DNA of 64,000 nucleotides from an uncultured Dehalococcoidia bacterium (GCA_903844845.1 CAIMVG010000019.1:1-64000); one strand, 5' to 3'; positions 1-64,000 are shown, counted from the first letter of the stretch. Translations and numbers: made by a program. The notes: generated from the sequence alone by a model not told the origin.

Positions 1-285
1 CGGGTGCGATACCTGTACCTGGAGACTACGATGGTGACGGTAAAACTGACATAGCCGTTTACGATCCAGCCAACGGCAACTGGTTCATCTGGCAGTCAAG
101 TACCAGCACGATGCGAAGCCAGAACTTTGGGTTCACGGGTGCGATACCTGTACCTGGAGACTACGATGGTGACGGTAAAACTGACATAGCCGTTTACGAT
201 CCAGCCAACGGCAACTGGTTCATCTGGCAGTCAAGTACCAGCACGATGCGAAGCCAGAACTTCGGGTTCACGGGGGCGATACCTG
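1..285 (+). repeat. Tandem 135-bp (45-codon) repeat
   Basis: The phrase CGGGTGCGATACCTG begins at 1 and 136, and a variant (CGGGGGCGATACCTG) begins at 271, giving a period of exactly 135 bp. The copies differ at only a few bases (for example ttt/ttc in the NFG codons). This suggests recent duplication or gene conversion rather than old protein-level repetition. Confidence 0.95.
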
Positions 286-290
286 TATAG
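1..290 (+). CDS. C-terminal part of a tandem-repeat (VCBS/FG-GAP-like) surface protein
   Basis: The reading frame is open from base 3 to the TAG at 288-290; the 5' part lies outside the window. It encodes 45-residue units, each with a DYDGDGKTD loop that matches the Dx(D/N)xDG calcium-binding pattern of VCBS/FG-GAP repeats. Each loop is followed by an aromatic strand (NWFIWQSS). Such repeats usually form extracellular beta-propeller or stalk domains. Export and function cannot be judged because the N-terminus is missing. The protein ends abruptly inside a repeat, directly after GAIPV. Confidence 0.8.
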   Translation, partial: GAIPVPGDYDGDGKTDIAVYDPANGNWFIWQSSTSTMRSQNFGFTGAIPVPGDYDGDGKTDIAVYDPANGNWFIWQSSTSTMRSQNFGFTGAIPV

Positions 291-473
291 TAAACCCAAA
301 GGCGAATTTTAGCTGGGTAGTATCGGTCTTTTCCTGTTACTGCCTCATGTTGTATATACGGAAAACTGAAAAACGATACTCTTTGCAGGGTTTTCTAAAT
401 ACAAATTAAAACGTACGAAGCTAGAGAAGAATGGATCGGGATAAATCCTAGAGCTCATCGATTCGAGGTTTAT

Positions 474-1274
474 TTATTTCCCAAAAATAATCGTCAAGGT
501 CGGCGGCTGTTGGATATTGCCCCAATCGGTTGATACATAAATTGTGGACGCAACTATTTGTCCAGAAACGATTGTTCCATCGGCATAATTTATCCCGGAA
601 ACATATCCCTGGATAACGGCCCCGGAATAATTGTAAGTCCCCTGAGTGGCTCCGGTATCCAACGGGACATTATATAGACTAACGCTATAAGCCGTCCCGG
701 AATTGGTTGTCCGCAGTACTTGCCGGGAATATGCCAAAGAAACCAATACCTTTCCGTCGGCAGAAATTGTGCCAGCCACTTTGTCGGTAATATCTTCCCC
801 TGGCCCGCTTTCGTGCAGTGTGCCAGAAAACGATGTCCCCGACCATATAACGGGAACCTGGGGAACCGCTAAATCGGTTGGGTAACTGACATTCGTATTA
901 TTCAAACTGAACGTCAACAAGGCATGAAATTTTACAGCAAGATTTGTGTATTGCTGGTAAATTGTGGAACTTATGGGTGTAGACGAAGCCGGAGTGGAAC
1001 CTGTAGTGGTGGATGAGATCGCTGTTGTTGAAATTGTTGACGGTGATGTGGCAATTGAAGTCGTAGAAAACGTCGATGAAATAGGCTTGCGGGCGCATCC
1101 CGAACAAATGACCATGGTGGTCAAAAGCATTCCAGCGACTGTTATCAATATGGGATTTAATTTTGGAGCAAATGAAGATTCCATCGTTGATCTGTGATAA
1201 ATACCGTCCTTTATTATATTCATAGTTCTTATGCCTGAAAATCTATCCTTGAGCATGTCTATTTTATGGTCCAT
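474..1274 (-). CDS. Hypothetical Thr/Ser-rich lipoprotein
   Basis: The longest frame gives 266 aa. A hydrophobic segment followed by ICSGC (about residues 56-60) looks like a lipoprotein signal with the Cys as lipidation site. A Ser/Thr-rich spacer of about 45 residues follows, then a beta-rich C-terminal domain of about 160 residues. A signal normally sits at the N-terminus, so the true start is probably Met31 (ATG at 1184) or Met18, not the upstream ATG. None of the candidates has a strong ribosome site. I do not recognise the C-terminal domain. The gene runs towards the repeat-protein gene. Confidence 0.7.
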   Translation of the reverse strand: MDHKIDMLKDRFSGIRTMNIIKDGIYHRSTMESSFAPKLNPILITVAGMLLTTMVICSGCARKPISSTFSTTSIATSPSTISTTAISSTTTGSTPASSTPISSTIYQQYTNLAVKFHALLTFSLNNTNVSYPTDLAVPQVPVIWSGTSFSGTLHESGPGEDITDKVAGTISADGKVLVSLAYSRQVLRTTNSGTAYSVSLYNVPLDTGATQGTYNYSGAVIQGYVSGINYADGTIVSGQIVASTIYVSTDWGNIQQPPTLTIIFGK

Positions 1275-1554
1275 ATCTTCGCATTATATTTGAGATAAAT
1301 AACAAACACGCAAAATACGCGGAATAAATGTTAAATATTTGTTACATTTCCGTAATAACAAACGCCGATGAACTCAAAAGGTTGAACATTTCTCCTAACT
1401 GCGCCAGGTCTCGCTTTGTCACATTTATTCAACAATTATTACCCGAGATTTTATAACAATTTTATCTATTTTGAATAAAATTGTGAAAACCGGTCTAAAT
1501 AAATGATTTAGACTGTTCAGTTTTTTTACGAAAATGAATTAAAAGGAGTAAAAA

Positions 1555-3882
1555 ATGCAGCAAATAAACAGGCGTGATTTTCTAAAGACGGTGGGGCTTG
1601 CAGGGGCCGGGCTAGGCGCTGCAGCTGTGGGATTTCCATTAATAAGTTCTTGTACCAATAAGTCTACCTCCAGTCAATCAGGGAGCGCAAAGGCGCAAAA
1701 ACCGCTCCCCGGCGGCGCTATCCCACAATTTGTCGACCCGCTGCCCAAACTGGATGCGGCCGGTGGTACTATCCAAACCATTGTTGCGAGCGCAGCACAG
1801 ATCCAGATTGAGATGCAAGAGTTCCGAGCCAACATGCTGCCCCACACTTTCAACGGAGGAGCCTACGCCGGCACCTGGGTCTGGGGTTATGTCAAATCAG
1901 GGACCGACACGAAAAAGATACGCGATACCTACACCGGCCCGGTGGTGGTAGCAACCAGGGGTACCCCCACCGAGTTCAAGTTTACTAATAGTCTTGGTAC
2001 CACAGATTCTACCAACGTGTCGGCTTACTCAAATTCAATCGACCAGAGCTTGCATTGGGCAAATCCAAACATGGTCGATCGTTATATTCCCCATTCTGAT
2101 TCGGACCCCGCCTGGGTCGGCAACCCGGAACACTACAAAGGGGCTATACCTGCCGCCGTACATCTGCACGGGGCGGAGGACCCCGCTGCCATCGATGGAG
2201 GCCCTGATTCCTGGTTTACTTCCTCCGGCCAACATGGCCCCGCTTTCTACTCGAAGGACGGCAACAGCAAAGGCAACTATTGCATCTACCGCTACCCCAA
2301 CGTGCAGGAAGCAGCTCCCATATGGTTCCACGACCATACGCTGGGCGCCACGCGCCTCAATGTGTATTGCGGGCTTGCCGGAGGGTACCTGCTCATCGAT
2401 CCTGCACTGAACTTGCCTCAGGGTTTGAACGCGACCGGGCTCAGGGCGGGTGCTCTAGGACCCAACGCAGCTGACGACTCCCTTATCCCGCTGGTTATCC
2501 AAGACCGCATGTTCGACACCGAAGGGCAGCTTTACTTTCCCGCCGGCCCGCTCGACCCCTTAAGCCCGGCCTTGAACCCGGAACACAGGTGGTGGGTGCC
2601 CGAGTTCTTCGGTAACACTACATGCGTCAACGGCAAGGTTTGGCCTTACCTGGAAGTCAAAGCTCAACGCTACCGTTTTTTGATTATCAACGGTTCCAAC
2701 GCCCGCACCTGGGAGTTGACATTTCAGGGTAACGACAACGCCCCGGCTATATGGCAGATAGGAACGGACCAGGGTTACCTCGATAAACCGGTGGCGGTAG
2801 ACCCCCTTGTCCTTCTCCCGGGCGAGCGAGCCGAAATTATCGTGGACTTTGGAGGACTCGAACCGGATGTATCCCTGATACTTAATAACATCGGTCCCGA
2901 CGAGCCTTTCGATGGCGTCCTGGGTGCCCAGCCCCCAGCCGATCCGAACACCACCGGCCAGGTTTTGCAATTCAGGATTGAGGAGGGTGCCGCTTTGCCC
3001 GACACAAGTTTTGACCCGTCCAGCGGGACTGCCATCCGCAGCGGCAATTCAGCCATCGTGCGTCTGGTAAACCCCTCAAAAGGCACCCTGGCTTCAGGAG
3101 TAACCCCGGCCTTGACCCGTTTGCTTACCCTGAACGAGATTGCCCGCGAGGAGACAATCACGGCAGATGGAATCAGGTGGACCGGTGGCCCGCTCGAGAT
3201 CCTGGTGAATAACACACGCTGGAACGGCCGTCGGCCGAATGATGGTAACCCCAACGATATGGAGACCCCCGCCGACCAATCCACGTGGATCAAGGACGGC
3301 CTCGGCAACTACGTCAGCGAGTTGCCCAGGGAAGGCGAGACAGAAATCTGGGAGATTGTGAACCTCACCATGGACGCCCACCCAATCCACACTCACCTGA
3401 CTCAATTCCAGCTTATGAACCGCCAGGCATTTGACAAGGACGCCTACCTCGCACTCTACAACGCGGCCTTTCCGGACGGGACATTCAAACCCGCCGCCGG
3501 ACCGCCTCTACCCTACTCCCCGGCGGGAGGCAAGCTCGGCGGCAATCCCGACATAACCCCCGCATTAAACGGAACGATCTCGCCCCCTAACCCTAACGAA
3601 GCTGGATGGAAGGATACCGTACTTACTCCGCCGGACATGGTCACCCGTTTTGTGGTGCGCTGGGCGCCCACCGACGTCCCGGCTAACACTCCGTCAGGAT
3701 CGCCCCTGCTGCGTTATGTCTTCTTACCCAATGATCCCATTCCCCTCAAAACAGGGTCATCGTTCGATTACGTCTGGCACTGCCACATCGTGGATCATGA
3801 AGACAATGAGATGATGCGTCCCGACCAGGTCGTGCCGGTGGCGAACGCCACGCGTTCGTTCGTGATGGGGAGGGATTATTAG
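1555..3882 (+). CDS. Tat-exported multicopper oxidase
   Basis: This is a 775-aa protein with a Tat signal (RRDFLK at residues 6-11) followed by a hydrophobic stretch ending LISSC, so it may be a Tat-exported lipoprotein. All four copper-ligand motifs are visible: HLHG (about 203-206), HDH (259-261), HPIHTH (about 609-614) and HCHIVDHEDNEMM (742-754), the last holding the type 1 Cys/His/Met ligands. This is the CotA/bilirubin-oxidase/laccase layout of three cupredoxin domains that oxidise metals or phenols with O2. The strong site AAAGGAG at 1542-1548 sets the start. The substrate cannot be told. The gene stands alone, with no copper chaperone beside it. Confidence 0.93.
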   Translation: MQQINRRDFLKTVGLAGAGLGAAAVGFPLISSCTNKSTSSQSGSAKAQKPLPGGAIPQFVDPLPKLDAAGGTIQTIVASAAQIQIEMQEFRANMLPHTFNGGAYAGTWVWGYVKSGTDTKKIRDTYTGPVVVATRGTPTEFKFTNSLGTTDSTNVSAYSNSIDQSLHWANPNMVDRYIPHSDSDPAWVGNPEHYKGAIPAAVHLHGAEDPAAIDGGPDSWFTSSGQHGPAFYSKDGNSKGNYCIYRYPNVQEAAPIWFHDHTLGATRLNVYCGLAGGYLLIDPALNLPQGLNATGLRAGALGPNAADDSLIPLVIQDRMFDTEGQLYFPAGPLDPLSPALNPEHRWWVPEFFGNTTCVNGKVWPYLEVKAQRYRFLIINGSNARTWELTFQGNDNAPAIWQIGTDQGYLDKPVAVDPLVLLPGERAEIIVDFGGLEPDVSLILNNIGPDEPFDGVLGAQPPADPNTTGQVLQFRIEEGAALPDTSFDPSSGTAIRSGNSAIVRLVNPSKGTLASGVTPALTRLLTLNEIAREETITADGIRWTGGPLEILVNNTRWNGRRPNDGNPNDMETPADQSTWIKDGLGNYVSELPREGETEIWEIVNLTMDAHPIHTHLTQFQLMNRQAFDKDAYLALYNAAFPDGTFKPAAGPPLPYSPAGGKLGGNPDITPALNGTISPPNPNEAGWKDTVLTPPDMVTRFVVRWAPTDVPANTPSGSPLLRYVFLPNDPIPLKTGSSFDYVWHCHIVDHEDNEMMRPDQVVPVANATRSFVMGRDY

Positions 3883-3990
3883 GACCCAGGCCAGGTAAAT
3901 TTATACGATTGGAGATATTCACGATAGAAGGTTTCCCCTTTTATCGTTGATGAATGGGTATTTCAAAGGGGGAAAACGGAGGAATGATAA

Positions 3991-4063
3991 TGCCCCCAAG
4001 GGAATTCGAATCCCTGTTGACGGCTTGAAAGGCCGCTGTCCTAGGCCACTAGACGATGGGGGC
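3991..4063 (-). tRNA. tRNA-Glu (TTC)
   Basis: Read on the minus strand, this folds as a standard cloverleaf: acceptor GCCCCCA paired with TTGGGGGC, an anticodon loop CTTTCAA giving TTC, and a T-loop TTCGAAT. The 3' CCA is not encoded. Confidence 0.95.
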
Positions 4064-4075
4064 AAGCAACTCCAA

Positions 4076-4105
4076 AGTATAACAGAGCGCTACCCTTTAT
4101 GGCAA
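4076..4105 (-). promoter_or_regulatory. Promoter of tRNA-Glu
   Basis: On the minus strand TTGCCA (4105-4100) and TATACT (4081-4076) are 18 bp apart. This is close to the sigma-70 consensus and lies just upstream of the tRNA 5' end at 4063. Confidence 0.7.
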
Positions 4106-4117
4106 AAATACAAAAAG

Positions 4118-5398
4118 TTAACTGCGGCCGGCCCGGACTTTTAATAAAAGCAAGGCCCCCGCAATTAGGTAAAGTGCACAAGTTCCAAGCATAATTGTGT
4201 ACCCGAGGTTTATGACGCGGTTATTGGCGAAGTCCATCACCGGGCCGATCAACCTTGCCAGTGCCCCTCCCCCGGCGGTCGCCATATTGGCTAAACCGAG
4301 ATAGCGGGCCTCTTCACCCGGAGGAACAAGGTCGACGGCAAGGGCCCAGTTTGTGCTGGAAAAGGTGGCAAGCGATACCCCGATTATAGCCGCCGGGGCC
4401 AGCAGTATGTTCACATCTTTGGGCAGAACCAGTATTAGAAGAATACCCAAAGCCCCGAGCAGAGCCGCCGAAAAGGCAATGGGTTTTCGCCCCACCCGGT
4501 CCGAGAGCCAGCCTGACGGGTAGGCTCCGGCAAGCATTCCGACAACTGAGATAACCAGGAAACGGAAGCTTGCCGCTGCCGGATCGGCCACGCCGACGAC
4601 GTCCTTGAAAAAGAATAAGGCGAACTGCTGTATCGTGGTAAAAGCGGCGAAGACGAGCAATCTTGAAGCCATGAACCACGCGAAGGAAGTATGCCGTTTG
4701 AGGTCAATTTTATAAACACCGAAGGCCCTGTTCCAGAGCGATTTCTTTTCCGCGGGAAGGCTGCAGGGTTTTTCCTTTATCCATATAATGGTCGCGGCCA
4801 GGGCCAATGCCAGCACCGCTCCCAGGAGCCCCAGGTTGAGCCACAGCCACCGGCTGCCCTCGCCCCGGCTGTAACGGCCGATGAACACCGAACTGACCCC
4901 GGCAAAAGCAATGCCCCCTAGAATCTCGAGGAGATTTTTTATCCCCGACGCCAGCCCGCGTTTTTTCTGTGGAACGAGTTCGGGGATGAATGCCTGGTAA
5001 GGGCCCTGGGCCGTATTGGAGGCGGCCTGCATCAGGCAGTAACCCGCGAAGAGCACGATGTAGGAGGTTGCCCCGCCGATACCGAATACCAACATGATGG
5101 CGGTCGTGATGCCGAACAAAATAAAAGGCCGGCGCCTGCCCCATTTGGACCGGGAACAATCGGAAAGGGCGCCGGCCAGCGGCTGGATTAGCATGCCCAG
5201 GATCAGGCCGGTGAAAGTAAGGAGCCCGAGATATGTATTTTTTTGGGATTCCGGGACGAAATCGAGTATGCGGACGGGCAGGATGTAACCGTGCATACTC
5301 TGCCATAACGCGCTGATCGCAAAGACGAGGAGCGTTATCTTGAAATAGTCGCGCCCACGGAAAACGGGTTCACAGGGGGTTGTCTCTGAAGAAGCCAT
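4118..5398 (-). CDS. MFS transporter, SLC45/sugar-cation symporter-like
   Basis: The gene encodes about 426 aa from Met at 5398, with about 12 hydrophobic segments. The loop 2-3 motif GALSDCSRSKWGRRRPFIL is typical of the branch of the major facilitator superfamily related to SLC45/sucrose transporters, and a second related loop (SGWLSDRVGRKP) occurs in the C-terminal half. It is an inner-membrane transporter of unknown substrate. An upstream in-frame extension to 5485 adds a hydrophilic, Arg-rich 29 residues that look non-native. Met at 5425 (MSLLSF) is another possible start. It is divergent from fabI, with which it shares the upstream region. Confidence 0.85.
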   Translation of the reverse strand: MASSETTPCEPVFRGRDYFKITLLVFAISALWQSMHGYILPVRILDFVPESQKNTYLGLLTFTGLILGMLIQPLAGALSDCSRSKWGRRRPFILFGITTAIMLVFGIGGATSYIVLFAGYCLMQAASNTAQGPYQAFIPELVPQKKRGLASGIKNLLEILGGIAFAGVSSVFIGRYSRGEGSRWLWLNLGLLGAVLALALAATIIWIKEKPCSLPAEKKSLWNRAFGVYKIDLKRHTSFAWFMASRLLVFAAFTTIQQFALFFFKDVVGVADPAAASFRFLVISVVGMLAGAYPSGWLSDRVGRKPIAFSAALLGALGILLILVLPKDVNILLAPAAIIGVSLATFSSTNWALAVDLVPPGEEARYLGLANMATAGGGALARLIGPVMDFANNRVINLGYTIMLGTCALYLIAGALLLLKVRAGRS

Positions 5399-5523
5399 CT
5401 TAAGTCTAAAGGATAGCAGAGACATACTGCCCCGGCAATGCCCAGCCTGCAATAATCGAATACGACATTTGACAAGAGAGCCCATACAGATGGTACGATA
5501 CCAAAAACATTACGGGAGATTTT

Positions 5524-6294
5524 ATGGGTTTACTTGAGGGGAAAATAGGACTGGTGGTCGGGGTGGCCAATAAAAATTCCATCGCCTGGGGCGTTGCGCA
5601 ATCCTGGCATGCCGAGGGAGCAACGCTTGTTTTCACTTACCAGGGAGAGCGTTTTAAACAGAAAGTCGAGGAACTTGTTGAAACCCTTGACAGGGAATCT
5701 GTTATCCTGCCCTGCGATGTGACGGTTGACGAAAGTATAACATTCGTTTTCCAGCAGGTAAAAGAGAAATTCGGCCGCCTTGACATGGTGCTGCACGCGG
5801 TCGCATTTGCCCCGCGGGAGGCACTTGACGGGGAGTTCGCAGCCACAAGCCGGGAGGCTTTCAAGGTGGCCCTTGATGTCAGCGCGTATTCTCTGGTGGC
5901 GCTGGCCAGAGAAGCCGCACCCCTGATGCATGGAGGCGGCAGCATCACCGCGCTGAGTTTCTACGGAGCTGAAAAAGTGATGCCGCATTATAACGTCATG
6001 GGCGTCGCCAAAGCCGCACTGGAAGCTTCGACTCGCTATCTGGCGGCCGGGCTGGGCCAGCAGCAGATCCGTGTCAACTGCATCAGCGCAGGGCCTGTCA
6101 ATACGCTCGCCGGGCGCGGCATCAGTGATTTTCACATCATGATGGACCATCACCAGACGCATGCCCCGCTGCGGCGCAACGTTCTCCTCGAGGAGATAGG
6201 CGCGACTGCCGCTTTCCTCGCTTCCGACGGCGCCGCGGCCATCACAGGCCAGGTGATATATGTGGATTGCGGTTACAGCATTATGGGGATGTAG
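5524..6294 (+). CDS. fabI: Enoyl-[acyl-carrier-protein] reductase (NADH)
   Basis: This 256-aa protein is an SDR-fold reductase that carries out the last step of each fatty-acid elongation cycle. The N-terminal NAD loop is the FabI form (VVGVANKNSIAWG). The FabI active site is present as Tyr147, Tyr156 and Lys163 in YGAEKVMPHYNVMGVAK. The length matches the family. A GGGAG ribosome site ends a few bases before the ATG. A possible promoter is TTGACA (5469-5474) with TACGAT (5494-5499), although the 19-bp spacer is long. FabI is the target of triclosan and isoniazid-type inhibitors. Confidence 0.95.
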   Translation: MGLLEGKIGLVVGVANKNSIAWGVAQSWHAEGATLVFTYQGERFKQKVEELVETLDRESVILPCDVTVDESITFVFQQVKEKFGRLDMVLHAVAFAPREALDGEFAATSREAFKVALDVSAYSLVALAREAAPLMHGGGSITALSFYGAEKVMPHYNVMGVAKAALEASTRYLAAGLGQQQIRVNCISAGPVNTLAGRGISDFHIMMDHHQTHAPLRRNVLLEEIGATAAFLASDGAAAITGQVIYVDCGYSIMGM

Positions 6295-6390
6295 TCCTGA
6301 CAGGAACTTTCGAGGGGGGCGGATTTCGCCCCCTTTGTTGTTTGACGTGAAGCAGTATAATAGTTGGTAATACGTACCTGGAGGAAAAAG

Positions 6391-6654
6391 ATGGCAGTAG
6401 AGAAAAAATGCGCTTTCTGTTTGGGCTCCATAGCGTTTGAACCCTATCACGAGACAATTGACGGCAAGAAATGCGCTTTTCATGCCAAGGCATGCGCCGA
6501 AGCATACAAAGCCAAACAGGCTGAGGCCTCCATGACCAAATGCGCTTTTTGCGGGGGCTCCGTGGCATTCGCGCCGTATTATGAAACCATCGGCGGCAAG
6601 AAGATGGCGTTCCACGCCAAAGCCTGCGCCGAAGCCATGAAAACCGGGAAATAA
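6391..6654 (+). CDS. Small protein with two tandem Cys/His metal-binding repeats
   Basis: The start is ATG 6391 behind the ribosome site TGGAGGAAA, giving 87 aa. The protein is an internal duplication. Each half of about 40 residues reads CAFCxGSxxFxPYxETIxGKKxAFHAKACAEA, with the ligand pattern CxxC...H...C. This resembles a TRASH-type or treble-clef zinc/iron site. The two halves are joined by a short linker (AKQAEASMT). No enzyme signature is seen; a metal-binding or sensor role is inference. It lies downstream of fabI but has its own ribosome site. Confidence 0.8.
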   Translation: MAVEKKCAFCLGSIAFEPYHETIDGKKCAFHAKACAEAYKAKQAEASMTKCAFCGGSVAFAPYYETIGGKKMAFHAKACAEAMKTGK

Positions 6655-6741
6655 CCGAAGCCCTTCGAATTTTAATAACAGAAGACGGGCCTGCAGTAAG
6701 CTGGCCCGTTCGATTAACGACAAAATCCAGGCGGGCAGGAA

Positions 6742-6918
6742 TTACTTGCAGCCGCCGGGCGGGACAGGCACTTCTTCCGGCCAAACGCCGGTTTTTATCC
6801 AGCGTTTAACGGTTTTCCTGAGCTCTGAGCATTGCGGGCACAATTTCATCCCGCGGAGTTCTTTTTCAACTTTGAATTTTCGCGTACAAAACTCGCACGC
6901 GTACCAGATTCAACCCAT
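6742..6918 (-). CDS. Small zinc-ribbon protein with an in-frame TGA at codon 3
   Basis: The minus-strand frame reads ATG GGT TGA, then an uninterrupted reading (IWYACEFCTRKF...) to TAA, 58 codons in all. CEFC and CPQC, spaced about 20 residues apart, form a zinc-ribbon pattern, and the tail (TGVWPEEVPVPPGGCK) looks like real protein. AAAGGGG lies 6-7 bases before the ATG. The TGA means one of four things: a recent nonsense mutation, readthrough, selenocysteine, or initiation at a non-standard codon after it. No ATG, GTG or TTG occurs in frame before CEFC. I do not recognise the family. Confidence 0.5.
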
Positions 6919-6975
6919 TTTCGGCCCCTTTATGAAAAAGAATAAGCTCATCCAGTTTCATCGTTTCGTGCGGTT

Positions 6976-7004
6976 TTGTCAATCACGGCACTTTATAGTA
7001 TAAT
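6976..7004 (+). promoter_or_regulatory. Promoter of rpsT
   Basis: TTGTCA (6976-6981), a 17-bp spacer and a perfect TATAAT (6999-7004) lie 28 bp upstream of the rpsT start. Confidence 0.75.
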
Positions 7005-7032
7005 GGCTTGTTAATCATTAGGAGGTATGTAT

Positions 7033-7305
7033 TTGGCCAACACAAAATCCGCTACAAAAGAAATACGCGTTGCCGCCGCGAGGCAGGAGCGCAATAAATC
7101 ACTGCGCAGCATCACAAAGACCGTCGTGCACAAGGCCGAAGTTTCAGTCAACAAGGCCGGGAGTGAAACTGGCGCGGCTGATTTGAAATCCGCTTCAAGC
7201 GCCCTCGACAAAGCCGCACAGGCAGGGATCATGCATGCCAACGCTGCCTCACGCAAAAAGAGCCGCCTGACCAAGGCGCTCAATAAAAGCGCTAAAACCA
7301 AATAA
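7033..7305 (+). CDS. rpsT: Small ribosomal subunit protein bS20
   Basis: S20 binds 16S rRNA in the 30S body. The Lys/Arg/Ala-rich helical sequence starting (M)ANTKSATKEIR is typical. I chose TTG 7033 because AGGAGGT (7021-7026 plus the base before) abuts the upstream ATG at 7027 but is correctly spaced from the TTG, and because S20 proteins begin MANxKSA. The length is 90 aa, as expected. It is a single-gene unit between its own promoter and a strong terminator. Confidence 0.93.
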   Translation: MANTKSATKEIRVAAARQERNKSLRSITKTVVHKAEVSVNKAGSETGAADLKSASSALDKAAQAGIMHANAASRKKSRLTKALNKSAKTK

Positions 7306-7331
7306 CGTTTACCCTATTTTGGTTCAAACCG

Positions 7332-7362
7332 CCGGGCTGAGAAATCAGCCCGGTATTTTTTT
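7332..7362 (+). terminator. Rho-independent terminator of rpsT
   Basis: A GC-rich hairpin CCGGGCTGA-GAAA-TCAGCCCGG (7332-7353) is followed by TATTTTTTT. Confidence 0.9.
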
Positions 7363-7397
7363 ATCACCGATTCTTTTCGTTTCCTGCGATTTTCCTC

Positions 7398-7427
7398 TTG
7401 ACAATAAAGGCACGCAGAGTCTATATT
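7398..7427 (+). promoter_or_regulatory. lexA promoter
   Basis: TTGACA (7398-7403), an 18-bp spacer and TATATT (7422-7427). The predicted transcription start falls inside the LexA box just downstream, leaving a leader of only about 13 nt without a ribosome site. Confidence 0.8.
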
Positions 7428-7431
7428 AATA

Positions 7432-7443
7432 GAACAGGCGTTC
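7432..7443 (+). promoter_or_regulatory. LexA (SOS) operator
   Basis: The perfect inverted repeat GAAC-AGGC-GTTC matches the Gram-positive/DinR-type SOS box (GAAC-N4-GTTC). It lies between the -10 and the lexA start codon, which fits autorepression. I saw no second copy of this pattern in the window. Confidence 0.85.
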
Positions 7444-7446
7444 GTT

Positions 7447-8106
7447 ATGACAGATGTATTGAAAAAAACTACGAGCATTTCCGCCAGGCAGCAATGCATG
7501 GTTGACTATATCGGCGTCTTTTGGCGCAACCACGGCTATCCTCCCAGTATCCGCGACATAGTGGCAGGATGTTCGCTAAGTTCCACATCTGTGGCCGACT
7601 ATAATCTCAAAATCCTGGAAAAAAGGGGCTTCATCAAGCGCCACCGTGAAGTTTCACGCGGCATAGAACTGCCGAAATCCATGCACGCCGATGCGCGCCA
7701 TTCCGTGCCCTTGATAGGCGTCATCGCCGCCGGTAAACCCATCCCGGTACCCGACAATGAGACCTGGGACATGACGGCGGGAGCCGAAACAGTCGAGGTT
7801 CCGGAATACCTTGCCCAGGGCCGCCATGATGTGTACGCCCTGCGTGTTAAAGGCACCTCGATGATAGACGCATTGATAAACGACGGGGACATAGTGCTGA
7901 TGAGCTACGTGAATGCAGTAGACAATGGAGATATGGCGGCTGTCTGGCTTAAAGACGAAAAAGAGGTAACCCTCAAGAAGTTCTATGCTGAGGGGGCGCG
8001 GGTCCGCCTGCAACCGGCCAACAGTACCATGAAACCGATTTTTGCCCAGGCTTCAAATATCGAGGTGCAGGGTCGTGTAATCGGCGTTATCCGCAGGGTC
8101 GGGTGA
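7447..8106 (+). CDS. lexA: LexA repressor / self-cleaving protease
   Basis: At 219 aa this is the SOS-response repressor. An N-terminal winged helix (ISARQQCMVDYI... SIRDIV... SSTSVADYNLKILEKRGFI) is followed by an S24 autoprotease domain. The cleavage site is Ala95-Gly96 (VIAAGKPI), the nucleophile is Ser138 (KGTSM), and the general base is probably Lys177 (TLKKF). RecA filaments would trigger self-cleavage. Its own promoter and LexA box precede it. The stop codon overlaps the GTG start of the following aldolase gene (GTGA at 8103-8106), so the two are probably cotranslated. Confidence 0.95.
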   Translation: MTDVLKKTTSISARQQCMVDYIGVFWRNHGYPPSIRDIVAGCSLSSTSVADYNLKILEKRGFIKRHREVSRGIELPKSMHADARHSVPLIGVIAAGKPIPVPDNETWDMTAGAETVEVPEYLAQGRHDVYALRVKGTSMIDALINDGDIVLMSYVNAVDNGDMAAVWLKDEKEVTLKKFYAEGARVRLQPANSTMKPIFAQASNIEVQGRVIGVIRRVG

Positions 8107-8648
8107 AGTTGAACCTTCCCGCCTTCCGGGAGGCCGGCAGGGTACTTTTTAAAAACGGCCTCATCACAGGTTCAAGCGGCAATTTAAGCATACGGCTTGG
8201 TCCCAATCTCCTGATAACTTCTCACGGAAGCACCCTGTCAGACCTTTCCTCCTGCGATCTTATAGAGGCTCCGCTTTTTGACGCAGAGTGCCCAGGAGCG
8301 TCCTGGGAACTCCCCGTGCACCGGGCTATCTACACAGCAACCCCGGTTCTGGCCGTCGTACATGCCCATCCCCCCTGCGCGGTCGCTTTGTCTATGCAAA
8401 AAAGCGGGAAACACTGGCAGGGCATCACAGTTACACTGGATGCCGGAGAGGGAATCATGCCAGGAGCCATGGCCGGGGAGATAGCAGGGGAATTAAAGAA
8501 ACATTCTATAGTCATGGTGCGGGGACACGGCACTTTTATCACTGGAAAGACGCTCGATGAAGCTTGCCGGGCAACCATCGCATACGAAACGGAATGCGCC
8601 CGGATCTGCCGTTTGAGACATATCAAGTCTGCCGTCGTAAAAGAATAA
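8103..8648 (+). CDS. Class II aldolase / L-fuculose-phosphate aldolase family protein
   Basis: This 181-aa protein has the class II aldolase/adducin fold. It shows the glycine-rich phosphate loop (TGSSGNLSIR), the zinc ligands HAHPP and GHG, and the catalytic-Glu region near WELPVHRAIY. It resembles FucA- and MtnB-type enzymes that cleave or dehydrate sugar phosphates. The exact substrate is unknown. Its GTG start overlaps the lexA stop by 4 bases, so it sits in an SOS-controlled transcript, an uncommon pairing. A terminator follows. Confidence 0.85.
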   Translation: MKLNLPAFREAGRVLFKNGLITGSSGNLSIRLGPNLLITSHGSTLSDLSSCDLIEAPLFDAECPGASWELPVHRAIYTATPVLAVVHAHPPCAVALSMQKSGKHWQGITVTLDAGEGIMPGAMAGEIAGELKKHSIVMVRGHGTFITGKTLDEACRATIAYETECARICRLRHIKSAVVKE

Positions 8649-8665
8649 AATTATCCGGACCAAGA

Positions 8666-8698
8666 AAAAGGAGAGCGCCTGCTCTCCTTTTTTGTTTT
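8666..8698 (+). terminator. Terminator of the lexA-aldolase operon
   Basis: The hairpin GGAGAG-CGCCTG-CTCTCC is followed by TTTTTTGTTTT. The A-tract on the left arm means it could also terminate the convergent argC transcript. Confidence 0.9.
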
Positions 8699-8714
8699 AC
8701 CGTTTAGTCTTCGA

Positions 8715-9770
8715 TTATGGGTAAAGGGCTGCGGCCTCGAGGCCCATCGTTTCGGGAAAACCCAGCATGACATTCATGTTTTGAATGGCCTGCCCGGCCG
8801 CTCCTTTAACCAGGTTGTCGATGGCGCTGATGATTATCACGCGGCCGCTCCTGATATCGATGGTGGGATAGATGATGCACATGTTCGAACCGGTTGTGTG
8901 CTTTGTATGCGGGGGGACCTGGGAGATGCGCACGAAAGGCTCGTCCTTGTAGAAGTCCTGAAAAAGCGTTTTCAATTCCGCGATGCCGTCCTTGCTGGCT
9001 TCAAGCCTTCCGCTCAGAGGAGCATAGATGGTGGACAGTATCCCGCGTGTCATCGGCACCAGGTGGGGTACGAACGTTACCACGGGTTTAGCCCCGTGCA
9101 TGAAACGTGCGACTTCCTGCTCGATTTCCGGGAGGTGCCTGTGGCCCTCGAGGGCATATGCGGTGACGTCTTCATTCGCCTCGGCGTAATGGGAGGAAAG
9201 GCTAAGGGTCCGTCCTGAACCCGATAACCCTGACTTGCTGTCGATGATGACGTGGCTGCCGATAAGGCCCGCTTTCATCACGGGGGCAAGGCCTAGAATC
9301 GCAGAGGTGGGGTAACAGCCCGGGTTGGCGACCAGGCGGGCTTTGGTGATGTCTTTACGGTAAACCTCGGGAAGCCCGTATACCGTTTCCGCCAGCAGCC
9401 CCGGAGCTGTGTGGCTGAAGCCGTACCACTCCTGATAAAGCGCCGGGTCCTTCAGGCGGAAATCCGCACTGATATCCACCACTTTCACTCCCCCGGAGAC
9501 AAGGGCTTTTACCACATCCATGCTTTCCTTGTGGGGCAGTGCCGAAAAAGCGAAATCGACTTCTCCGAGTTCGGCGGTGATAGTAAGTTCCACGGACGCC
9601 ATGTGGGGGAAGACCTCTCCCAGCTTTTTGCCGGCGGCGCTCCGGCCGCTCACGGAAACCAGTTCTACAGAGGGGTGGCGCCTTAACAGGCGAGCCAGTT
9701 CCAGACCCGCGTACCCGGTGACGTTTACAATGCCAACCCGGATTTTATTTTTCGAGTTTGCAGTTTTCAC
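8715..9770 (-). CDS. argC: N-acetyl-gamma-glutamyl-phosphate reductase
   Basis: This 351-aa protein is the NADPH-dependent third enzyme of arginine biosynthesis. It has an N-terminal Rossmann loop (VGIVNVTGYAGLELARLL), the catalytic Cys in VANPGCYPTSA, and the C-terminal HxPEIEQE region (EGHRHLPEIEQE). The start is GTG 9770, with GGAGGG a few bases upstream inside the preceding gene, so the two overlap by 26 bp and are probably translationally coupled. No other arg genes lie nearby. Confidence 0.95.
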   Translation of the reverse strand: MKTANSKNKIRVGIVNVTGYAGLELARLLRRHPSVELVSVSGRSAAGKKLGEVFPHMASVELTITAELGEVDFAFSALPHKESMDVVKALVSGGVKVVDISADFRLKDPALYQEWYGFSHTAPGLLAETVYGLPEVYRKDITKARLVANPGCYPTSAILGLAPVMKAGLIGSHVIIDSKSGLSGSGRTLSLSSHYAEANEDVTAYALEGHRHLPEIEQEVARFMHGAKPVVTFVPHLVPMTRGILSTIYAPLSGRLEASKDGIAELKTLFQDFYKDEPFVRISQVPPHTKHTTGSNMCIIYPTIDIRSGRVIIISAIDNLVKGAAGQAIQNMNVMLGFPETMGLEAAALYP

Positions 9771-10749
9771 AGATGCCCTCCATGGCGCGCAGGTCGGTCC
9801 TCGACCCCATCGCGATAACGGCGTCCCCCGCCTGGATGATTTCGGTTTCGGAAGGATTGGTTATGAGTTGCCCGTTTTTTTTATTGACTGCCAGAACTAC
9901 CGCTTTCCCGCTGGTCCTGGCGAAACTTACACCTTTGCCAGCCAGCGGGGAACCTTCTCCGACAGTCAAGTTTTCAAGGTGCATATCCTGCCCCTTGAGC
10001 GAAATGATATCGATGAAATCGGTCACTTCGGGTTGAAGCGCCAGCATAGCCATGCGCCTAGCCCCGATGGTATAAGGCGAGATGGTCCTGTCCGCCCCGG
10101 CGAGTTTCAGCTTGGATTCCGCCTCCGGGGCAGAAACGCGGGCTTCGATGAAGATATCATGGTTGAGTTGCCTGGCCGAAAGGATGACATACGTACTGTC
10201 GGAATCGTTGCCCAGGGCAACGATGATTCCCTTGGCTCGTTCGATACCGGCGTCTTTCAGTGCTGTGTCAGTAGCCGCGTCAGCCGCCACATACATCCTT
10301 CCGTCGCGTTCAGCCTGAGCGATGGCCCCGGGATTTTTGTCTATAACGACAAAATCAGCTTTTTCACTGGAGAGTATACCTGCGATCTCCTGCCCTACCC
10401 TGCCGTAACCGCACAGGATGAAATGGCCTTTCAGACTGCCGATGTGATTCTTCATGTTTCGCCTCCACAGGGCGCTGCCGAGGTGCCCCTCCAGGACATA
10501 CTGGGCAATCGCGGTAAGCGCGTAAACCGCCGCACTGGAACCTCCGATTATCAGAAAAATGGTGAATAAACGTCCTGCCGTATCGAGGGGATGCACCTCG
10601 GAGAAACCGGTTGTCGTTATGCTGATTATGGTCATAAAGAGGGCATCTATAAAATTCCAGCCCTCAATAAGCATATAACCGGCGACGCCGATTATGATGA
10701 TTGCAACAAGCACTCCTGCCGCGATAATGAGTTTCTTTAAGATGGACAT
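9745..10749 (-). CDS. Two-TM potassium-channel protein with RCK domains
   Basis: The protein has 334 aa. Residues about 1-75 hold two membrane helices around a pore loop. The central part is an RCK_N (TrkA-N) NAD-binding domain (FILCGYGRVGQEIAGIL) and the end is an RCK_C domain (SPLAGKGVSFARTSGKAVVLAV). This is a ligand-gated K+ channel layout like MthK. The filter reads TTTGFSEVHP instead of the canonical TVGYGD, so selectivity is uncertain. It overlaps argC by 26 bp. Confidence 0.88.
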   Translation of the reverse strand: MSILKKLIIAAGVLVAIIIIGVAGYMLIEGWNFIDALFMTIISITTTGFSEVHPLDTAGRLFTIFLIIGGSSAAVYALTAIAQYVLEGHLGSALWRRNMKNHIGSLKGHFILCGYGRVGQEIAGILSSEKADFVVIDKNPGAIAQAERDGRMYVAADAATDTALKDAGIERAKGIIVALGNDSDSTYVILSARQLNHDIFIEARVSAPEAESKLKLAGADRTISPYTIGARRMAMLALQPEVTDFIDIISLKGQDMHLENLTVGEGSPLAGKGVSFARTSGKAVVLAVNKKNGQLITNPSETEIIQAGDAVIAMGSRTDLRAMEGICENCKLEK

Positions 10750-10824
10750 TCGGATTTCCCAGGGCTTTTACCTATTTTAGCATAACCGTCACAGCCGTCC
10801 CGAAGAGGGGCGGAATTCTCACGT

Positions 10825-11580
10825 CTAACACTCTAATTCCAGGCCCTCGTAGCCGAGGGAGATATTGCACTTGATGGCGGCTGCCACTTCTTTCAATTCA
10901 ATCGCTATCTCATCTTCAAGGGAGGGGTTCATGTGGACGGTCACCACTTTCGGGATGTACCCGCGGATGTCACGGAATGCGGATAGTTCTTCTTTAAGCA
11001 GTTGGGGGGTAAGGTGCTTGGAATCGCGCCCGAAATCGGTGAAGCGGTTGGAAGCAGTCACCTCGATGATCAGAAGTTCCGGCGAGATGTGCCCCCAGCA
11101 TTTCTCAAGCCCCGGGCCCGTGTCCCCGGTGTAGAAGAAACTGCGGCCATCCAGCGTTACCTGGTAGCCGTTGGCCGGCACGGAATGATTAACGTTGACA
11201 GGAAGTACCTGGTATTTGTCGACAGAAAAGGGGGTGTTCGGTTCGACGATATGAAAATCCATCACGGGGCGGGCGAAAAAATTCGAATAAATCTTGCCGT
11301 TGAGGATTTGCCCGGACAACGCGTCTTTAACTGCCTGGGACCCATAAGTATGCACTTTGCCCCCGTTAAGGAAACAATTCATAGTGAGCATGGGCACGTC
11401 GCGGATATGGTCGTAATGGGGATGGGTGACCAGTACGGCTTTTATCGCGAGTTGTGCCGCGAGCGGCATCCGTGAGGTCATGCTCCCTGCGTCGAGGGCG
11501 ACGCGTTCGTCTATCAGGAGGCACATCAGGCCCGAGGTATTCGTTTCCGTATTATGAGCGCCAAGAAATCGGATCTTCAT
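10825..11580 (-). CDS. Metallo-beta-lactamase-fold hydrolase
   Basis: This 251-aa protein has the MBL motif THPHYDHIRD (HxHxDH-type, binuclear metal), a second His (NVNHSVPANGY), GDTGPG and a C-terminal His (TVHMNP). The layout resembles class II cAMP phosphodiesterases and RNase Z-like phosphodiesterases, so a phosphodiester substrate is plausible but not shown. A clear GGGGAG ribosome site precedes the ATG. It is cotranscribed with the YhhQ-like gene, 9 bp apart. Confidence 0.85.
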   Translation of the reverse strand: MKIRFLGAHNTETNTSGLMCLLIDERVALDAGSMTSRMPLAAQLAIKAVLVTHPHYDHIRDVPMLTMNCFLNGGKVHTYGSQAVKDALSGQILNGKIYSNFFARPVMDFHIVEPNTPFSVDKYQVLPVNVNHSVPANGYQVTLDGRSFFYTGDTGPGLEKCWGHISPELLIIEVTASNRFTDFGRDSKHLTPQLLKEELSAFRDIRGYIPKVVTVHMNPSLEDEIAIELKEVAAAIKCNISLGYEGLELEC

Positions 11581-11589
11581 ACCGCTCCC

Positions 11590-12273
11590 CTAAAATGCAA
11601 AAGGGTTGAAGTCCGTTCTTTCGTCGAAATAGTCTATACCCTCAGCTTTTTTCAGGTAGCCAACAGCTTGGTAAGTCAGGGGAGTCGCCAGGATTTCTAT
11701 CAGCACTTTGGCAGACCAGTGATACAGTATCAGCATCGGGGTGTAAGAAGGTGTGCCGGCAAAAGCTATAACGATAAAAAGGGCTGTATCCAGCCCCTGC
11801 CCAACCAGGGTCGAACTGACGGTGCGCGTCCACAGCCAGCGGCCCCCGGTGGCCAGTTTCATACGGGCCATAATGAAAGAGTTGGCGAATTCACCCAGGA
11901 GGTATCCGGAAAAAGATGCCAGCAGGAGCCTTGGCGTGTAGCCGAGAATGGACTGGTAGGCAGACTGCCCCCCCCAAAAAGAAGCCGAGGGCAGGAGCCC
12001 GCCGACCCAGGCGAAAATGACGAAGATAAGGTTACATCCGAAGCCCAGCCAGATTATGCGCCTCGCCCAACGAAAGCCGTATACCTCGGTAAGGATATCG
12101 CCGAAGATGTAGCTCACAGGGAATACAATCACTGCGGCAGGCACAACGATCCTGCCGTAAGATATGATTTTAACGGCGATGATATTGGCCGTGATGAGGC
12201 AGGTAACGAAAACGGCCGCTATCACAAGGAGTCGATTGGTGCTTTTCATTTCCTTCAACCCGGCTGATACCAT
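11590..12273 (-). CDS. Queuosine-precursor transporter, YhhQ/VUT family
   Basis: This protein of up to 227 aa has about six membrane helices and the family's ANIIAVKI... FPVSYIFGDILTEVYGFRWAR signature (DUF165). YhhQ proteins import queuine or preQ0/preQ1 for queuosine tRNA modification. Two starts are possible: ATG 12273 (upstream GGGGT) and ATG 12249 (MKSTNRL, with AAGGA very close). It is divergent from tRNA-Met. Confidence 0.88.
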   Translation of the reverse strand: MVSAGLKEMKSTNRLLVIAAVFVTCLITANIIAVKIISYGRIVVPAAVIVFPVSYIFGDILTEVYGFRWARRIIWLGFGCNLIFVIFAWVGGLLPSASFWGGQSAYQSILGYTPRLLLASFSGYLLGEFANSFIMARMKLATGGRWLWTRTVSSTLVGQGLDTALFIVIAFAGTPSYTPMLILYHWSAKVLIEILATPLTYQAVGYLKKAEGIDYFDERTDFNPFAF

Positions 12274-12314
12274 GTGATATTCTACCCCAACATGAGCAGG
12301 GAATGAAATCCGAG

Positions 12315-12341
12315 TTGACAGGGGTAAGGCCGGCCTATAAA
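12315..12341 (+). promoter_or_regulatory. Promoter of tRNA-Met
   Basis: TTGACA (12315-12320) and TATAAA (12336-12341) are 15-16 bp apart and end 14 bp before the tRNA 5' end. Confidence 0.7.
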
Positions 12342-12355
12342 ATTATCTCCTGCTT

Positions 12356-12427
12356 GGCGACGTAGCTCAGTGGTAGAGCAGGGGACTCATAAGCCCTTGG
12401 TCGGTGGTCCAAATCCACCCGTCGCCA
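12356..12427 (+). tRNA. tRNA-Met (CAT), elongator type
   Basis: Acceptor GGCGACG pairs with CGTCGCC, the anticodon loop is CTCATAA, the T-loop is TCCAAAT and the discriminator is A. The G1-C72 pair excludes an initiator tRNA. A tRNA-Ile2 (CAU read as lysidine) is possible but less likely. The 3' half is repeated downstream three times (see the repeats at 13243, 14464 and 15690). Confidence 0.93.
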
Positions 12428-12588
12428 CTTATCTAACTTCCTACCTTGAGGAAAATCATAGTTGCGTTGGGAATGTCCTCATACGAATGTTTAACGAACT
12501 CTATTCAGTCACAAAATCGTTCTATTACGCTCAAAGAAGCAATTTCCAATTCCCTGATAACCTGAAAGGTCGAAGGTGACTGTTTGCC

Positions 12589-12999
12589 TTAGCTTTTATT
12601 AATAGTCAGGACCAAACGGTAGTCTCTGTTCTCAATCTGCTGACCAAGTTGTGGATACGGGTTCAAAATGAAACTTAAGCTGTACCCCTCAATTTTCGTC
12701 GAAACAGATGAACCACCACCAGGTTGAATGAGAGTTACCGTTTGCTCGTTCTTGTTAAGTGAAATGTTAATTGTACACTCGGCTTCCCCTGCCCATATAC
12801 ACTGCGCACCTGATGGACAACGGCTATCGGCTGTTACTGCGATAAATTCAATAGTCATCTTCTCCGAAGGTATTGTGACACTTTGACCAATAGCCAGTGA
12901 GAATTCCTGGCCCAAATTAGCTTGCTTGCCGAGTCCCGAGCATGCCGCTAAAGGCAAAAGCATAAACGCCAAGGTAAGAGACAGAACGTGCTTCTTCAT
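12589..12999 (-). CDS. Hypothetical small lipoprotein
   Basis: This 136-aa protein has an N-terminal signal ending LAAC (Cys20) and so is an exported lipoprotein. The mature part is beta-rich and contains DSRCPSGAQCIWAGEAEC, a three-Cys motif I have seen in conserved hypothetical envelope proteins. A GAGGAAGAT ribosome site precedes the ATG. It is the only gene between the tRNA-Met and the first repeat of its 3' end, and it points back at the tRNA. Confidence 0.8.
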   Translation of the reverse strand: MKKHVLSLTLAFMLLPLAACSGLGKQANLGQEFSLAIGQSVTIPSEKMTIEFIAVTADSRCPSGAQCIWAGEAECTINISLNKNEQTVTLIQPGGGSSVSTKIEGYSLSFILNPYPQLGQQIENRDYRLVLTINKS

Positions 13000-13242
13000 A
13001 TCTTCCTCATTAATCTCTTATTTTATAACGTCAACTACATATAAAAGATAGCCAAGGGGACTTTGGCATCAATGACGGTCCTTATGTAAACCCTATTCGG
13101 TGTTAAATGCAGCCAATCGCCGGGGCAAAGCCCCCAATTGTGCGAAGGATGGCGGCGAAAAGTCCAGTTGTTCTGAAGACAAAAAGAAATGCATCAGGTA
13201 TTATTATGCGATCGGGGAGAAACATATGCAATATGTCATTTT

Positions 13243-13266
13243 TCCAAATCCACCCGTCGCCACTTA
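13243..13266 (+). repeat. Direct repeat of tRNA-Met 3' end (copy 2, 24 bp exact)
   Basis: Bases 13243-13266 are identical to 12408-12431, which is the T-loop, acceptor strand, discriminator and the four bases after it in tRNA-Met. There is no 5' half. This is what an attachment site left by integration at the tRNA 3' end looks like. Confidence 0.92.
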
Positions 13267-13283
13267 ATTTATTTCAAAAACCG

Positions 13284-13946
13284 ATGAAAAAACACTTGCT
13301 GCGTTCATTTGATTTTCGTTTTGGTTTAAAAAGTCTTCTAGAGCCATCAGTTTTGGCCTTATTCGCGGCCAATCTTTATCCGCTGATAGGCGTGCTTTTC
13401 CTGGGTTGGAATACCTTTTATCTACTGATACTCTTCTGGATGGAAAACGTCGTCATCGGTTTTTACACCATCATCAAAATGCTGCTGGTCCCTGGTACTA
13501 AATCCGGCTGGGCGGCCAAACTGGCAATGATTTCCTTTTTTTGTGTCCATTACGGGATGTTCACCCTCGTACACGGTATTTTCGTATTCGTGATATTTGG
13601 GGCTGATTTTGGTGGGCAGGGTACGGAGATACTGTGGAGCAGCATCGTAAGCTATCAGCTGCCGTGGGCTGCGCTGGCATTATTCATAAGTCACGGTTTC
13701 TCCTTATTCCAGAATTATATTGGCCTTGGTGAATATGAGCGGAGCAACCTGGGTGGTGTGATGCTGCAACCTTACAGCCGGGTGGTTATCCTTCACCTTA
13801 CCATAATCTTCGGAGCTTTTTTCCTGACAATCCTGGGGTCCCCATTGATCGGGTTGATAATCCTAATTATCCTTAAAATAGCCCTTGATTTGCGGGCCCA
13901 TTTACAGGAACACAGTCAGTACATTTCCCCGATACCAACGGTATAG
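13284..13946 (+). CDS. Integral membrane protein, DUF6498-like
   Basis: I start the gene at Met 13284 (MKKHLLRSFDF), giving 220 aa with about six membrane helices. The helix pattern with WMENVVIGFYTIIKM and FCVHYGMFTLVHGIFVF looks like the DUF6498 membrane family. The longer frame back to 13107 would run through the tRNA-fragment repeat and is rejected. The start lies 17 bp after the repeat. No ribosome site is visible, so translation may be leaderless. The function is unknown. Confidence 0.75.
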   Translation: MKKHLLRSFDFRFGLKSLLEPSVLALFAANLYPLIGVLFLGWNTFYLLILFWMENVVIGFYTIIKMLLVPGTKSGWAAKLAMISFFCVHYGMFTLVHGIFVFVIFGADFGGQGTEILWSSIVSYQLPWAALALFISHGFSLFQNYIGLGEYERSNLGGVMLQPYSRVVILHLTIIFGAFFLTILGSPLIGLIILIILKIALDLRAHLQEHSQYISPIPTV

Positions 13947-14057
13947 GATTTGCGTGCCCTTATTCGTTGTCCCAAACCAATTTTTTAACAGTGATGTGTC
14001 TAGTTCTTTCTCAATGTTTTCGGAGGCAGCCGGTAAGTACACTACCGCAGGGGATGT

Positions 14058-14459
14058 ATGAAAACTTTAAATAAAATATTCCCGGTTAAAATCGCATTTA
14101 TAGTGTTCATTGCTATTTCATTTATCGCTGTTGTATATCACATCCTGATCCTTACCCAAGTCACCCCTTACGCAAATGCCTGGGGCGGAAGGTTAAACAG
14201 CGTTAAGGAGATGTATGTTTTTGAGACGTTTCCAATCATTTCCCAGATGGCCTTTGTCCTGATTGGTGTACTCAAATTCAAACAAGCTGGCGGTAAACGT
14301 TCGCAGACGATGCTATCTGTTTTACTTTACATTATGTCCGGGTTACTGGCCCTCAATACGATAGGGAATATCTTGTCATTAAGCAGCTTTGAGGCTATTG
14401 TATTCACTCCGATAACTTTTGTAGGTTCTCTTTGCGCGTTCCGGCTCGCACGGAACTAG
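14058..14459 (+). CDS. Hypothetical four-helix membrane protein
   Basis: This 133-aa protein has four hydrophobic segments. The sequence between helices 1 and 2 is short and polar (TPYANAWGGRLNSVKEMY). A GGGGAT ribosome site precedes the ATG. I do not recognise the family. The stop codon lies 5 bp before the third tRNA-Met 3'-end repeat, so the gene closes that cassette. Confidence 0.7.
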   Translation: MKTLNKIFPVKIAFIVFIAISFIAVVYHILILTQVTPYANAWGGRLNSVKEMYVFETFPIISQMAFVLIGVLKFKQAGGKRSQTMLSVLLYIMSGLLALNTIGNILSLSSFEAIVFTPITFVGSLCAFRLARN

Positions 14460-14463
14460 GTGG

Positions 14464-14488
14464 CGGTGGCCCAAATCCAACTATCGCC
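14464..14488 (+). repeat. Degenerate repeat of tRNA-Met 3' end (copy 3)
   Basis: CGGTGGCCCAAATCCA and TATCGCC match the tRNA-Met T-arm and acceptor strand at about 20 of 25 positions. The copy is older or more diverged than copy 2. It begins 5 bp after a stop codon. Confidence 0.75.
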
Positions 14489-14704
14489 GTTTCAGGCACT
14501 TAAACATCCCTAAGCGTTGGTTTCTCTATTGAAACGATGTTGTTGAGTTCCCTTTTCCTCAAACCCGCGTTTTAGCGATTAGTCGTAAGTGGAAAATACT
14601 GAAACCATTTTTGTTTCCACTCAGTGGATCGTCCTGAATACTCGCATAGTAACTTGAGGTTACATTTTGCGTTAATATATCAGGGTAAGATATAAGGAAG
14701 CCTG

Positions 14705-15613
14705 ATGCAAAAAGAATTTGGTTTCTCAGTCGCCAAAATGGTCATTTTGATCGTCTGTGTTCTCTTAATGACGGGCAGCTGTTCTTCTTCAAAAACTGAG
14801 GGATTTGCTATATATTTGACCAAAGGCGATATCGCCCCTGAGCAGATGTTCGCCTTGAGCCAGGTTGAACTCAAGAGCCTGCCGATTATCAGTTTATCGG
14901 ATATCATCACATACAACGCCCAAACACACGAAATAAAATTGACCGCGGATGCCTTTGCCCGCATTGCTCTTTTAGAGGTTCCGGTCCAAGGCAAGTCATT
15001 CGTGGTTTGTGTCGACCGAAAACCTATATACTCCGGCGCTTTCTGGACTCCGATTTCGTCCATCGGATATGATGGCGTAACCATCTGGAAGCCGCTATAT
15101 TCTCAAGCAACGAAAATTGTCACCCTGGAATTAGGCTACCCGTCTTCAACTTTTTATGCAGGCGAAGACCCCAGAAATAACCCGGAAGTGTTACGTTCAA
15201 TCGCGCAGGCCGGCAAACTTTTAGATAAACTGTCGATAACCGGCGTCGATCAGCTGCCGGATTCAATGAAAGGTTACGAATTGTACTCATGGTTCGAAGA
15301 TAGCCAATGGTACTTCACCTTGATAACAGGAACAAACCGGAATAAAACTTCCGAAGAAATCCGTACAAGCGAGGATTTTGTCTCCGAAACGGGGTGGGTG
15401 AAAATCCGCATGTCAGGTGTTGACGCGCTCGAAGCTGCTTTGCGCAAACTACCCAAAGGCGAAGATGTAGTCTGGTTGGCAATGCCTCCACCGGAGCCAA
15501 CATCAGCAGGCGGGTTTGGTATCACACTACCGCCGAGCCCGGTCACAAACAGTATCAAAGCGTATGCCTCTTCCCTCGGCTTAAACTTCACAGTACAGAC
15601 GCCTGAGTATTGA
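14705..15613 (+). CDS. Hypothetical lipoprotein
   Basis: This 302-aa protein has an N-terminal signal ending LMTGSC, so it is a lipoprotein. The mature part is mixed alpha/beta. It includes DAFARI...VPVQGKSFVVCVDRKPIYSGAFW, which resembles an SecD-like P1/YcdO-type beta-alpha-beta module, but I am not sure of the family. An AAGGAAG ribosome site precedes the ATG. It is the only gene between repeats 3 and 4. Confidence 0.72.
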   Translation: MQKEFGFSVAKMVILIVCVLLMTGSCSSSKTEGFAIYLTKGDIAPEQMFALSQVELKSLPIISLSDIITYNAQTHEIKLTADAFARIALLEVPVQGKSFVVCVDRKPIYSGAFWTPISSIGYDGVTIWKPLYSQATKIVTLELGYPSSTFYAGEDPRNNPEVLRSIAQAGKLLDKLSITGVDQLPDSMKGYELYSWFEDSQWYFTLITGTNRNKTSEEIRTSEDFVSETGWVKIRMSGVDALEAALRKLPKGEDVVWLAMPPPEPTSAGGFGITLPPSPVTNSIKAYASSLGLNFTVQTPEY

Positions 15614-15689
15614 GTTCTTCATGAAGTAAGGTCTGGGTCGGAACGCAACAGTCATCGAACTGAGGAGGTACTTCACGAGTCAAATGTCT

Positions 15690-15714
15690 GTGGTACGAAT
15701 CCGCCCGTCGCCAC
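15690..15714 (+). repeat. Degenerate repeat of tRNA-Met 3' end (copy 4)
   Basis: GTGGTACGAATCC and CCCGTCGCCAC match the tRNA-Met T-arm and acceptor strand at about 22 of 25 positions, including an exact CCCGTCGCCAC. Confidence 0.82.
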
Positions 15715-15762
15715 GGTGCTCTTTTTCCAATCCCTCTCAATACAACCTCGCACGCCCGCTAT

Positions 15763-15791
15763 TGACTTGAACCCGAAATAACAACTATCCT
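15763..15791 (+). promoter_or_regulatory. Promoter of the shikimate-kinase-like gene (leaderless)
   Basis: TTGACT (15763-15768), a 17-bp spacer and TATCCT (15786-15791). The -10 ends 6 bp before the GTG start, so transcription should begin at or next to the start codon. Confidence 0.65.
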
Positions 15792-15797
15792 TGGTTT

Positions 15798-16304
15798 GTG
15801 AGTAAATCCGGCATCGTGTTGATAGGCATGGCAGGGGTGGGCAAATCCACTGTCGGTTCTGCTCTGGCCGAAGCCTTGAGGTTTGAATTTATAGACCTTG
15901 ACGAATATCTTAGCAGCCAGGAAGGCCAAACTATTCAGCAGATAATCGATAGCCGGGGCGAAGAAAAATTACTTGAATTGGAAAGCGAGAGCCTGCGTAA
16001 AATTGACCTGAACCGCAAGGTAGTGTCCCCCGGCGGAAGCATCGTCTACGACCGCGACATCATGGAATATCTGAAAGAGGTTTCCTTTTTAATATATCTG
16101 GACGATACCTTTGAAAATATCAGCAGCAGGCTTGGCAATGCGCCGACCCGGGGCATAGTTGGGTTAAAAACGAAATCTTTAAGACAGATATATGACGAAA
16201 GGCGACCAATCTATTCGCATTTCGCAGATTTCACTCTCGACGTATGCGGAAAGCCGGCGAAAGACGCAGTTTCCGAAATCATCAAACGTATACCACAAAT
16301 CTGA
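15798..16304 (+). CDS. Shikimate kinase family protein
   Basis: This 168-aa protein is a P-loop kinase with Walker A GMAGVGKST (about residues 9-17), the shikimate-binding DLDEYL (DxD-type) and the central GGS motif (SPGGSIV), where canonical shikimate kinases have GGG. The Arg after the lid (TRGIVG) is also present. It may phosphorylate shikimate or a related polyol. No other aro genes are near, so aroK is not assigned firmly. Confidence 0.78.
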   Translation: MSKSGIVLIGMAGVGKSTVGSALAEALRFEFIDLDEYLSSQEGQTIQQIIDSRGEEKLLELESESLRKIDLNRKVVSPGGSIVYDRDIMEYLKEVSFLIYLDDTFENISSRLGNAPTRGIVGLKTKSLRQIYDERRPIYSHFADFTLDVCGKPAKDAVSEIIKRIPQI

Positions 16305-16325
16305 CGGCTAAAAAAGGAGGGTTTT

Positions 16326-16475
16326 ATGGATAAGCGCGGTACTGGAGGCGCCTCGGGCGGAGTGATCTGGTTCATCGGCTGGCTGTTCACGATATCTTTC
16401 GCCCAACTGGCTTTCTGGAAGATAATCGTAGGCCTGATTGTATGGCCCCTGTTCCTGGGGCAAGCCCTCAGGTAA
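16326..16475 (+). CDS. 49-aa small membrane protein
   Basis: This frame is too short for usual gene finders, but AAGGAGGG lies a few bases before the ATG. It encodes a Gly-rich start (MDKRGTGGASGG) followed by one long or two short hydrophobic segments (VIWFIGWLFTISFAQLAFW and KIIVGLIVWPLFLGQAL). Its function is unknown. It probably belongs to the shikimate-kinase-like transcript. Confidence 0.7.
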   Translation: MDKRGTGGASGGVIWFIGWLFTISFAQLAFWKIIVGLIVWPLFLGQALR

Positions 16476-16519
16476 AATTTCAAAGAACCCGGTTTAAGCC
16501 GGGGATCGCTGCCCGGGAC

Positions 16520-16750
16520 TCATTGTTTGTGTTTCAGTATGGCAGACCGAATAATTTTAAGTTTTTCAGGTCTGCCCAGACATGCAATTCCGAGGCAGCA
16601 ACCAAGAATAACAGGAAAATAATAGTTGTCGCTCCACGACCTTTGAAACGGGGGTAGAATATGGTCAAGATCAGTGAGAAGGGAGCCAACCACAATAGCC
16701 CCCATAGTATATGCAAAGAATCGGATACGAGAATAGTGCTTATCGACCAT
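16520..16750 (-). CDS. Small membrane protein (one of two overlapping frames)
   Basis: The ribosome site AAAGGAGG (16768-16761) precedes two ATGs in different frames. Frame B (ATG 16750, 76 aa) contains GSLLTDLDHILPP, like the DxDH motif of small DUF457/YdjM-type membrane hydrolases, then a second helix (PVILGCCLGIACLG). I prefer frame B on that motif. Frame A (ATG 16755, ending 16534, 73 aa) has better ribosome-site spacing and is also hydrophobic. Only one is likely to be real. Confidence 0.5.
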   Translation of the reverse strand: MVDKHYSRIRFFAYTMGAIVVGSLLTDLDHILPPFQRSWSDNYYFPVILGCCLGIACLGRPEKLKIIRSAILKHKQ

Positions 16751-16844
16751 TGCATGCAAACCTCCTTTAGTGATTGACGATATTTTCCTGGAATATCCGA
16801 AAACCCTGACAAGTATCCTTCGGAAAATCAGCCCGGGGGATGTT

Positions 16845-17738
16845 TTACTCCTTAAATAGTTTGGTGCTGAGGTATTTCTCGCCCCTGTCGGGGAAGATGA
16901 CCACTATCGTTCCCGTATTTATCTGCAGGGCGATTTGAGATGCTGCATACATCGCGGCCCCGCTGCTCATCCCGACGAAAATACCCTCGCAGGCCGCGAC
17001 TTGCCTGGCGGTCTCGTATGCGTCCTCGGTTTCAACCATTATGGTGACATCTATCTTCGAGGGGTCATAGATCGAAGGGACGATCGCTTCCTCCATGTTT
17101 TTGAGCCCCTGGATATAGTGCCCTTTAACTGGATGCGCTGAAACCACCTTGATGGCTGGATTGTGCTCCTTTAAGGCCTTTCCCACACCCATGATGGTGC
17201 CCGACGTGCCCAGGGAAGACACGAAATAATCTATTTTGCCGTTCGTCTGTTTCCAGATCTCTTCGCCCGTCGTCCGGTAATGGGCTATCTGGTTGTACTT
17301 GTTGGAAAACTGGTCGGGCATGAAATAGCGTTCCGGATGTTCGCGGACGAGTTCCCGGGCTTTCATGATGGCGCCATCGGTTCCAAGTTTACCCTCGGTT
17401 AGAGTCACCTTGCCTCCGAAGGCTTTTATCATTTTCCTGCGTTCGACCGAAACCGCGTCGCTCATAACGATTTCGACCTGATACCCTTTCACTACGCCTA
17501 TCATGGCAAGGGCCACGCCGGTGTTTCCGGAGGTGGGCTCGACTATGGTTTTCTCTTTGGTCAGCTTCCCCTCTATCTCGGCTTGCTCGATCATGGCGAG
17601 CGCTATGCGGTCTTTGATGCTGCCGCTTGGATTGAGCCCTTCAAGTTTGGCATAGATGGCACAGTTCTTGTTGGGGTTTAGCCTGTTAATCCTGACGATG
17701 GGAGTGTTCCCTATCGTTTCGAGTATATTTTCCGCCAT
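16845..17738 (-). CDS. cysK: Cysteine synthase (O-acetylserine sulfhydrylase)
   Basis: This 297-aa protein is a PLP enzyme that makes cysteine from O-acetylserine and sulfide. It has IGNTPIVRIN, the PLP Lys in PSGSIKDR, the Asn/phosphate loop TSGNTG and the C-terminal GMSSGA. An AAGGAG ribosome site precedes the ATG. A hairpin (ACGCCTG...CAGGCGT, 17762-17786) lies between it and the upstream ligD. CysK and CysM cannot be told apart with certainty. Confidence 0.92.
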   Translation of the reverse strand: MAENILETIGNTPIVRINRLNPNKNCAIYAKLEGLNPSGSIKDRIALAMIEQAEIEGKLTKEKTIVEPTSGNTGVALAMIGVVKGYQVEIVMSDAVSVERRKMIKAFGGKVTLTEGKLGTDGAIMKARELVREHPERYFMPDQFSNKYNQIAHYRTTGEEIWKQTNGKIDYFVSSLGTSGTIMGVGKALKEHNPAIKVVSAHPVKGHYIQGLKNMEEAIVPSIYDPSKIDVTIMVETEDAYETARQVAACEGIFVGMSSGAAMYAASQIALQINTGTIVVIFPDRGEKYLSTKLFKE

Positions 17739-17810
17739 GTCCAGTGCTCCTTAATGAATTGACGCCTGCTTTATGGATTCAGGCGTAACTATTGTACACC
17801 AGCAAATATT

Positions 17811-20528
17811 TTATTCAACCCGGGGCTTCCAGTCATCGGTAATGCCCCCAAGCTCCCGCTTATTCTTCATGATGTCCCCCCAGATGTCACCTGTTTGCTC
17901 CAGCCTGTTCGCGGCGTTTGAGATGTTGAAATCCTCGGGATAGATTCTATCGAGTTCTTCCCAACGGAAAGGCAGTGACACCCCTGCCCAGGGCGTTGGC
18001 CTGGCAGAATAGACCGAGGCTACCGTTTTTCCGCGTGTGTTCTGGTTGAAATCCAGGAATACCTTGCCGCGTCTTTTAGCGACCGCCCATTCGGTGGTGA
18101 GCTTTTCGGGGTGGCTGGATTCTACGTGGCGGCTGATGGCTGCGGCTGCCCGCCGGGTTGTGTCGTAATCATATTTGCGCTTGATGGGCGCGAAAATATG
18201 AAGCCCGGTTTTGCCGGAGGTCTTGGCGTACGGCACGAGATCGAGAGACTCGAGGGCTTCCTTTACCCAGAATGCGGCTTCAACCGTGGCTTTGAAGGCT
18301 TGCCTGTTGAGCTCGGGTTCTCCGCCGGCGGTTTCTGTACCTGAATAGATATACGGGTCGATATCGAATATTAGGAAATCCGGTATCCCTGCAAGGTAAT
18401 CCCCGAGGTGTTCCGGGGCCCCGTGATAAAATGACAGGTCAGGACGGTCGGGCCTTTCGGCTGCCCTTGAATACCAGGTGTGGACCTCGAGATCTGCCAG
18501 CTGTCCCAGCCAGAGGAGGGTAGCCAGATTGTTGCACATCAAGTAGTCCTGGAACGCATCATTTTCCGACGAATAAATACTGACCGTCTCGACGAACTCC
18601 GGAAGCTGCGATTCCCAGTGCTTCTGGTAGAACTTTTCGCCGTTTATCCCATTCGGATACCGAGTGAGAGTAAGCGGCCTGTCCTTTGCATGGGGGAGGA
18701 TGAAATCGGATATCTCTGCCAGGTAGGTTATGTAATCTCGCTTGGTGAGGGGCCGGTTCGTGCCGTATTTGGGCCAGAAGACCTTGTCTAAGCCGGTCAG
18801 AGATATCTGGTGGCCGCCCGCATTGATGTGGATCTCATCATCGCGGCTGCCAAGCGCCTCTAAAATCTGGCGTGTGGATTTGCTGAGTTCGACCGGTCTT
18901 TCAGAAGGAGGCGTTGGAGGTGCAATTACTTCCATGGCGCTAACATCGGAGGCCGGTTTGTCGTCACGGAGGCGCAGGAAGACCGGGTGGCGCAGGGAAC
19001 CCGCAGGTGTCCTCTCCGCGAACTTCACTTCGGCCACCAGTTTCGGTTTGACCCAGGTCACGCCTGGCACGCCCGCTATCTCCCCGGAAAATGGAGACCT
19101 GTCAGTAACTAGAACCGCCAGTTTTTTTTGAATGGATTCGAGCAGGGAGTTGTCGAAACCGGTGCCGACGCTGCCGACGTAAACCAGTTTTTTACCTTCA
19201 AAATACCCTAGGAGCAGAGAGGCGAATGTGCCGGCGCGTTTTCCGGCTCCCGCGGCGAAACCGCCTATTACGAATTCGTCGCTTAAAGTGGCCTTCACCT
19301 TTTGCCAGCTTCCGGTACGTTTGCCGGCCTCATAGAGGCTCTTCTTTTTTTTAGCGACCACCCCTTCCATGCCCGTCTCGACGGCCGCCTTGAATATTTG
19401 CTCACCGTCTCCTTCAAAATGTTCGACGAGTTTCAGGTGTTCGCCCGGGGCCAGCACCTTCCCGAGAAGCCTGTTTCTTTGTTCCCATGGGACCCCCATG
19501 AGGTTGAAGCCGTCATAATACAGGATGTCGAAAACGTAGTAAACGGTTGTAAACGGCTTGCCAGTGTGCTCATGCGGCAGGCCCACGTGCTGCTGCAGGC
19601 ATTGAAAACAAGGTTTCCCATCGTCGTCTACGGCGACTATCTCGCCGTCCAGCACGGCATCTCCTGTGAGGTTTTTCAAGTCTGAGACCACAGCCGGAAA
19701 GTGCTGTGTCATGTCGTTGTCGTTACGCGAACGCAGGATTATATTTCCCCTGTCGATATATGAGAGAGCGCGAAAGCCGTCAAGCTTGGGTTCGAATATC
19801 CACTCGTCGCCGGAGAACGGTTTGGGCTTCAGTTCCGACAGCATGGGGGACACGTGTTCGGGCATCACAGAAGCTCTTGCCCCGGGGACACGTCCGACAG
19901 CTTCTTTCGACCGGCTCGCAACTTTGCTCTCCGGAATCACCAGTGACTTCAAGCCCTCGATAGTCCTCCCGCTTATCACGGAAGCTTCCCTGGAAAGCAC
20001 TTCGTCTTCGGCGGTTTCGAACCCGTCACGATGTTTTAGAAGCAGCCAGTTTTTCGGGTCTTTCGCTATCCTTACAAGCGCCCAGCTGCCCTTTAGTTTT
20101 TCCCCGTGGATTGTGAAGGACATCTTTCCGGCTTCCAGCTTGGTACGCACACGTGCCTGAGAGGCTTCCCTATCAAGGTTAAGCGGTATCCCATCCGAAT
20201 CTGGTTCGTAAGTCCCCCTGTCCCAGACTATCACCTGGCCCGCTCCGTATTCGCCCTCCGGGATCACGCCTTCGAAATCAGAATAGGCGATCGGGTGGTC
20301 TTCGACGCTTACTGCGAGCCGTTTCTGGGAGGGGTCGAACGAGGGCCCGCGGGGGAGGGCCCATGATTTGAGAACACCATCGAGCTCGAGCCTCAGGTCG
20401 TAGTGCAGCCGGCTGGCAGAATGTTTCTGAATCACGTACATCAAGCCGGAAGATGGTTTAGCGATTTTACCAGTGGGCTCGGGGCTCTTTGCAAAATCAC
20501 GCTTGCGTTTGTACTCGTTGAGAGGCAT
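17811..20528 (-). CDS. ligD: Multifunctional DNA ligase D (phosphoesterase-ligase-polymerase)
   Basis: At 905 aa, the domain order is a 3'-phosphoesterase (SASRLHYDLRLELDG), an ATP-dependent ligase with the adenylated Lys in FEPKLDGFRAL (about Lys249), and a C-terminal primase-polymerase with the catalytic DID in LIFDIDPY. This is the full bacterial non-homologous end-joining enzyme. Its usual partner Ku is not in the window. The start is ATG 20528 with GGAGCAGGTG upstream. Confidence 0.95.
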   Translation of the reverse strand: MPLNEYKRKRDFAKSPEPTGKIAKPSSGLMYVIQKHSASRLHYDLRLELDGVLKSWALPRGPSFDPSQKRLAVSVEDHPIAYSDFEGVIPEGEYGAGQVIVWDRGTYEPDSDGIPLNLDREASQARVRTKLEAGKMSFTIHGEKLKGSWALVRIAKDPKNWLLLKHRDGFETAEDEVLSREASVISGRTIEGLKSLVIPESKVASRSKEAVGRVPGARASVMPEHVSPMLSELKPKPFSGDEWIFEPKLDGFRALSYIDRGNIILRSRNDNDMTQHFPAVVSDLKNLTGDAVLDGEIVAVDDDGKPCFQCLQQHVGLPHEHTGKPFTTVYYVFDILYYDGFNLMGVPWEQRNRLLGKVLAPGEHLKLVEHFEGDGEQIFKAAVETGMEGVVAKKKKSLYEAGKRTGSWQKVKATLSDEFVIGGFAAGAGKRAGTFASLLLGYFEGKKLVYVGSVGTGFDNSLLESIQKKLAVLVTDRSPFSGEIAGVPGVTWVKPKLVAEVKFAERTPAGSLRHPVFLRLRDDKPASDVSAMEVIAPPTPPSERPVELSKSTRQILEALGSRDDEIHINAGGHQISLTGLDKVFWPKYGTNRPLTKRDYITYLAEISDFILPHAKDRPLTLTRYPNGINGEKFYQKHWESQLPEFVETVSIYSSENDAFQDYLMCNNLATLLWLGQLADLEVHTWYSRAAERPDRPDLSFYHGAPEHLGDYLAGIPDFLIFDIDPYIYSGTETAGGEPELNRQAFKATVEAAFWVKEALESLDLVPYAKTSGKTGLHIFAPIKRKYDYDTTRRAAAAISRHVESSHPEKLTTEWAVAKRRGKVFLDFNQNTRGKTVASVYSARPTPWAGVSLPFRWEELDRIYPEDFNISNAANRLEQTGDIWGDIMKNKRELGGITDDWKPRVE

Positions 20529-20707
20529 ATTTCACCTGCTCCGCAATGTTTAACAAACCCGCCTTATTTCTACAATAGCATGTTCTGAGGTCGTGCAGCG
20601 ATACGGCCATTTTTCCACGAAACCCCCGACAGATTTTGCACAGGAATTTCGTGCAGAGTTAGTCGCACGTCTGGCTTACACAACTGGCTTTTCCCGGTCA
20701 AAGAATT

Positions 20708-21046
20708 CTAAATGTCCGGAACGGGCAGTTTCTTGCTGCGCATACCCGCGACAATTATCCGGAACCCGTCCCCGGCGAGCCAGGAAGAAAGCCTGACGTC
20801 ACCTCTTTTGAGGAATGCCTGCCTGATTCGGCCGCCCGCAAATTGCCCCGCAGCGAAATCCAGCACGAATAGAGGGATAAGCGCCCAGTTCCAACCCAGA
20901 AGCCAAAGGCGAAGCCCTATAGCCATCGGAACGGGAACGTGTATCGCGGCGATCCATTGCAACGAAAATTTCCGCGTGTTTCCGCGCCAGTACCCGAAAA
21001 CCACATTTATTATTAATATAGCTGCGATAACTATGGCCAACCTCAT
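20708..21046 (-). CDS. Hypothetical small membrane protein
   Basis: This 112-aa protein has three predicted membrane helices (starting RLAIVIAAILIINVVFGYW) and a polar C-terminal tail. AAAGGT upstream is a weak ribosome site. I do not recognise the family. It lies alone between ligD and the histidine kinase. Confidence 0.6.
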   Translation of the reverse strand: MRLAIVIAAILIINVVFGYWRGNTRKFSLQWIAAIHVPVPMAIGLRLWLLGWNWALIPLFVLDFAAGQFAGGRIRQAFLKRGDVRLSSWLAGDGFRIIVAGMRSKKLPVPDI

Positions 21047-21279
21047 TTTCGTTTACCTTTCGATAGGGTATCCCAATACTTTAACACAACAGAGGTTTCG
21101 GACAAATATTCCGTGGATTAGCTTTCGGAGGGGCATCTCAGTAGTCCTCCAAAAAGGAACTGCTTTATTTCTGCATTCCTGTGCGTAACAAGAGGAATTG
21201 ACACCGATGGATAAGAGTAATAGCATTATGGCACATTAGCTGATATTGCATAAATTCATAATCGCCGGGAGTTTATGGT

Positions 21280-23607
21280 TTGACCGACCGAGAAATGCTC
21301 TCATCCTTGATCCAGCCCGATGATTTTTCAGGCGAAGGCGCACTCCGGCAAAAATTGCTTAATGCCGAAGAAGCGCTGGGTGAAGCGCAGACCGAATTGG
21401 AAAACGTGCTGGATACGATGACGCATGGCATGCGCATTATCAACAAAGACTACACTGTCAAAGCTGTCAATAAATCGTTCACACAAATGTCGGGCGCCAG
21501 CGCCAAAGATGCTGTCGAAAAAAAATGTTTCGACGTTTTGCCCGGCCCTTTCTGCCATACAGCTCAGTGCTGTCTACGCAGGATACTCTCCGGCGAATCG
21601 AGCGTAAGAGCTGAGATTGAACGCGCCAGGGGGGACGGTACCAGGATTCCTTGCGTCGTAACGGCTACCCCCGTTCGCAACCTCAAAGGGGAAACTGTCG
21701 GAATAATCGAAATATTCCGGGACTTTACCCTGCGCCGCCAAATGGAGGCACAGATGCTTGAATCCGAGGAGCGCTTCAAGGCGCTTATCAACCTCGGAAC
21801 CGAAGTGGGTGAGGCCGTGGTCATGCTTCAGGACGAAAAAGGTATCGAAGCATTGCAGACTTTTGTCAGCGACGAATGGCCCCGCATCACGGGATACGAT
21901 AAGGATGAATTGTTGGGGATGTCGTTTTTCGATCTGCTGCCTGACATCGAACGCGATGCCTCGATCGAACGCCACCGGGCGAAAATGTCGGGTAAAACCC
22001 TGAAAGGCCTATTTGAAATAAATATTGTCCGCAAAGGCGGGGCTTTTATTCCCGTCGAGCTTACAAGCGCTTTTACTGTGTACCGGGGACAACGGGCAAA
22101 CGTGGCATATATAAGAGATATCTCGGATCGTAAACGTGCCGAGGAAGAGGTTAAAAAACAGGCTATCTTATTGCAGGCCCAGCTTGATTCTTCTGTTGAT
22201 GGCATCATGGTCGTTGACCCGCAGGGCAATCGGCTGTTGCAAAATAAAAGCGTTGAACGCATATGGGGATTACCATCCAATTTACCTGATCCCTCACAGA
22301 AAAACAGATTGGCGATTACCGCTGCGCGCACAAAAGAGCCGGAGAAATTCATTGAAAAAGTAATGAGCCTGGCCAATGACCCCTATAAAAAACTCCGGGA
22401 TGAAATCGAACTTGTCGACGGGAAGGTCATAGAGCGCTACACTGCGCCCATCAATGGGCCCAACGGCGAAAGGTACGGCAGGATCTGGAATTTCCACGAT
22501 GTCACAGAAAATAAAAAAGCCGAAAGAGCTTTCAAAGAATCCGAAGAGCTCTATCGCACACTTTTTGAAAACACCGGGACTGCGACGTTTCTCGCGGAAG
22601 CCGATACCACCGTAGTACTGGTTAATACGGAGTTCGAAATCTTGTCAGGATACCCGAAATCCGAGATCGAAGGCAAAAAGAAATGGACGGAATTCATCTT
22701 GGCCGGGGACCTGCCATTCGCCCTGGAATACGTGAGAAAACTCGAAGACAATCTGGGCATTGTTACCAACGGATTCGAAATCCGGTTTGCAGCCAGGGAC
22801 AAAAGTATTAAAAATGTCATGATTTCGGTAAACCTGATACCAGGCAGTACCCGTCGGATAGCCTCGATAAAAGACATAACCCGTCAGAAAAGAGTCGAAA
22901 GAGATCTTAAGAAGTCCCGCGAACGGATACGGGACTTGCTGGACCACGTTGAACGGGTTCGCGAAGAAGAACGAAAGCGTATCGCCTCTGAAATACATGA
23001 TGAATTAGGCCAATTGCTTACCGCCATTAAAATGGATGTAGTGTGGCTGGCAAAACGTATCTCGCCCGAACAAATACCCATGCAGGAAAAAGCCCTTTCC
23101 ATGCGCCAGACGGTCGATATGACTATACAATCGGTGAAAAGGATTTCTGCGGAACTGCGGCCGCATGTTCTGGATAATCTCGGTCTTTCGGCAGCAATCG
23201 AATGGCAGGTGAAACAGATCAAGGATGTTACCGGCATCGACTGCCAGTTCGTATCGGTGCCGGCGGACGTGACCGCTGACAATAACTCGGCGGTCGCACT
23301 GTTCCGCATCTTTCAAGAAGCCATGACCAATGCAGTCAGGCACTCCAAAGCGAGCTACATTAAAGTAGAATTAAAACAACTTGCGGGGTCTATCAGGTTG
23401 GTAGTCGAAGATAATGGATTGGGGATCAAGCACAGCGAAATAAGCGATCCAAAATCCTTCGGTCTGATAAGCATAAAAGAACGGGCGCGGGCATTAGGCG
23501 GTGAAGTGGAGATCAATGGTCGCCCCGGCAAAGGAACCTTGATAACGGCCGAAATACCTTTATGCAAAAAGGAGAATGCTCATGGTACGAATACTGATAG
23601 CAGATGA
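21280..23607 (+). CDS. PAS-domain sensor histidine kinase (NarX/DegS class)
   Basis: This 775-aa protein has four PAS-like domains (about 35-150, 160-280, 285-405 and 415-535). They are followed by a HisKA_3 dimerisation domain with the phospho-acceptor His573 in EIHDELGQ and a C-terminal HATPase (NAVRHSK; VEDNGLGI; GKGTLI). No membrane helix is seen, so it should be cytosolic. The first PAS has a Cys cluster (FCHTAQCC) that could bind metal or sense redox. The start is TTG 21280 with GGGAG upstream; ATG 21295 is an alternative. It overlaps the response regulator by 26 bp. Confidence 0.92.
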   Translation: MTDREMLSSLIQPDDFSGEGALRQKLLNAEEALGEAQTELENVLDTMTHGMRIINKDYTVKAVNKSFTQMSGASAKDAVEKKCFDVLPGPFCHTAQCCLRRILSGESSVRAEIERARGDGTRIPCVVTATPVRNLKGETVGIIEIFRDFTLRRQMEAQMLESEERFKALINLGTEVGEAVVMLQDEKGIEALQTFVSDEWPRITGYDKDELLGMSFFDLLPDIERDASIERHRAKMSGKTLKGLFEINIVRKGGAFIPVELTSAFTVYRGQRANVAYIRDISDRKRAEEEVKKQAILLQAQLDSSVDGIMVVDPQGNRLLQNKSVERIWGLPSNLPDPSQKNRLAITAARTKEPEKFIEKVMSLANDPYKKLRDEIELVDGKVIERYTAPINGPNGERYGRIWNFHDVTENKKAERAFKESEELYRTLFENTGTATFLAEADTTVVLVNTEFEILSGYPKSEIEGKKKWTEFILAGDLPFALEYVRKLEDNLGIVTNGFEIRFAARDKSIKNVMISVNLIPGSTRRIASIKDITRQKRVERDLKKSRERIRDLLDHVERVREEERKRIASEIHDELGQLLTAIKMDVVWLAKRISPEQIPMQEKALSMRQTVDMTIQSVKRISAELRPHVLDNLGLSAAIEWQVKQIKDVTGIDCQFVSVPADVTADNNSAVALFRIFQEAMTNAVRHSKASYIKVELKQLAGSIRLVVEDNGLGIKHSEISDPKSFGLISIKERARALGGEVEINGRPGKGTLITAEIPLCKKENAHGTNTDSR

Positions 23608-24211
23608 CCACCCGGTGGTTCGAATCGGACTCAAAGGCGTCCTGGCGGAAATTCCTAATACCGAGGTTACAGGCGAAGCCAGTACCGGGCACGAGGTACT
23701 CGAAAAGGTACAGACACAGGATTTCGATATCATCCTGTTAGATATCTCTATGCCGGGAAACGGTCTGGACGTCCTTAAAGAACTTAAACGTCTCAAGCCT
23801 GAACAAAAAGTCCTCGTACTCAGCATATACCCGGAAGAACAATACGCCGTGCGCGCTCTGAAAGCCGGGGCTGCCGGTTATCTCACCAAGGACAGTGCTC
23901 CCGATGAACTCATGACTGCCATCAAGCGAATCACCTCGGGACGCCGATACGTCAGCCCCGCACTTGCCGAACGGCTGGCCTCCGAGATGGAACGTGAAAG
24001 CGAGAGACCGGCACACGACGTGCTTTCGGATCGTGAATTTCAGGTTATGCGCCTTATTTCTCAGGGGAAGACTGTAAAAAAGGCTGCGGAAGAGCTCGGT
24101 TTGAGTGCTAAAACAGTAAGCACTTACAGAACACGCATCCTTGACAAGCTTAAAATGAAAAACACCAACGAGATGATCCGTTACGCCATCGAAAAAGGCC
24201 TTAGCACATAA
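23582..24211 (+). CDS. NarL/FixJ-family response regulator
   Basis: At 210 aa, the receiver domain has the acidic pair at 8-9, the phospho-acceptor Asp54 (ILLDISMPG) and the Lys in YLTKDSAP. A LuxR-type HTH follows (LSDREFQVMRLISQGKTVKKAAEELGLSAKTV). The start is ATG 23582, because GGAG (23571-23574) is well spaced from it but abuts ATG 23576. It is the partner of the overlapping histidine kinase gene. Confidence 0.94.
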   Translation: MVRILIADDHPVVRIGLKGVLAEIPNTEVTGEASTGHEVLEKVQTQDFDIILLDISMPGNGLDVLKELKRLKPEQKVLVLSIYPEEQYAVRALKAGAAGYLTKDSAPDELMTAIKRITSGRRYVSPALAERLASEMERESERPAHDVLSDREFQVMRLISQGKTVKKAAEELGLSAKTVSTYRTRILDKLKMKNTNEMIRYAIEKGLST

Positions 24212-24444
24212 CTTCATCCGATAATTGCCTGTTACACATGTTCGTAGAGCATTGTAAATCTAATATTGTCGATGCCTCCTAACTTATCATCCATCAAGAT
24301 TAGATAACCGTTCTCGGTCAAAGTTGAACATAAATTTAGAGACCTGTAATGGACAAGGCCATGGTTCATTACGCTTAATGTTTTATCGAGGCTTCGAAAG
24401 GGTATACGGCCTCCGGAATTGGGGAAGAATAAAGACGGATGGGG

Positions 24445-24450
24445 TATAAT
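24445..24450 (+). promoter_or_regulatory. -10 hexamer before the gene at 24462
   Basis: A perfect TATAAT ends 11 bp before the ATG. The predicted leader is about 5 nt and there is no ribosome site. Confidence 0.5.
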
Positions 24451-24461
24451 TCAGTCTATCC

Positions 24462-25112
24462 ATGAATCATTACGAAACACTCATCCAGAAATGCCTGGAA
24501 CGCGAAAAAGAAGAGACGAAGAAGAACTCCGAAATCGGAACGGTCATACTCTCAAGGTTGGAAAAACGCCTGGAGCGCCAGTTTTTCCCCAAGTTTCAAG
24601 AGTTGAGCTTCAGATTTGCGCTCAAATTGAAAACGATCAAATCACGCGAAGAGTTTGACCTTTTTCACCGCTCCTACATTCAATCCTTCCGCCAGGAGAT
24701 AAAAACCCGGGGCGGTACGATTGTCAGCTATGGTGACGCTCAAAAACCGGTTAACATCTTTCTTAAGGAATACGTTGAGAAAAGCAACGTTCTGGATCCG
24801 TCACAGGCCAAGATGATTAGCCCGCTTCTCCACGTTACCCTGGACGGGATCACCATTATGTACATGCAGTCTTTTTTCCGTGAGGATTTCAATACCTTCA
24901 TTGCACCTGCGAATAAGATTTGCGGATTGATCGAGACATACGATATTACCCAATACAGGGCGAAAGATATAAGCGAGAGCCTTCAGAATCAACTCATGTT
25001 TATTAATCATGGGGTATACACGGCCTGGCAAGGATGGTTCCGAACCATTTCGCCGGACCGCCCGGTCTTACTGGATACAGTTTGGTCTATCGCTCGAAAA
25101 ACTCTTCTTTAA
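24462..25112 (+). CDS. Hypothetical all-alpha protein
   Basis: This 216-aa protein is soluble, highly charged at the N-terminus (REKEETKKNSE) and mostly helical. No signal peptide or known motif is seen. The region around ARTSGLL-free DITQYRAKDISESLQNQL may form a coiled coil. I do not recognise it. It stands alone after the two-component pair and before a bidirectional terminator. Confidence 0.65.
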   Translation: MNHYETLIQKCLEREKEETKKNSEIGTVILSRLEKRLERQFFPKFQELSFRFALKLKTIKSREEFDLFHRSYIQSFRQEIKTRGGTIVSYGDAQKPVNIFLKEYVEKSNVLDPSQAKMISPLLHVTLDGITIMYMQSFFREDFNTFIAPANKICGLIETYDITQYRAKDISESLQNQLMFINHGVYTAWQGWFRTISPDRPVLLDTVWSIARKTLL

Positions 25113-25189
25113 AGAGTTTCAACTAACAATTATTGACGTCTGGCCCATATTTTCGTGATCCTAAGGGTACTGGGGCTTTTGTTGTTTGT

Positions 25190-25220
25190 AAAAAAATGCG
25201 GGTACGTGCCGCGTTTTTTT
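25190..25220. terminator. Bidirectional terminator
   Basis: AAAAAAATGCGG, a 7-nt loop, then CCGCGTTTTTTT: a short GC hairpin with an A-tract on the left and a T-tract on the right. It sits between two convergent genes (24462 plus, 25243 minus). Confidence 0.8.
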
Positions 25221-25242
25221 GATACTCAAGCCCTATTGTTTA

Positions 25243-25509
25243 TTAAATGCTCTGGTTACCCTTCTGCGTGGGTGACAGCTGCCAGATCACCAGTAATCCG
25301 ATTGGGCCGAAAAGCCCGAGCAGCATCCACCACCAACTTCTTTGCTTCTCTTTTACTACCCAGAAAAAACATCCAAGTAACGTCGTCAGCACACCTATCC
25401 ATATTATTATCATCGACCAGAACAGATCTTTTACAAGAAGCGCGGCGATGAGATATATCACAACTCCTAACCATGCGATTGGAGCCCCGAGGTTAATGCG
25501 GTTCTTCAT
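25243..25509 (-). CDS. Small membrane protein
   Basis: This 88-aa protein has three hydrophobic segments, a Trp-rich turn (QRSWWWMLLGLFGP) and a polar C-terminus. GGGGAG upstream of the ATG is a good ribosome site. The last segment (LLGLFGPIGLLVIWQL) resembles short phospholipase_D-nuclease N-type/PLDc_N helices, but no catalytic part exists. Confidence 0.65.
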   Translation of the reverse strand: MKNRINLGAPIAWLGVVIYLIAALLVKDLFWSMIIIWIGVLTTLLGCFFWVVKEKQRSWWWMLLGLFGPIGLLVIWQLSPTQKGNQSI

Positions 25510-25716
25510 ATTCTCCCCTCACAATCGATGTTTTCCTGTCTAATAATAGCATCTGGTTCCAAGAGGGACACATTTTCAAGATCCGGCATTTTACAAGAAA
25601 TAACACGATACGTATGTTAACAACCCCGTTATTGAATTGCCGGCTCATTATAGTAAAATACGCTGAGAATACAATGCATCTTAAGAATACTACATTTTTA
25701 CGATTCAACCGGGGAA

Positions 25717-26403
25717 TTGTTTGACACTGCCGGTCGGTTCCTGGGCGGGAAATGGAGGACGGAATCATTGGAAGAATTTATTGCAAGGTTTGGCGCGGCC
25801 CTCTTCGCGGCATTTCGAAGGATGCGCAGGCCGGTAACTAACGGAATATGCAATCTGTTGATTCGTTTCCATATCAAACCATGGCATGTTTCACTCTTCA
25901 GAATAGTTATTTTAATCGGGATTCTCCCCTTATGGGCTTTTGGGTATTATTTTTTGGCGTTGCTGGCACTTTTCTTTAATTATTTGCTTGATATCCTGGA
26001 CGGAGATTTGGCGCGCATGCTGGGATTAGATAGCGACCTGGGGAAGTTTGAGGATATTACATCTGATAACATTGCAGTCGTAATCCTGATGCTTGCCCTG
26101 ATTCAGAAAGGGCTGGTCGCGGGATTCCTTGGTGGGTATTACATATTCGCAGCTACTTTGTCGTGGTGGTTATCTGTAGTTAGAAAGATCGGATCGGTAA
26201 AGAGCGACTGGCTTTTCAAACCGGAAGCTTCTGCCGTATTGCATATCCTGAGATTCTGGGTAGTCCCGCTCTTTATGTGTATCTATGCTTTTTGGAGAAT
26301 CGATGTATTTTCAGTTCTCATAAGCGGCATCTCGGTATTTCTTACCGTCATTATGCTTTGCGATTATTTTCAATTAATTAAGCAAGGTGGATTACAGCAG
26401 TAA
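25717..26403 (+). CDS. CDP-alcohol phosphatidyltransferase family protein (paralogue A)
   Basis: This 228-aa membrane protein carries the complete CDP-OH-P motif D-x2-DG-x2-AR-x8-G-x3-D-x3-D (DILDGDLARM...GKFEDITSD). Such enzymes join a CDP-linked lipid to an alcohol. About six helices follow an amphipathic, Arg-rich start (RRMRRPVT). The start is TTG 25717 (GGGGA upstream), but an internal start is possible. It is similar to the gene at 28101 in motif and layout. The acceptor alcohol is unknown. Confidence 0.85.
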   Translation: MFDTAGRFLGGKWRTESLEEFIARFGAALFAAFRRMRRPVTNGICNLLIRFHIKPWHVSLFRIVILIGILPLWAFGYYFLALLALFFNYLLDILDGDLARMLGLDSDLGKFEDITSDNIAVVILMLALIQKGLVAGFLGGYYIFAATLSWWLSVVRKIGSVKSDWLFKPEASAVLHILRFWVVPLFMCIYAFWRIDVFSVLISGISVFLTVIMLCDYFQLIKQGGLQQ

Positions 26404-26501
26404 CTTTGTGTTCATGTGGAGACTGAGGAAATAATCCTACAGGCGAAACGATATTGATGCCGATCCGGGTTAGATATGGAATAAGGGCAACGACAAATCA
26501 G

Positions 26502-27170
26502 TCAATGATCTGAAGGTAGTATCCCGGCTAATTTAAAGGAACGGATTGAGATTACCTCAATCCAGATCAAAGCGTCCAGAAATAGCAAATATTCTTGGAT
26601 TCCGCTCATCGGCCACCATATAATCATGAATAAAATACCGCCACCGGCCGTGACGCAAAGCAATCCCGAAATAAGAGTGTACTCCGATAGATGTTTCCAG
26701 CGGGGATCCAGACTGAAGGCCTTACTCATGAAGAAACAAACTAGAGGAAAAAGGATTGCTGCAGCTGAACCGATGATTACATGAATTACTCTTTTTGTAG
26801 TCCAGATCGCATGACTTGCTTCCGTTGGGATTGCTGCCATCAAGAGAAAACAAACTGCGACAATATAAAGCATGATTAAACCCTTGTCGAGATGCGGGTT
26901 GGGTGAGTGGTTTTTCTTCAGGGTCATGGTAAATGCCAGCAAAGTTAAAGCAACTGATACAAATGCAATAGTTTCTAACCATCCATAATCCCCCGTGGCT
27001 AGTTGGCTTATTGTCCTGCCGGCAAAATCGGCGTCACGTTTAAGGAGCATCGCCACGGAGGTCAGCATGACGAAAATTATCGGACCGATGATACTTAAAA
27101 CGGCGAGCAGCCGGGCTTTGTTAGGAGTAGTTGCAGATAGGGATTTTCGGCTTTTTGGGTTGGTCTCCAA
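26502..27170 (-). CDS. DUF998-type membrane protein
   Basis: This 222-aa protein has six or seven helices. The pattern ISQLATGDYGWLETIAFVSVAL and the conserved-His helix after it are typical of DUF998 proteins, whose function is unknown. The start is TTG 27170, with AGGAG spaced correctly upstream. Confidence 0.72.
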   Translation of the reverse strand: METNPKSRKSLSATTPNKARLLAVLSIIGPIIFVMLTSVAMLLKRDADFAGRTISQLATGDYGWLETIAFVSVALTLLAFTMTLKKNHSPNPHLDKGLIMLYIVAVCFLLMAAIPTEASHAIWTTKRVIHVIIGSAAAILFPLVCFFMSKAFSLDPRWKHLSEYTLISGLLCVTAGGGILFMIIWWPMSGIQEYLLFLDALIWIEVISIRSFKLAGILPSDH

Positions 27171-27399
27171 TCGGGACTCCTAGTTTTTGGGTGAATTATA
27201 ATACTCACAAAGTTTACACACAACAAGCTTGACTGAGCTTGCCCCCACTGCGCAGGATGTGTCGATCAAGTCCGGCCGTCGTTTGTCCGTTCACCCGGTC
27301 AGAAAGCAGGTTTTTACGACAAAATCGGTTGCTTTGCATGGGCAGACATCGGGTCATTAACCCCTCAAACTCCCCTATGGTTTGGAGGCCAGATTTTAG

Positions 27400-28065
27400 C
27401 TATTCCCGGGCAGCGTGGATTGTTCCCACGGGATGCCGGCACAGCTGTTCGGTCCTATATTTCCAAAAGTAATGCAACCCTGAGATTACGGTCAGGATAA
27501 CTGCGCAAAGAGTAACAACGGGGGCTAATGACAAAACGGCGTGCAGGTTGCCATGCACATCAAGTGAATTCAAAACATTACCCGATTCAAGGTCTTTTCG
27601 GAGACTGACCCATATTATCGCCATAAACGAAACCGTGGTCTTGGCTTTGCCCCATTTGTCAACCACAAGCCTACCGGTACGGGACTTTTTTGTGCGCAGG
27701 ATAAGGATAAGCAATTCTCGGGATATGACTACCATGGGTATCCAGAGGTCTACCTGCCCGGTAGCGGTCAGCATGAGAAGCATGGCTCCAATAAATAATT
27801 TGTCACTATACATATCGCACTTGGCGCCAAACGCGGTTATCGAATTCATTTTGCGGGCTAGAAAACCATCAAAAAAATCACTCAACCCGGCTACAGCGGT
27901 GACAACCGCTGATATCAACCAGCCTTCAACCCATCCGAGAGTGATCGGTAGAATAGCCAGCGGAAGCAGCAAGACACGTGTCAGAGTCAACCAGGTGGCG
28001 ATATTCAATTTGACATTCTGGCAGGGAAGCGATTGGAACAGCACAGGAATCGCCCAGAAGGTCAT
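27400..28065 (-). CDS. CDP-diacylglycerol-glycerol-3-phosphate phosphatidyltransferase-like protein
   Basis: This 221-aa protein has the full CDP-OH-P motif (DFFDGFLARK...GAKCDMYSD). The N-terminal NIATWLTLTRVLLLPLAI is the standard PgsA opening, so phosphatidylglycerophosphate synthesis is the most likely role. It is about 30-40 residues longer than usual at the C-terminus. It lies 35 bp downstream of paralogue B on the same strand. Confidence 0.82.
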   Translation of the reverse strand: MTFWAIPVLFQSLPCQNVKLNIATWLTLTRVLLLPLAILPITLGWVEGWLISAVVTAVAGLSDFFDGFLARKMNSITAFGAKCDMYSDKLFIGAMLLMLTATGQVDLWIPMVVISRELLILILRTKKSRTGRLVVDKWGKAKTTVSFMAIIWVSLRKDLESGNVLNSLDVHGNLHAVLSLAPVVTLCAVILTVISGLHYFWKYRTEQLCRHPVGTIHAARE

Positions 28066-28100
28066 AGCGGTCCCGCCTTCTTAAATTTTTATATAATCTG

Positions 28101-28757
28101 TCAACCGAACTTCAATCTGGAACGAATTATCTGAAAATAATTGATCATGACTGAAATCGCGAGAAGTGAGGTGATAACTGTATAAATCGGAACGAAAAAG
28201 TTGTATCTGGCCAGTATAAAAAGGTACATCAATATCCAGACTGCTTTACGGGATAGGCTTAACAGCAGGTCACCTTTAGGGTGAAATATTAGAGTCGAAG
28301 ACGGGCCGCTGCCACTCTGCTTTCTTTCGGCCATCCACAGCACCGAAAACGCAGAGAAAACAAACAGCGCCCCCAAAGTTCCATCCAGAAGCCTGGTTCG
28401 AATCAACGCCAAAGGGAAAATCAGAAAGGCAAGATTGTCTGCGAAAACGTCCTCGAATTCACCTACTCCGTTATCGTTTTGTAACATACGCGATAAGTCA
28501 CCGTCAATACAGTCCAGTATCCATGCGGTGAGCATTAAACCAAGGGCAGCCGAAAATGCGGAGCGTATCCAGAAAAAATAAGATCCCACGAGCAGGAAAA
28601 TCCTGATTAGTGTGATATGAGATTGATTGAGATGAAGATGTATGAAAAGTCTACAGGCTGTAAATGTCATGGGTCTGCGTATTTTGCGCATTAAAGCAAC
28701 TATTGTATACCCTTGCCGGGTAATAACCGAAGAAAAGTCTCGCAGCCAGTCCGACAA
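28101..28757 (-). CDS. CDP-alcohol phosphatidyltransferase family protein (paralogue B)
   Basis: This 218-aa protein has the motif DCIDGDLSRM...GEFEDVFAD, in which AR has become SR; the catalytic aspartates are kept. The N-terminal RKIRRPMT and the helix order match paralogue A at 25717, so the two arose by duplication. The start is TTG 28757 with AAAGGAGG 5 bp upstream. It forms an operon with the PgsA-like gene that follows. Confidence 0.83.
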   Translation of the reverse strand: MSDWLRDFSSVITRQGYTIVALMRKIRRPMTFTACRLFIHLHLNQSHITLIRIFLLVGSYFFWIRSAFSAALGLMLTAWILDCIDGDLSRMLQNDNGVGEFEDVFADNLAFLIFPLALIRTRLLDGTLGALFVFSAFSVLWMAERKQSGSGPSSTLIFHPKGDLLLSLSRKAVWILMYLFILARYNFFVPIYTVITSLLAISVMINYFQIIRSRLKFG

Positions 28758-28770
28758 AAAGGCCTCCTTT

Positions 28771-29212
28771 AGACTGAAGACACTCTTGCAGGTCCGAACA
28801 GTGTAATTTTCCCGGCATTATATCACTTTTAGAACGTCGAACGGTATTCCTGCAAGACGATGGACACATAGTTAAGGAAATCAACATAAACGGAAATGTG
28901 CCTGGTAGTGAGAGCGGTTATTTTCAGAAGGGAAATATAACCGCGAGCAGCGGATACCTGAGATGGGACGAGAATTGAAGGTATTCCAAGAAGCAAATGC
29001 CGCTGAAGAACACGGTAATTTATCTCTCGACTGAATGAGCTATGGAAATCCCCAAACCGTGAAGAGAAACGCTATCTAATGATAAACGTGCCGGATGCCG
29101 TTTATGTCGATCCCAAGCTTACACGGTCTGAATGTGCTTAATAAACATAAGCCTCAAATCAGGCCTATTTTTCAGGTTACAGTTTCAAGCAAGGGTTCGA
29201 AAATCTGGTTAA
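28771..29212. other. Gene-free stretch
   Basis: About 440 bp between the CDP-alcohol gene and the ssrA terminator. No ORF, promoter or RNA that I can support was found apart from the terminator at its right edge. Confidence 0.6.
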
Positions 29213-29249
29213 TAAAAGACGGAGGTCTGGATTCATCCAGACCTCCGTC
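29213..29249 (-). terminator. Terminator of ssrA
   Basis: A perfect 14-bp stem (GACGGAGGTCTGGA with its complement) around a 4-nt loop at 29218-29249, followed on the minus strand by TTTTATT. Confidence 0.92.
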
Positions 29250-29257
29250 TGTGCTCG

Positions 29258-29610
29258 TGGTGGAGACGGGGGAGAGTCGAACTCCCCGTCCAATAGAAGA
29301 GACCCAGAATCTACTACAGGATTATTCAGATCTTTAATCTCGCTCTAAAAGCCTCAACTGAAGGAGTCTTTTGAAGCCAGCCGATTAGTCTTTCGTCGCC
29401 CTTATCGGCATGTGGGCGGCGGCACCCCGACTTTTCATCACCCAGATCCTGACCCGCCGGGGTGGGGTCAGGCTGGATGGGCTAGCTTATTTAGCCAGCC
29501 AGAACCAATTCAGGTTCGGCAGTTGTTTTTTGCCACCTGTTTAATGAGGGTGATGGCACCTCAGCCTGCAATTCTGTAGCACACTTCCACTGTCGAGACC
29601 ACGCGTCCCC
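29258..29610 (-). ncRNA. ssrA: tmRNA (transfer-messenger RNA)
   Basis: The tRNA-like ends pair (5' GGGGACG with 3' CGTCTCC), followed by an encoded ACCA and a TTCGACTC T-loop. The 353-nt length fits one-piece tmRNA. The tag reading frame (29532-29491) ends ...TTAEPELVLAG-stop; the exact resume codon is not certain. The terminal LAG resembles the Dehalococcoides tag rather than the usual LAA. tmRNA rescues stalled ribosomes with SmpB, whose gene lies just upstream on the same strand. Confidence 0.95.
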
Positions 29611-29632
29611 GTGTTCGTGTGAGCCCCGCGGC

Positions 29633-30082
29633 TCAATGCCTTTTTAAGGTACGCTCGATTTCGCGCTCATCTTCCCGGCGTTTAATCGTTTCACGTTTGT
29701 CGTAAAGCTTTTTCCCGCGCCCGAGACCGATCTCGAGTTTGGCTGTGCGTTCCTTGATGTACATCCTGAGCGGAATGAGTGTCAAACCTTTTTCGGCAAG
29801 TTTCCCGACCAGAATGCGTATCTCTTTCCGATGCATGAGCAACTTGCGCGAGCGAGTCGGCTCGTGGCTCATGTAGCTTGCGGCCTCATACCGGGCTATA
29901 TGTGCCCCTATCAGCCAGAGTTCCCCGTGTTCCGCTTTGACGTAAGCTTCCCCCAGGCTCACCCGGTTTTCGCGGACCGATTTTATTTCAGACCCTAACA
30001 ACGCTATTCCAGCCTCAAAAGTCTCGAGGATGGTATAGTCATGATGAGCCTTGCGGTTAGTAGCGACAACCTTTATAATCAC
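29633..30082 (-). CDS. smpB: SsrA-binding protein SmpB
   Basis: This 149-aa protein has typical SmpB motifs: NRKAHHDYTILETFEAGIALLGSEIKSVR, LWLIGAHIARYE and the C-terminal tail with GKKLYDKRETIKRRE. It places tmRNA in the A site of stalled ribosomes. The start is GTG 30082; a perfect TATAAT (30093-30088) lies 5 bp upstream, so the transcript is probably leaderless. ssrA begins 22 bp after its stop codon. Confidence 0.95.
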   Translation of the reverse strand: MIIKVVATNRKAHHDYTILETFEAGIALLGSEIKSVRENRVSLGEAYVKAEHGELWLIGAHIARYEAASYMSHEPTRSRKLLMHRKEIRILVGKLAEKGLTLIPLRMYIKERTAKLEIGLGRGKKLYDKRETIKRREDEREIERTLKRH

Positions 30083-30087
30083 CTCTA

Positions 30088-30093
30088 ATTATA
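30088..30093 (-). promoter_or_regulatory. -10 hexamer of smpB (leaderless)
   Basis: Read on the minus strand, TATAAT ends 5 bp before the GTG start, which places the transcription start on the start codon. Confidence 0.6.
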
Positions 30094-30100
30094 CCATGAA

Positions 30101-30604
30101 GTGAAACTACTATCAGGAAGTCTTGTTTTGGATCAAGTGATCGAAACCTCAAAATCAGTTTTATCCTGGGAATACAGTTTTCTCGTTTTTGTGGCGGTCT
30201 TGGGAGTTATCCAGGTTGCCGCAGCTAACTCGGGGTTGAAAGGCCTTCTTTTTGCCCCTGGGGCGGTTCGTATCAGATTCTGGCCCTTCCGGCGGCGCTG
30301 GACACTGACCAGTATCCACTTCAGTTATCTTTTCGCGGCCGTCACGGTCCTTCCGGCTCTGGGGTTCTTTTTTGTGTGGAATTCCCATAACGCAACCGGA
30401 ATAATCCAGGGTTCTGAGCAAGCCGGGCTTTTCGTTTTGAGCACAGCCGCCGGCGGCATTTTCAGTCTTTTTGCGTCCTCGTTTATCAACCAATGGCGGC
30501 TGCAAAGCAATAAAACCAGGGCGCAGGGCCTCGAAGCCCTCAAAGAGGTCACATGGTATCAGGCGGTGTGGCGGCGCTGGGTGAGGAACTCAAATGAGTC
30601 TTGA
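30101..30604 (+). CDS. Hypothetical membrane protein
   Basis: This 167-aa protein starts at GTG 30101. It has three hydrophobic segments, an Arg-rich cytosolic loop (RIRFWPFRRRW) and a basic C-terminus. I do not recognise the family. It overlaps the PAP2-like gene by 11 bp, so the two are translated together. Confidence 0.65.
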   Translation: MKLLSGSLVLDQVIETSKSVLSWEYSFLVFVAVLGVIQVAAANSGLKGLLFAPGAVRIRFWPFRRRWTLTSIHFSYLFAAVTVLPALGFFFVWNSHNATGIIQGSEQAGLFVLSTAAGGIFSLFASSFINQWRLQSNKTRAQGLEALKEVTWYQAVWRRWVRNSNES

Positions 30605-31226
30605 CTTGAGGCTTTTTAGTTGGATAAACGGGCTCGGGGGCCATGTTCCCGCTTTAGATAGATTGGTCAGCGGTTTGGCCGACGATTACTTCATGATTAT
30701 TGCCATGTGTCTCGTGCTGGTGGGCATGTGGTTCGGGACCCGCGAGGCTGCCGAGAGAGCACGTAATCAAATGGCCGTGTTAAAGGCGATGGCAAGCCTG
30801 GGTATCGCCAGCGGATTTGTCGCCTGGGCGAACGTTATATTTGTTGGCGATAATAAATTCCCAGGCACATCCCTTCACGAAATATTCAACCGTTCCAGGC
30901 CTTTCGTGCAGCTCGGCCCGACTGTTGTCCATGGATTTTACCAACCCACCGACCCATCTTTTCCGTCGAACCTGGCGGCGGTGGTTTTCGGTTTGGCGCT
31001 CGCTATATGGTTGATGAATAAGAGATGGGGCACATGGTTGCTGGGCATGGCATTCGTCGCCTGCTTTGCCCGTGTTTATGTGGGTATCCACTATCCTTCT
31101 GATATACTTGGGGGCTTTGCCTTTGCTGTGGCGGGTGTGGCGGCGGCGTATTTTCTTTTCTGGGCCTTGTCTCCCCTAGTGAAACTGCTCAAGTGGATAC
31201 TTAAAGCCTTGTATTTAGCCGGTTAG
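30594..31226 (+). CDS. PAP2-superfamily membrane protein with an altered active site
   Basis: At 210 aa, the six-helix layout and the third motif RVYVGIHYPSDILGG (Arg160, nucleophile His166, Asp170) are those of PAP2/BcrC lipid-phosphate phosphatases. However, motif 2 reads FPSNLAAV instead of FPS(D/G)HA, so the acid/base His is replaced. Motif 1 (HEIFNRSRP) keeps the RP but has His where Lys is usual. It may have lost or changed activity. Its ATG lies inside the preceding gene. Confidence 0.8.
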   Translation: MSLDLRLFSWINGLGGHVPALDRLVSGLADDYFMIIAMCLVLVGMWFGTREAAERARNQMAVLKAMASLGIASGFVAWANVIFVGDNKFPGTSLHEIFNRSRPFVQLGPTVVHGFYQPTDPSFPSNLAAVVFGLALAIWLMNKRWGTWLLGMAFVACFARVYVGIHYPSDILGGFAFAVAGVAAAYFLFWALSPLVKLLKWILKALYLAG

Positions 31227-31283
31227 AGCCTATTTTTCCGGTCAAAGTCTGTCTGGGAAAACCCCCTTAGACAATCAACTCTA

Positions 31284-31727
31284 TCAAGAATCTTCTGAGG
31301 AAAATGATTTCAAGTATTCTGCAAAGGCGGCCCTATCGTGCTGCGTGCCGCAGAAATCTCCGCTTTCAGTAGCTGTTATCCCCCAGACGCGCGAGAGCCC
31401 CTGGGTGCACTCCTTTCGGGATAAAGAGGGGGACCAATCCCGGCATGCCCTGGGTTTGGCGACGTGGATCGCACAAAGAGCTTCTTTACCCCGGTGAATG
31501 AGGAAAATACAACCGCCGTTATCACGGTGTTTCAGGAGGAATTTTCCCGGCACCGGCCAGCGCGGGTCAGTGTATTCAGCCCTAAGTTTTTCAACGTTGA
31601 TACCCAGGAAGCCGGCTATCCTCTGCATTTCTGAAGGCTCGAGAAGTACCTGGTACCGGGTACAGCATTCACCGCACCGGAAGCAGGCCGATGGATGTTC
31701 CGGTTTGGAGACGGAAGGGTCTGTCAT
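31284..31727 (-). CDS. YkgJ-type cysteine-cluster protein
   Basis: This 147-aa protein has the pattern CFRCGECCTRY (Cys cluster), GGCIFL, CAIHVAKPRACRDW of the YkgJ/UPF0153 zinc- or iron-sulfur-binding family. The function is unknown. TACAAT preceded by TGC (extended -10, 31739-31734) ends 6 bp before the ATG, and there is no ribosome site, so the transcript should be leaderless. Confidence 0.85.
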   Translation of the reverse strand: MTDPSVSKPEHPSACFRCGECCTRYQVLLEPSEMQRIAGFLGINVEKLRAEYTDPRWPVPGKFLLKHRDNGGCIFLIHRGKEALCAIHVAKPRACRDWSPSLSRKECTQGLSRVWGITATESGDFCGTQHDRAAFAEYLKSFSSEDS

Positions 31728-31733
31728 TGGCTG

Positions 31734-31766
31734 ATTGTAGCACTTTCGTACAGCAGGCTGTAAAAT
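31734..31766. promoter_or_regulatory. Divergent -10 hexamers, both leaderless
   Basis: On the minus strand TACAAT (31739-31734) lies 6 bp before the YkgJ-like start. On the plus strand TAAAAT (31761-31766) lies 6 bp before the DUF1461 start. The whole divergent control region is about 45 bp. Confidence 0.5.
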
Positions 31767-31772
31767 AGCCGC

Positions 31773-32489
31773 ATGAACATTTTCCGATCGATTGCCAAAT
31801 GGGTTTTTATAGTGCTGATCCCTGTTTTCCTTCTATCAGGCACCATTGCCTGGGCTTTTAACAGCCTCTGGATATATACCTGCGGATTTGAGAAATACGC
31901 CGTCAGTCAAGACCTCGGTGTCTCCCCCGCCCAACTGGATAAATCTGCGGCTGAACTTATCGCCTATTTCAACAATCCCGCTGAGAAGTATTTGGACATC
32001 AATGTCACCTATGATAACGGCATCACATCTCCGCTTTATGATCAGGCGGACATCCTGCACATGGAGGACGTAAAAAGCGTTGTGTGGCTGGACTACTGGT
32101 TGTTTGTGGTGTCGGCGCTTTATTCGGCGGGGTATTTTACAGCCATGTTAATAGGGAAACGCAACCAAAAAAGACAGGATCTGGCATCCGGATTGAAGCG
32201 GGGCGGGATCGCAACCATAGGGCTGATTTGTTTCCTTGGAGTATTCGCAGTTACCAGTTTCGATTGGTTTTTTACCACTTTCCATGAAATATTTTTCCCC
32301 CAGGGGAACTGGCAGTTTCCGATGGGAGACCACATGATCACCCTTTTCCCGGACGGATTTTGGTCAGACGTAACCCTTCTCGTCGGGCTGGCAGCCCTGG
32401 TCCTGGCCGTTATAGTCTGGGTTGTCGGATTTATGTGGCTCAGGCATATTAAAGCAAAGGATATTATTCCAGAGCAAAACGGCGGGTAA
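31773..32489 (+). CDS. DUF1461 integral membrane protein (TIGR01906 type)
   Basis: This 238-aa protein has an N-terminal signal-anchor helix, an external domain (DLGVSPAQLDKSAAELIAYF; HMEDVK) and several helices ending with FHEIFFPQGNWQFP and LFPDGFW, the DUF1461 signature. The role is unknown. The start is ATG 31773 directly behind a -10 hexamer, with no ribosome site. Confidence 0.85.
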   Translation: MNIFRSIAKWVFIVLIPVFLLSGTIAWAFNSLWIYTCGFEKYAVSQDLGVSPAQLDKSAAELIAYFNNPAEKYLDINVTYDNGITSPLYDQADILHMEDVKSVVWLDYWLFVVSALYSAGYFTAMLIGKRNQKRQDLASGLKRGGIATIGLICFLGVFAVTSFDWFFTTFHEIFFPQGNWQFPMGDHMITLFPDGFWSDVTLLVGLAALVLAVIVWVVGFMWLRHIKAKDIIPEQNGG

Positions 32490-32559
32490 CTCGCGTACTC
32501 AATTTTGATTGCTTTGCCATTGAAGCAAAGATCTGACTGAGAAAATCAGATGGCATCAC

Positions 32560-32595
32560 AAAAACCGGCGCGGTTTTCATTATCACGGCGCCGGT
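32560..32595 (-). terminator. Terminator downstream of the 37-codon ORF
   Basis: ACCGGCGC (32564-32571) pairs perfectly with GCGCCGGT (32588-32595). On the minus strand it is followed by TTTTTGTG, so it serves the small gene at 32622 rather than the DUF1461 gene. Confidence 0.75.
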
Positions 32596-32621
32596 CTTGG
32601 AATATTGTTAAAAACATGGAA

Positions 32622-32735
32622 TCATCTTCCGCATGTTCGGTTCCACAGGTAGGCATATCTTTTTTGAGGCGACCAAAACAGCCAGCGGAGATGTAAAAAG
32701 GCTCTTTGAAAGGCCATGTCTTTCATATTTTGCAC
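32622..32735 (-). CDS. Candidate 37-aa small protein
   Basis: The GTG start at 32735 is preceded by AAAAGGAGGTGATT, a near-perfect ribosome site at good spacing (an ATG three codons later is also usable). The frame encodes a Trp/Arg-rich peptide (FLHLRWLFWSPQKRYAYLW...). A matched terminator follows 27 bp after the stop. No homologue is recognised. The combination of ribosome site and terminator is the evidence; the short length is the weakness. Confidence 0.5.
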   Translation of the reverse strand: MQNMKDMAFQRAFLHLRWLFWSPQKRYAYLWNRTCGR

Positions 32736-33116
32736 CAATCACCTCCTTTTGAACCAGATTTCCCTATTTATAACGAATAATCTCTCAACAGGATAGTTTC
32801 GCAGGACCGGATATATAACCTCTTTGGCTCATTGTTGGTAATGCAGGTAGTCTTGCGCGCCCAATTTCCTTGCGGGCATCAGGTCAAAGAAGACATCGAA
32901 AACGAACCCCTGACTAGAGACGGCTTGCGCTGGTTGTCGGGAATCGGCCGATTCTGTCGTAGGGCAAGTCCGTTATAAACAGTTTCAAGGGCGTTCTTGT
33001 GGAGAAAGGGAAGTATTCATTCGCAAGAGGACTTGTTCTCCTCTGCTGTGAAGAGGCAATTGAATACAACGGACCCGAACGTTGTTTTAAAGATTGGATT
33101 GTAATGGAAGGAAGTC

Positions 33117-33350
33117 TTACCCTGCGCCGCACGAACCGCATGAGGAGGAACTGCACCCACCGCAGGAATTTCCGCCGACCGGCGCTGTAAATCCGGTGTC
33201 ATCTTTGGCGAGGCAGGAAAAATGCGAAATTGCACGTTTGGATTGTTTTCCGCACATAGGGCAAACTGCATCATTTTCGGATTGGCTCATCGGGAGCAGC
33301 ATTTCGAATTTGGACCCGCACCCCCGGCATACATATTCGTAAATCGGCAT
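33117..33350 (-). CDS. FmdB-type zinc-ribbon protein
   Basis: This 77-aa protein has the N-terminal MPIYEYVCRGCGSKFE and CPMCGK, which form the FmdB putative regulatory zinc ribbon. The C-terminal tail is Gly/Ser/Cys-rich (SCGGCSSSSCGSCG), as in many family members. The function is not established. It is the last gene before the tRNA pair. Confidence 0.88.
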   Translation of the reverse strand: MPIYEYVCRGCGSKFEMLLPMSQSENDAVCPMCGKQSKRAISHFSCLAKDDTGFTAPVGGNSCGGCSSSSCGSCGAG

Positions 33351-33423
33351 TTTATTCCTCTTTACACTATTTTAAGATGTTGTTTAAACTCAAGTCAAAC
33401 GTCGCCTTGTATATATCTTTACG

Positions 33424-33452
33424 TTGACACTACCTACATCCGCCAGTATAAT
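33424..33452 (+). promoter_or_regulatory. Perfect consensus promoter of tRNA-Leu/tRNA-Arg
   Basis: TTGACA (33424-33429), a 17-bp spacer and TATAAT (33447-33452): an exact sigma-70 consensus, 10 bp before tRNA-Leu. Confidence 0.9.
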
Positions 33453-33462
33453 TCTATGTGTC

Positions 33463-33548
33463 GCCGAAGTGGCGGAATGGCAGACGCGCTACGTTCAGGG
33501 CGTAGTACTCGAAAGGGTGTGAGAGTTCAAATCTCTCCTTCGGCACCA
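33463..33548 (+). tRNA. tRNA-Leu (CAG)
   Basis: A class II tRNA with a long variable arm. The acceptor GCCGAAG pairs with CTTCGGC, the anticodon loop is GTTCAGG (CAG) and the CCA is encoded (33546-33548). Confidence 0.95.
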
Positions 33549-33552
33549 TTCG

Positions 33553-33630
33553 GCGCTTGTAGCTCAGTTGGATTAGAGCGCAGCCCTGCGAAGGCTGAGG
33601 TCGTGGGTTCGAGCCCCACCAAGCGCACCA
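33553..33630 (+). tRNA. tRNA-Arg (GCG)
   Basis: Acceptor GCGCTTG pairs with CAAGCGC, the anticodon loop is CTGCGAA (GCG), the T-loop is TTCGAGC and CCA is encoded. It lies 4 bp after tRNA-Leu, in the same transcript. Confidence 0.95.
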
Positions 33631-33729
33631 TCTCCCCGTTTATTCATATCAGAACATTAGATTTCAATCGGTATTTTTTTCCGTATTTCGTTTATCTTTG
33701 GTATTATCTCAATTAAATGGCTAACTATC

Positions 33730-34800
33730 ATGGCTGAAAAAATGCTGGTTGCCCTGAGCGGAGGAGTGGATTCGGCGGTAGCAGCCGCAATCCTCAAAAA
33801 AGCTGGCTACGACTTGACAGCCGTCACGATGAAGATTTGTGCAAGCGAAACACAAGAGGCCAAACCTTCGGCGCGCCATGGCTGTTATGGGCCCGGAGAG
33901 ACCGAGGACTTGGAAGATGCCGGGCGTGTGGCTGAATATCTGGGGATACCGTTTCACATCCTCGATCTTTGCGAGGCTTACAAAACAGAAGTTTTATCGG
34001 AATTCATTTCGGGTTACACACAGGGTCGAACGCCCAATCCTTGTGTTTACTGCAATCAGCGCGTCAAGTTTGGGGCAATGGTTGAAGCTGCTGAACAGGC
34101 GGGCCTGGAGTTTGACAGCATGGCTACGGGCCATTACGCCCGAACTTATTTCGAACCAGCCGGCGGAAGGTATTTATTACAAAAAGGGGTTGACTCAAAA
34201 AAAGACCAGTCGTATTTTCTTTCATTTCTCAATCAGCGGCAACTAAGCAGGGCCGTTTTCCCGCTTGGAGCCTTTACGAAGCAGCAGGTGCGCCAGATAG
34301 CTTCCGAAATGTTCTTGCCAGTATCAGACAAGCCCGAGAGCCAGGATTTCGTTTCAGGAGGCTATCACAGCCTATTTCCTGAGGACGAGAGACCCGGGCC
34401 CATTACCGACGGAAAGGGGAAAGTGTTGGGGATCCACAAAGGCATATCCCGCTACACCATCGGCCAGCACAAGGGCCTCGAACTACCCGGTCAGGAAAAA
34501 CTTTATGTCATCAAAATAATCGCCGAAACCAACACCCTTGTTGTCGGCGAAGAAGAAGCCCTGTTCCGAAATGAACTGATCGCGTCCGGTCTAAATTGGA
34601 TCGCGTTTGACGGGTTGACTAAATCAACAAGGGTCGAAGCCCGAATACGCTCCGGCGCCAGCCCGGCGCCTGCACTTCTCGAGCCGAGAGGTAATGAAGC
34701 GGGTGTCATTTTTGATCAGCCCCAGAAGGGTGTGACACCGGGACAGGCAGTAGTTTTTTATGACGGCGATACCGTGTTGGGCGCCGGAATTATCAACTAA
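33730..34800 (+). CDS. mnmA: tRNA 2-thiouridylase MnmA (variant active site)
   Basis: This 356-aa protein is an N-type ATP pyrophosphatase that thiolates U34 of tRNA-Glu, -Gln and -Lys. SGGVDS (10-15) is the PP-loop, and NPCVYCNQRVKFG carries Cys105/Cys108. The usual second catalytic Cys (ESQ-D/E-x-C-F) is absent: the protein has ESQDFVSG, with Val208 there. The IGQHKGL motif is intact. A CxxC plus Cys52 layout could point to the iron-sulfur type of thiolase. The start is ATG 33730 with no clear ribosome site. Confidence 0.88.
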   Translation: MAEKMLVALSGGVDSAVAAAILKKAGYDLTAVTMKICASETQEAKPSARHGCYGPGETEDLEDAGRVAEYLGIPFHILDLCEAYKTEVLSEFISGYTQGRTPNPCVYCNQRVKFGAMVEAAEQAGLEFDSMATGHYARTYFEPAGGRYLLQKGVDSKKDQSYFLSFLNQRQLSRAVFPLGAFTKQQVRQIASEMFLPVSDKPESQDFVSGGYHSLFPEDERPGPITDGKGKVLGIHKGISRYTIGQHKGLELPGQEKLYVIKIIAETNTLVVGEEEALFRNELIASGLNWIAFDGLTKSTRVEARIRSGASPAPALLEPRGNEAGVIFDQPQKGVTPGQAVVFYDGDTVLGAGIIN

Positions 34801-34851
34801 CTCACCGGTCGACTCCTTCAGAAGCGCCTTAAACAGCCTGATGCATATGCC

Positions 34852-35988
34852 TCAGGTAAGGGCCTGCGCCAGGTCCTCTAAAAGATCATCCACATTTTCC
34901 AGACCAACCGACAGGCGCACCAGGCTTTCATTTATTCCTATTTTTTCACGCTGTTCGCGACTCATGGAAGCGTGGCTTTGTGTAGCGGGGTGCCCTGCCA
35001 GAGAAGTCATCCCGCCGAGGGACTCCGCCATTGTGAATACTTTCACTTTTCGGAGGAAATTGTTAACTGATTCCAGCCCGCCCCTCATTTCAAAGGAAAC
35101 CATCCCGCCAAACCCCTTCATCTGTTTTGCGGCAAGTTCATGCCCGGGGTGGTCTTCCAGCCCGGGATAAAAAACGCGGTTAACGGCCGGGTGGGTTTTT
35201 AAAAATCGGGCAACAGCTATCGCATTTATCTCGTGCTGTTTCATCCTGATAGGCAGGGTCTCGATACCTCTCAAAACCAGCCAGCTATCAAACGGCCCGG
35301 CGATCGCACCCAAGGCATTTTGAAGGAAAGCAACACGGGCGGTAAGGTCATCAGTATTCGTGACGATGGCACCCCCCACGACGTCGCTGTGCCCGTTGAG
35401 GTATTTGGTCGTAGAGTGCATCACGATGTCGATACCGAATTCCAGAGGGCGAAGAAAATACGGGGATGAGAAGGTATTATCCATCACGCTTATAAGACCG
35501 TGTTTTTTTGCCGCTTCGGCCGCCATCTCGAGATCAACGATGTGTAGGAGAGGATTTGAAGGGGTTTCAAGCCAGATCATTCGTGTGTTTGGTTTAATGG
35601 CGCTTTCGATAGCTTCCCTGGTGCTCATCTTGATAAATGTGAATTCGAGACCAAAGCGCGTCATCACGTCGTGGAATAACCGGAAAGTACCTCCATAGAT
35701 ACCTTCGACTGCAATGACGTGATCTCCCGCTTTAAGGAGGTGGATGATCACTGATTCAGCCGCCAGTCCGCTGGCGCAGGCAAAACCAGCCTTGCCTCCT
35801 TCGAGTTTAGCGATCGTTTCTTCAAGGACCCTCCTGGTAGGGTTGCCCATGCGTGAGTACTCGAAACCACTTGTTTTGCCGATATCTTCAAATGCGAAAG
35901 TTGAAGATTGATATATCGGCACTGAAATCGCACCGTAGGCCTTATCCGGGCGGTGTCCCGCATGGATGGCGTCTGTTTCAAATCTCAT
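34852..35988 (-). CDS. Cys/Met-metabolism PLP enzyme (cystathionine gamma-synthase/lyase family)
   Basis: At 378 aa, the PLP Lys is in HSTTKYLNGHSDVVGG. The N-terminal YSRMGNPTRRVLEE and the VWLETPSNP region (here MIWLETPSNP) place it in the Cys/Met family. MetB, MetC, MccB and methionine gamma-lyase cannot be separated here. An AGGAG ribosome site precedes the ATG. It is not next to other methionine genes. Confidence 0.9.
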   Translation of the reverse strand: MRFETDAIHAGHRPDKAYGAISVPIYQSSTFAFEDIGKTSGFEYSRMGNPTRRVLEETIAKLEGGKAGFACASGLAAESVIIHLLKAGDHVIAVEGIYGGTFRLFHDVMTRFGLEFTFIKMSTREAIESAIKPNTRMIWLETPSNPLLHIVDLEMAAEAAKKHGLISVMDNTFSSPYFLRPLEFGIDIVMHSTTKYLNGHSDVVGGAIVTNTDDLTARVAFLQNALGAIAGPFDSWLVLRGIETLPIRMKQHEINAIAVARFLKTHPAVNRVFYPGLEDHPGHELAAKQMKGFGGMVSFEMRGGLESVNNFLRKVKVFTMAESLGGMTSLAGHPATQSHASMSREQREKIGINESLVRLSVGLENVDDLLEDLAQALT

Positions 35989-36181
35989 ATTCTGCTCCTA
36001 TCCTGTTGATTTAACATTTTGCGCCAGCGATCTTAAAAAGCCTGATCAAGATGCGGTTTTAGATTGAATATTATATTCCATTCGGCTGACCGTTCAACTG
36101 TCCCTTCTGAAAACTTGAGATCTATCCTACTCGGTTTCAGGCGTAACTGCGGGAAGAACGAACACCTGAAACCACGTTTAC

Positions 36182-36210
36182 TTTACACCAGGGCAAAAAA
36201 GCGTTAAAAT
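36182..36210 (+). promoter_or_regulatory. Promoter of tRNA-Val
   Basis: TTTACA (36182-36187), a 17-bp spacer and TAAAAT (36205-36210), ending 12 bp before the tRNA. Confidence 0.6.
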
Positions 36211-36222
36211 AGGCACGGTTTT

Positions 36223-36299
36223 GGGCGGCTAGCTCAGCTGGTTAGAGCATCTGCTTTACACGCAGGAGGTCATAGGTTCGAATCCTATGCCGCCCACCA
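36223..36299 (+). tRNA. tRNA-Val (TAC)
   Basis: Acceptor GGGCGGC pairs with GCCGCCC, the anticodon loop is TTTACAC (TAC), the T-loop is TTCGAAT and CCA is encoded. Confidence 0.95.
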
Positions 36300-36505
36300 T
36301 CCCCCGCTTCACGCACAATAACCCCCTTGAAGCCATCGGTATTATGTAATGTTATGTCAACTTATGACATGCTCAAAATAGGGGGAATTGCGCCGTGAAA
36401 AGCACTCTCCCCGGAATACATTAATCACGGTGAGAAAAGGGTAAATCCAAAGTTCTGTGGTAATATGTCTTGGATTTAGAATACGGCCAGGATGGGAGTA
36501 CGAAT

Positions 36506-37111
36506 ATGAGCAAGGTTTTGTACATCAAGGCAAATGCAAAGCTGGATGGTGAATCCCGGACATTCAAAATTTCTGACGCTTTTGTGCAAGCTTATAGAAA
36601 GAGCCATCCGCATGACGAAATAATAACACTGGATCTGTATAAAGAGAGGATCGCTTTTTTGCCTGTCGGGCAATTGAATGAGCTTCATCGGCCGGCGCCG
36701 GATGCCGGCAAGGATCATCCAATCCTGAAATATGCCTATCAGTTTTTAGAAGCTGACAAGTATATCATCGCCGAACCTTTGTGGAATCTGGGCGTCCCTG
36801 CAATTTTGAAGGCTTATATCGATTATATATGTGTTAACGGCATCACCTTTAAATACACCGCCGAGGGTCCTGTGGGATTAAATCATGGTAAGAAAGCAAT
36901 AAATATCACAACCAGGGGCGGCTACTATTCTGAAGGCAAAGCTAAAGCCTGGGAGATGGGAGACGCCTATCTGAGAACTATTTTCCACTTTTTAGGCATC
37001 ACCGATTTTACTACCCTGAACGCTGACGGGCTTGACGTGGTTGGAAATAACGTTGATCTTATTTTAGGCTCTGCTATTCAAGACGGTATAAAACGGGCTG
37101 CAAGCTTTTAA
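36506..37111 (+). CDS. FMN-dependent NADH-azoreductase / flavodoxin-fold reductase
   Basis: The start is ATG 36506 (GGGAG upstream), giving 201 aa. The N-terminus MSKVLYIKANAKLDGESRTFKISD and the PLWNLGVPAILKAYIDYI helix are those of AzoR-type FMN reductases. ITTRGGYYSEG is the second FMN-contact region. It reduces azo compounds or quinones with NADH. The longer frame to 36470 lacks a ribosome site. It stands alone. Confidence 0.88.
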   Translation: MSKVLYIKANAKLDGESRTFKISDAFVQAYRKSHPHDEIITLDLYKERIAFLPVGQLNELHRPAPDAGKDHPILKYAYQFLEADKYIIAEPLWNLGVPAILKAYIDYICVNGITFKYTAEGPVGLNHGKKAINITTRGGYYSEGKAKAWEMGDAYLRTIFHFLGITDFTTLNADGLDVVGNNVDLILGSAIQDGIKRAASF

Positions 37112-37390
37112 CCAGCATACTGCTTTCGCCAGAAACTGGATTGGGGAAGTGCAGGCAGTCTCCAGAATCCCCTTCAGCCAAATGCCGGCCGAATGACCAT
37201 GGGAGGCTCCATGATGGCAAATATGACAGCATTGCCCTGGGCTGCTTAGGAAAGGTCTGGAGTGGGTCAGGCGGGTAAGAATGCCAATCAGGTTGGCTGC
37301 AAAAAACCTGTTATTTCTGCGGGATTATAACCTTTTTCCAATATTTGCGTTATATTAATAAAGAATACCCGAAAATTTTGCGAGGCGAGT

Positions 37391-38671
37391 ATGAAAAAAA
37401 CTATGCTGGCAATCACCGCTCCTTTGTTGAGCCTGATTCTTGTGGCGTGCTCCACGCCCGTATCAGCCGATATGCTTAAATCCAGCAAGGCCCGCGATCT
37501 CTCTCCATCAGGCACCAATCTCACCCAACTCGTTGAAGGCAACAATGCTTTCGCATTTGATCTGTATCAGACTCTCAAAACTCAAAATGATGGAAATATG
37601 TTTTATTCGCCTTATAGCCTTTCGCTGGCGATTGCCATGGCGTATGTAGGCGCGCGGGGCGATACGGCGACTCAAATGGCAAGCACACTTCATTTCACTC
37701 TGCCCCAGGGGGCGCTGGACGCGGCCTTTAATTATCTCGCATTAGAGTTGGATAGCAGGGGAAAGTCGTCCAATTCTATGACTTCCGGGCAAAATGAAGG
37801 TTTTCAACTGAATGTTGTGAATGATGCCTGGGGCCAAAAGAATTTCGCTTTCCTGGCCAGCTATCTTGATACTCTGGCGGTCAATTACGGGGCCGGCCTG
37901 AGAGTGCTGGATTTTATCAGTAACGCTGAAGTGGCCCGTCAATCAATCAACCAGTACATCAGCGATAAAACACAGGGGAAAATCAAGGACCTGATCCCGC
38001 CGGGCGCAGTTACCGACCTCACTCGCCTTGTCCTTACGAACGCAATTTATTTCAAGGCAACCTGGCAAACGCCATTCGCGAAAGAGTCCACAGGCGAAGG
38101 GACATTCAATCTGTTGAGCGGGGGCAAAGTAACTGCTCAAATGATGCACCAGACAGGTTATTTCAATTATTTCGCCGCGGAAGGTTTCCAGGCACTGGAA
38201 TTGCCTTATGACGGCGGGCAACTGGCGATGGACGTTTTTGTGCCTGACGCGGGGCAATTCAACGACTTTCAAAATGCGCTTGATTCAAGCTCCGCTGAAA
38301 CAATCATCGCATCGATGACTCGGCAGGACATCATACTATCGTTACCCAAGTTTCAATTCGATTCGAGCTTCAGCCTTAAACAAGCTCTTTCCTCGATGGG
38401 TATGGCAGTTGCTTTCAGCGATAAATCAGATTTTTCCGGTATGACTGGAACGCCCGGACTTCAAATCTCTGATGTCGTTCACAAAGCCTTTGTTTCTGTT
38501 GACGAAGCTGGAACCGAAGCTGCTGCGGCCAGCGCGGTTATTATGGTCGGTACTGCGATGCCGGCAAACCAGGTTACTCTCAGCATTGATCGCCCATTTA
38601 TTTTCTTGATACGGGATGTTGCTACCGGTTCCATCCTGTTTATCGGGAGGGTGTTAAATCCCGCGGCCTGA
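37391..38671 (+). CDS. Serpin-family protease inhibitor, lipoprotein
   Basis: This 426-aa protein has a signal with the lipobox LVAC (Cys20), then a full serpin domain: NAFAFDLYQTL, the breach region, hinge GTEAAAAS (374-381) in the reactive loop and the C-terminal signature IDRPFIFLIRD. A short-chain hinge predicts an inhibitory serpin. The loop is longer than in antitrypsin, so P1 is uncertain (Met or Thr near residues 384-392). The substrate protease is unknown. The promoter is unclear; GAGGCGAG is the ribosome site. Confidence 0.93.
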   Translation: MKKTMLAITAPLLSLILVACSTPVSADMLKSSKARDLSPSGTNLTQLVEGNNAFAFDLYQTLKTQNDGNMFYSPYSLSLAIAMAYVGARGDTATQMASTLHFTLPQGALDAAFNYLALELDSRGKSSNSMTSGQNEGFQLNVVNDAWGQKNFAFLASYLDTLAVNYGAGLRVLDFISNAEVARQSINQYISDKTQGKIKDLIPPGAVTDLTRLVLTNAIYFKATWQTPFAKESTGEGTFNLLSGGKVTAQMMHQTGYFNYFAAEGFQALELPYDGGQLAMDVFVPDAGQFNDFQNALDSSSAETIIASMTRQDIILSLPKFQFDSSFSLKQALSSMGMAVAFSDKSDFSGMTGTPGLQISDVVHKAFVSVDEAGTEAAAASAVIMVGTAMPANQVTLSIDRPFIFLIRDVATGSILFIGRVLNPAA

Positions 38672-38686
38672 AGAAATAGCTCATTT

Positions 38687-38736
38687 AAGAACGAGCGGGG
38701 CTAAGTAGTGAGACTGAACACCGCTCGTTCTTTATT
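38687..38736 (+). terminator. Terminator of the serpin gene
   Basis: AAGAACGAGCGG pairs with CCGCTCGTTCTT across a loop of about 20 nt, followed by TTTATTG. Confidence 0.75.
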
Positions 38737-38906
38737 GAATATAACAAGTAAACCTTGATAGATCCCCCAATTTCTATTTCATAGCGCCCCTTTTATTTAC
38801 GCTTATGCTTATTTTGACGTAAATCCGAACAGCAACTTCTTGTATAGCGTTCAATTATTATTGAAATCGAGTCCTCTCTGGATTATATTGATATTAGTCT
38901 GGAAGC

Positions 38907-39581
38907 GTGTTAACTTTACTGGATAAAGCTCGAGAAGCGTTCTGGGATGGAAATTTGAATCGTAAACCCCTTGTAGGCATCAGCGAAGCCAGCCAAAACC
39001 TTGGCGTGAGCGAGGCCACTTTGCGTCAATGGACCGATGAAGGCAGAATCAAGGCTTTTGTTACTCCCGGAGGGCACAGGCGCTATTCGAAAGAAGAACT
39101 TGAAGGGTTTCTAGTTTCCCATGAAAACCTGCTGGGTGTTAAAGATCTTGTTGGAAAACTCGAGAAAACCGCTGAAACCCACAGGGAAATCGGAGCCGCA
39201 TTTTTGAACTCAACCGTGTGGTATGAGCGTATGAGCGTCGAACATAAAAAACTCCTGGCCACCCTCGGCCGCCAGATATTAAATTTGATGATGGCTTACA
39301 TGGCCTCTCCGGATAAAAAGACGGAAGTCCTCGCAACGGCACGGGAAATAGGTGCCGGTTTTGGAGATATGCTCGCCTCGGAAGGGGTACCATTGACCGA
39401 CTCTGTTCAGGCGTTTATATCTCACAGGGACCCGATTTCTCACATCATATCCGAGATGTTAAGGAAAAAGGAACTTGTCGGGCCTGGCGTGTTAGCCGCG
39501 ATGCCGTTGATGGAACAAGTCATGGATTCGGCTTTGGTTTCGCTTGTTGAAGCCCATCAGTTGCAAGGTAAAGGTTTTTGA
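38907..39581 (+). CDS. MerR-type HTH regulator with a C-terminal sensor-like domain
   Basis: At 224 aa, the MerR-like winged helix (GISEASQNLGVSEATLRQWTDEGRIKAFVTPGGHRRYSKEEL, about residues 22-65) is followed by a helical domain of about 150 residues (AFLNSTVWYERM...) unrelated to MerR metal pockets. It resembles RsbR/DUF-type helical N-domains of sensory proteins. The start is GTG 38907 with GGAAGC upstream. It is in an operon with the coiled-coil protein at 39617. Confidence 0.8.
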   Translation: MLTLLDKAREAFWDGNLNRKPLVGISEASQNLGVSEATLRQWTDEGRIKAFVTPGGHRRYSKEELEGFLVSHENLLGVKDLVGKLEKTAETHREIGAAFLNSTVWYERMSVEHKKLLATLGRQILNLMMAYMASPDKKTEVLATAREIGAGFGDMLASEGVPLTDSVQAFISHRDPISHIISEMLRKKELVGPGVLAAMPLMEQVMDSALVSLVEAHQLQGKGF

Positions 39582-39616
39582 TTGTTTCGAAGTTGAATTG
39601 AAGTTAGGGAGGGAAA

Positions 39617-39841
39617 ATGAATACATCCTTGCAGACTTTTGAACCGGAGACACCGGATAAATTGCGCGACTCCCAAAAAGATGCGGACCAGAAAGTCGTG
39701 GACGAATTGATCGAAAAGGTTTCAAAACTCGAAAACAAAATAGAGGAATTGAAAACCGAAAACCAGAGGCTTGAAGCATGGCTGAAGTCTGAAAAGACAA
39801 CCTACAGGCTTCAATATTACGGTTCCAGTGGTAGGATGTAG
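39617..39841 (+). CDS. Small coiled-coil protein
   Basis: This 74-aa protein has a heptad-patterned core (VVDELIEKVSKLENKIEELKTENQRLEAWL), which predicts a parallel coiled coil. Polar ends flank it. A GGGAGGGAAA ribosome site lies before the ATG. It is 35 bp downstream of the MerR-like regulator and may bind it. Confidence 0.72.
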   Translation: MNTSLQTFEPETPDKLRDSQKDADQKVVDELIEKVSKLENKIEELKTENQRLEAWLKSEKTTYRLQYYGSSGRM

Positions 39842-39883
39842 AACCCTTGCTTGGTCAAGAAGTAAATGAAATAGATGCATGAA

Positions 39884-39920
39884 AAAAGAAAAGAGGGGCA
39901 ATTGCCCCTCTTTTCTTTTT
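39884..39920 (+). terminator. Terminator of the regulator/coiled-coil operon
   Basis: A perfect palindrome AAAAGAGGGGCAATTGCCCCTCTTTT runs into CTTTTTTATT. Confidence 0.92.
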
Positions 39921-39960
39921 TATTGGTCTCAGATGATTGTGGGTCGAACTGATCTAGAAT

Positions 39961-40320
39961 TTAGCTTTTTTTCATTATTCCCCAACCGGCCAGTACAAAA
40001 CCCAAGCCGATTACGATAGCAAATATACCGCTTTTTTGCACGAAGTCAATTGTTTCCAGGTTGGACTTGGCTAATCCAAGTGAAGCCTTCTGCCAGCCAG
40101 CGGACTGCATTCCTTCTACGCTTTTAGCGGTGGTAGCTTGTTCTAATCCGGCTTTCGCCTGGTCATAGGCGGCATTTAATGTCCCGGTGGTAAGCCCAGA
40201 TGCTGTAAGCTCACCGACAACTGTAGTTTTGTTATCGCCCGCCTGCATGATAAACATAACGCCGAATACAACGCATACTACGCCGATAATCGCCACGAGG
40301 ATCGATAAGAAATTTTTCAT
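39961..40320 (-). CDS. Hypothetical two-helix membrane protein
   Basis: This 119-aa protein has one membrane helix at each end (FLSILVAIIGVVCVVFGVMF and IFAIVIGLGFVLAGWGIM). Between them lies a helical polar segment of about 60 residues (LNAAYDQAKAGLEQATTAKS). GGAGCG upstream of the ATG is a weak ribosome site. The function is unknown. Confidence 0.65.
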   Translation of the reverse strand: MKNFLSILVAIIGVVCVVFGVMFIMQAGDNKTTVVGELTASGLTTGTLNAAYDQAKAGLEQATTAKSVEGMQSAGWQKASLGLAKSNLETIDFVQKSGIFAIVIGLGFVLAGWGIMKKS

Positions 40321-40634
40321 TTAGACGCTCCTTCTTTATTACTTGAGTCACGGGGTACAAGATCAAAAGTGCTGCAAGATTGTGAGGTGTAAAGCAGATT
40401 GTTTTTTTACGTACCTCCTTAACCAAATAAATTACTAGTAGTCGAATACGACTAAGCAAAATTGAGTTATAGTACCTTAGGTGAGGTAAAAAAGTCAATG
40501 GCGATACAAGCAATGCCGCATTAATGTTGAGATTATTTTCGTCGTTTCAGTTGTTGAACTGATCCCGACCGACAATCGGAAATCAATAGCCTTATGCTAT
40601 AATATCGAAGATTTTCCCCCGGCGGAAGGGTTGC
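40321..40634. other. Intergenic region between divergent genes, containing the dnaE promoter
   Basis: About 310 bp without a gene. TGC-TATAAT (40595-40603) is an extended -10 for dnaE, leaving a leader of about 25 nt. No other element is recognised. Confidence 0.6.
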
Positions 40635-43600
40635 ATGTTCACGCATCTTCACGTTCATACCGAATACAGTCTGCTTGACGGAATGTGCCGCATCGATCCG
40701 CTGCTAGAACGTGCCAAATCGATGGGGATGAACTCGCTTGCAATTACTGACCACGGTGTTCTTTACGGCGCAATCCAATTCTACCAGGCGGCAAAAAAGG
40801 CTGGTATTAAACCGATTCTCGGATGCGAGACCTATATAGCGCCCGCCACGAGGCAAAGCCGCACTGCGGCAGACAAAGGTAACAACCATATCGTTCTGCT
40901 TGCAAAAAACCAGATCGGCTGGCATAACCTGATGCAGTTGATTACCAAGGCCAGTCTTGAAGGATATTATTACAAGCCGAGGGTCGATAGAGAGCTGCTT
41001 CGACAACACAGCGAAGGCCTCATCGCTCTTTCTGCCTGCCTGGCGGGGGAGGTCCCCAGCCTCATTCTCTCGGGCAGGTTACAGGATGCGCGTGAAGCAG
41101 CACGATGGTACAAGCAAACTTTTGAAGATTTTTATTTTGAGATACAGCGCCAGCCTATAACAGAACTCGAGCGAGTAAACCAGGAACTGATAGCAATATC
41201 GAGCGAGCTCGATATTCCCCTTGTGGCCACTAATGACGTGCATTACATCAATCAGGACGATGCTTCTGCTCATGATGTTTTGTTGTGCGTCGGGACCGGG
41301 ACCACCATCCATGAAGAAAAACGGATGAAGATGGCAGGCGATTATTTTTATCTTAAATCGCCTGAAGAAATGGCAGAATTATACGCCGATCTTCCCGAAG
41401 CCCTGGAAAATAGTCAAAAGATTGCGGATAAATGCAATCTGGAACTGGAATTCGGCCGCCTGCATCTGCCCGAAATCGAACGGCCGGCCGACAGGAACCC
41501 GGAAGAGTACCTCACGGATTTGTGCTACCAGGGGCTACCGAAATTTTACCCTACCGCGACCAAAGAGGTAAAAGAGCGGCTCGAGTACGAACTCGACGTC
41601 ATCAAGAAGACACAGTTCGCGAACTACTTCCTTGTTGTTTGGGACATCGTACGATTTGTGCGCCAGCAAAATATCCTGTTCAACGTGAGAGGAAGCGCCG
41701 CTTCCAGTATCGTCCTGCGTTGCCTTGGCATCACCGAGCTTGATCCGCTGGAGCACAAGCTTGTTTTCGAGCGCTTTCTTAATATTGAAAGACGCGAGAT
41801 GCCGGATATCGACCTGGACTTTGAAGATACCAGGCGAGAAGAAGTTATCAGCTATGTTTCGGCCAAATACGGGCCGGATCATGTGGCCCAGATCATAACT
41901 TTCGGGACCATGGGGGCGCGCGCCGCCCTTCGCGATGTTGGGCGGGCGCTGGGAATGAGTTACAGTGATGTGGACCGGGTGACCAGGTTGGTGCCTTTTG
42001 CCATAGGCATGACCCTTGCCAAGGCACTGGAGGAAAACGCCGAGCTGAAGAACCTTTACACCGAGGATTCGACAGTTCGAAACTTGATAGACATGGCCCG
42101 CCGGGTAGAAGGCGTTTCACGCCATGCCAGTACCCATGCGGCGGGGGTGGTCATCTCCAAGGAAATCTTGACTAATTATACCCCGCTGCAAAAGTTGAGC
42201 AAAGGTGAACAGGGCGACCTCGTGATGACTCAATTCCCAATGGAGGACATCGCCAGCATCGGTTTGCTCAAGATGGACTTTTTGGGGCTCGCCAATCTTA
42301 CTATTCTCGCCCGCGCCAAAGAGATAATCCGTTCAACGCGCGGAATTGATATCGACCTTAGAACGATTCCCCTGAACGACCCGAAAACCTTCGAATTGCT
42401 TGCAGCCGGAGAAACCACTGGCGTTTTTCAACTGGAAGGGTCGGGGATGCGGAGATATATCCGCGATCTCAAACCAACGGTTTTCACGGATATTTCGGCC
42501 ATGGTGGCGCTGTACCGCCCCGGCCCTATCGAGCAGATACCGCACTTCATCAGGTCCAAACATGGAGAGGAACCTATATCCTACCCGCATCCTTCGCTTG
42601 AAGAATACCTGGCTGAAACATACGGTGTCATCGTTTATCAGGAACAGGTGCTATTTATAGTCCGGGCCTTCGGAGGGTACACATTAGGCCAGGCTGACGT
42701 CTTCCGAAAAGCCATGGGCAAGAAAAAAGCTGAAGTGATGGTTAAGGAGCGCCGGCATTTCATCGACGGCGCACTCGCAAAAGGTTTCAGTGAAAAGGAG
42801 GCTGAAGATGTGTACGGCCTTATCGAACCTTTTGCGGGCTACGCATTTAACAAGGCACACGCCACGAGCTACGCCCTTATCGCCTATCAAACGGCTTATC
42901 TCAAAGCCAATTACCCGGAAGAATATATCACTGCCCTGCTCATAGCTTATTGGGGCAACGCCGAAAAAGTCGCGGTGTCCGTGGGCGAATCGCGCCGTCT
43001 CAAAATCCCAGTATTGCCTCCGGACATAAACAAGAGTCAGGCGCATTTTGCGATTGAAAAAACTGCCGATGGCCGCTCGGCCATCCGTTTCGGGCTGAGT
43101 GCTATTAAGAATGTAGGACTGAGCGCCATCGAGCCTATCATCGAAGAACGAAAACGTGGGGAATATAAATCGGTCGAGGACCTTTGCAAGCGGGCCGGAA
43201 CCGCAGCGGCTAACCGCCGTGTCCTCGAAAGCCTGGTGAAGGCCGGTGCGCTCGATGCCATGGGTGAGCGGGGCACTTTACTTTTCAACATCTCCAGACT
43301 GCTGGACCTGGCGCAGCAGCAGCAGCGCCTCAAGGACAGCGGCCAATCCACCATGTTCGACATGTGGGGTGGGGCAGTCGATGTGCCATCTCCCAGCCTC
43401 GAGATGGTTGGCGCTGCAGCGACTACAAAAGAGAAGCTGGACTGGGAAAAAGAGCTGACCGGTGTGTATCTTTCCGAGCACCCTTTCAGCCCTTATATAA
43501 GCCAGGCGGCTGAAGACAACACCGCTCTATGCGGACAAATCGACTCGGAAATGGAAGGCCAGGTAGTGCGTGTGGCCGGCATGGTGGAATCCATGCATAC

Positions 43601-44135
43601 GATGCTGACCAGGGACGGGCAGACTTCTCTGTCTGCTGTACTAGAAGATCTCGACGGGCGCATTGAGGTGATGGCGTGGTCCCGCGTCTATGCCCAAACT
43701 AAAGAGCTTTGGCAGGAGGGCAATATACTGCTGGTTGAAGGCAAGGTAAGGGAACGTGCCGATCAGATGCAAATTGTTTGCGAACGCGTGCGGAGGTATG
43801 ACTTGGAACCCCAGAGAAAAGACAAACCAGCGGCCAGAGCGGCCGCATTGCCGATTATTTCGAAAGAAGAAAAACCTGTTGAACGGCAGAGGCTGACCGT
43901 AACTTTGCAGCAGACACTCGATGCTGAATCGGACATCGCACAGCTGCACGCGGTGATGGCTGTGCTGCAGGACTATCCCGGCGATGACGAAGTCAGTCTC
44001 ACGGTGAATAACGGCACCAAAGTTTTCAAACTCAAAATGGGACAGGTGCGCGTAACATACGGTGAAGAACTGCGCCGCCGCGTGACGGCCCTCATCGGCT
44101 CGGACAGCATCAAGGTTGAAGCCATTAAAAGCTAG
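40635..44135 (+). CDS. dnaE: DNA polymerase III alpha subunit
   Basis: This 1166-aa protein is the replicative polymerase. The N-terminal PHP domain has intact metal motifs (HLHVHTEYSLLDG; ITDHG). The catalytic palm has PDIDLDFEDTRR and the third Asp in LLKMDFLGL. Tandem HhH and an OB-fold (VVRVAGMVESMHT) follow. The length is typical. A CGGAAGGG ribosome site precedes the ATG. radC starts 20 bp before its stop codon. Confidence 0.97.
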   Translation: MFTHLHVHTEYSLLDGMCRIDPLLERAKSMGMNSLAITDHGVLYGAIQFYQAAKKAGIKPILGCETYIAPATRQSRTAADKGNNHIVLLAKNQIGWHNLMQLITKASLEGYYYKPRVDRELLRQHSEGLIALSACLAGEVPSLILSGRLQDAREAARWYKQTFEDFYFEIQRQPITELERVNQELIAISSELDIPLVATNDVHYINQDDASAHDVLLCVGTGTTIHEEKRMKMAGDYFYLKSPEEMAELYADLPEALENSQKIADKCNLELEFGRLHLPEIERPADRNPEEYLTDLCYQGLPKFYPTATKEVKERLEYELDVIKKTQFANYFLVVWDIVRFVRQQNILFNVRGSAASSIVLRCLGITELDPLEHKLVFERFLNIERREMPDIDLDFEDTRREEVISYVSAKYGPDHVAQIITFGTMGARAALRDVGRALGMSYSDVDRVTRLVPFAIGMTLAKALEENAELKNLYTEDSTVRNLIDMARRVEGVSRHASTHAAGVVISKEILTNYTPLQKLSKGEQGDLVMTQFPMEDIASIGLLKMDFLGLANLTILARAKEIIRSTRGIDIDLRTIPLNDPKTFELLAAGETTGVFQLEGSGMRRYIRDLKPTVFTDISAMVALYRPGPIEQIPHFIRSKHGEEPISYPHPSLEEYLAETYGVIVYQEQVLFIVRAFGGYTLGQADVFRKAMGKKKAEVMVKERRHFIDGALAKGFSEKEAEDVYGLIEPFAGYAFNKAHATSYALIAYQTAYLKANYPEEYITALLIAYWGNAEKVAVSVGESRRLKIPVLPPDINKSQAHFAIEKTADGRSAIRFGLSAIKNVGLSAIEPIIEERKRGEYKSVEDLCKRAGTAAANRRVLESLVKAGALDAMGERGTLLFNISRLLDLAQQQQRLKDSGQSTMFDMWGGAVDVPSPSLEMVGAAATTKEKLDWEKELTGVYLSEHPFSPYISQAAEDNTALCGQIDSEMEGQVVRVAGMVESMHTMLTRDGQTSLSAVLEDLDGRIEVMAWSRVYAQTKELWQEGNILLVEGKVRERADQMQIVCERVRRYDLEPQRKDKPAARAAALPIISKEEKPVERQRLTVTLQQTLDAESDIAQLHAVMAVLQDYPGDDEVSLTVNNGTKVFKLKMGQVRVTYGEELRRRVTALIGSDSIKVEAIKS

Positions 44136-44898
44136 AAAGGCTGGCGGCGTAATAAAAACCACGATTGGAGATGGTTCTGTAGAAGGCCGCGACGGGCACC
44201 GCGCCAGGTTGCGCGCCAAGTTTTCAAAGAGTGGACTTGTCGGGCTCCATGATTATGAAATCGTCGAACTTGTTTTAACGCTCGGCCAGCCGCGTAAAGA
44301 CTGTAAACTCGCGGCAAAAGAGGCCATCAAGCGTTTTAAAGACCTTCGCGGGGTACTGGATGCCCCCAGTGAAAAATTGGAAGCGGTACCCGGTATCGGG
44401 CCGGCAAACAGCTTCGGTTTTCGCCTCATCCGGGAACTTTCAGGTGAATATCTGAGGGAAAGGGCAATCGATAAAATCGTCCTGAATTCCGAGAAATCGG
44501 TTTACGATTACCTTTATCAATCCATGGCGGGGCTTCAAAAAGAGATATTCAGGGTGCTGTTTTTGAACAGCCAAAACCGTTTGAAAGAAACACAGGATAT
44601 CTCTCAGGGTACGGTGAATGCCAGTGCCGTGTTTGCGCGTGAGGTAATGGAATCGGCTATCAAGTACCGAGCCACAGCCTTGATATTTGTGCACAATCAT
44701 CCCTCGGGGAACACTTCACCGAGTCAAGATGACAAAGCGATTACCCGTGAACTGATTCTCGCCTCAAGTGTTATGGGCCTCAAAGTCCTGGACCATATCA
44801 TCATCGGCGATAATTGCCATTACAGTTTTGCGTCCCAGGGTTTGATCCAGAAGTATGAAGCTGAAGTTGAAGGGATGAAAGCGCGGAGCAGGGCATGA
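44116..44898 (+). CDS. radC: RadC/UPF0758 JAB-domain protein
   Basis: At 260 aa, an N-terminal UPF0758 helical part (GHRARLRAKFSKSGL; EAVPGIGPANSFG HhH) precedes a JAMM metal site HNHPSGNTSPSQDD. Its cellular role is not settled; a DNA-repair link is historical. The start is TTG 44116 inside dnaE, overlapping by 20 bp; no better start is seen downstream. Confidence 0.92.
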   Translation: MKPLKARKAGGVIKTTIGDGSVEGRDGHRARLRAKFSKSGLVGLHDYEIVELVLTLGQPRKDCKLAAKEAIKRFKDLRGVLDAPSEKLEAVPGIGPANSFGFRLIRELSGEYLRERAIDKIVLNSEKSVYDYLYQSMAGLQKEIFRVLFLNSQNRLKETQDISQGTVNASAVFAREVMESAIKYRATALIFVHNHPSGNTSPSQDDKAITRELILASSVMGLKVLDHIIIGDNCHYSFASQGLIQKYEAEVEGMKARSRA

Positions 44899-44927
44899 AA
44901 AGCCTTGCAACGCTTCTGCTAAGGCTT

Positions 44928-45458
44928 TCACAGTTGACTTTGTAGTTTAATCCCCTCGAGTTTCAGCAGCATCTTTTTGGCAGGAAGCCCGCCTTTGAAA
45001 CCCCCGAGCCCGCCGTCGGAAGCAAGCACCCGGTGGCAGGGGACGATAATCGGGAGCGGATTTTTCCCGAGGGCATTCCCCACGGCCCTTGAGGCGCGCG
45101 GTTTCCCTATCTGTTCGGCTATCCAGGCATATGTCCGTGTCTGGCCGTAAGGGATGGTCCGGCAGGTAGACCAGACAGAGCGCTGGAAAGCAGTGCCCTC
45201 GGAAGTGTCGAGTTTGTCGGCGAAGTTGACCTGTTTTCCCCTGAAATACTCCCTGACGCGCGATACCAGTTCGTCAAAACGTTCGAAACTTACCCTCACC
45301 GCGTCAGTGCCCAACTCCAGCTCGTCCAGCGCGGCTTTTTCAGTTGACACGGGGAGAGAAAGCCTTACGATTCCAAGCGGAGAGATGAGCAGCCCAATCC
45401 AACCTGAATCGGTTTTGAAACTGGTGTATCGCAGGGCCCGTACATTTTCCTTGTCCAA
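44928..45458 (-). CDS. ogt: Methylated-DNA-[protein]-cysteine S-methyltransferase
   Basis: This 176-aa protein is a suicide repair enzyme for O6-methylguanine. The active Cys is in PIIVPCHRVLASDG, preceded by the HTH and Arg-finger region (TIPYGQTRTYAWIAEQIGKPRASRAVGNALGKNP). It is the Ogt/MGMT type without an Ada domain. It is convergent with radC. Confidence 0.95.
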   Translation of the reverse strand: MDKENVRALRYTSFKTDSGWIGLLISPLGIVRLSLPVSTEKAALDELELGTDAVRVSFERFDELVSRVREYFRGKQVNFADKLDTSEGTAFQRSVWSTCRTIPYGQTRTYAWIAEQIGKPRASRAVGNALGKNPLPIIVPCHRVLASDGGLGGFKGGLPAKKMLLKLEGIKLQSQL

Positions 45459-45524
45459 TACTATTTCTCCGCTATTTTTACGACTGGCGGCTTCTGGTGC
45501 TGGTTCTATATGGCCGCCCCTTGA

Positions 45525-46070
45525 TTACTCCAACTCCGTGCGTATAAGATCGTATTTGCCGTCCCCCCGACGCCGCAGGATCGATGGATTTTCTCCGCTA
45601 TCGGAATTAATGAACACAAAGAACTCATCTTTGATTATGTCAGCCTCGGCAAGGGCTTCGGAAAGGGACATCGGCCTGATTCCCATGTCTATCGTTTGCA
45701 TGATTCTGTTGCGGTTCGCGGCCGGTGAAGCCTCCGGCGATTCCGTTCGGATAGTCTCCCCACCTTTGTCTTTCTCCTGCCATTTGCCTTTTTGTTTTTC
45801 GATTTGCTTGTTGATTGAATCGAACGCCCGGTCGACGGCGGTAAGGATGTTCTCTGCGCGCTCTTCGGCATGAAGAGTGATATTAGCCCCGCTGATATTT
45901 ACGCGGATGACAGTTCGGTCCAAAGCAGAACGGGTTGGTTCTTCCAGTATCTCTATGCGGGTTTCCATTATGTTATCTAGTTTGCCGTCGAATTTGCCCA
46001 GTTTTCGTTCTACGTAGGTTCTGAGTTGAGGGGTCAGATTAACGTTTCGGGCATTAACTGTGAGTTCCAT
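45525..46070 (-). CDS. hpf: Long-form ribosome hibernation promoting factor
   Basis: At 181 aa, the N-terminal S30AE fold (MELTVNARNVNLTPQLRTYVERKL) is followed by a basic linker and a C-terminal dimerisation domain (IDMGIRPMSLSEALAEADII...EFFVFINSDSG). Long HPF forms 100S ribosome dimers. An AAGGAG ribosome site precedes the ATG, and the gene starts 15 bp after comF. Confidence 0.95.
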   Translation of the reverse strand: MELTVNARNVNLTPQLRTYVERKLGKFDGKLDNIMETRIEILEEPTRSALDRTVIRVNISGANITLHAEERAENILTAVDRAFDSINKQIEKQKGKWQEKDKGGETIRTESPEASPAANRNRIMQTIDMGIRPMSLSEALAEADIIKDEFFVFINSDSGENPSILRRRGDGKYDLIRTELE

Positions 46071-46085
46071 AATTCGACTCCTTTT

Positions 46086-46844
46086 TTAAACTTCCCTTGC
46101 GACGGTCAGCCCCCATACCGATACGGCCCCGGCCTGCTTAAGAGAAAATGCACAGGCATCCAGGGTCGCACCTGATGTAGCGACGTCATCTATCAATAAT
46201 ACCCGCTTGTCTTTCAATTTGCCATATTTACACATAAAAGAGCCTTGCATGTTCTTGCGGCGTTCCCGGGAGTTTGATGTTTTCGCCTGAGGTATAGTGT
46301 TGGTGGTTCGGCTGAGAATATCGGAGTACACCGGGATGTGCGAGAGCTTTTCGAGTTCGGCTGCCAACAAGAAAGCTTGGTTGTAACCCCGCCCGCGGAG
46401 TCTCGCGGGGTGAAGAGGAACGGGTATCAGGGCGTCGGCTGTAAGACAGTAATTTGCGATAGACTCGTTTAGCAACGAGGCGAGAAAGGGAGCGAAAGCC
46501 CTTAAGTTCTTGTATTTGAATTGGTGGATGATCTCACGGGTAAGCTTTTTGAATAACAGCGAAGAACGTATTCCATCGATGCACATGCCGGAACCCGAGC
46601 AATCGCGGCAGGGCCCCGTCCCGTTTTGAGGCAACCCGCAACGATTGCAAAACGGGGGAGAGATCCTCTCAAGTTTGCCTAGACAGGATACACAGAGGAT
46701 ATCGCCTTCGAGGCTGCATCCGACACAAAACTGCGGGAAAAAGAAATCCGAGGCGTTTTTCCCAAGCCGGTTCAGTTTAAACAGCAAACGGCCTCGTGTA
46801 AAAAAATAATTCTTATGTTGTGATATTCTGGCGGGAACGGCCAT
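46086..46844 (-). CDS. comF: ComF-family phosphoribosyltransferase-like protein
   Basis: At 252 aa, an N-terminal zinc-finger part has four CxxC motifs (CVGC, CVSC, CNRC, CRDC). A type I PRTase domain with VLLIDDVATSGATL follows. ComF is required for DNA uptake in competent bacteria, but no other com gene is in the window. It overlaps the zinc-ribbon gene upstream by 32 bp. Confidence 0.88.
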   Translation of the reverse strand: MAVPARISQHKNYFFTRGRLLFKLNRLGKNASDFFFPQFCVGCSLEGDILCVSCLGKLERISPPFCNRCGLPQNGTGPCRDCSGSGMCIDGIRSSLLFKKLTREIIHQFKYKNLRAFAPFLASLLNESIANYCLTADALIPVPLHPARLRGRGYNQAFLLAAELEKLSHIPVYSDILSRTTNTIPQAKTSNSRERRKNMQGSFMCKYGKLKDKRVLLIDDVATSGATLDACAFSLKQAGAVSVWGLTVAREV

Positions 46845-47037
46845 TGTTGATGCCGTTCATTATCGGCTCATGAATGTAAATATCACCATTTCGTATCTTG
46901 ATGTTGTAACCGCATTCGGGATTGGTGCAAACCCAGGCTTTATAAGTGATGGAAGCACCCTGGCTGCCGAAGTCTGATAAAGGAACGAGGTCTCCGATGT
47001 GGCATTTGTTACATTTGGGCATAGCATACTGTTCCAA
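46813..47037 (-). CDS. Small zinc-ribbon protein
   Basis: This 74-aa protein has CNKCHIGDL and CTNPECGYN, which form a four-Cys zinc ribbon of about 35 residues with a polar tail. TTG 47037 is spaced correctly from GGGAGGT, so I prefer it to ATG 47022. It heads the operon with comF and hpf. The function is unknown; the hydrophilic ribbon resembles small rubredoxin-like or RNA-binding ribbons. Confidence 0.75.
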   Translation of the reverse strand: MEQYAMPKCNKCHIGDLVPLSDFGSQGASITYKAWVCTNPECGYNIKIRNGDIYIHEPIMNGINNGRSRQNITT

Positions 47038-47199
47038 TGAACCACCTCCCAGCCTTGATTTTGCCGGAAGTATACACTAACGCCGCCGCGATTGGCAATA
47101 CCCGACGGGGTGGTTTATAAAGCTCGGATGCATGTAATTCTGGTGTGAAAAATCATAAATCTTCCAAGAAATACCGCCGGGCGGCACGGCTGTCCACGG

Positions 47200-47772
47200 T
47201 TAACGCAGGTTCGTCGAATCAAGGACGGTGTAAACCGGACCGCCGAGCGTCAAATGGCTTTGTATCAGGCTCACGGAGCGGATTGGAACCCGGCAATCGC
47301 TCCCGCAGACGGCGGCCGCTGCCGCCGCTCCAAGGCGTTTTCTGTCAGCGGCGAATAAGTCCTCTCCAACCCTCGCGAGCGTGAGGTGCGGACTAAACGG
47401 GCGTTTATCGGGTGTTATTCCGAGTTCGGAAATCGACCGTTCGAGGGTTTGCTGCAGGGAGAGCAGCTTACTTAAATCGCCGCGTATGCCAACCCATATG
47501 GCCCGCGGCCTCTCAAGGTTCGGGAAGGCGCCAAGTTCTGCAAGGGCAACGTCGAAACCGGTAGTGCCTCCGCTTGTTTCTGCTACTGCGAGCTTGAGGC
47601 CATCGAGCTTTGAGGTACTGACGTCACCAAGGAAATTTAATGTCAGGTGGACGTTTACGGGTGATACCCATTTGGCAGGGCAATCACGGCAGGACTTCTT
47701 GATTTGTTCCTGGAGCCGCGCCAACTCCAGTTTTGTCGAGTCGGGCAGCTCTACCGCCACGAATAGACGCAT
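47200..47772 (-). CDS. thpR: RNA 2',3'-cyclic phosphodiesterase
   Basis: At about 190 aa, two HxTx catalytic motifs (HLTLNFLGDV and HLTLARVG) define the 2H phosphoesterase family. ThpR/LigT opens 2',3'-cyclic phosphates. The family begins MRLFVAVELP, so ATG 47772 is preferred. ATG 47796 and TTG 47808, which overlap the amidohydrolase, remain possible. Confidence 0.9.
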   Translation of the reverse strand: MRLFVAVELPDSTKLELARLQEQIKKSCRDCPAKWVSPVNVHLTLNFLGDVSTSKLDGLKLAVAETSGGTTGFDVALAELGAFPNLERPRAIWVGIRGDLSKLLSLQQTLERSISELGITPDKRPFSPHLTLARVGEDLFAADRKRLGAAAAAAVCGSDCRVPIRSVSLIQSHLTLGGPVYTVLDSTNLR

Positions 47773-47782
47773 CGTTCCGGGT

Positions 47783-48637
47783 TTATTCCCCGCCATCTGT
47801 TTTACCAAGCAGGTTCATCGTGTTATTCCCAAAGATTTTACGGGTGTCCACGAGGGACAGGCCAAGGCCTTCGATATCCTTGATGCATTTTTGCTGGGGC
47901 ACCAGCGGGTAATCGCTGCCGAAGAGGATACGTTCGCTCCCGATCAAGCGGATGAGGTGTTCATATATCATCGGTTCGTAAAGATAACCGGAGGCTGCCG
48001 TGTCGAACCATGTATTAGACAATGTTATTTTTACTTCCGGCATGAGGGAGTAAAACGGCATACCACCGCCCCAGTGGGCCAGTATGAATTTTACCCCCGG
48101 GTGGCGTTTAATGAAAGGATACAACACCTGGGGTGTGAGCTCTCCCTTTCCTGTATAGGGGTGTCCAACCGGTTCGGAAGAATGTAACAGGCACAACAGG
48201 CCCCTATCGATCAGAATCCTGGCAATGGGTGTCCATACATTGTCAAAGCAGGTGTCAAGGCATTTGGCCGGGGGTTTCATTTCGCCTATTCCCCTGATGC
48301 CGCCCTTGACACAATCCTCGAAATCATACAAGGCCGCATCTCCAGCATCAGGGCGAAGAGTGGCAAGGCCGATCAGCCGGTTCGGGTAGCGGCGGATAGA
48401 CTCCAGGACGTAGTGGTTTGATTCGCTGCAGAGTTCCTGCCGTTCCCAATTGAAGCCGCATACTATTGACATGTCTATGCCGCTGTTGTCCATGCTGTCA
48501 ATGAGATTTTCAGCTGTGGCCATCCTTGAAGAAGGGCGGGAATAGAGTTCTGCAAAACCCTGATCCGAGAGTATATAGCGTGCCCGGCTGGCGATTACCT
48601 CAGGAGCAAAAATGTGTGTGTGGGAATCTATAATCAC
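47783..48637 (-). CDS. Amidohydrolase-2-family metal-dependent hydrolase
   Basis: This protein of about 284 aa is a TIM-barrel hydrolase with N-terminal DSHTHIF metal ligands, the carboxylate-bridge Lys/Glu region (GEMKPP), HSSEP, ILAHWGGG and FGSDYPLVP. The substrate is unknown. The start is GTG 48637 (residue 7 of the longest frame), because a TATAAT lies just 6 bp upstream, so the transcript is leaderless. The upstream codons would fall in the promoter. Confidence 0.85.
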   Translation of the reverse strand: MIIDSHTHIFAPEVIASRARYILSDQGFAELYSRPSSRMATAENLIDSMDNSGIDMSIVCGFNWERQELCSESNHYVLESIRRYPNRLIGLATLRPDAGDAALYDFEDCVKGGIRGIGEMKPPAKCLDTCFDNVWTPIARILIDRGLLCLLHSSEPVGHPYTGKGELTPQVLYPFIKRHPGVKFILAHWGGGMPFYSLMPEVKITLSNTWFDTAASGYLYEPMIYEHLIRLIGSERILFGSDYPLVPQQKCIKDIEGLGLSLVDTRKIFGNNTMNLLGKTDGGE

Positions 48638-48643
48638 GCGTGG

Positions 48644-48649
48644 ATTATA
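48644..48649 (-). promoter_or_regulatory. -10 of the amidohydrolase gene, abutting the bL25 terminator
   Basis: On the minus strand TATAAT ends 6 bp before the GTG. It follows directly after the T-tract of the bL25 terminator, so the end of one transcript and the start of the next are only about 20 bp apart. Confidence 0.55.
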
Positions 48650-48652
48650 ACA

Positions 48653-48686
48653 CAAAAAAGAAGGAAGGTGGCGCTTGCCACCTTCC
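48653..48686 (-). terminator. Terminator of rplY (bL25)
   Basis: The hairpin GGAAGGTGGC-AA-GCGCCACCTTCC is followed on the minus strand by TTCTTTTTTG. Confidence 0.9.
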
Positions 48687-48751
48687 CTCTTTGACTGTCA
48701 TTATGGACAGGGGTAGACACAGGGTTACCTGGAACCCTAACTCTGCAAAGC

Positions 48752-49429
48752 TTATTTCTTCTCGGGCTTGGCTTCGGGCTTGCTTTCTCCGGCGGCAGCC
48801 TCTGCGGTGGCAGCAGCTTCTGCGGTGGCAGCGGCTTCTGCAGTCGGGACCACCACTTCCTCTTTCTCTTCGGCTACCTGGGTTATCTTCACGATGAGCT
48901 GGTCGGGGGGCGCGATTATAACGACTCCCTGTTTGAGTTTGATATCGCGGACCGTGATAGATTGATTGACCTCGGCCAGTACACTCAGGTCGATCTCGAT
49001 CTGAGGGGGTAGGTCGTCAGGCAGGCTTTCAACATCAAGCTCATTGATGATGTGCTCAATGATGTTGTTCTTCTGCTTGAGAGCGGGCGCCGTCCCGACG
49101 AAGATGATGGGCAGGGCGACCTTGATCTTTTCCGACTTGTTGACCTGGTAAAGGTCGACATGGATGAGCAGTCCGGTAAGGGCGTCCCGCTGTATTTCAC
49201 GGATGAAAACGGCGCGGGCTTCTTTTTCCCCTCCAACCTTTATATTAACAAGCCGTGTAGTCCCTTTTCGAGAAATAGTGTGCTGGAGTTCGTCGGTGTC
49301 GCACTGCAGGGCAAGCGACTCGACCCCGTGTCCGAAGAGGTGCGCGGGAGTTTGCCCCGCCCGCCTTAGGAATCGGGTTTTTTTCCCCATTACTTCTCTT
49401 TTAATAGCTTTTAATCCTGTGTCTGCCAT
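48752..49429 (-). CDS. rplY: Large ribosomal subunit protein bL25 (CTC type)
   Basis: This 225-aa protein binds 5S rRNA. The long CTC form is present: an N-terminal L25 domain (FLRRAGQTPAHLFGHGVESLAL) plus a C-terminal beta domain (SLPDDLPPQIEIDLSVL). A low-complexity tail of three TAEAAA repeats and GESKPEAKPEKK follows. AGGAGG upstream of the ATG is a strong ribosome site. Confidence 0.93.
   Translation of the reverse strand: MADTGLKAIKREVMGKKTRFLRRAGQTPAHLFGHGVESLALQCDTDELQHTISRKGTTRLVNIKVGGEKEARAVFIREIQRDALTGLLIHVDLYQVNKSEKIKVALPIIFVGTAPALKQKNNIIEHIINELDVESLPDDLPPQIEIDLSVLAEVNQSITVRDIKLKQGVVIIAPPDQLIVKITQVAEEKEEVVVPTAEAAATAEAAATAEAAAGESKPEAKPEKK
48796..48843 (-). repeat. 18-bp repeats in the bL25 tail
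   Basis: Two to three near-identical units of six codons (AEAAAT) encode an Ala-rich tail. Such repeats usually vary in number between strains. Confidence 0.7.
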
Positions 49430-49463
49430 TGTGTATGCCTCCTAGTAAATACGAAGTATTTTA

Positions 49464-49889
49464 TTAATATCTATTATTTCGGTCGCTGTTATCAGCGGTT
49501 AAATCCCAATCCATATAACCCTGTTTTATGACCGCCAGGTACTCTGGTGAGGGTTTGCCTTCTTCCTCCTGACGTTTCCTGGTGAAAGTTATGGCTTCAA
49601 CGACTTCTCCAGTGTCGCGGAAGACCAGCACCTTAACATTCGTGTAATCAGTGCCTTCGAACTGGACAAGCCGTGCTATGTCCTGTTCGCTCAGCTCATA
49701 AATTCCGCCCATGACCTTGTCGCCGCGGGACTGCTGGATACTGGCTACTGCACCGCGCCAGTTGCGTGACCAGCCTGAAAACACCAATTTGTAATTCGGG
49801 AGTGTTGCGCTGAAGCGGGGTTTTGCGGATGGAGCGCGCTCCGACATTTGCTTGCGGTTCAGGTTGGATGCAAATGCAAAGTAATACAC
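49464..49889 (-). CDS. Gamma-glutamylcyclotransferase-like protein
   Basis: At 141 aa, the GGCT fold starts with YFAFASNLN (YGSNL-type phosphate loop). The likely catalytic acid is the Glu in VQFEGTDY. The start is GTG 49889 with GAGGGGAG upstream. Substrates of this superfamily are varied, so no reaction is assigned. Confidence 0.8.
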   Translation of the reverse strand: MYYFAFASNLNRKQMSERAPSAKPRFSATLPNYKLVFSGWSRNWRGAVASIQQSRGDKVMGGIYELSEQDIARLVQFEGTDYTNVKVLVFRDTGEVVEAITFTRKRQEEEGKPSPEYLAVIKQGYMDWDLTADNSDRNNRY

Positions 49890-50057
49890 GCGGCTCCCCT
49901 CTTGGTAAACCTCTGCCCCGGCAGACGCTCCTTTCCCAAAGTTTATATATTAGCTGTTTTTGCCTCCGCCGTCAAAATCAGGCGTCGGTTACAATTGGAG
50001 GGGCCGGGCTCTGGCAATTACGGCAGAGGGTCCGGCCTGTGTTTCCCAAATCTTGAT

Positions 50058-51731
50058 CTATCCCAGCGTTTTGGAGACTGATGCCACCTGAGTGGGGGTT
50101 TTATCAGCGGACTTGAATTCACTCATGAAACTGCTGATGAACGGACTGGCGCCCTGGAAGTTCTTGGAAAACTGGAAAGCAACCGATTGGTAAAGAAGCC
50201 TTGCGGTAACTGTATAAGGCCCTTTGCCGCCGACGCTTACCTGGTAGGTGACATGGTCCGAACCGCCTACGAAATTGGCATCGGCTGAGGCGCCACCGAT
50301 AACAGCGGTATCTCCGGCGGCAGTTGCCTTATCAAACCCGGAGGGCAGCAGCCTATTATCTTTAAGATATCCTGCTGCGTTCAGCAGGTTGTATGTTACG
50401 TTTTCGCTGCTGTCGTGCATGATGGCTTCATAGATTTCCACCTGGTCAGAATTTGTGATGACGTCATAGTTGGGTTCGAACGATTTGGAATTTTCATCAG
50501 CGACATTGCCACTTATACTGCCGTCGGCGTTAGGTTTACCCGACTGGAAGACTACTTTGCCCGTGCTGTCAGTGACAGTGAACTCTATCCAAGCACGGCG
50601 TGACGGGAAGGCCGTCGGAAACTTGTGGCCGGTCAGGTCCGTAACCGACAGGGTGACATTCAATTTGCCGTTTGTAATATCGCTATTGACAACCGAAATC
50701 TGTGATGTGCGCGAAGAGAGTTGGTTTGACGTGATCTGTGCTGTAGCCTGCATGGCGGCGCTGGAAGCTGTGATGCCCAGGTTGCTGACGTTGTTAGCCA
50801 TCAGGTTGAGTATGAAGCTGTTGCCGCCCACGAAGTCATGCTGAAGCAAGGGGCTGCGGGGGGTGAGTGTAGTCGGGTTATTTGAAATAGCGACCGAGCC
50901 GCTGGCCGCTGGCATGTGGCATGACTGACAAGCGAGCTGAGCCGCAGGGTTGCTACCGAAGACGCTGTGCTGCCACTCCAGATAGGTGACTTGCTCCGGG
51001 AAATTGCCCGATACAGTGCCCTGAGTGGTAACAACTGGTGTATAAACTGTATGGCATGTGGCGCATATAGCGGAGCTTGCGATCTGTTCTCCCTGGGTGG
51101 GGGTGAACCCGATGATGGTTCGCATGGGCGATTGAAGCAGATCGGAGAAGGGCCCATATATGATGCGGTCGGGCGCCTTAGAGGAAGTGTCGATCTTGTA
51201 ACCCCCCGTGTAGCTTGATGACTGGCCGAGATTCGTGCTGGATATCTGGTGGCAAAGACTGCACGAATTACCGTCCATGGCAGCCTTGTTGAGAGGATTG
51301 GAGGTGTTTGTGAAGCCGTTGTTCAACATTGATGAGGTTGTGCCGTCGGCATTGGCCTGGGTACTCGCCATGGGCATATGACAAACGGCGCACGTGCTCT
51401 CGATGGTGGCGTCCAGGGAGGGCAAATCGTTTACCAGTGAAGCCGTCTCCGCCATAAAATAAGGATCTTTTGCTGCATTGGCCATCATGGTGGAAGCCCA
51501 TTGCGTGCTCATGGAAACGTCTGTACCGCTCGCATCTTTCAGATTGCTGTGGCACAGGGCGCAGTTGCCCGAACCCGCGAAATGGCTAATTGCGAATTGC
51601 ACTAAAGGAGCGCCGGGGTCGAACGGGGTTGTGGAAGGCGTCTGTGTCCCGCCCGAACATGCCCCGGAGATTGTGACTGTGGCCGCGAGGCCGAGGAACC
51701 CAAGCATTTTAAGGGATTTAGGTATATACAT
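50058..51731 (-). CDS. Five-haem c-type cytochrome lipoprotein
   Basis: This 557-aa protein has a signal ending SGAC. Five CxxCH haem sites (CALCH, CAVCH, CSLCH, CATCH, CQSCH) are followed by about 250 residues of a beta-rich domain (VTDLTGHKFPTAFPSRRAWIEFTV). The haem half resembles cytochrome c554/tetrahaem-type proteins. It is probably an extracytoplasmic electron carrier or reductase; the redox partner is unknown. GGGGG upstream of the ATG. No cytochrome maturation genes are near. Confidence 0.9.
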   Translation of the reverse strand: MYIPKSLKMLGFLGLAATVTISGACSGGTQTPSTTPFDPGAPLVQFAISHFAGSGNCALCHSNLKDASGTDVSMSTQWASTMMANAAKDPYFMAETASLVNDLPSLDATIESTCAVCHMPMASTQANADGTTSSMLNNGFTNTSNPLNKAAMDGNSCSLCHQISSTNLGQSSSYTGGYKIDTSSKAPDRIIYGPFSDLLQSPMRTIIGFTPTQGEQIASSAICATCHTVYTPVVTTQGTVSGNFPEQVTYLEWQHSVFGSNPAAQLACQSCHMPAASGSVAISNNPTTLTPRSPLLQHDFVGGNSFILNLMANNVSNLGITASSAAMQATAQITSNQLSSRTSQISVVNSDITNGKLNVTLSVTDLTGHKFPTAFPSRRAWIEFTVTDSTGKVVFQSGKPNADGSISGNVADENSKSFEPNYDVITNSDQVEIYEAIMHDSSENVTYNLLNAAGYLKDNRLLPSGFDKATAAGDTAVIGGASADANFVGGSDHVTYQVSVGGKGPYTVTARLLYQSVAFQFSKNFQGASPFISSFMSEFKSADKTPTQVASVSKTLG

Positions 51732-51907
51732 CGGAAAATCCCCCTTTCTACAGCTTTTAGAAACAAAACGATTTCTCTTTCAATAATAGTGTGGCGGTTT
51801 CCCATGTGTCAAGGCATTATCGAAGATTGTAAGGTGTAAAAGCGCCTGTTGCCTGCAGGGATGCATGATGCTTGGGACTTCAGCTCGATTTGCCGGAAGA
51901 AATTGGT

Positions 51908-51936
51908 TTGACAATCTTAAACTGGCAGTCTATATT
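51908..51936 (+). promoter_or_regulatory. Promoter of the unknown gene at 51988
   Basis: TTGACA (51908-51913), a 17-bp spacer and TATATT (51931-51936). It lies inside the longest possible frame and therefore argues for the downstream start. Confidence 0.75.
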
Positions 51937-51946
51937 GGCATTATCT

Positions 51947-51966
51947 GCAGGCAAGCGCTTGCCTGC
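51947..51966 (+). promoter_or_regulatory. 20-bp perfect palindrome in the leader of the gene at 51988
   Basis: GCAGGCAAGC is followed directly by its reverse complement (GCTTGCCTGC). It begins 10 bp after the -10 and ends 21 bp before the ATG. It may be an operator or, as RNA, a leader hairpin. Confidence 0.7.
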
Positions 51967-51987
51967 GGGCAAAGGGGTTCAGGTATC

Positions 51988-53001
51988 ATGAAGGCCTACG
52001 GCGAACCTGTTCCGGTAGACAGATTACCCAGGTTAAATGAATATGGCGCCGATGACCTTTTTGTATGCTGCGCCAGTTTTGAGGAAAGATGTATTTCCGG
52101 TACTCTCCGTTTGGGCCCGGGTTTCAGAGTGCGCTACAGTATCGTTTTTGTAATCGAGGAGCCTTTCTATACAAAAGAGGTTGACTCCAATCTCCAAAAA
52201 TTGCAATCCCAGCTGAGCCGGTACACCGCAGAAGGTGTCTATATTATCAGGTGCCAGCGGGACAATCCTGCCGAAGCGATAAGCCAGTTGAAGGCTGTCT
52301 GGTCCAAGTGCAAGCCTAAAGACACCGACGAGCCATTCATCACTCTTGATATCAGTGGGTTCACCAAGATATATCTGCTGCAACTCCTTTATTTTATTGT
52401 GGCTGAACAGAACCTCGGCATCCCTCGCATCATTCACACTACCCAGGCTTATACGCCTACAAAACTAACTCGCGGGGTCGAGCAGATAACCACGGTGGCC
52501 AATTTTTTTGGGACAGTTTCTTTCGAAAAACAAACTTTGCTTATTCTTCTTCTGGGGTTCGAACCCGAACGAAGCCTGAGCGTCTGGAAGCATTTCAATC
52601 CGTCGCGAACCATTGCACTGATCAGTAATCCCCCGAGGGACGGCCAGACAGACTATCTCGAATATGCCCAGAAAAACAATGCTTTCCTGCTGGCTCAGCC
52701 CGGCGTTGAACTCAGGGATGTACCGCCTGATGACCCTTACGGGGTAAGGAATACACTGGAAACGATATACCACGAGGTTAGGGACTCTTTTAACGTCGCC
52801 ATTGGGCCATTCGGCACAAAACCGCAAACGGTGGGGGTTTTCCTTTTCTGCCTTGAACATCCCAAGGTTCAGGTTGTCTATTCCTATCCGACTAGCTATA
52901 CGCGTTCGTATCTCCAGCGCCAGCCTGGGGTTACACTTTTATTGCCCATGTCGCCAGCGGTAGGGGTGGACATACGCAACCGTGAAGAAGAGGAAGAATA
53001 G
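51988..53001 (+). CDS. Unrecognised 337-aa protein with its own promoter and palindrome
   Basis: The start is ATG 51988 behind AAAGGGG, since the promoter (51908-51936) lies between the longest-frame ATG (51865) and this one. The protein is soluble and alpha/beta. Striking segments are DDLFVCCASFEERCISGT, ITLDISGFTKIYLLQLLYF, IAVGPFGTKPQTVGVFLF and an acidic tail (REEEEE). The alternating hydrophobic strands and Gly turns suggest two Rossmann-like halves. I do not recognise a named family or any catalytic motif. It stands alone, with the cytochrome gene divergent on the left and an HTH gene on the right. Confidence 0.7.
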   Translation: MKAYGEPVPVDRLPRLNEYGADDLFVCCASFEERCISGTLRLGPGFRVRYSIVFVIEEPFYTKEVDSNLQKLQSQLSRYTAEGVYIIRCQRDNPAEAISQLKAVWSKCKPKDTDEPFITLDISGFTKIYLLQLLYFIVAEQNLGIPRIIHTTQAYTPTKLTRGVEQITTVANFFGTVSFEKQTLLILLLGFEPERSLSVWKHFNPSRTIALISNPPRDGQTDYLEYAQKNNAFLLAQPGVELRDVPPDDPYGVRNTLETIYHEVRDSFNVAIGPFGTKPQTVGVFLFCLEHPKVQVVYSYPTSYTRSYLQRQPGVTLLLPMSPAVGVDIRNREEEEE

Positions 53002-53094
53002 CCCCGCGATAGGGGACTTCATTCGCTCTGGTTCGAGCTCAATTTGTTTTAGAAAACGGACACGGGACATTTTATTGCCCGCAATTAAAAACCC

Positions 53095-53131
53095 TTGACA
53101 ACTCCGGTTAGTTGACTATACACTTGTCAAC
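53095..53131 (+). promoter_or_regulatory. Promoter and inverted-repeat operator of the HTH gene
   Basis: TTGACA (53095-53100), a 16-bp spacer and TATACA (53117-53122). GTTGAC (53111-53116) and GTCAAC (53126-53131) form an inverted repeat around the -10, and TTGAC recurs in the -35. The layout suits autoregulation. The leader is only a few bases. Confidence 0.7.
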
Positions 53132-53134
53132 ACT

Positions 53135-53551
53135 ATGACAAATACAAGTTTCAACATTAATGAAGCCGCAAAAAAGCTTAATGTCTCAACCCGCACGATA
53201 CGGCGGTATATCAAAGCCGGCAAACTGAAGGCTGAACTAGTCAAAGGCAGTTTTGGGGAAGAATATCGCATCCTGGAATTGCCCCCGCAGCTCGACCCCA
53301 ACCTAACCTTGGACAATGAAAAACCCGTTGGCAAGACCTCCGGGAGCCCATCAAGCGAAAGCTTCGACATGATCCGTGAATTGCAAGAGAAAAACCTGGC
53401 TCTGGCCGCGCAGCTCGGCGCCGCCGCTGAGCGCATACGTAACCTTGAAGGCCAGGTGAAATTGCTCGCTCCGCCGAAAACCGTTAAACCGCCTGAAGAA
53501 TCGTTTTGGCATCGTGTCCAGGCGGTTTTTATCCCGCGTACGGAGAACTAA
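53135..53551 (+). CDS. Small MerR/excisionase-like HTH protein with coiled coil
   Basis: At 138 aa, the N-terminal winged helix (FNINEAAKKLNVSTRTIRRYIKAGKLKAELV, residues 5-40) has the excisionase/MerR-like layout. Then comes a Pro/Ser linker and a coiled coil (MIRELQEKNLALAAQLGAAAERIRNLEGQVKLL) for dimerisation. No ligand-binding domain is seen. It has an inverted-repeat operator and no ribosome site. Confidence 0.8.
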   Translation: MTNTSFNINEAAKKLNVSTRTIRRYIKAGKLKAELVKGSFGEEYRILELPPQLDPNLTLDNEKPVGKTSGSPSSESFDMIRELQEKNLALAAQLGAAAERIRNLEGQVKLLAPPKTVKPPEESFWHRVQAVFIPRTEN

Positions 53552-54013
53552 GCCTCGGGTAAAGCCTATCCATAGCCCCTGGACAGGAATGTTAAGGCTG
53601 GTATCGCCTGTAGAGTCGAACCATTTACAAAATATGGTCCGTTTTACCGGGAAATTCGACCCTTTAGCGCCCGAACCGCAAATCGCGGCACAATAGCAAT
53701 TTCTCAATCCAATGTTAAGAATACCGTGTCGTTTCGACCGCTTGCCGAAAAGATTACGGAGGAAATTTAAGCGCATTGGCGTGTGCGACTATTTTACCGG
53801 GCGAATGACATCGGGCTTTTTAGAAAACGAGGGATGCTCCACGGTCGAGGTGGGGCCGAGTGACGCAAAATATTCTGCGACACAGGTACCCCTCAGTCAG
53901 CAAGCATGTGTCTTCCCCAGGCGCGAGTCTTGACGCGATACATTTTGTGGATATTGAACTGGGTGGATACTCCGGACAGCGGCAAATAGTGCCCGGGCTT
54001 TATAGGTTGTTTA
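53552..54013. other. Gene-free stretch
   Basis: About 460 bp between the HTH gene and tRNA-Leu. Several short frames occur, but none has a ribosome site or a recognisable sequence. Confidence 0.6.
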
Positions 54014-54095
54014 TGCCGGGGGAGGGACTCGAACCCACAAGGATTGCTCCGGAGGATTTTAAGTCCTCTGCGTCTGCCAGTTCCGCCACCCCGGC
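54014..54095 (-). tRNA. tRNA-Leu (TAA)
   Basis: A class II tRNA. Acceptor GCCGGGG pairs with CCCCGGC, the anticodon loop is CTTAAAA (TAA), the long variable arm and the T-loop TTCGAGT are present, and CCA is not encoded. Confidence 0.95.
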
Positions 54096-54234
54096 CGGTG
54101 TTATTTTACTATTACATGGCTTTTGGTTCAACTATTGGTCAGATTGTGAACATGGCGGTAATCTAATGTCCGTCCCTGCTGGTTCCATAATGAAATCAGA
54201 GCGGGTCCTCAACCTGATCTAGAAGATATTCGGC

Positions 54235-54624
54235 ATGGCATTAGCGATAGGCGCCAGGGGTCTCGGAGTTGGCGCTGGGTCAGGTTTCCTCCTCTCGGTC
54301 CTCATGCGCGACCAATCCAGCGGTTGGGGTGACTTGGTGGGAGCTGTACTCGGGATGCTGATTTTTGCCCCCGCCGGCAAGATACTTGCACTCATCATTT
54401 TTAAAATTCGACATTACAGGGGTTCCTCCATGCTCGGGATCCCGGGGGTTATTGGCGAGTTCCTGGCCTTCAGCCTCTCTCATCTCTTGCTGGTACGGAT
54501 GGATTCGGTTGGGCTGATTTTTGATTTTCTGGCGCCGGCACCAGTACTCGGGGCTATGGGTTACCACTTAGGCAGAGGAAAAGGCCTGTTGAGACTCTGC
54601 AATGGCAAATGTTATGTCATATAA
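54235..54624 (+). CDS. Hypothetical membrane protein
   Basis: This 129-aa protein has three to four Gly-rich hydrophobic segments (IGARGLGVGAGSGFLLSVL; LVGAVLGMLIFAPAGKILAL). It has only a weak ribosome site (AGAAG). I do not recognise it. The Gly-zipper helices are the main sign that it is real. Confidence 0.5.
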   Translation: MALAIGARGLGVGAGSGFLLSVLMRDQSSGWGDLVGAVLGMLIFAPAGKILALIIFKIRHYRGSSMLGIPGVIGEFLAFSLSHLLLVRMDSVGLIFDFLAPAPVLGAMGYHLGRGKGLLRLCNGKCYVI

Positions 54625-54690
54625 CTATAAACGAACTCGGAATTTGTGACAGTCGGTTAATTCAACCGAGGGAATCGGAGAAAAGAAGAG

Positions 54691-54761
54691 AGGCGACGAG
54701 CGGATTCGAACCGCTGATGGGGGTTTTGCAGACCCCTGCCTTGCCGCTTGGCTACGTCGCC
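54691..54761 (-). tRNA. tRNA-Cys (GCA)
   Basis: Acceptor GGCGACG pairs with CGTCGCC, the discriminator is U as usual for Cys, the anticodon is GCA in TCTGCAAAA, and the T-loop is TTCGAAT. Confidence 0.95.
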
Positions 54762-54954
54762 GGATTAGTGTGCGGTAGCCAATAGCATATCGTGTGGAGG
54801 CGTAAAAGTCAACGTAAAGGGTTGAAATCCAGAGTAAGTTTGGCCGAATGTAATGGGTACCTTGGTAGAAGAGTGATGTGGGATCGAGGACGGATTAATA
54901 CCGGCGCATAACTGTTAGTTTTTGAAAGGTCCGGCTGCTTGAGGGATGAACTGG

Positions 54955-55026
<72 letters not shown>

Positions 55027-55042
55027 ATATCCTGCAATGTTC

Positions 55043-55131
55043 TGGTGCCGAGAGAGAGATTTGAACTCTCACGAACTTATAAAGTTCACTAGCCCCTCAA
55101 GCTAGCGTGTCTGCCATTCCACCATCTCGGC
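55043..55131 (-). tRNA. tRNA-Leu (GAG)
   Basis: A class II tRNA with acceptor GCCGAGA paired with TCTCGGC. The anticodon stem CTAGC/GCTAG encloses TTGAGGG, giving GAG. CCA is encoded. It lies 16 bp upstream of tRNA-Gly. Confidence 0.92.
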
Positions 55132-55134
55132 CGC

Positions 55135-55210
55135 TGGCAGGAGTGGAAGGACTCGAACCCTCGGCCAGCGGTTTTGGAGACCGCTGCTCTACCAACTGAG
55201 CTACACTCCT
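55135..55210 (-). tRNA. tRNA-Trp (CCA)
   Basis: Acceptor AGGAGTG pairs with CACTCCT, the discriminator is G, the anticodon is CCA in CTCCAAA, and CCA is encoded. It is first in the Trp-Leu-Gly-Cys series on the minus strand. TATCAT (55226-55221) may be its -10. Confidence 0.95.
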
Positions 55211-55523
55211 AAGCTCAATCATGATAGCACAAATTGTTAAATAACTTAACTGCCAAAATGACAGCAGGGAGTATTTTACTGGCTTTGCCCGTTTACTGTC
55301 AAGCTTGAAGGGACGAAATGATTCTCGTCCCGGAAACTTTTGAATAGAATACCTGCCCTGCTTGCGAGGAATGCGGTTCTCCCACCCGGAAGAACGGACT
55401 GGTCAAACCATGGCTAAGGGTGTTTGCACAGGACAAAGAAGGCGCCTTGGACAACTGACTAGCCAGGTGTTGACAGCATGTCATGGGGCAAATAGAATGA
55501 AACAAATAGAAAGGGGTAAAGAT

Positions 55524-56792
55524 TTGTATCAAAAAACGGTGTTGAAGAGCGGCCTGCGCATCATAAGTGAAACCATGCCTCATACACATTCTGCCTCTAT
55601 ATGTATTTTTGTGGGAGTGGGTTCACGTTATGAGACGAATGCACGCGCCGGGATTTCCCATTTTGTTGAGCATGTTCTGTTCCGGGGCACGGAAAAACGG
55701 CCTACATCCCGTGATATTTCAGAAGCCATAGAGGGAGTGGGAGGGATACTAAATGGCGGCACTGACCGCGAAAGTACCGTCTACTGGTGCAAGGTCGCAA
55801 GGCCTCACTTTGAAATGGCCCTCGACGTATTAAGCGACATGATGCTGAATTCAAAACTTGAACCCGACGACATCGAGAAGGAGCGTCAGGTAATCATCGA
55901 AGAAATCAACATGAGCTTTGACTCCCCTTCCTCTAAAGTGGGGCTGATAATTGAGAAACTATTATGGCCGGCAGACCCCCTCGGGCGCGATATCGCCGGC
56001 ACTAAAAAGTCCGTGTCCTCTATTTCCCGGGCGGACCTCGCTGAATATATCAAAAAGCAGTATAACCCTTCGACGACCGTTATTTCAGTTGCCGGCGGCA
56101 TCGAACATGCGGAAGTAGTGAAGGCTGTAAAAAACTGCTTCGGTGCCTGGACAGGGCCTGGACGCTGTCCACCCTTCAAGGCTTTCCGGGCGCATGAAGC
56201 CGAAAGGGTGGAAATAGAAAAGCGCGATATCGAGCAGACCCATATGTGTGTTGCTTTGCCCGGGTTGTCACTCTTCGATCCGCGTCGATTTACACTTGAC
56301 ATGATGAATGTCATTCTCGGAGAGGGTATGAGCTCCAGGCTCTTCAGCGAAGTCCGCGACAAGATGGGGTTGGCTTACAGCGTACAGAGTTATGTCGATC
56401 ACCTGAAGGACACAGGGTCTTTTGTGGTGTATGCAGGAGTGGACACCTCTAAAGCGCATAAAGCCCTGGAAGCAGTCATCAAGGAATTGACCCGCTTCAA
56501 GAAAGAGACTGTCTCCCCCGCAGAGTTGTTTAAAGCCAAGGAGATGTCCAAGGGCCAGCTTGCTCTGCGTCTGGAGGATAGCCGGCATGTCGCGGGTTGG
56601 CTGGGCGGGCAGGAAACTTTGTCAGGGAAGATACTGACGCTTGAGGATGTGAATGCTATAGTCGATGGTGTGACAGCCCTTGACATCAAGGCCTTGGCGA
56701 AAGAACTGATCGACCCGCTTAAGATGCGGTTGGCGATCGTAGGGCCCGAACAGAAAGCGGGGCCTTTGAAGAGACTGGTAGGCGCTGAATAA
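55524..56792 (+). CDS. M16-family zinc metallopeptidase
   Basis: This 423-aa protein is a processing-peptidase-like enzyme with the inverted zinc motif HFVEH (HxxEH), a downstream Glu (ESTVYW) and the C-terminal half typical of M16 (SSRLFSEVRDKMGLAYSV). The start is TTG 55524, because AAAGGGG is well spaced from it. The longer frame to 55362 starts with non-conserved sequence. It cleaves peptides or leader sequences in the cytosol. Confidence 0.92.
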   Translation: MYQKTVLKSGLRIISETMPHTHSASICIFVGVGSRYETNARAGISHFVEHVLFRGTEKRPTSRDISEAIEGVGGILNGGTDRESTVYWCKVARPHFEMALDVLSDMMLNSKLEPDDIEKERQVIIEEINMSFDSPSSKVGLIIEKLLWPADPLGRDIAGTKKSVSSISRADLAEYIKKQYNPSTTVISVAGGIEHAEVVKAVKNCFGAWTGPGRCPPFKAFRAHEAERVEIEKRDIEQTHMCVALPGLSLFDPRRFTLDMMNVILGEGMSSRLFSEVRDKMGLAYSVQSYVDHLKDTGSFVVYAGVDTSKAHKALEAVIKELTRFKKETVSPAELFKAKEMSKGQLALRLEDSRHVAGWLGGQETLSGKILTLEDVNAIVDGVTALDIKALAKELIDPLKMRLAIVGPEQKAGPLKRLVGAE

Positions 56793-56857
56793 ATATTATG
56801 TCAGCCAAAGTGCCCTTCAATTTCCTGAGATGACACCCACGGGTAACGGAAATTAAT

Positions 56858-56892
56858 AAAGGGCCCCCGCCATCGGTGGGGGCCCTTTAGAT
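56858..56892. terminator. Bidirectional terminator between the M16 peptidase and groEL
   Basis: AAAGGGCCCCCGCC pairs with GGTGGGGGCCCTTT around a 4-nt loop (ATCG region). It serves the convergent genes on both sides. Confidence 0.9.
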
Positions 56893-56921
56893 TGTCCAGG
56901 GGTTGTGTGGACAAATGTTCT

Positions 56922-58577
<1,656 letters not shown>

Positions 58578-58874
58578 TTACTTGGTTTTTTTTGCCAGGA
58601 TGTCGCTTTCGCGCAGGATCATAAGGTCTTCGCCTTCCATTTTAATCTCGGTGCCGCCGTACTTGGCGTAAAGTACGATGTCCCCTACTTTGACTTCCAT
58701 GGGTATGAATTCGCCTTTGTCGGAGCGCTTTCCTGCGCCTACGGCGAGTACTTCGCCTTCCTGGGGTTTCTCTTTCACGGTGTCGGGAAGAACGATTCCG
58801 CCGCGGGAAACTTCCTCTCTGGCCATGGGTTTAACCAGTACCCGTTCGCCTAATGGTTGAATCTTAGATGCCAT
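58578..58874 (-). CDS. groS: Co-chaperonin GroES
   Basis: This 98-aa protein forms the heptameric cap of GroEL. It contains the mobile loop ([22 protein letters not shown]) and the C-terminal [17 protein letters not shown] lies before the ATG. It is the first gene of the groES-groEL operon and sits under a CIRCE operator. Confidence 0.98.
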
Positions 58875-58923
58875 GCTTGATCCTCCTTATTTCTTTCCTT
58901 TTTTATCGATGTCTTTAAAAATG

Positions 58924-58950
58924 TTAGCAATCTCGGGGAGAGACTGCTAA
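58924..58950 (-). promoter_or_regulatory. CIRCE element (HrcA operator)
   Basis: TTAGCAATC-N9-GACTGCTAA matches the CIRCE consensus TTAGCACTC-N9-GAGTGCTAA with one mismatch in each arm. It lies between the -10 and the groES start. hrcA itself is not in the window. Confidence 0.92.
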
Positions 58951-58954
58951 CTCT

Positions 58955-58983
58955 ATGATAACCGAATCCCGGTATTATCGCAA
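58955..58983 (-). promoter_or_regulatory. groES-groEL promoter
   Basis: On the minus strand TTGCGA (58983-58978), a 17-bp spacer and TATCAT (58960-58955), just upstream of CIRCE. Confidence 0.7.
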
Positions 58984-59079
58984 CTCTTGTTTAAATTTAG
59001 AAAATCTGCCTAGGGGGAACTAGGGGCAAAGGCCTTTTAATATCAGGTCAAAATCTTTAAAAAGCTTACTCTAGCTCGT

Positions 59080-60057
59080 TCATAATAACTTCAGAGTAGG
59101 TATTACGTCCAGGTTCAGGCCGTCTTGGGCACCGGTGATCAATCTGAAATACCCGCATGCGGCAACCATCGCTGCATTATCTGTGCACAAGAGAGGTTCA
59201 GGGATCAGTACAGGCACCGGTGATTTCCGGACGAGTTGTTCTCGCAGGAGGCTGTTTGAGGCAACACCCCCGGAGACCAGTATCTGTTTTACGCCGCATT
59301 CTTCTGCAGCCGATATAGTCTTGGCGACCAGTATAGCGACGATCGCTTTTTGGAAGCTCGCGGCTGCGTCGCTCGGGTTGCTTATTTTGTTGTTCTCGAC
59401 CAGCCGGTAGAGGGCGGTTTTGATCCCGCTGAAGCTGAAATCCAGGGTACCTGGAAGCCAGGAGTAGGGCAGTTCAATGCAGGGGGTCCCGTTACGCGCC
59501 GCTTTGTCTATCGCTGGGCCGCCGGGGTAGCCCAATCCGAGGATTCGCGCAGCTTTGTCGAAAGCCTCCCCGGCCGCGTCATCGAGTGTTTTTCCAAGGA
59601 GGGTATAGGCCCCGTGGTCTTTCATCAAAACGAGGTCGGTATGTCCTCCGGATACTATTAGACATAACAATGGGAATTCGGGAATAGTTTTGCCAAGCCA
59701 GTTGGCATATATATGCGCCTCGAGATGGTTGATTCCGATCAATTTAATCCCCCGGGCAAGAGCCACGGCTTTGGCTGCGCTGACCCCCACAAGCAGCGAC
59801 CCGGCGAGTCCCGGGCCGTTGGTCACCGCTATAGCATCGATGTCATGCCATCCTGTCAATGCCTTGTCCATAGCTTGCCGGACTATGGGGATGATTGCCA
59901 GCAGGTGCTGCCGGGAAGCGACTTCCGGTACCACACCGCCGTACCTGGCATGAATGTCTATCTGGGAAGCTATCTCGTTGGAGAGGATTCGGACGCCGTC
60001 CTCGACAATCGAAGCCGATGTTTCGTCACATGAACTTTCTATACCCAGGATTCTCAT
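59080..60057 (-). CDS. tsaD: tRNA N6-adenosine threonylcarbamoyltransferase
   Basis: This 325-aa protein makes t6A37 in ANN-decoding tRNAs. The start [16 protein letters not shown], the metal motif [10 protein letters not shown] (HxxxH) and the ATP-binding LVSGG and ASNSLLR are present. A TATAAT (60071-60066) lies 8 bp before the ATG with no ribosome site, so the transcript is leaderless. Confidence 0.96.
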
Positions 60058-60065
60058 AATCTGGA

Positions 60066-60071
60066 ATTATA
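60066..60071 (-). promoter_or_regulatory. -10 hexamer of tsaD (leaderless)
   Basis: TATAAT on the minus strand ends 8 bp before the ATG; the predicted transcription start is at the start codon. Confidence 0.6.
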
Positions 60072-60176
60072 ACACACGGCTTCGGGCGCGGTTGTCACCG
60101 CTACAAGGTGGTCCGGCGTTTGACTGCGACTGGCTGTGATGATAGCATTGCCGCAGCACTGGACACGGAGGACTGT

Positions 60177-60383
60177 ATGTCATCGGGAGCCAGGGTACTT
60201 ACACTGATAATCGCTTTCGCATTCATTGCGATAGGCGTGGCTGTTTTGATAAACCGGATAGGGGTTTATATCGGATGGGAAAATGTGGGCAGCGGTTGGC
60301 CTGTCATCGCCGCAATAATTGTATTGATTTTTGTGATCGCTTTTATCGTTTATAAGACTGTCGGCCGCAAGATTACTCGTTGA
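60177..60383 (+). CDS. Small two-helix membrane protein (LiaI-like)
   Basis: The start is ATG 60177 behind CGGAGG, giving 68 aa. Two hydrophobic helices (VLTLIIAFAFIAIGVAVLI and WPVIAAIIVLIFVIAFIVY) are separated by a GWENVGSGWP turn typical of LiaI/LiaF-like membrane segments (DUF5668). The longer frame upstream is not used. The function is unknown. Confidence 0.65.
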   Translation: MSSGARVLTLIIAFAFIAIGVAVLINRIGVYIGWENVGSGWPVIAAIIVLIFVIAFIVYKTVGRKITR

Positions 60384-60532
60384 CATAACGATAACATATA
60401 TTTCAAACACGGGTTTTATTCTTTCGCTCTGACTCCCTCTTCAACAGCTTGTTGCATGGTTTTTGACACCCCCCGGGACCGATGTTATCATGGGAAATTG
60501 GTTGCCTGAGTTCTACTCGGGCGAGGTGGATT

Positions 60533-61822
60533 ATGAGCACCAATATCATTTACTTTTTGGTTTTTTTTGTGTTCGTTATCCTGTCCGCGTTTTTCGCAGC
60601 CGCTGAAACCGCTTTCATGTCGCTTGAAAAGTTCCGGCTTCAACGGATGCTGGAGACCAGGGTAAGAGGGGCAGAGCGCGTTTCCCGGATGATGGAGCGT
60701 CCCGAGAGATTTTTGTCCACCATCCTGCTGGGGAATAATCTGGTGACTACTGCAGCCGCAGCCATGGCTACTGCCCTGGCCCTGTCGATATGGGGCAAGG
60801 GAGAGGCTGTGTTGATCTCGACACTTGCTGTGACGGCAGTACTTCTCATCTTTGGTGAAGTCGTCCCCAAGACCTTCGGCAGCAGTTACCGCGAGAAAAT
60901 TACGCTCGCGTTCGTTCGGCCGATCGAGTTCATCGCCTGGTTATTCACGCCGGTTGCCTCGGTGCTCAGCCTGATCGCGATGTCTTTCACCCGGCTCATG
61001 GGCGGAAAACCTATGTATAAAGCCCTGGTCAGGCCGGAGGACATCGAGAGCATGATAACCGTAGGGCACAAAGAGGGTACCGTAGAAAAAAACGAAGCCG
61101 AGATGCTTCACAATGTTTTCGACTTCGGCGACCGCCCGGTGCGCGAAGTTCTGGTCCCCAGGCCTCAGGTTATCAGCGTGGCCAAGGGGACTTGCCTCTC
61201 TGATTTTTTACAGTTGTACTCCGAGTCGCCCAAATCACGCTATCCGGTGGTCGAAGAAAGTATGGACAATGTCATAGGGATACTGGCCGTCAAAGACGTA
61301 CTGATGTCCATGGCCAGGGGCGAAATCGCAAAGGAAGGACATATCGACGACCTGGTCCGCCTTGCCTATTTCGCACCCGAAACAAAACATATAAGCGATC
61401 TTTTTCATGAGATGAGGGATAAAAACTTCCATATGGGTATAATAGTGGATGAATACGGCGGCACCGCCGGGATCGTAAGCCTCAGCCGTTTGATGGAAGA
61501 GATATTCGGCCCGGTGGGAGACGAACTATCGGCGGCCGAAAAAGAGTTTGAATCTATTAATGAACATACTTTTCAGGTTGACGGCGGTATGCGTATCGAA
61601 GAGGCTAACACCGCGATAGGCCTCAACCTGCCCGAAGGCGAATACGAAACTGTGGCAGGTTTCATACTTAACCTTATGGGGCGTATTCCGAAACAGGGGC
61701 AGCAGGTCAAGTACCGCGACCTGAAAATCGTAGTTACAAAGATGAAAGGGCTTAAGATAGAAGAAGTCCTTATCACTAGAGAGAAGGCCCAGAAAGATGA
61801 ACCGACTAAGAATCCGATTTAA
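60533..61822 (+). CDS. CorC/HlyC-family protein with CNNM domain
   Basis: The start is ATG 60533 (GCGAGGTGG upstream), giving 429 aa. An N-terminal CNNM (DUF21) membrane domain (FFAAAETAFMSLEKFRLQRM) is followed by two CBS domains (VLVPRPQVISV; FHEMRDKNFHMGIIVDEYGGTAGIVSL) and a CorC_HlyC domain. It probably exports Mg2+ or another divalent cation. The longer frame to 60482 lacks support. It overlaps the next gene by 26 bp. Confidence 0.93.
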   Translation: MSTNIIYFLVFFVFVILSAFFAAAETAFMSLEKFRLQRMLETRVRGAERVSRMMERPERFLSTILLGNNLVTTAAAAMATALALSIWGKGEAVLISTLAVTAVLLIFGEVVPKTFGSSYREKITLAFVRPIEFIAWLFTPVASVLSLIAMSFTRLMGGKPMYKALVRPEDIESMITVGHKEGTVEKNEAEMLHNVFDFGDRPVREVLVPRPQVISVAKGTCLSDFLQLYSESPKSRYPVVEESMDNVIGILAVKDVLMSMARGEIAKEGHIDDLVRLAYFAPETKHISDLFHEMRDKNFHMGIIVDEYGGTAGIVSLSRLMEEIFGPVGDELSAAEKEFESINEHTFQVDGGMRIEEANTAIGLNLPEGEYETVAGFILNLMGRIPKQGQQVKYRDLKIVVTKMKGLKIEEVLITREKAQKDEPTKNPI

Positions 61823-62438
61823 GCGCGGGGAAGAGATAAAGTTTATCTCCCATCTTGACCTTATCCGCGTATGGCAGCGGGCCTTTCGCAGGGCAGGCGT
61901 GGTACTAGCTTATAGCGAGGGATTCAATCCCCACCCCCGGATATCTCTGGCTTCCCCCCTCGCCCTCGGCATCACTGCCGACGCCGAACTTATGGATGTC
62001 TACACTGTCCAATCTCTGTCTAACCATGCTTTCACGTCCATGGTTGCCCCTCAACTGCCGGCAGGCCTTTCGATTTCCCAGGTTTTTGCGATGCCCATTG
62101 AAGCGCCCACCCTTCAGGCCCAGATCCGCTTCGCCGAGTTTGAAGTGAGGGTACTGGCCAACGATCCGGAACTCCTGAAACAGAAGATGGCTTCCATGCT
62201 GGCATGCGAGACTTTCCCCTGGCAGCACCAGCGTGATACCGGTATCAAATCGTATGATCTTCGCAAGCTTGTCGATGACCTCCGGCTCGTTTCTTTTGAG
62301 GATGGCGTGGCCGTCCTCGGAATGAAACTGCGTTGTGACAGCGAAGGCGCCGGGCGCCCCGAGCAGGTTGTCAAAGCGCTTGGCCTTGACATCCCCCTGT
62401 CCATCAACCGGACGAAGCTCACCCTCTTAGCAGGGTAA
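61797..62438 (+). CDS. DUF2344/TIGR03936 protein
   Basis: At 213 aa, the start RLRIRFKRGEEIKFISHLDLIRVWQRAFRRAG and the AYSEGFNPHPRIS motif are typical of TIGR03936. In most genomes this domain is fused to, or next to, a radical-SAM protein of ribosome or tRNA modification. No such partner is next to it here. It starts inside the CorC gene and is translated with it. Confidence 0.88.
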   Translation: MNRLRIRFKRGEEIKFISHLDLIRVWQRAFRRAGVVLAYSEGFNPHPRISLASPLALGITADAELMDVYTVQSLSNHAFTSMVAPQLPAGLSISQVFAMPIEAPTLQAQIRFAEFEVRVLANDPELLKQKMASMLACETFPWQHQRDTGIKSYDLRKLVDDLRLVSFEDGVAVLGMKLRCDSEGAGRPEQVVKALGLDIPLSINRTKLTLLAG

Positions 62439-62672
62439 ACGTCCGGCGGTCAATGCTGTTGAGGTATCCGCCTGATATATCCCTAACGGTGTTCCCTGCC
62501 CCTTAGTTCGTTTTCCGGCCCCCCTGAACGGCTTTTGCTTTCCATACGGCACACAAAGTATGCGCGCCCCGGGTTTCGACCCTGGAGCCGCATATACGCC
62601 TAGGTCCATTTTTTACATGACAAAGATGGTTGAACCACAACAGCGGCCGGGGAGCGCCCGTATTATCCCTGC

Positions 62673-62678
62673 TATAAT
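62673..62678 (+). promoter_or_regulatory. Extended -10 of tilS (leaderless)
   Basis: TGC-TATAAT (the TGn extension plus a perfect hexamer) ends 8 bp before the ATG. No clear -35 is present. Transcription should begin at or next to the start codon. Confidence 0.65.
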
Positions 62679-62686
62679 AAGGCTGT

Positions 62687-64000
62687 ATGTCACAGGATTT
62701 GCGTCTGTCGGTCTCCCGTTTTTTATATCGGAATCATCTCAGTGGTTCGAAGCTCGTGGTTGCTGTTTCAGGCGGCCCGGATTCGGTTTGCCTCCTGCAT
62801 GTGCTTTCGGGTCTTGCGGATGAACTGGGACTGACACTCCACATCGGGCACCTGGACCACGGGTTGCGGGGAAAAGAATCGTTTGACGATGCCGAATACG
62901 TAGCGGGCCTTTCCGAGAAACTGCAGATCCCGGTCACCATTGGACACGCCGATGTCAAGGCTTACCGGGCGTCCGCCGGCATGACCCTGGAGGAAGCGGC
63001 GCGCGAGGTCCGCTATTCGTTTCTTTCAGAGGTCTGCCGGTCGGCCGGAGCGGGGTATATTGTCACCGGCCACACGCGGGATGACAACGTCGAGACTATT
63101 TTACTTCATTTGATAAGAGGCAGCGGCACCCGGGGACTTGTGGGGCTGAGGCCTTTGACAACCCGGGAAATCGACGGTGGCGACCTGACAATAGTCCGGC
63201 CAATGATTGACATAACGCGGAAACAGACGGTTGGCTATTGCCGGCATTTCGCACTGCAACCAAGGACGGATTCTTCCAACCTGGAGCTGTCTCCGCTCCG
63301 CAACAGGATCCGTTTGCAACTCTTGCCGATGCTGGCAGAGTACAATCCGAATATCTCGGAAGCCCTCCTCAGGATGTCATCAAGCGCCGGTGCCGAGCTA
63401 GATTTCATGGACTGCCGATTGGGTGACATATGGGATAATATCGTGACGGGAAAAGACGGCGTGATGACCCTGGACAGGGCCGGCCTGGCCGGTCTTCATC
63501 CGGCCCTTAAAAGGCATCTCCTTCGGGCCTGCCTCGAGCAACTTCCAGGCGCTTTGAAAGATATCGAATCAGTCCATATCGAGGACATGCTGGAACTTCT
63601 GGATAAGCCGGCGGGGCGCAGGATCGACTTGCCGCGCGGGCTGGTATTTGTCACGGGCTATGACGGTTATTTGCTCGGGCGGGCAGAGGATCTGGACAAC
63701 CCCCGCCCCCGCCTGTCCGGCGAGTACATTTTAAATATTCCCGGTACGACGGACATCCCGGGATGGAAAGTGGAAACGAAGGTTGTTAAAGCCATGGACA
63801 CCGATGACAACCCTTTGACTGCCCACGTGGATACTGGTTCAGCCTCGCAACTTCTGAGTGTCCGGGCCTGGAAAAACGGCGACCGTTTCCAACCCCTCGG
63901 GATGGACTCTGAAAAGAAGCTCGGAGAATTTATGATTGCGGCCAGGATACCCCGGGACCTTCGGCGCAACATCCCCCTTGTGGTGTCTTCTTCCGGCATA
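62687..64000 (+). CDS. tilS: tRNA(Ile)-lysidine synthase, 3' end missing
   Basis: The first 438 residues are present; the stop lies beyond the window. VAVSGGPDS (25-33) is the PP-loop and GHLDHGLRG and VTGHTRDDNVET are TilS motifs. The substrate-recognition part (RNRIRLQLLPML) and the C-terminal domain (LLSVRAWKNGDRFQPLGM) follow. It converts C34 of tRNA-Ile2 (CAU) to lysidine. The frame is open to base 64000. Confidence 0.95.
   Translation, partial: MSQDLRLSVSRFLYRNHLSGSKLVVAVSGGPDSVCLLHVLSGLADELGLTLHIGHLDHGLRGKESFDDAEYVAGLSEKLQIPVTIGHADVKAYRASAGMTLEEAAREVRYSFLSEVCRSAGAGYIVTGHTRDDNVETILLHLIRGSGTRGLVGLRPLTTREIDGGDLTIVRPMIDITRKQTVGYCRHFALQPRTDSSNLELSPLRNRIRLQLLPMLAEYNPNISEALLRMSSSAGAELDFMDCRLGDIWDNIVTGKDGVMTLDRAGLAGLHPALKRHLLRACLEQLPGALKDIESVHIEDMLELLDKPAGRRIDLPRGLVFVTGYDGYLLGRAEDLDNPRPRLSGEYILNIPGTTDIPGWKVETKVVKAMDTDDNPLTAHVDTGSASQLLSVRAWKNGDRFQPLGMDSEKKLGEFMIAARIPRDLRRNIPLVVSSSGI

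Follow-up and report, generated by a model that had tools for sequence, protein, structure and literature searches.

Small gene cassettes bounded by direct repeats of tRNA sequence make up the additive flexible genomic islands described in Actinomarinales (PMC7771536), Methylophilaceae (PMC10872708) and Alteromonas (PMC4119200). The content of these islands differs between close strains and their cassettes move between genera; in Methylophilaceae, where the islands follow repeats of the tRNA-Lys end, their sizes extend from 330 bp to 42 kb. Among tycheposons, a case involving tRNA-Met has been reported (PMC10872708). The ssrA islands of Dehalococcoides (PMC3146451, PMC2764846) are arranged in tandem, carry 20-bp 3'-end repeats and are inserted at the T-loop, with 11 of the 20-bp repeats present behind ssrA in strain VS. 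Many of them contain rdhA genes, a six-gene integration module and the CcrB-like serine recombinase DsiB, and 15 of the tandem islands are without an integration module (PMC3146451). CIMEs (PMC5704250) keep att-like repeats, have no genes for integration or transfer and grow in tandem at one site.

Here we analyse a stretch of 64,000 nucleotides from an uncultured Dehalococcoidia bacterium, hereafter the window, in which three small cassettes, occupying 3.3 kb of low-GC DNA, are divided by copies of a tRNA 3' end. An earlier note on this DNA considered such a system to be undescribed; additive islands, tandem ssrA islands and CIMEs are, however, close precedents.

Repeats of a tRNA 3' end in the window

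The array is anchored by a tRNA gene with a CAT anticodon, predicted by ARAGORN on the plus strand (positions 12356–12428), which is also the presumed attachment site. It is not the initiator tRNA gene, which was identified separately, and the candidates are elongator tRNA-Met and tRNA-Ile2. The repeated core runs from the T-loop to the 3' end of the gene and includes the adjoining CTTA (12408–12431, plus strand). Copy 1 (13243–13266) reproduces these 24 bp exactly, while copy 2 (14461–14489) and copy 3 (15688–15714), also on the plus strand, are diverged; copy 3 is the last recognisable boundary. Over 29 positions of the tRNA tail, 25 match in copy 1, 22 in copy 2 and 25 in copy 3. Dinucleotide shuffles give an expectation of 0 matches to the 24-mer in the window even at 3 mismatches, and with 300 shuffled queries scored against the 64 kb a score of 22 was never reached and 21 once; copy 2 is therefore the weakest of the three, yet above chance. 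By alignment, the core is common to the window repeats and four counterparts in a genome of the same genus (G001).

The exact recurrence of the 24-mer was thus confirmed, as were the coordinates and spacings given in the earlier note, and the diverged copies that it placed near 14464 and 15690 are real. The 5' half of the tRNA is absent at every copy in the window and, judged from the profile of the repeats, the copies are T-loop-to-3'-end fragments, as had been proposed, and not decayed whole tRNAs. No 3'-end copies of tmRNA were found in the window. The orderly gradient of identity, read earlier as a sign of insertions of different age, did not hold: in the window it is the middle copy that has diverged most and, taking all arrays described below, there is no steady increase of divergence away from the tRNA but a weak and non-significant trend, 22 distal steps being more diverged and 13 less (p = 0.18).

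Cassettes and genes of the window

GC content is 0.449 in the array, 0.546 upstream and 0.506 downstream, and the cassettes measure 0.8–1.2 kb. Cassette 1 (12432–13242), which extends from the tRNA core to copy 1, holds an open reading frame on the minus strand for a small lipoprotein-like product of 136 aa (12589–12999) with no Pfam family. Cassette 2 (13267–14460) encodes a 220-aa DUF6498 membrane protein (13284–13946, plus strand; PF20108, E = 2.9e-59), which has a 78% identical counterpart in the G001 array, and a small membrane protein of 133 aa (14058–14459, plus strand; open reading frame with no Pfam family). In G001 a copy is found directly 3' of the DUF6498 gene, where the 133-aa membrane protein gene intervenes here (13946–14058); cassette 2 might therefore be two fused cassettes that have lost the copy between them. 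Cassette 3 (14490–15687), between copies 2 and 3, contains an open reading frame for a lipoprotein-like protein of 302 aa (14705–15613, plus strand) with 68% DNA matches in G012 and G031, there outside arrays. No integrase was seen inside or adjoining the window array, and both the open reading frames and the Pfam matches bear out the earlier description of small integrase-less cassettes between repeats.

DUF6498 was considered as a habitual cassette gene and rejected: besides the window, it is bounded by copies only in G001, and just one core-like match occurs in each of the loci retrieved from G145 and G143. Being so rarely copy-bounded, the DUF6498 gene is not itself the mobile part. Past copy 3, a segment with shikimate kinase, a PALP enzyme and ligD (15715–21194) is replaced by ∼0.9 kb in G001, so that the variable zone extends beyond the last recognisable copy.

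Distribution of 3'-end copies in the order

Stretches around CAT tRNA genes from ∼100 genomes of the order, 913 kb in all, were surveyed for copies, allowing up to 4 mismatches over 22 bases of each genome's own tRNA tail. This yielded 66 copies behind 34 of 99 CAT tRNA genes, every one of them downstream of the tRNA and on the same strand; at the 99 loci none was upstream and none on the opposite strand. The figure of 34 loci is a lower bound, because many contigs stop soon after the tRNA. Another 35 tRNAs located in these stretches were without copies except for a pair of real tRNA-Ser genes, and shuffled DNA scored with a weight matrix of the core gave 0 hits per Mb. We take the order to be Dehalococcoidales, since one of its families (f8) has 18–50 reductive dehalogenase matches per small genome, pointing to the Dehalococcoides/Dehalogenimonas group.

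Copies match the tRNA of their own genome from the T-loop to the 3' end. Their profile retains the T-loop, the 3' strand of the T-stem and the 3' strand of the acceptor stem, followed by a run of T; the 5' strand of the T-stem is mostly lost, and the copies are therefore 3'-end fragments. The left edge lies most often at −21/−20, with a minority extending to the anticodon loop. The commonest shared core is ∼22 bp, counted from the T-loop, and some copies agree fully with the tRNA over a length of 35–51 nt. A 47-nt copy of a tRNA-Met 3' end was also seen in a single-contig genome (G035:C1:316993-317039), 121 kb from the tRNA and on the other strand.

In the window genome itself, 46 tRNA genes were checked over downstream stretches of mostly 8–18 kb, less at contig ends. 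Copies follow two of the 46, the window tRNA and the initiator tRNA-Met, the latter being a further tRNA with 3'-end copies of the kind that the earlier note had suggested looking for. The initiator tRNA-Met gene (G000:C21:88489) has copies at +864 and +1602, which delimit two one-gene cassettes (G000:C21:88400-101000, positions 90–1800) coding for a 183-aa protein without a family and a 186-aa DUF4256 protein. The terminator stem of the initiator tRNA recurs after each of these copies. Among relatives, copies were present at 4 of 20 initiator loci sampled. The tails of elongator/Ile2-type and initiator CAT tRNAs share a CCGCTRCCA-like end in many genomes of the order, and one recombinase may therefore be able to use both.

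Size and content of the cassettes

The copies define 81 intervals with a median of 801 bp, most of them 0.3–3 kb and the longest 14.4 kb. One major open reading frame is present in 61 of the 75 ORF-containing cassettes (median coding fraction 0.76), and orientation is near-even, with 51 open reading frames on the plus and 49 on the minus strand. GC content is lower in the array than upstream at 28 of 28 loci. The 83 cassette proteins include universal stress protein, FKBP, flavodoxin, GNAT, methyltransferases, PNPOx and others; defence or phage cargo was rejected as a theme, since the matches are to a range of metabolic families, among which those of defence or phages are few. Related cassettes occur in different families of the order, namely in G020 and G032 (77% DNA identity over the gene) and in G107 and G014 (73%), the latter with copies at both ends in both genomes.

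Gain and reordering of cassettes between relatives

The window genome (G000) resembles G001 as far as the end of the tRNA and again from copy 1 onwards, in the DUF6498 cassette (81%). Homology resumes exactly at copy 1, and cassette 1 in between is unrelated to the G001 DNA at the same place. In G126, the tRNA and a diverged copy exactly enclose a 326-bp cassette with one Smr-domain gene, and what lies past this copy corresponds to the DNA that comes directly after the tRNA in G127; on this alignment, the two loci are an occupied and an empty site. Cassettes follow the order A-Y-Z-C-B-D in G097 versus A-B-X-C-D in G098, two blocks are exchanged between G152 and G153, and the cassette adjoining the tRNA in G147 is located 9.1 kb downstream in G043. 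Within arrays, 25 of 34 ends of homology blocks fall on a copy, compared with 2.0 expected, the ends being not fully independent of each other. Presence or absence at the same site is seen in G000/G001, G126/G127, G097/G098 and G152/G153, which are comparisons between species, not strains. An insertion order with the newest cassette at the tRNA holds in some pairs and fails in others.

Relatives thus do not always carry all cassettes. Because many of them have other or reordered ones, the site appears to act as a gene-collecting dock. A clean empty-site junction was not found for the window's own array, the clean case being that of G126 and G127 in another genus; the next-nearest genera to the window have no copies, but no alignable downstream flank either. 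The genome comparisons demonstrate, at the level of sequence, core-bounded cassette units, their gain and reordering, their sharing across families and the specificity for the target. The repeated insertion at one tRNA proposed earlier is accordingly upheld as regards bounded cassettes, gain and reordering at copies, and is not supported as regards the age gradient and the lack of a described counterpart.

Candidate recombinases

A search for an integrase in trans had been suggested, and the window genome has several tyrosine recombinases, with integrases of a fitting type located elsewhere at other tRNAs; no integrase of this genome is tied to the window tRNA site. Two such genes, G000:C22:14638-15725 and G000:C3:31847-32917, lie 37 and 52 nt behind tRNA-Lys(CTT) and tRNA-Pro(GGG), respectively, and no 3' copies of these tRNAs were found within ∼9 kb of the integrases there. 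Relatives of these recombinases are located directly behind a CAT tRNA in G060 (+19) and G121 (+111), while a member of the same family spans or follows a copy in G128 and G124 and, in G022, one lies close to the copy at the distal end of a 14.4-kb element. Of 156 genomes, 106 contain the family, and a tRNA lies within ∼1.5 kb of the gene in 21 of the 30 examples retrieved. A PF07508 serine recombinase is absent from the window genome. One pattern scan for viral contigs with the core plus T-run found none, and no circular form was seen. In one Dehalococcoides-like genome there are three equal-scoring copies of a tRNA-type integrase (G077:C1:262096, 284454 and 831866).

Proposed mechanism and alternatives

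We consider it probable that the arrays form by site-specific accretion of integrase-less, mostly single-gene cassettes at the 3' end of CAT tRNA genes, with the recombinase supplied in trans. The tRNA 3' end would be the chromosomal attachment site, at which small cassettes would insert one after another. An incoming cassette would bring its own version of the sequence from the T-loop to the 3' end, and in the initiator array the terminator too; since the cassette supplies a tRNA 3' end, the tRNA would be restored and the old 3' end pushed downstream, where it would form the distal boundary. As copies could recombine again, cassettes may be lost or moved and their order may change. Divergence is frequent among the copies that come after the first, and many of these may therefore have ceased to be active sites. 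The recombinase would most likely be a tyrosine recombinase of the family found directly behind tRNA genes in the order, with strand exchange presumably taking place in the T-loop region. The enzyme, as well as a circular intermediate and a route between cells, is what we infer. More tentatively, CAT tRNAs might be integron-like platforms, with the T-loop-to-3' end of both elongator/Ile2-type and initiator tRNA(CAT) as the sites at which a dedicated tyrosine recombinase, supplied in trans, takes up single-gene cassettes from a pool shared across families, excises them and changes their order.

The cassettes could instead be what remains of larger integrase-bearing islands that were inserted serially and then lost genes. 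Such CIME decay is an established model for other tandems (PMC5704250), integrase-bearing elements do occur at the same tRNA in G060, G121, G124, G128 and G022, and some of the intervals are long, up to 14.4 kb. Random loss would, however, leave integrase fragments and uneven ends, whereas the median interval is 0.8 kb with one intact open reading frame filling about three quarters of it, the unit present in G126 and absent from G127 is a single gene in 326 bp, small cassettes with core copies at their ends are common to different families, and units have been moved in order; we therefore regard decay as unlikely. A process without a dedicated recombinase, in which DNA that has been taken up recombines homologously or anneals at the repeated tRNA ends, seems more doubtful still. 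For this process the copies of 35–51 nt identical to the tRNA could suffice, and the cases in Methylophilaceae and Actinomarinales have been described without a named enzyme, yet the commonest core of ∼22 bp is short for RecA, many copies are diverged, and in the window genome copies are confined to CAT tRNAs although any of the 46 tRNAs could serve. That the copies match the tRNA by chance or are left over from duplicated tRNA genes, as the weakness of window copy 2 (22/29) might suggest, is scarcely credible and is refuted by the order-wide survey, with 0 matches expected by shuffling, 66 copies against 0 by strand and side, no tRNA 5' half at the window copies and homology that breaks at copies.

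Comparison with known systems

Our literature search, which was incomplete in coverage, found nothing on CAT-tRNA arrays in this order, and the single-gene scale, the specificity for CAT tRNAs, the order-wide spread and the shuffling look new. The arrays indicate that a tRNA with no integrase beside it can be a place where single genes are exchanged, accumulated and rearranged, and they extend through an order of bacteria with small genomes, among them the dehalogenating Dehalococcoides group. As the site is defined, the core short and candidate recombinases can be named, cassette capture at tRNAs becomes directly testable.

Integron cassette arrays resemble those described here in their tandem single-gene cassettes, shuffled order and varied functions. 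They differ in that the window array has no integrase, tyrosine recombinases lying elsewhere in its genome, and in that the present arrays show both gene orientations about equally and are anchored by a tRNA. An attC-like core was rejected, since the copies fold no better than shuffles and inverted repeats are not in excess over shuffled flanks. Tycheposons are likewise anchored at tRNAs and linked to tyrosine recombinases, but they measure 4–200 kb and carry the recombinase, whereas the window cassettes measure 0.8–1.2 kb and have none. CIMEs share with the window array the flanking att-like repeats and the absence of integration and transfer genes; classic CIMEs are decayed larger elements, an origin that the compact behaviour of the cassettes here, with about one gene each, argues against, although larger elements do lie at the same tRNA in relatives. 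The ssrA islands, which belong to what we infer to be the same order, are also tandem elements behind a structural RNA gene with 3'-end repeats. Their target is tmRNA, that of the present arrays a CAT tRNA, and the window genome is without the PF07508 serine recombinase. Additive islands likewise have a tRNA as the target of small cassettes and direct repeats of partial tRNAs at their ends, but they are known from other phyla and other tRNAs, whereas in the window genome the copies are those of CAT tRNAs only, and the arrays of this one order consist mostly of single genes in tandem rows that are exactly reordered. The array is therefore a miniature, order-wide version of an already described kind of genomic island, through which additive islands and ssrA islands, published separately, become linked.
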